Origin: a bacterium
Lineage (GTDB): Bacteria > JAHJDO01
Assembly (NCBI GenBank): GCA_030652805.1
Contig: JAUSPT010000035.1
Coordinates: 1 to 8,878, forward strand
Length of the DNA stretch: 8,878 nt
Direction of reading: 5' to 3'
The notes below the pieces were generated by a model. It saw only the letters and a list, made by a program, of their open reading frames with translations. It was not told where the DNA came from and searched no databases. Each line of letters starts with the position of its first letter. Position 1 is the first letter of the stretch. Of the stretch, positions 1 to 8,878 are shown in pieces. The translations under genes were made by a program, and so were the position numbers.

Positions 1-713
1 TTATCAGGGAATTCAACGGTAGGCGAGTTACGGAATATCCTGCCTAAAAATTGAGTGGTTTCGTCATTGGCAACTTCGTTCTGGTCAAAATCTACGGTAG
101 GATCGAGTTTACCGAAAGTAGCGACCGCTTTATTCATAAAGAGAACTTGCTCATACCAGAATTCGGTTAATTCTACTTTGGCATCGCTATCCCCGGCATC
201 TCGGTTAACGTTACTATATAAGGTAAGGTTATCCTCTAAGCCAGCTCCCTGGCCAGCCTCCAAATGCAAGAATGCCCTGCCGTTAACTTCCTTAAACTCT
301 TTAGCTAAAGTTACATCTGCCGAATACGGGGCATCGGCGCGGGATTCCTTATGTATCTGACCGTCACGGTAGTTGGTATTATCAGCTCCCTGCACGATCA
401 TTGTACCGCCCACCCCAAGCTCAAGGCCTTCCATAAGCTGTATGGGCGCACCCGGAACACGGTGGAGATCCTCCTCAAATTGCGAGAACTTTGATTCGTA
501 TTCGACTATCTTATCCTGTTGCGACTGCATTGTCGATTCCTGAGATTTAATCTGAGAATCCTGAGCAGACATCTTTTTCTCAAGAGCATCAAGCCGCGAT
601 TGTAATTTTGCAACCGTACTTGTCAACTCTCCATCATCGGCAAATACCGGTAAGCTAACACTAAAAACAAGCCCTAAAATCAGGCACCAATTAAATAATC
701 CTCGTAATAACAT
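1..713 (-). CDS. OprB-like outer-membrane porin with coiled-coil head (3' end off window)
   Basis: Reading from the ATG at 713 gives 237 residues with no stop before the left edge, so the C-terminal part is missing. Residues 1-25 form a signal peptide ending in VFA before DDGEL. Residues 30-82 are a heptad-like, Gln/Lys/Glu-rich coiled coil. From about residue 95 the sequence becomes alternating beta-strand-like. Residues 200-223 carry FGKLDPT, FDQNE, ANDETTQFLG, close to the signature of the carbohydrate-selective porin OprB family. The coiled coil probably anchors or trimerises the barrel at the periplasmic face. The start is set by a strong AAGGAGG eight bases upstream; an in-frame ATG at 740 has no such site. 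The gap to the Cys-rich peptide gene is 40 nt, suggesting co-transcription. Family names do not fix the substrate; next to Feo genes, metal passage is only a guess. Confidence 0.72.
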   Translation of the reverse strand, partial: MLLRGLFNWCLILGLVFSVSLPVFADDGELTSTVAKLQSRLDALEKKMSAQDSQIKSQESTMQSQQDKIVEYESKFSQFEEDLHRVPGAPIQLMEGLELGVGGTMIVQGADNTNYRDGQIHKESRADAPYSADVTLAKEFKEVNGRAFLHLEAGQGAGLEDNLTLYSNVNRDAGDSDAKVELTEFWYEQVLFMNKAVATFGKLDPTVDFDQNEVANDETTQFLGRIFRNSPTVEFPD

Positions 714-753
714 CTCAATACCCTCCTTATTTAACAACATTTTAAGATTTAGC

Positions 754-852
754 TCATTTCCTCCTAGAACTTTTTGAGCATTTAACTGTATCTTGCGCCT
801 TGCATCGGCAAGCGCTACCGCAATTACCATTACATTCGCATTTCTTGCTCAT
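754..852 (-). CDS. 32-aa Cys-rich, metallothionein-like peptide
   Basis: A very short frame that begins MSKKCECNGNCG and has six cysteines in 32 residues (C5, C7, C11, C15, C17, C25). The spacing is CxC-x3-C-x3-CxC-x7-C, followed by a basic tail ending SSRRK. There is no signal peptide or membrane segment, so it is expected in the cytosol. The evidence that it is translated is its near-ideal Shine-Dalgarno AGGAAGGAGG, about 6 nt before the ATG, and its position between two well-formed genes (20 nt after the preceding stop, 40 nt before the porin). Paired CxC motifs are typical of thiolate metal binding as in metallothioneins, but I cannot place it in a named family. Binding or buffering of Fe, Cu or Zn is inference from composition and from the iron-transport neighbourhood. 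Confidence 0.7.
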   Translation of the reverse strand: MSKKCECNGNCGSACRCKAQDTVKCSKSSRRK

Positions 853-872
853 ACAAACCTCCTTCCTGTACG

Positions 873-1073
873 TTATTCATCTTTCAATAGATTTTTCAAA
901 CCATCGTCCATCAATTTAGAAGACGCATCCTGTACCATCCTCGCAAAGTTCAAAAAAGACAGATCATCGAAATGTAGCGATACGCCATGAACATTGACAT
1001 GAATAATCCCTCCTTGACATTTAAATACGTTTCCAACTGCTTGATTCTTACCAAGCACTTTACTTTGATCCAT
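873..1073 (-). CDS. Small protein of unknown function (66 aa)
   Basis: Residues 12-50 look like a folded beta-then-helix unit (VFKCQGG, IIHVNVHGVSLHF, then DDLSFLNFARMV), with one cysteine (C19) and two histidines. The shape recalls short Cys-x2-Gly-x-hydrophobic domains of the DUF6686 kind, but I would not assign it on this evidence. There is no signal peptide or transmembrane segment. I chose the ATG at 1073 because the sequence directly before it, ACAGGAGGGCAA, is the ribosome-binding site. The in-frame TTG at 1088 would place that site inside the coding region. It follows an intrinsic-terminator-like hairpin by only 15 nt and precedes the Cys-rich peptide by 20 nt, so it is probably the first gene of a short unit ending in the porin. 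Confidence 0.68.
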   Translation of the reverse strand: MDQSKVLGKNQAVGNVFKCQGGIIHVNVHGVSLHFDDLSFLNFARMVQDASSKLMDDGLKNLLKDE

Positions 1074-1087
1074 TTGCCCTCCTGTCA

Positions 1088-1128
1088 ATAAAAAATCCAG
1101 ACTCTTGTTAGCTTAAGGGTTCTGGATT
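1088..1128 (-). terminator. Intrinsic terminator or attenuator before the 1073 gene
   Basis: On the minus strand an 8-bp stem AATCCAGA / TCTGGATT (1121-1128 and 1094-1101) with a 19-nt loop runs into TTTTTT and ATTG. It lies 43 nt past the stop of the zinc-ribbon gene, as expected for the end of the feo-side transcript. The U-tract ends 15 nt before the next start codon, too close for a new promoter, so the downstream genes would need read-through. This makes an attenuator possible. The stem has only three GC pairs and a long loop, so termination may be partial. Confidence 0.55.
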
Positions 1129-1171
1129 CGTGATCTCTGACCGCGTCTAAACTATTATTTTTATCCTATTT

Positions 1172-1360
1172 CTACCGTGGCGTCTTTTCCTCTTTGGTAA
1201 AATAATCGACGATTAAGTCTTCATACCTCAGCAGGTGGATCCTTTTACACCGCGTGCACTTAAATTCGTAACCTTCCTTTGTTTTTACCAGGCAAAGCTT
1301 GCCGCAATCGCAGCGTACCTGGTTGATTTCATTTTTTTGATTTTGTATTTTTTGCGTCAT
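1172..1360 (-). CDS. Small zinc-ribbon protein, Com-like (62 aa)
   Basis: A basic 62-residue protein with a four-cysteine ribbon: C17-D-C19-G-K at the first knuckle and C35-T-R-C38-K-R-I at the second, separated by about 15 residues (KTKEGYEFK). The arrangement VRCxCGKL...EFKCxRCKRIH matches the short zinc finger of Mu-phage Com and its many chromosomal relatives, which bind nucleic acid. C23 is a further cysteine. The start codon overlaps the stop of the preceding gene by one base (TAATG), so translation is very likely coupled to the 76-aa Cys protein. No phage genes are visible nearby, so a prophage origin is not supported. The role here is unknown; a metal-dependent nucleic-acid-binding regulator is one option. 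Confidence 0.7.
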   Translation of the reverse strand: MTQKIQNQKNEINQVRCDCGKLCLVKTKEGYEFKCTRCKRIHLLRYEDLIVDYFTKEEKTPR

Positions 1361-1590
1361 TATCTAAAACCTTCATATATTTCAAGAAGATTATCCGCCG
1401 GATGATGCTTGTATACCCGCTTATAGCCCTTCTTCAGTTGTTTTAATTTCGAGATAACCTCGTCGAAACATTTATCGCAGCTGCAGCCGTAAGGAAGACA
1501 TAACCTGCTCTCATCTTCCAGCCGCTGCGCCAGGATAACCAAATTGTCTATTTCTTCCCTTAATAATTTAACAACAATGCATTTACTCAT
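1360..1590 (-). CDS. Cys-containing small protein of unknown function (76 aa)
   Basis: This protein has an N-terminal helix with Leu/Ile spacing (residues 5-28), then a cysteine knot-like stretch LCLPYGCSCDKCF with C31, C36, C38 and C41 (plus C4), then a helix rich in lysine and a HHPADNLLEIYEGF tail. I do not recognise the family. Four cysteines within eleven residues suggest binding of one metal ion or a redox role. A GAGGG motif about 7 nt before the ATG serves as ribosome-binding site. The gene overlaps the zinc-ribbon gene by one base, so the two products are probably made in step and may act together. It starts 34 nt after the end of the interrupted membrane-protein frame. Confidence 0.65.
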   Translation of the reverse strand: MSKCIVVKLLREEIDNLVILAQRLEDESRLCLPYGCSCDKCFDEVISKLKQLKKGYKRVYKHHPADNLLEIYEGFR

Positions 1591-1614
1591 ACATTACCCT
1601 CTTGCGCCTAATAA

Positions 1615-1635
1615 TGCTTCGCTTTTAAGGAAGCA
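1615..1635 (-). other. Small hairpin after the interrupted frame
   Basis: Arms TGCTTC and GAAGCA enclose a 9-nt loop that contains the TAA closing the interrupted membrane-protein frame. On the minus strand it is followed by TTATTAGG rather than a U-tract, so it is not a convincing terminator. It may only be an end-of-gene stem or a site that slows 3' decay. Confidence 0.25.
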
Positions 1636-1909
1636 AAGATGAAAAAAATGCGGCTACCTTAACCCCCGCCAAGACAAAAAGCGCGATAATAAAAGTTTCA
1701 AATCCCGCCTTCCAGCATATCCCGCCCATTGCCAAAGCCGCTAATAAATCCGTTGCCACGGCAAAGCCCAAAGCAGTCTACAATCCCCATTGTTTAAAAA
1801 CAACCGCCATCAAGACAATCAAAGGAAGCGCAATAATTGTCCCGATCACCGAAACAAGCACCAGGTTTACCTGGGTTGTTTTAGCGATAACGCTGGTTAT
1901 TCCCGCCAT
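1625..1909 (-). pseudogene. Small membrane protein interrupted by an in-frame TAG
   Basis: From an ATG at 1909 the frame gives 43 residues (ending VVFKQWGL), then TAG at 1778-1780, then 50 more residues in the same frame (starting TALGFAVATDLL) to TAA at 1625. Both parts are strongly hydrophobic and coding-like, with about three predicted membrane segments (residues 15-38, 46-64 and 70-92 of the joined frame). This argues for one ~94-aa gene broken by a single nonsense codon. There is no ribosome-binding site before the ATG, and a GC-rich palindrome covers the start, so the 5' end may also be damaged. I do not recognise the family. It follows the FeoB-associated gene by 14 nt. Alternatives are a sequencing error, a truncated 43-aa product or stop-codon read-through. 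Confidence 0.5.
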
Positions 1910-1916
1910 GCGCGGG
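1902..1916. repeat. GC-rich REP-like palindrome
   Basis: CCCGC-CATGC-GCGGG forms a 5-bp all-GC stem in otherwise AT-richer DNA, just after the FeoB-associated gene stop. It resembles the short intergenic CCCGC...GCGGG palindromes scattered in many bacterial genomes. Only one copy is seen here, so its repeat status is unproven. It covers the apparent start of the interrupted frame. Confidence 0.3.
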
Positions 1917-1923
1917 CAGACAA

Positions 1924-2073
1924 TTATTTTTTCTTACAACAAGCACCAGCGTCTTTGCCGGAATTGCTACTTTCAGAACAAGAACAATCATTTCCCTTAA
2001 ACATTCTTATTAATTGCCATATAAGAAACACTATGCTTAAAAAAACAATCGCGATTATGGCTATCTTTTCCAT
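1924..2073 (-). CDS. FeoB-associated Cys-rich membrane protein (49 aa)
   Basis: The protein begins MEKIAIIAIVFLSIVFLIWQ, a single transmembrane helix over residues 3-23, then a basic RMFKG joint. A cytosolic-type tail carries C30-S-C32, a Ser/Asn/Gly linker and C45-C46 followed by KKK at the end. This plan (one helix, CxC, linker, CC, Lys tail) is the hallmark of the FeoB-associated Cys-rich family, whose genes sit directly after feoB in many bacteria. The ATG lies 3 nt beyond the FeoB stop codon, so translation is probably coupled, with the ribosome-binding site inside the feoB 3' end (GGGGGATAGG). The family's role is not settled; handling Fe2+ at the cytosolic mouth of FeoB or stabilising the complex are usual suggestions. 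Confidence 0.88.
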   Translation of the reverse strand: MEKIAIIAIVFLSIVFLIWQLIRMFKGNDCSCSESSNSGKDAGACCKKK

Positions 2074-2076
2074 TAC

Positions 2077-4164
2077 CTATCCCCCGAATCCCAATAACCT
2101 GCCGCCCTGATATACGATAAACGACGCAACCCAGGCCATAACCGTAGTCCAAAATATCAAGAATAGCGTCCATTTTAAACTAGGCCCTGATTCACGGTAG
2201 AAAACCGCTATCGCCACGAAACAAGGCAGATAGATAAGGCAAAAAATCAGGAAAACCAACGCCTTTAGCGGATTCCAAGACGGATCTTTTTGCAAAGCTT
2301 CCTTTAATGAATCGGTTTCTTCAGGATCAACCTCGCCTAAACTGTATATCGTCCCCATAGTACTGACCACGACTTCCTTTGCCGCTACCCCTGCCATAAG
2401 CGCAACCCCTCCACGCCAATCCATGCCTAAAGGCTTAACAGCGGGCTCGACAAATTTGCCTATCCTGCCGGCATAGCTCTGCTCCATCTGTGCTGAAGCA
2501 GCTGCTTCTTCGCTTGCCCCCTCTTTGGGTTCCTTTTCCGGGAATGTAAAACCCGCCCAAATAATCATGGAAATTAAAAGTATAATTGTTCCTGCTTTTT
2601 TTATGTAAAGCCAACCCCTCTCCCACATTTTTAACAATAAACCCTGAATAGTGGGAATGCGATAAGGCGGAAGCTCCATTACAAAATGCGAGGTTTCGCC
2701 TTTAAAAACAAACTTCTTAAGTATCCATGCCGAAACAAAAGCAATTATGACACTCAAGGCATACATCAAAAACATCATATTTGCTCCATCTTTAGCGGCA
2801 AAAAATGCCCCGATAAACAAAGCAAATATAGGAAGCTTGGCCCCGCAGATCATAAAAGGAGTAACCATCATGGTGATCAAACGGTCCTTTTTATTGTCCA
2901 ACGTCCTGGACGCCATAATTCCGGGCACCGCGCAGCCGTTGGTTGAAATCATCATCGGCAGAAACGATTTTCCATGCAAGCCGAATTTATGCATTATCCT
3001 GTCCATAACAAACGCCGCTCGCGCCATATAACCGGAATCTTCGAAGAACGCGATCGCAAAGAACATAAAGAGCACCAAAGGGAAAAAACCTAAGACCCCG
3101 CCTACCCCGCCAATCACCCCATCAACGATAAATGACTGAGTTAATCCCTCTGGGATAGCGCCGGAGGCAATTTCTCCCGTTTTTTCAAAAAACTTTTCAA
3201 ACCAGCCCACAACCGGTTCGGAGAAGGTAAATGTGAATTTAAAAATAGCATACATCACGGCGGCAAAAATAGGCAACCCTAAAAACCTATTTAAAACTAC
3301 CTTATCAATCTTATCCGAAAGGTCATGCCTTTCCTCAACGCTATGCGTCTGCGCCTCGGTGCAAACGCCACTGATAAACCCGTACCTTCTGTCCGCGATG
3401 ATAACTTCCGGATCATCCGAGAAATGTTTTTTAAGGTGAATCCTGCTTCTTTCAGCCTCTAATAGGAGTGCCGGCCCCCCGGGCAACTGCGCGATAAGCT
3501 TAATTATCCATGGGTCATTCTCCAAAAGCTTAATACCAAGCCACCCAACAGGATATTCATTAGGTAAACTAGGAGCTTTTTTAAATGCCGCCGCTAACTT
3601 TTCAAGCTCTAATTTAACTTCCTCGCCATAATCAACGCCTATCTTTTCTATCTTGCTTTTCCCTTCGCGAAGATCTACCACAGCATTTAATAATTCATTC
3701 ATGCCTTTATTCTTGCTGCCAACCGCAGGGATAACCGGTTTGCCCAATAAACGGGAAATCTCGACATAATTAATTTTAGAACCCCTCTTTTCTACAATAT
3801 CACTCATATTCATTGCCAGAATTATGGGAACCTCAAGCTCCTGTAACTGTGTATATAGGTAAAGATTTCTTTCGAGGTTTGAGGCGTCAACAATATGGAC
3901 GACCATATCCGGCTTCTCTTTAATTATAAAATCACGAGCCACAATTTCGTCTTCTGAATTCGCCGATAAGCTATATGTCCCCGGCAGATCAACAAAGGTT
4001 ATCTCATAATCTTTATAAACGACTCTCCCTTCCTTTTTTTCAACCGTAACTCCCGGGTAATTGCCTACATGCTGATGCGCCCCGGTTAAATTATTGAATA
4101 TCGTTGATTTTCCCGAGTTGGGGTTTCCTGCCAATGCCACCGTCAATTTTCCTTTTGCCGCCAT
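2077..4164 (-). CDS. feoB: Ferrous iron transporter FeoB, full length (695 aa)
   Basis: Inner-membrane Fe2+ permease with a cytosolic GTPase. The G domain shows G1 GNPNSGKS (13-20), T40 for G2, G3 DLPG (59-62), G4 NMSD (119-122) and a G5 loop near VGSKNKG (148-154). A helical GDI-type region spans roughly 170-290, including ADRRYGFI. The membrane part follows, with two gate-like halves. Conserved landmarks are NGCAVPGIMASR (C411), PFMICGAKLP (C440), the AGVAAKEVVVSTMGTIY stretch (591-607) and LPCFVAIAVFYRE (C648). An acidic, Ala/Glu-rich insert at 541-562 is probably periplasmic or loop. Length is usual for the family (about 650-800). Its start lies one base past the stop of feoA, with GGGAGGAA inside the feoA end as ribosome-binding site. 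It should share the DtxR-box-controlled promoter near 4660. Confidence 0.97.
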   Translation of the reverse strand: MAAKGKLTVALAGNPNSGKSTIFNNLTGAHQHVGNYPGVTVEKKEGRVVYKDYEITFVDLPGTYSLSANSEDEIVARDFIIKEKPDMVVHIVDASNLERNLYLYTQLQELEVPIILAMNMSDIVEKRGSKINYVEISRLLGKPVIPAVGSKNKGMNELLNAVVDLREGKSKIEKIGVDYGEEVKLELEKLAAAFKKAPSLPNEYPVGWLGIKLLENDPWIIKLIAQLPGGPALLLEAERSRIHLKKHFSDDPEVIIADRRYGFISGVCTEAQTHSVEERHDLSDKIDKVVLNRFLGLPIFAAVMYAIFKFTFTFSEPVVGWFEKFFEKTGEIASGAIPEGLTQSFIVDGVIGGVGGVLGFFPLVLFMFFAIAFFEDSGYMARAAFVMDRIMHKFGLHGKSFLPMMISTNGCAVPGIMASRTLDNKKDRLITMMVTPFMICGAKLPIFALFIGAFFAAKDGANMMFLMYALSVIIAFVSAWILKKFVFKGETSHFVMELPPYRIPTIQGLLLKMWERGWLYIKKAGTIILLISMIIWAGFTFPEKEPKEGASEEAAASAQMEQSYAGRIGKFVEPAVKPLGMDWRGGVALMAGVAAKEVVVSTMGTIYSLGEVDPEETDSLKEALQKDPSWNPLKALVFLIFCLIYLPCFVAIAVFYRESGPSLKWTLFLIFWTTVMAWVASFIVYQGGRLLGFGG

Positions 4165-4165
4165 T

Positions 4166-4390
4166 TTATTCCTCCCTAACGATTATTTTTTGGGCTAATC
4201 CATGCCCGATAGATAATTTAGAACCCTTCACGCAAACCGTAACCGGCCCGGCTCCGCTATTATGCAACATCGTTAATCTCTCACCCGGTAAAAGTCCAAG
4301 TTCCGCCAACCTGTGACTCGCGCCTTTTCCTCCCTGAATGAAAACAATAGCCGCCGCGCATCCCGAATTAATATCGCACAAGCTTTTCAT
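4166..4390 (-). CDS. feoA: FeoA protein, second in tandem (74 aa)
   Basis: A small SH3-like cytosolic protein that associates with FeoB and supports Fe2+ uptake. Family features are present: RLAELGLLPGERLTML (27-42) and the closing strand CVKGSKLSIGHGLAQKIIV. C5 and C11 near the N-terminus are not typical of all FeoA. It starts two bases after the stop of the preceding feoA and ends one base before feoB, so the three are almost certainly translated as a coupled set. It differs considerably from the upstream FeoA, so the pair is not a recent duplication and may have split roles, for example one binding FeoB and one binding another partner. Confidence 0.93.
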   Translation of the reverse strand: MKSLCDINSGCAAAIVFIQGGKGASHRLAELGLLPGERLTMLHNSGAGPVTVCVKGSKLSIGHGLAQKIIVREE

Positions 4391-4392
4391 AT

Positions 4393-4629
4393 TTATATAA
4401 CCTCAATACTAATTTGTTTTGCTTCTTCTTTTCTTAAAGACAAATTATATCCTTTGATTCTCACCTCCACAGGATCTCCAAATGGAGCCACCCTAATAAC
4501 CTCCAGATTACTCCCCGGTACAATCCCCATATCTAAGAGTTTTCTTTTAAGCTGGCCTTGTCCGCTTACCTGCTTAACCTTTCCTTTGCTATGTGCCTTC
4601 AAATCACTTAAAGCTTTAATCTGACTCAT
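4393..4629 (-). CDS. feoA: FeoA protein, first in tandem (78 aa)
   Basis: An SH3-like FeoA with the usual order: LSDLKAHSKGKVKQV, then KRKLLDMGIVPGSNLEVI (residues 28-45), then PVEVRIKGYNLSLRKEEAKQI. It lacks cysteine, unlike its downstream partner. An AAGGGGGG stretch seven or so bases before the ATG is a good ribosome-binding site. It is the first gene after the DtxR-type palindrome at 4653-4680 and thus the likely first cistron of the feoA-feoA-feoB-Cys-protein unit, although read-through from the regulator gene 63 nt upstream is also possible. Confidence 0.94.
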   Translation of the reverse strand: MSQIKALSDLKAHSKGKVKQVSGQGQLKRKLLDMGIVPGSNLEVIRVAPFGDPVEVRIKGYNLSLRKEEAKQISIEVI

Positions 4630-4652
4630 AAATCCCCCCTTTTAGCTATCTC

Positions 4653-4680
4653 CAATAAGTTAGTCTTGTCTAACTTATTG
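4653..4680 (-). promoter_or_regulatory. DtxR/MntR-type operator before feoA
   Basis: A perfect 11-bp inverted repeat, CAATAAGTTAG and its complement CTAACTTATTG, separated by 6 nt. The minus-strand core is GTTAGACAAGACTAAC. The same core occurs before the regulator gene at 5175-5202. Size and shape match known DtxR/MntR/IdeR boxes. Binding here would cover the -10 element and spacer of the promoter described at 4657-4685 and so repress the feo genes when metal is plentiful. Confidence 0.8.
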
Positions 4681-4685
4681 AACAA
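4657..4685 (-). promoter_or_regulatory. Possible sigma-70 promoter of the feo operon
   Basis: TTGTTC (4680-4685) and TAACTT (4657-4662) are separated by 17 nt on the minus strand. The -35 matches consensus at three of six bases and the -10 at four of six, so it is weak. The palindrome overlaps it almost fully, which is the main support. Distance from the -10 to the feoA start is about 27 nt. Confidence 0.4.
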
Positions 4686-4692
4686 AAAAATA

Positions 4693-5145
4693 TTACCCGC
4701 GCTTACTCATGGTTTTCTCCTTACCCTTGCTCATATCCTGTCTGTTAAATTCAGGGCAGCGTTCAACATGTTTAATAAACTTTATCAGCTTCTCCAAAGT
4801 TACCTGGCTAATAGAATGTTCCATTTTACAGGCATCATCTTGCGCTGTATTTTTCCCCACCTTCAATATGTTGGACAAAAATCTAAAAAGTGTATTGTGC
4901 TTCTGCTGAACGCCGCTTGCCAGCCTCTTGCCTTCAACCGTCAGCTCCGCAGCCCCGTATCTTTCGTGCACAACAAGCCCGCTTCTGGCAAGAGTAACTA
5001 AAGCGGAATTGACGCTAGAATTCTTGACGCACAAAAGCTTGCTGATATCATTTACACGAGCAACGCCTTTTTCTCTTTTTAGAAACGCTATCCCCTCAAG
5101 GTAATCTTCCATATTGGAGCTTATTTTCTTTACCTCAACGCTCAT
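4693..5145 (-). CDS. DtxR/MntR-family metal-dependent repressor (150 aa)
   Basis: A cytosolic DNA-binding regulator. Residues 10-70 form the winged helix-turn-helix, beginning NMEDYLEGIAFL and including RVNDISKLLCVKNSSVNSAL. Residues 75-135 form the dimerisation/metal domain. Aligning by eye to B. subtilis MntR, D14 and E17 match its D8 and E11, H83 matches H77, and the motif DDACKMEHSIS puts C106, E109 and H110 at its E99, E102 and H103. Cysteine at the first of these positions is the DtxR/IdeR (iron) state rather than the MntR (manganese) state. The protein lacks the C-terminal SH3 domain of DtxR, matching MntR in length. Its own promoter overlaps a matching palindrome, and a second palindrome precedes feoA, so it very probably represses itself and the feo genes, most likely in response to Fe2+. 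Confidence 0.9.
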   Translation of the reverse strand: MSVEVKKISSNMEDYLEGIAFLKREKGVARVNDISKLLCVKNSSVNSALVTLARSGLVVHERYGAAELTVEGKRLASGVQQKHNTLFRFLSNILKVGKNTAQDDACKMEHSISQVTLEKLIKFIKHVERCPEFNRQDMSKGKEKTMSKRG

Positions 5146-5174
5146 CTTTAATCCTTGGGTTATTTAGGTTAAAA

Positions 5175-5202
5175 ACATATGTTAGATAAGTCTAACATAT
5201 GT
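5175..5202 (-). promoter_or_regulatory. DtxR/MntR-type operator before the regulator gene
   Basis: A perfect 11-bp inverted repeat, ACATATGTTAG and CTAACATATGT, with a 6-nt spacer. The minus-strand core GTTAGACTTATCTAAC matches the feoA box at 12 of 16 bases, including both GTTAG/CTAAC half sites and the following AC. It overlaps the -10 of the regulator promoter, implying autorepression. Confidence 0.82.
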
Positions 5203-5216
5203 AATCTTTTTGTCAA
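5189..5216 (-). promoter_or_regulatory. Sigma-70 promoter of the DtxR-family gene
   Basis: A perfect -35 TTGACA (5211-5216) and a -10 TAGACT (5189-5194, four of six matches) with a 16-nt spacer on the minus strand. It lies in the 96-nt gap after the serine hydrolase stop. The -10 falls inside the palindrome. AAGGAT about 6 nt before the ATG at 5145 is the ribosome-binding site. Confidence 0.6.
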
Positions 5217-5241
5217 CCCTTTTTCACCAAAAGTTATGATA

Positions 5242-6165
5242 TTAAAAACCTTGATAATAATTATGGGTGAGTAATGCTATATCTGAGATAAATTTTTTTG
5301 CGGGTTCCGCAACCTTGTTTTCATGTTTAACTAAAACGCAGATCAGAAAATTACCTTTTCGGGTATACACTATCCCTACATCGTGGCAAACATGCCTTTC
5401 TAAACCTGTTTTATGAGCAACAAATGTTCCGTCTTTGGGAAGCTTTCTGGGAATGCGGTCATTAACTTTCTGTTGTCCCAGCAAGAGAAGGCATTGTTTA
5501 GATATTGATTTATTCAAGAAATTATTACGATAAAGTCCTTCTAAAAGGAAGGCCATATCTTCGGCTGTTGTATAATTTTCTACACCCTCTTTCCTTTCCT
5601 TAAAATCCAACATCTTGCGTGCTAAATTAGTATTTTTTAAGCCTATTTTCTTAAAATAAGTATTGAGCGTATCAAAATCTATGTAATCTATAAGCAGGTT
5701 AGTTGCGGTATTATCGCTTTGCGTAATCATCGGCTCAAGTAATTCTTCTACTGTAAAAACAGAACCTACCGGCTTCTCGCCTAACGCTTTTGATCCTTCC
5801 ACCTTTTCGGAAGCTTTAAGATATATAGTATCTTTCAAGCCGATCTTTTTTTCTACTACCGCGTAAAAACAAGAAAGCATAATAGGGATCTTAACCAAGC
5901 TTGCCGAAGGAACTAATTCATCTTTGTTAAAATCGATCTCCCAACCCATATCTAGATCTTTTATAACAACGCTAGGGTGGTTGCCGAAAATCTCGATTCT
6001 ATTTTTGACTGCAATTTTAAGATTATCCCATGCAGCCTTTCTTTTCTCCAATAAAACCCGCTTCTCTTCTACTTTTTTGAAAATTTGATACCTAGAGTAA
6101 GAAAAATAAGTAACTGAGCCAAAAAAACATGCTAGCAAACATATAAGAATAATTCTTTTTATCAT
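5242..6165 (-). CDS. Membrane-anchored beta-lactamase-like serine hydrolase (307 aa)
   Basis: An N-terminal membrane anchor or signal (residues 3-22) precedes a short coiled coil (28-50) and a class A beta-lactamase/PBP-fold domain. The active-site motifs are present: S89-L-V-K92 (SxxK), S150-D-N152 and K252-T-G254. The region that holds Glu166 in true class A beta-lactamases reads RKMLDFKERKEGVENYTT, with no glutamate at the expected spot by eye alignment. This form is common in non-lactamase relatives of the Beta-lactamase2 group, so a cell-wall peptidase or related hydrolase is more likely than antibiotic resistance. It should act outside the cytoplasmic membrane. There is no clear ribosome-binding site before the ATG, and it lies 28 nt after the amidase gene, so it is likely translated with it. 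Confidence 0.82.
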   Translation of the reverse strand: MIKRIILICLLACFFGSVTYFSYSRYQIFKKVEEKRVLLEKRKAAWDNLKIAVKNRIEIFGNHPSVVIKDLDMGWEIDFNKDELVPSASLVKIPIMLSCFYAVVEKKIGLKDTIYLKASEKVEGSKALGEKPVGSVFTVEELLEPMITQSDNTATNLLIDYIDFDTLNTYFKKIGLKNTNLARKMLDFKERKEGVENYTTAEDMAFLLEGLYRNNFLNKSISKQCLLLLGQQKVNDRIPRKLPKDGTFVAHKTGLERHVCHDVGIVYTRKGNFLICVLVKHENKVAEPAKKFISDIALLTHNYYQGF

Positions 6166-6193
6166 GGTTCAGTTAATAATTTTATTGGATATC

Positions 6194-6943
6194 CTAATTC
6201 AGTTTATTATAGAATTCTCTCCAAGGAAAATATTTACCGGGGCACTCAGTCTTAGCCCCGGAAACCTGGCCATGCCCCATGATATTATTCTTAGGAATTT
6301 TATAATATTTTCTTAAAATATTTACCAAATAAGCTAATGAAGCCATCTGTTTCTCGGAAACTCTTTCTTTATTAAAATCACCTACCAAACATATCCCTAT
6401 TGATCGTTCATTCATATTGCCCGCGTTACAATGAGCGCCATTTTTCTGTTTAAGCCAACGCGGAGAAACTTCAATCTGTCCATCATCCTTACCTTGGCTT
6501 CCATTATTGATTACAAAATGATATCCTATGCTATCCCACCCTCTTCTTAAATGATAACGATCAAAAGAAAGAGAACTGCCACCATCGGTTGCACTATGGT
6601 GAATGATAATGTATTTCCATTTCCTTGAAGGATAAAGAGAAATCACCGGGATAATAGGAGCCGCGTTAGGAACTAAAAGATGTTGCCCTTTCTCTAAGGT
6701 TTGCGTCTTTAAATTATTGACAGATAATATGTCCTTTATGGGAACATTGTACATTTTACTAACCCGCCAGAGTGTCTCACCGGGTGCAACTATATGAGAG
6801 GTATCCTGCCTTAAAACTGAAATAGTGGTTTGCGGATATATTTCTTTTACAGGAGTTATATAAGGTTTAACAGGCGTGGTAGCACAAGAACTCAAGACGA
6901 TCGTTAAACTTGCAATTAATGCTAGAGAAATTAACCTTTTCAT
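6194..6943 (-). CDS. LysM N-acetylmuramoyl-L-alanine amidase lipoprotein (249 aa)
   Basis: A cell-wall hydrolase that cleaves the bond between MurNAc and the peptide stem. Residues 1-20 are a lipoprotein signal with lipobox LSSC (C20). Residues 49-92 are a LysM peptidoglycan-binding module (HIVAPGETLWRVSKMYNVP ... LLVP). Residues 108-246 are an Amidase_2/PGRP-type domain with YIIIHHSAT (H115/H116), IGYHFVI (Y141), HCNAGNMNERSIGICLVGDF, and GHGQVSGAKTECPG with H224 and C234 as further zinc ligands and K231 near them, as in T7 lysozyme. No strong ribosome-binding site is visible. It lies 42 nt after the short feoB, with no terminator between, so it may be co-transcribed with transporter genes to which it has no obvious functional link. 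Confidence 0.9.
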   Translation of the reverse strand: MKRLISLALIASLTIVLSSCATTPVKPYITPVKEIYPQTTISVLRQDTSHIVAPGETLWRVSKMYNVPIKDILSVNNLKTQTLEKGQHLLVPNAAPIIPVISLYPSRKWKYIIIHHSATDGGSSLSFDRYHLRRGWDSIGYHFVINNGSQGKDDGQIEVSPRWLKQKNGAHCNAGNMNERSIGICLVGDFNKERVSEKQMASLAYLVNILRKYYKIPKNNIMGHGQVSGAKTECPGKYFPWREFYNKLN

Positions 6944-6985
6944 TTCTTTGATATGAATAACGAAGCCTTCTTATTTAAAATATTT

Positions 6986-8701
6986 TTATAGTATGAAATT
7001 AAGCAACATCCCAATCAGTAACGCAACCACAATCATAATCGCCGTACTTTTGAGTGTATCTTTTATTCCCAATTCTCTGATTAAAACTACATAAGTGGCA
7101 ATACAGGGAAAATAAACCGCTAATATCGTAGAGCCAACTACTAATTGCTTAGTGGTCAGATTAAGCGGCCCAAGCATGCCTACAGCAAGGTCTTTTCTTA
7201 AAAACCCAACTACTAAAGCAGAGATAGCTTCCTTAGGAAGCCCCCATAGCCCGGTCAGAACAGGAGTAAAGATATACGCAAAGAAATCTATTATTCTTAG
7301 CATGTAGAGAATGTTCACAAAAAGCACTCCCAAAAGCACAAAAGGCAGGGCCTCCTTTAAAAAACCGGATAAACGCATCCAAAGTTTCTTAACCACCGAT
7401 TGGATTTGAGGTATCCGATAAGGAGGAATTTCAACTAATATTTCAGGGCTTACTCCTTTTAAAATCCTATTTAAAATTAAACCCTTAACTACTAACAGGA
7501 CAAAAAGAGTAAAAAATATAATCGCTACGTATTTACCTCCTCTTTGCCCCACCAATCCCACAATCATGGCGATTTGCGCCATACAGGGAATACCAACTGC
7601 CATTAAAGTGATAGCGATAAATTTCTCACGCCTTTCTTCTAAAAGCCGAGTAGCTAAGATACCAGGAACTTTACAACCTAAACCTAAAATGAAAGGAATT
7701 ATCGCATATCCGTGTAGACCTAAATGATGCATAAAATTATCTGTCAAAACCGCCAAGCGAGGAAGATATCCTAAATCCTCCAAAAATCCTAATACAAGAT
7801 AAAAACTAAATATATAAGGCAACACCATGGCAATCGGGACATAGAGGCCTGTGGTTAAAAGACCAAAAGACTGGCCAAAATCTATTTTACTTTTTATAAA
7901 ATTACCGATAAGGATATGATGTAAAAAACTCCCCTCAACCAAAAATGCACTTAATTTCATCAACAAAGACAACCATAATTTTGTAAATAAGGGCTCAAAT
8001 ATATGCCCAATTAGATTCTCCCCAACAAAACGAACTGCCCAAAAGGAACAATATATAATACCTAAGGCAATAGGCAACCCGGTGAGCGGTTTAATACTTA
8101 AATCTTCTAGTCTTTCTAACAAAGTGTGGTGGCGATGGGTTAATTTCTGAGCTTCTTCTAAAATCTCGCCTATTTTTTCCCATTTCTGGTTATCAGAAGA
8201 GGCAGATAAATCTCTTGCCTTTGTTTCTGGCAAACGATCGATTAGTTCTTTGATGCCCTCTCCGGTTAAACCGCAGGTAGGGATTACTGGCACCCCTAAC
8301 TCTTCTTCTAATTTTTTAATATCAATATAAATCCCCCTATGCTTGGTATCATCCCACATATTCAAAGCTACAATAAGCGGCATACCTTTTTCCAAAAGCT
8401 GTAAGGTTAAATGAAGATTCCTCTCTAAATTCGTGGCATCAATAATATTAATCACTAAACCACCTTCTTTTACCATCCGGCAAGCCACGTCTTCGGCTTT
8501 GCAAGTCGGCTCTAAAGTATATGTTCCCGGCACATCGATGATCATTACTGTTTCATCACCAAGCTTCATTTTGCCCTGGGTAAACTCTACTGTTGTTCCG
8601 GGATAATTAGAAATTATTACTTTTGCTCCGGTAAGCCTGGAAAATATGGCGCTCTTGCCGACGTTGGGATTACCGATTAACAAAATCTTTTCTATCTTCA
8701 C
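6986..8701 (-). CDS. feoB: Short divergent FeoB-family transporter (571 aa)
   Basis: A second FeoB-like GTPase permease. The G domain has G1 GNPNVGKS (10-17), NYPGTT (T37 for G2), G3 DVPG (56-59), G4 NMWD (114-117) and a G5 loop near CGLTG. The helical GDI region is nearly absent: after residue 160 only about 45 residues precede the first membrane segment, versus about 130 in the neighbouring FeoB. Membrane landmarks are GFLEDLGYLPRLAVLTD, GLGCKVPGILATR (C343), GIPCMAQIAM (C373) and VYFPCIATYV (C533). The canonical AAKE motif is replaced by LRKD (501-504). The start is GTG; AGAAGG lies about 9 nt upstream and an in-frame TAA is close behind. That site is inside a strong inverted repeat. Substrate could be Fe2+ or another divalent metal such as Mn2+; family membership is firm, the substrate is not. 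Confidence 0.92.
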   Translation of the reverse strand: MKIEKILLIGNPNVGKSAIFSRLTGAKVIISNYPGTTVEFTQGKMKLGDETVMIIDVPGTYTLEPTCKAEDVACRMVKEGGLVINIIDATNLERNLHLTLQLLEKGMPLIVALNMWDDTKHRGIYIDIKKLEEELGVPVIPTCGLTGEGIKELIDRLPETKARDLSASSDNQKWEKIGEILEEAQKLTHRHHTLLERLEDLSIKPLTGLPIALGIIYCSFWAVRFVGENLIGHIFEPLFTKLWLSLLMKLSAFLVEGSFLHHILIGNFIKSKIDFGQSFGLLTTGLYVPIAMVLPYIFSFYLVLGFLEDLGYLPRLAVLTDNFMHHLGLHGYAIIPFILGLGCKVPGILATRLLEERREKFIAITLMAVGIPCMAQIAMIVGLVGQRGGKYVAIIFFTLFVLLVVKGLILNRILKGVSPEILVEIPPYRIPQIQSVVKKLWMRLSGFLKEALPFVLLGVLFVNILYMLRIIDFFAYIFTPVLTGLWGLPKEAISALVVGFLRKDLAVGMLGPLNLTTKQLVVGSTILAVYFPCIATYVVLIRELGIKDTLKSTAIMIVVALLIGMLLNFIL

Positions 8702-8796
8702 CCCGCACCTTCTCTCTTATTAATAATTATTTTTATAACCCATGCCTTCTAACACTTCAGTTCTTTAAGTTCCCTGAATATATAGAAGGTGCGGGG
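8701..8796 (-). promoter_or_regulatory. Leader hairpin burying the ribosome-binding site of the short feoB
   Basis: On the minus strand CCCCGCACCTTCT (8784-8796), beginning two bases after the feoA stop codon, is perfectly complementary over 13 bp to AGAAGGTGCGGGG (8701-8713). The latter contains the Shine-Dalgarno AGAAGG and the G of the GTG start. Between them are 70 nt with an inner 5-bp stem TTCAG/CTGAA (8774-8778 and 8756-8760). A second TAGAAGG at 8745-8751 could pair with CCTTCTA of the first arm instead, giving two exclusive folds. There is no U-tract, so control would be of translation, not termination. Confidence 0.65.
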
Positions 8797-8797
8797 T

Positions 8798-8878
8798 TCA
8801 TCTTTTGACTTCCACTAGGATTAATTTGGCCATACCAAAGCCAACTGCGATCTGTATATTGCCTACTTCTACTGTCTG
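8798..8878 (-). CDS. feoA: FeoA-like protein, C-terminal fragment (5' end off window)
   Basis: The last 26 codons of a gene entering from the right edge and ending in TGA at 8798-8800. The visible end, NIQIAVGFGMAKLILVEVKR, lines up with the final strand of the FeoA fold; compare KGSKLSIGHGLAQKIIV in the FeoA at 4166. The Gly-x-Gly-hydrophobic-Ala-x-x-Ile-x-Val pattern is shared. Position directly before a feoB gene supports the call. Most of the protein lies outside the window, so a larger protein ending in a FeoA domain cannot be excluded. It is separated from feoB by the 97-nt leader with the inverted repeat. Confidence 0.72.
   Translation of the reverse strand, partial: QTVEVGNIQIAVGFGMAKLILVEVKR

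Follow-up and report, generated by a model that had tools for sequence, protein, structure and literature searches.

Translational coupling to a leader open reading frame (ORF) can open hairpins that sequester a ribosome-binding site (RBS): translation upstream frees the masked RBS, and the upstream stop overlaps the next start. Among dispersed bacterial repeats, the Correia elements (NEMIS) of Neisseria resemble the element analyzed here in being short and non-autonomous, with terminal inverted repeats, target duplication, a co-transcribed hairpin, and many dispersed copies, but their termini carry TA, their paired terminal inverted repeats measure 24 bp, and cleavage by RNase III is the RNA effect documented for them (PMC2229807, PMC10969869). 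Rickettsia palindromic elements are likewise palindromic and encode a conserved peptide, nearly half of them lying within genes that still work (PMC10969869, PMC2229807), but they form in-frame fusions inside ORFs, whereas here a leader ends before the gene, the element restarts the gene, and the protein is unchanged. ERIC shares with our element a MITE-like character, open frames, and an mRNA structure affecting neighboring transcripts but has TA ends and a length of 127 bp, and the passages found on it make no mention of start-codon residence (PMC2229807). REPINs, inverted palindrome pairs that form hairpins and occur in many copies per genome, are moved by the Y1 transposase RAYT (PMC3116915), whereas we found 4-bp target duplications and no tagged Y1 gene. 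Two reviews of bacterial MITEs that we searched make no mention of start codons (PMC10969869, PMC2229807). We found no description of a start-codon-resident bacterial MITE, and residence at start codons with a rebuilt RBS appears to be undescribed in the literature searched, subscription journals lying outside the search.

The window analyzed, i.e., the whole stretch of DNA, was a contig of 8,878 bp. Between feoA and a short feoB, it contained two 14-nt arms (8700 to 8713 and 8784 to 8797) that were 100% complementary and separated by 70 nt; 13 of the 14 pairs were those of the element arms (8701 to 8713 and 8784 to 8796), and the 14th came from flanking TGAA repeats. On the minus strand, the feoA stop TGA (8798 to 8800) was directly followed by ACCCCGCACCTTCT, with the 5' arm one base past the TGA, and AGAAGGTGCGGGG, 70 nt past this arm, led into the GTG (8699 to 8701) of the 571-amino-acid FeoB; the 3' arm contained both the Shine-Dalgarno (SD) sequence and the first G of the start. 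The minimum free energy of the hairpin was −34.1 kcal/mol, compared to −16.7 ± 2.7 kcal/mol for dinucleotide shuffles (z = −6.5), none of 200 shuffles being equally stable. A preliminary description of this DNA had placed a perfect 13-bp inverted repeat at 8701 to 8796, and its coordinates were exact and its perfect complementarity was confirmed. Masking of the feoB RBS and start codon by one arm, which it had also proposed, was borne out by folding (predicted mean P[unpaired] of SD and start, 0.07), and the competing inner TAGAAGG (8745 to 8751), with its alternative pairing, and an inner TTCAG/CTGAA stem were both found as described. The inner competitor (TAGAAGGCATGGG) resembles the 3' end of the element itself, of which it appears to be a degenerate copy. 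That the structure fits no known riboswitch class agreed with our Rfam 15 search of the whole window, which returned 0 matches to any family at the gathering score.

Relatives were obtained from an FeoB scan of GTDB genomes, and the close ones were mostly Candidatus Omnitrophota. At four loci (L045, L046, L047, and L049; 83 to 88% FeoB identity), there was no gap, the feoA stop overlapping the feoB ATG by 4 nt (AG-ATGA-AGATAG; empty-site sequence, ATGAAGATAG), and L048 likewise lacked a feoA-feoB gap. In the window and in L044 (90% FeoB identity), the site read AAAAGA-TGAA-(CCCCGC ... GCGGGG)-TGAA-GATAG, an insertion of 96 bp flanked by the duplicated 4-bp target TGAA, and these 100 bp as a whole were absent from relatives without the insertion. 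The start was thereby changed from ATG-AAG to (G)GTG-AAG, with the G derived from the element and TG from the duplicated target. Among the Omnitrophota feoB loci read, this insertion was common only to the window and L044. Locus L060 (72%) carried a different element (CCCCGTTAGACCT...AGGTCTAACGGGG, around 2945 to 3000) between TGAA repeats at the same feoB start; this start has therefore been struck at least twice by related elements. In the relatives collected first, from the genus of the bin and from distant genomes, feoA-feoB gaps were mostly short or different. A 14-bp AU-rich pairing was seen in the gap at locus L011.

Judged from these junctions, the feoA-feoB hairpin is a mobile repeat inserted exactly at the feoB start codon; because its family occupies the start codons of many genes in related bacteria (see below), it is not an RNA switch specific to iron. 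The element, which is MITE-like, 96 bp long, and bounded by perfect 13-bp terminal inverted repeats, entered the TGAA of AAAAG-ATGAAG and duplicated it, and its 3' end (SD AGAAGG and final G) together with the duplicated TGAA rebuilt RBS-GGG-GTG-AAG. The FeoB protein sequence is unchanged because element and duplication rebuild RBS and start. A MITE-like insertion that rebuilt the feoB start, supplied an RBS hairpin, and left feoB coupled to feoA without ligand sensing is, in our estimate, the best explanation as a whole (probability of about 0.8). Coordinates are given in Table 1.

Table 1. Positions in the window of features at the feoA-feoB junction
Feature	Position	Strand	Basis
Inserted element, 96 bp, CCCCGCACCTTCT ... 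AGAAGGTGCGGGG	8701..8796	-	Absent from L045-L049, present in L044; dispersed family
5' terminal inverted repeat CCCCGCACCTTCT; leader ORF codons 2-6; anti-RBS arm	8784..8796	-	Sequence
3' terminal inverted repeat AGAAGGTGCGGGG, with SD and first G of feoB GTG	8701..8713	-	Sequence
Shine-Dalgarno AGAAGG, 6 nt 5' of GTG, element-supplied	8708..8713	-	Sequence
TGAA, upstream copy of target-site duplication, contains feoA stop TGA	8797..8800	-	Sequence; L045-L047 and L049 have the empty site ATGAAG
TGAA, downstream copy of target-site duplication, gives TG of feoB GTG	8697..8700	-	Sequence; relatives' junctions
Leader ORF from native feoB ATG, MNPAPSIYSGNLKN then stop, 14 aa, crosses 5' arm	8757..8801	-	Sequence
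Inner degenerate 3'-end copy AGAAGGCATGGGT, competing arm	8738..8750	-	Sequence; other elements have similar inner copies
Inner TTCAG/CTGAA stem	8756..8778	-	Sequence and fold
Short feoB, 571 aa, present start GTG	6986..8701	-	Pfam FeoB_N, Gate, FeoB_C
feoA 3' end, runs off contig end	8798..8878	-	91% DNA identity to L044 feoA end

Pattern searches of Omnitrophota genomes returned many elements with ends ACCCCG...CGGGGT flanked by TGAA, TAAA, TTGA, or complements; the family as a whole has ends CCCCG...CGGGG and 4-bp duplications, mostly TNNA. G059, the genome of L044, contained about 70 exact 3' ends. When 350, 274, and 335 kb of three genomes were scanned blind, with perfect inverted repeats and an exact 4-bp direct repeat as sole criteria, CCCCG stood at the start of 22 of 27, 11 of 11, and 6 of 7 matches, the repeats again being mostly TNNA. 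The exact 16-mer GAAGGTGCGGGGTGAA was present in 28 of 108 genomes of G059's family (reversed-pattern control, 0 of 108). Analyzed copies measured 45 to 193 bp (96 bp in the window), without transposase coding capacity. The element thus has the features of a MITE, namely, short length, terminal inverted repeats, target-site duplication with empty sites, and multiple dispersed copies. An autonomous partner was found neither in 350 kb of G059, where searching for paired ends within 3.5 kb gave no credible copy, nor via two candidate mobilizers: matches to an IS1380-type transposase (PF13701) were weak or contig-edge fragments without element ends, and Y1 transposases (PF01797, Y1_Tnp) were ubiquitous in the family, without matching ends beside the genes examined. 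In some G059 copies (L196, 9361 to 9490; L198-L199; L200), another palindrome (ACAGGGGACGGTTCTC...GAGAACCGTCCCCG), which is a different dispersed repeat, was nested within the element. Head-to-tail stacking of elements at a single start codon was also seen in G059 (C7:55827, C10:39439, C13:24939, and C29:12208; L183, L191, L195, and L198), where the GTGAA or TAAA that one copy had rebuilt served as the insertion site of the next.

A mobile element would be expected to stay away from gene starts or to disrupt them; this family in Omnitrophota resides almost exclusively on start codons, those of essential genes included. In 350 kb of G059, the 3' end lay exactly on an ORF start at 26 of the 28 loci that had two intact ends, as counted by reading the locus listing, and the remaining 2 elements lay a few codons inside tmk-like genes. 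The start-resident genes included rpsJ, rpmC, rpmJ, murE, aroK, rpiB, and the trigger-factor gene (names inferred from N termini). In the same 350 kb, TGA[AG] occurred 105 times at the start of an ORF and 418 times outside ORFs, and the non-disruptive chance expectation is therefore about 20% at starts. All 40 copies from 14 further genomes, a set picked by TGAA after the 3' end and thus favoring starts, began genes, and nearly all retained the native ATGA upstream. When the flanks of six G059 genes were joined and compared with relatives, genome G064 had continuous empty sites for five (rpsJ, murE, and the tsaB-like, kdsD-like, and pgsA-like genes). At rpmC (L313, about 1600 to 1700), G064 had another insert of ~60 bp at the start where G059 has its element. 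In the stretches scanned, subfamilies without an SD in the arms (TTAGACCCAG, TTAGAGGCAGG, and CTCCCCG) occupied TAAA/TTTA sites away from starts, whereas most copies of another SD-bearing subfamily (TTAGACCTC, in G060) were on starts. Residence on starts is possible because the element end carries an SD and part of the start codon, and it probably reflects TNNA target choice combined with survival of SD-bearing copies only where a working start was rebuilt; start codons may also be its specific target. The family shows how a transposable repeat can come to serve many genes as a standard 5' untranslated region, and the filled and empty sites are natural matched pairs for testing hairpin-gated translation.

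In the full mRNA, the element ends are predicted to pair and bury the new RBS; with the 5' arm occupied as by a ribosome, the modeled mean P(unpaired) from SD to start rose from 0.07 to 0.75. A leader (MNPAPS...) begins at the retained native ATG and has the 5' arm as its first codons; in 27 of 60 copies this leader ran exactly to the TGA overlapping the new start (MNPAPS...NKKEGAG, then stop). Of the in-frame copies, 27 of 32 were open to the overlapping TGA, compared to 4.9 ± 1.9 in shuffles, and after clustering, leaders were open in 10 of 13, compared to 2.1 ± 1.3; the in-frame excess after clustering was not significant (13 of 30; P = 0.17). A reverse frame was equally open (10 of 13) and the element is partly symmetric, which confounds the test for leader selection, and we hold coding selection on the leader ORF with no more than moderate confidence. 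In nearly all copies, the leader stopped before or at the new start, leaving the host N terminus unchanged. The leader in the window was shorter than the full form (MNPAPS...KKEGAG) and out of frame with the overlap, yet it crosses the 5' arm. A ribosome ending feoA, or one translating the leader from the native ATG through the 5' arm, would open the stem, and in the window a ribosome stopped at the feoA TGA would also cover that arm. Translation of the feoA end and leader thus most likely keeps feoB translatable, and feoB would stay coupled to feoA translation, with no ligand sensed by the element. The likeness to leader-ORF coupling is a modeled one, and the arrangement would here be delivered by a mobile repeat and not evolved at one gene. 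It is conceivable, though we would sooner doubt it, that the family forms a mobile translation-start cassette that targets start codons (ATGA), replaces the native RBS with a hairpin-gated one opened by its own leader, and has in this way brought dozens of genes in each genome, some of them encoding ribosomal proteins, under a common translational coupling or control.

The preliminary description had presented the hairpin as a candidate switch setting FeoB apart from FeoA. A dedicated cis-acting RNA switch, responsive to metal, temperature, or FeoA and evolved between feoA and feoB, would account for the stable RBS-sequestering stem with its alternative pairing and for a copy unusually conserved between two species, but we regard it as very improbable: the structure is an insertion with empty sites and target duplication, which refutes this reading as to origin, the same element belongs to a dispersed family at the starts of unrelated genes, no Rfam family matched, and there was no link to iron. 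Metal or temperature sensing by the hairpin finds no support. Relatives without the complementary arm had been named beforehand as evidence against a switch, and the close relatives indeed lacked arm and gap, except the nearest, L044, which shares the insertion; because only L044 has this element and L060 has a different one, a switch is not conserved at orthologous feo loci. Covariation of the arms, which had been suggested as a check, was rejected as confounded, since terminal inverted repeats must match as DNA and the test would mislead. Such complementarity can pass for RNA covariation, and an inverted repeat that sequesters an RBS next to a metal-transport gene can be an insertion. Movement as a REPIN/REP element by a Y1 (RAYT) transposase is better placed, if still unlikely; the element is palindromic and dispersed and Y1 transposases are common in the family, but 4-bp target duplications are unexpected for Y1 transposition, several carriers (G078, G091, G095, and G098) had no Y1 match, though bins are incomplete, and no such ends lay beside the Y1 genes examined.

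Within the insertion reading, the MITE-derived hairpin may since have been exapted, being retained now because FeoB translation is thereby reduced, or timed, relative to that of FeoA; we consider this a minority possibility. The elements of the window and L044 were identical at 94 of 98 positions, with none of the 4 differences in the arms, whereas feoB third codon positions were 75% identical (binomial P of about 3 × 10^−8; P = 0.006 against the overall DNA divergence of 12%). A purely passive insertion would not predict such identity, which therefore counts against it and hints, from one species pair, at constraint on the element after insertion and a sequence that may have become useful. 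Against exaptation, the 3' arm is constrained anyway as an RBS, P is only 0.006 against overall divergence, and late exchange of the segment is a possible alternative source of the identity.

An assembly or binning artefact would fit a window that is a whole short contig, possibly misbinned, whose short FeoB was 90% identical to that of an Omnitrophota genome and 58% identical to the other short FeoB of its bin, G000 (contig C74), but we give it hardly any weight, as the same junctions occur in the independent assembly of L044 and the junction structure recurs in many genomes. From these identities, the contig may have been misbinned or the region transferred. Either would explain why a search of G000 found a single copy of the element, that in the window. 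For each FeoB protein of the window, the bin contained a second copy that was quite different (58% and 55%). The FeoB_Cyto helical domain was matched in the long FeoB of the window but not in the short one. The long FeoB belongs to a second feo set on the minus strand (2077 to 5145), which comprises a DtxR/MntR-type regulator (Fe_dep_repress), two tandem FeoA proteins, and a full-length FeoB of 695 amino acids.
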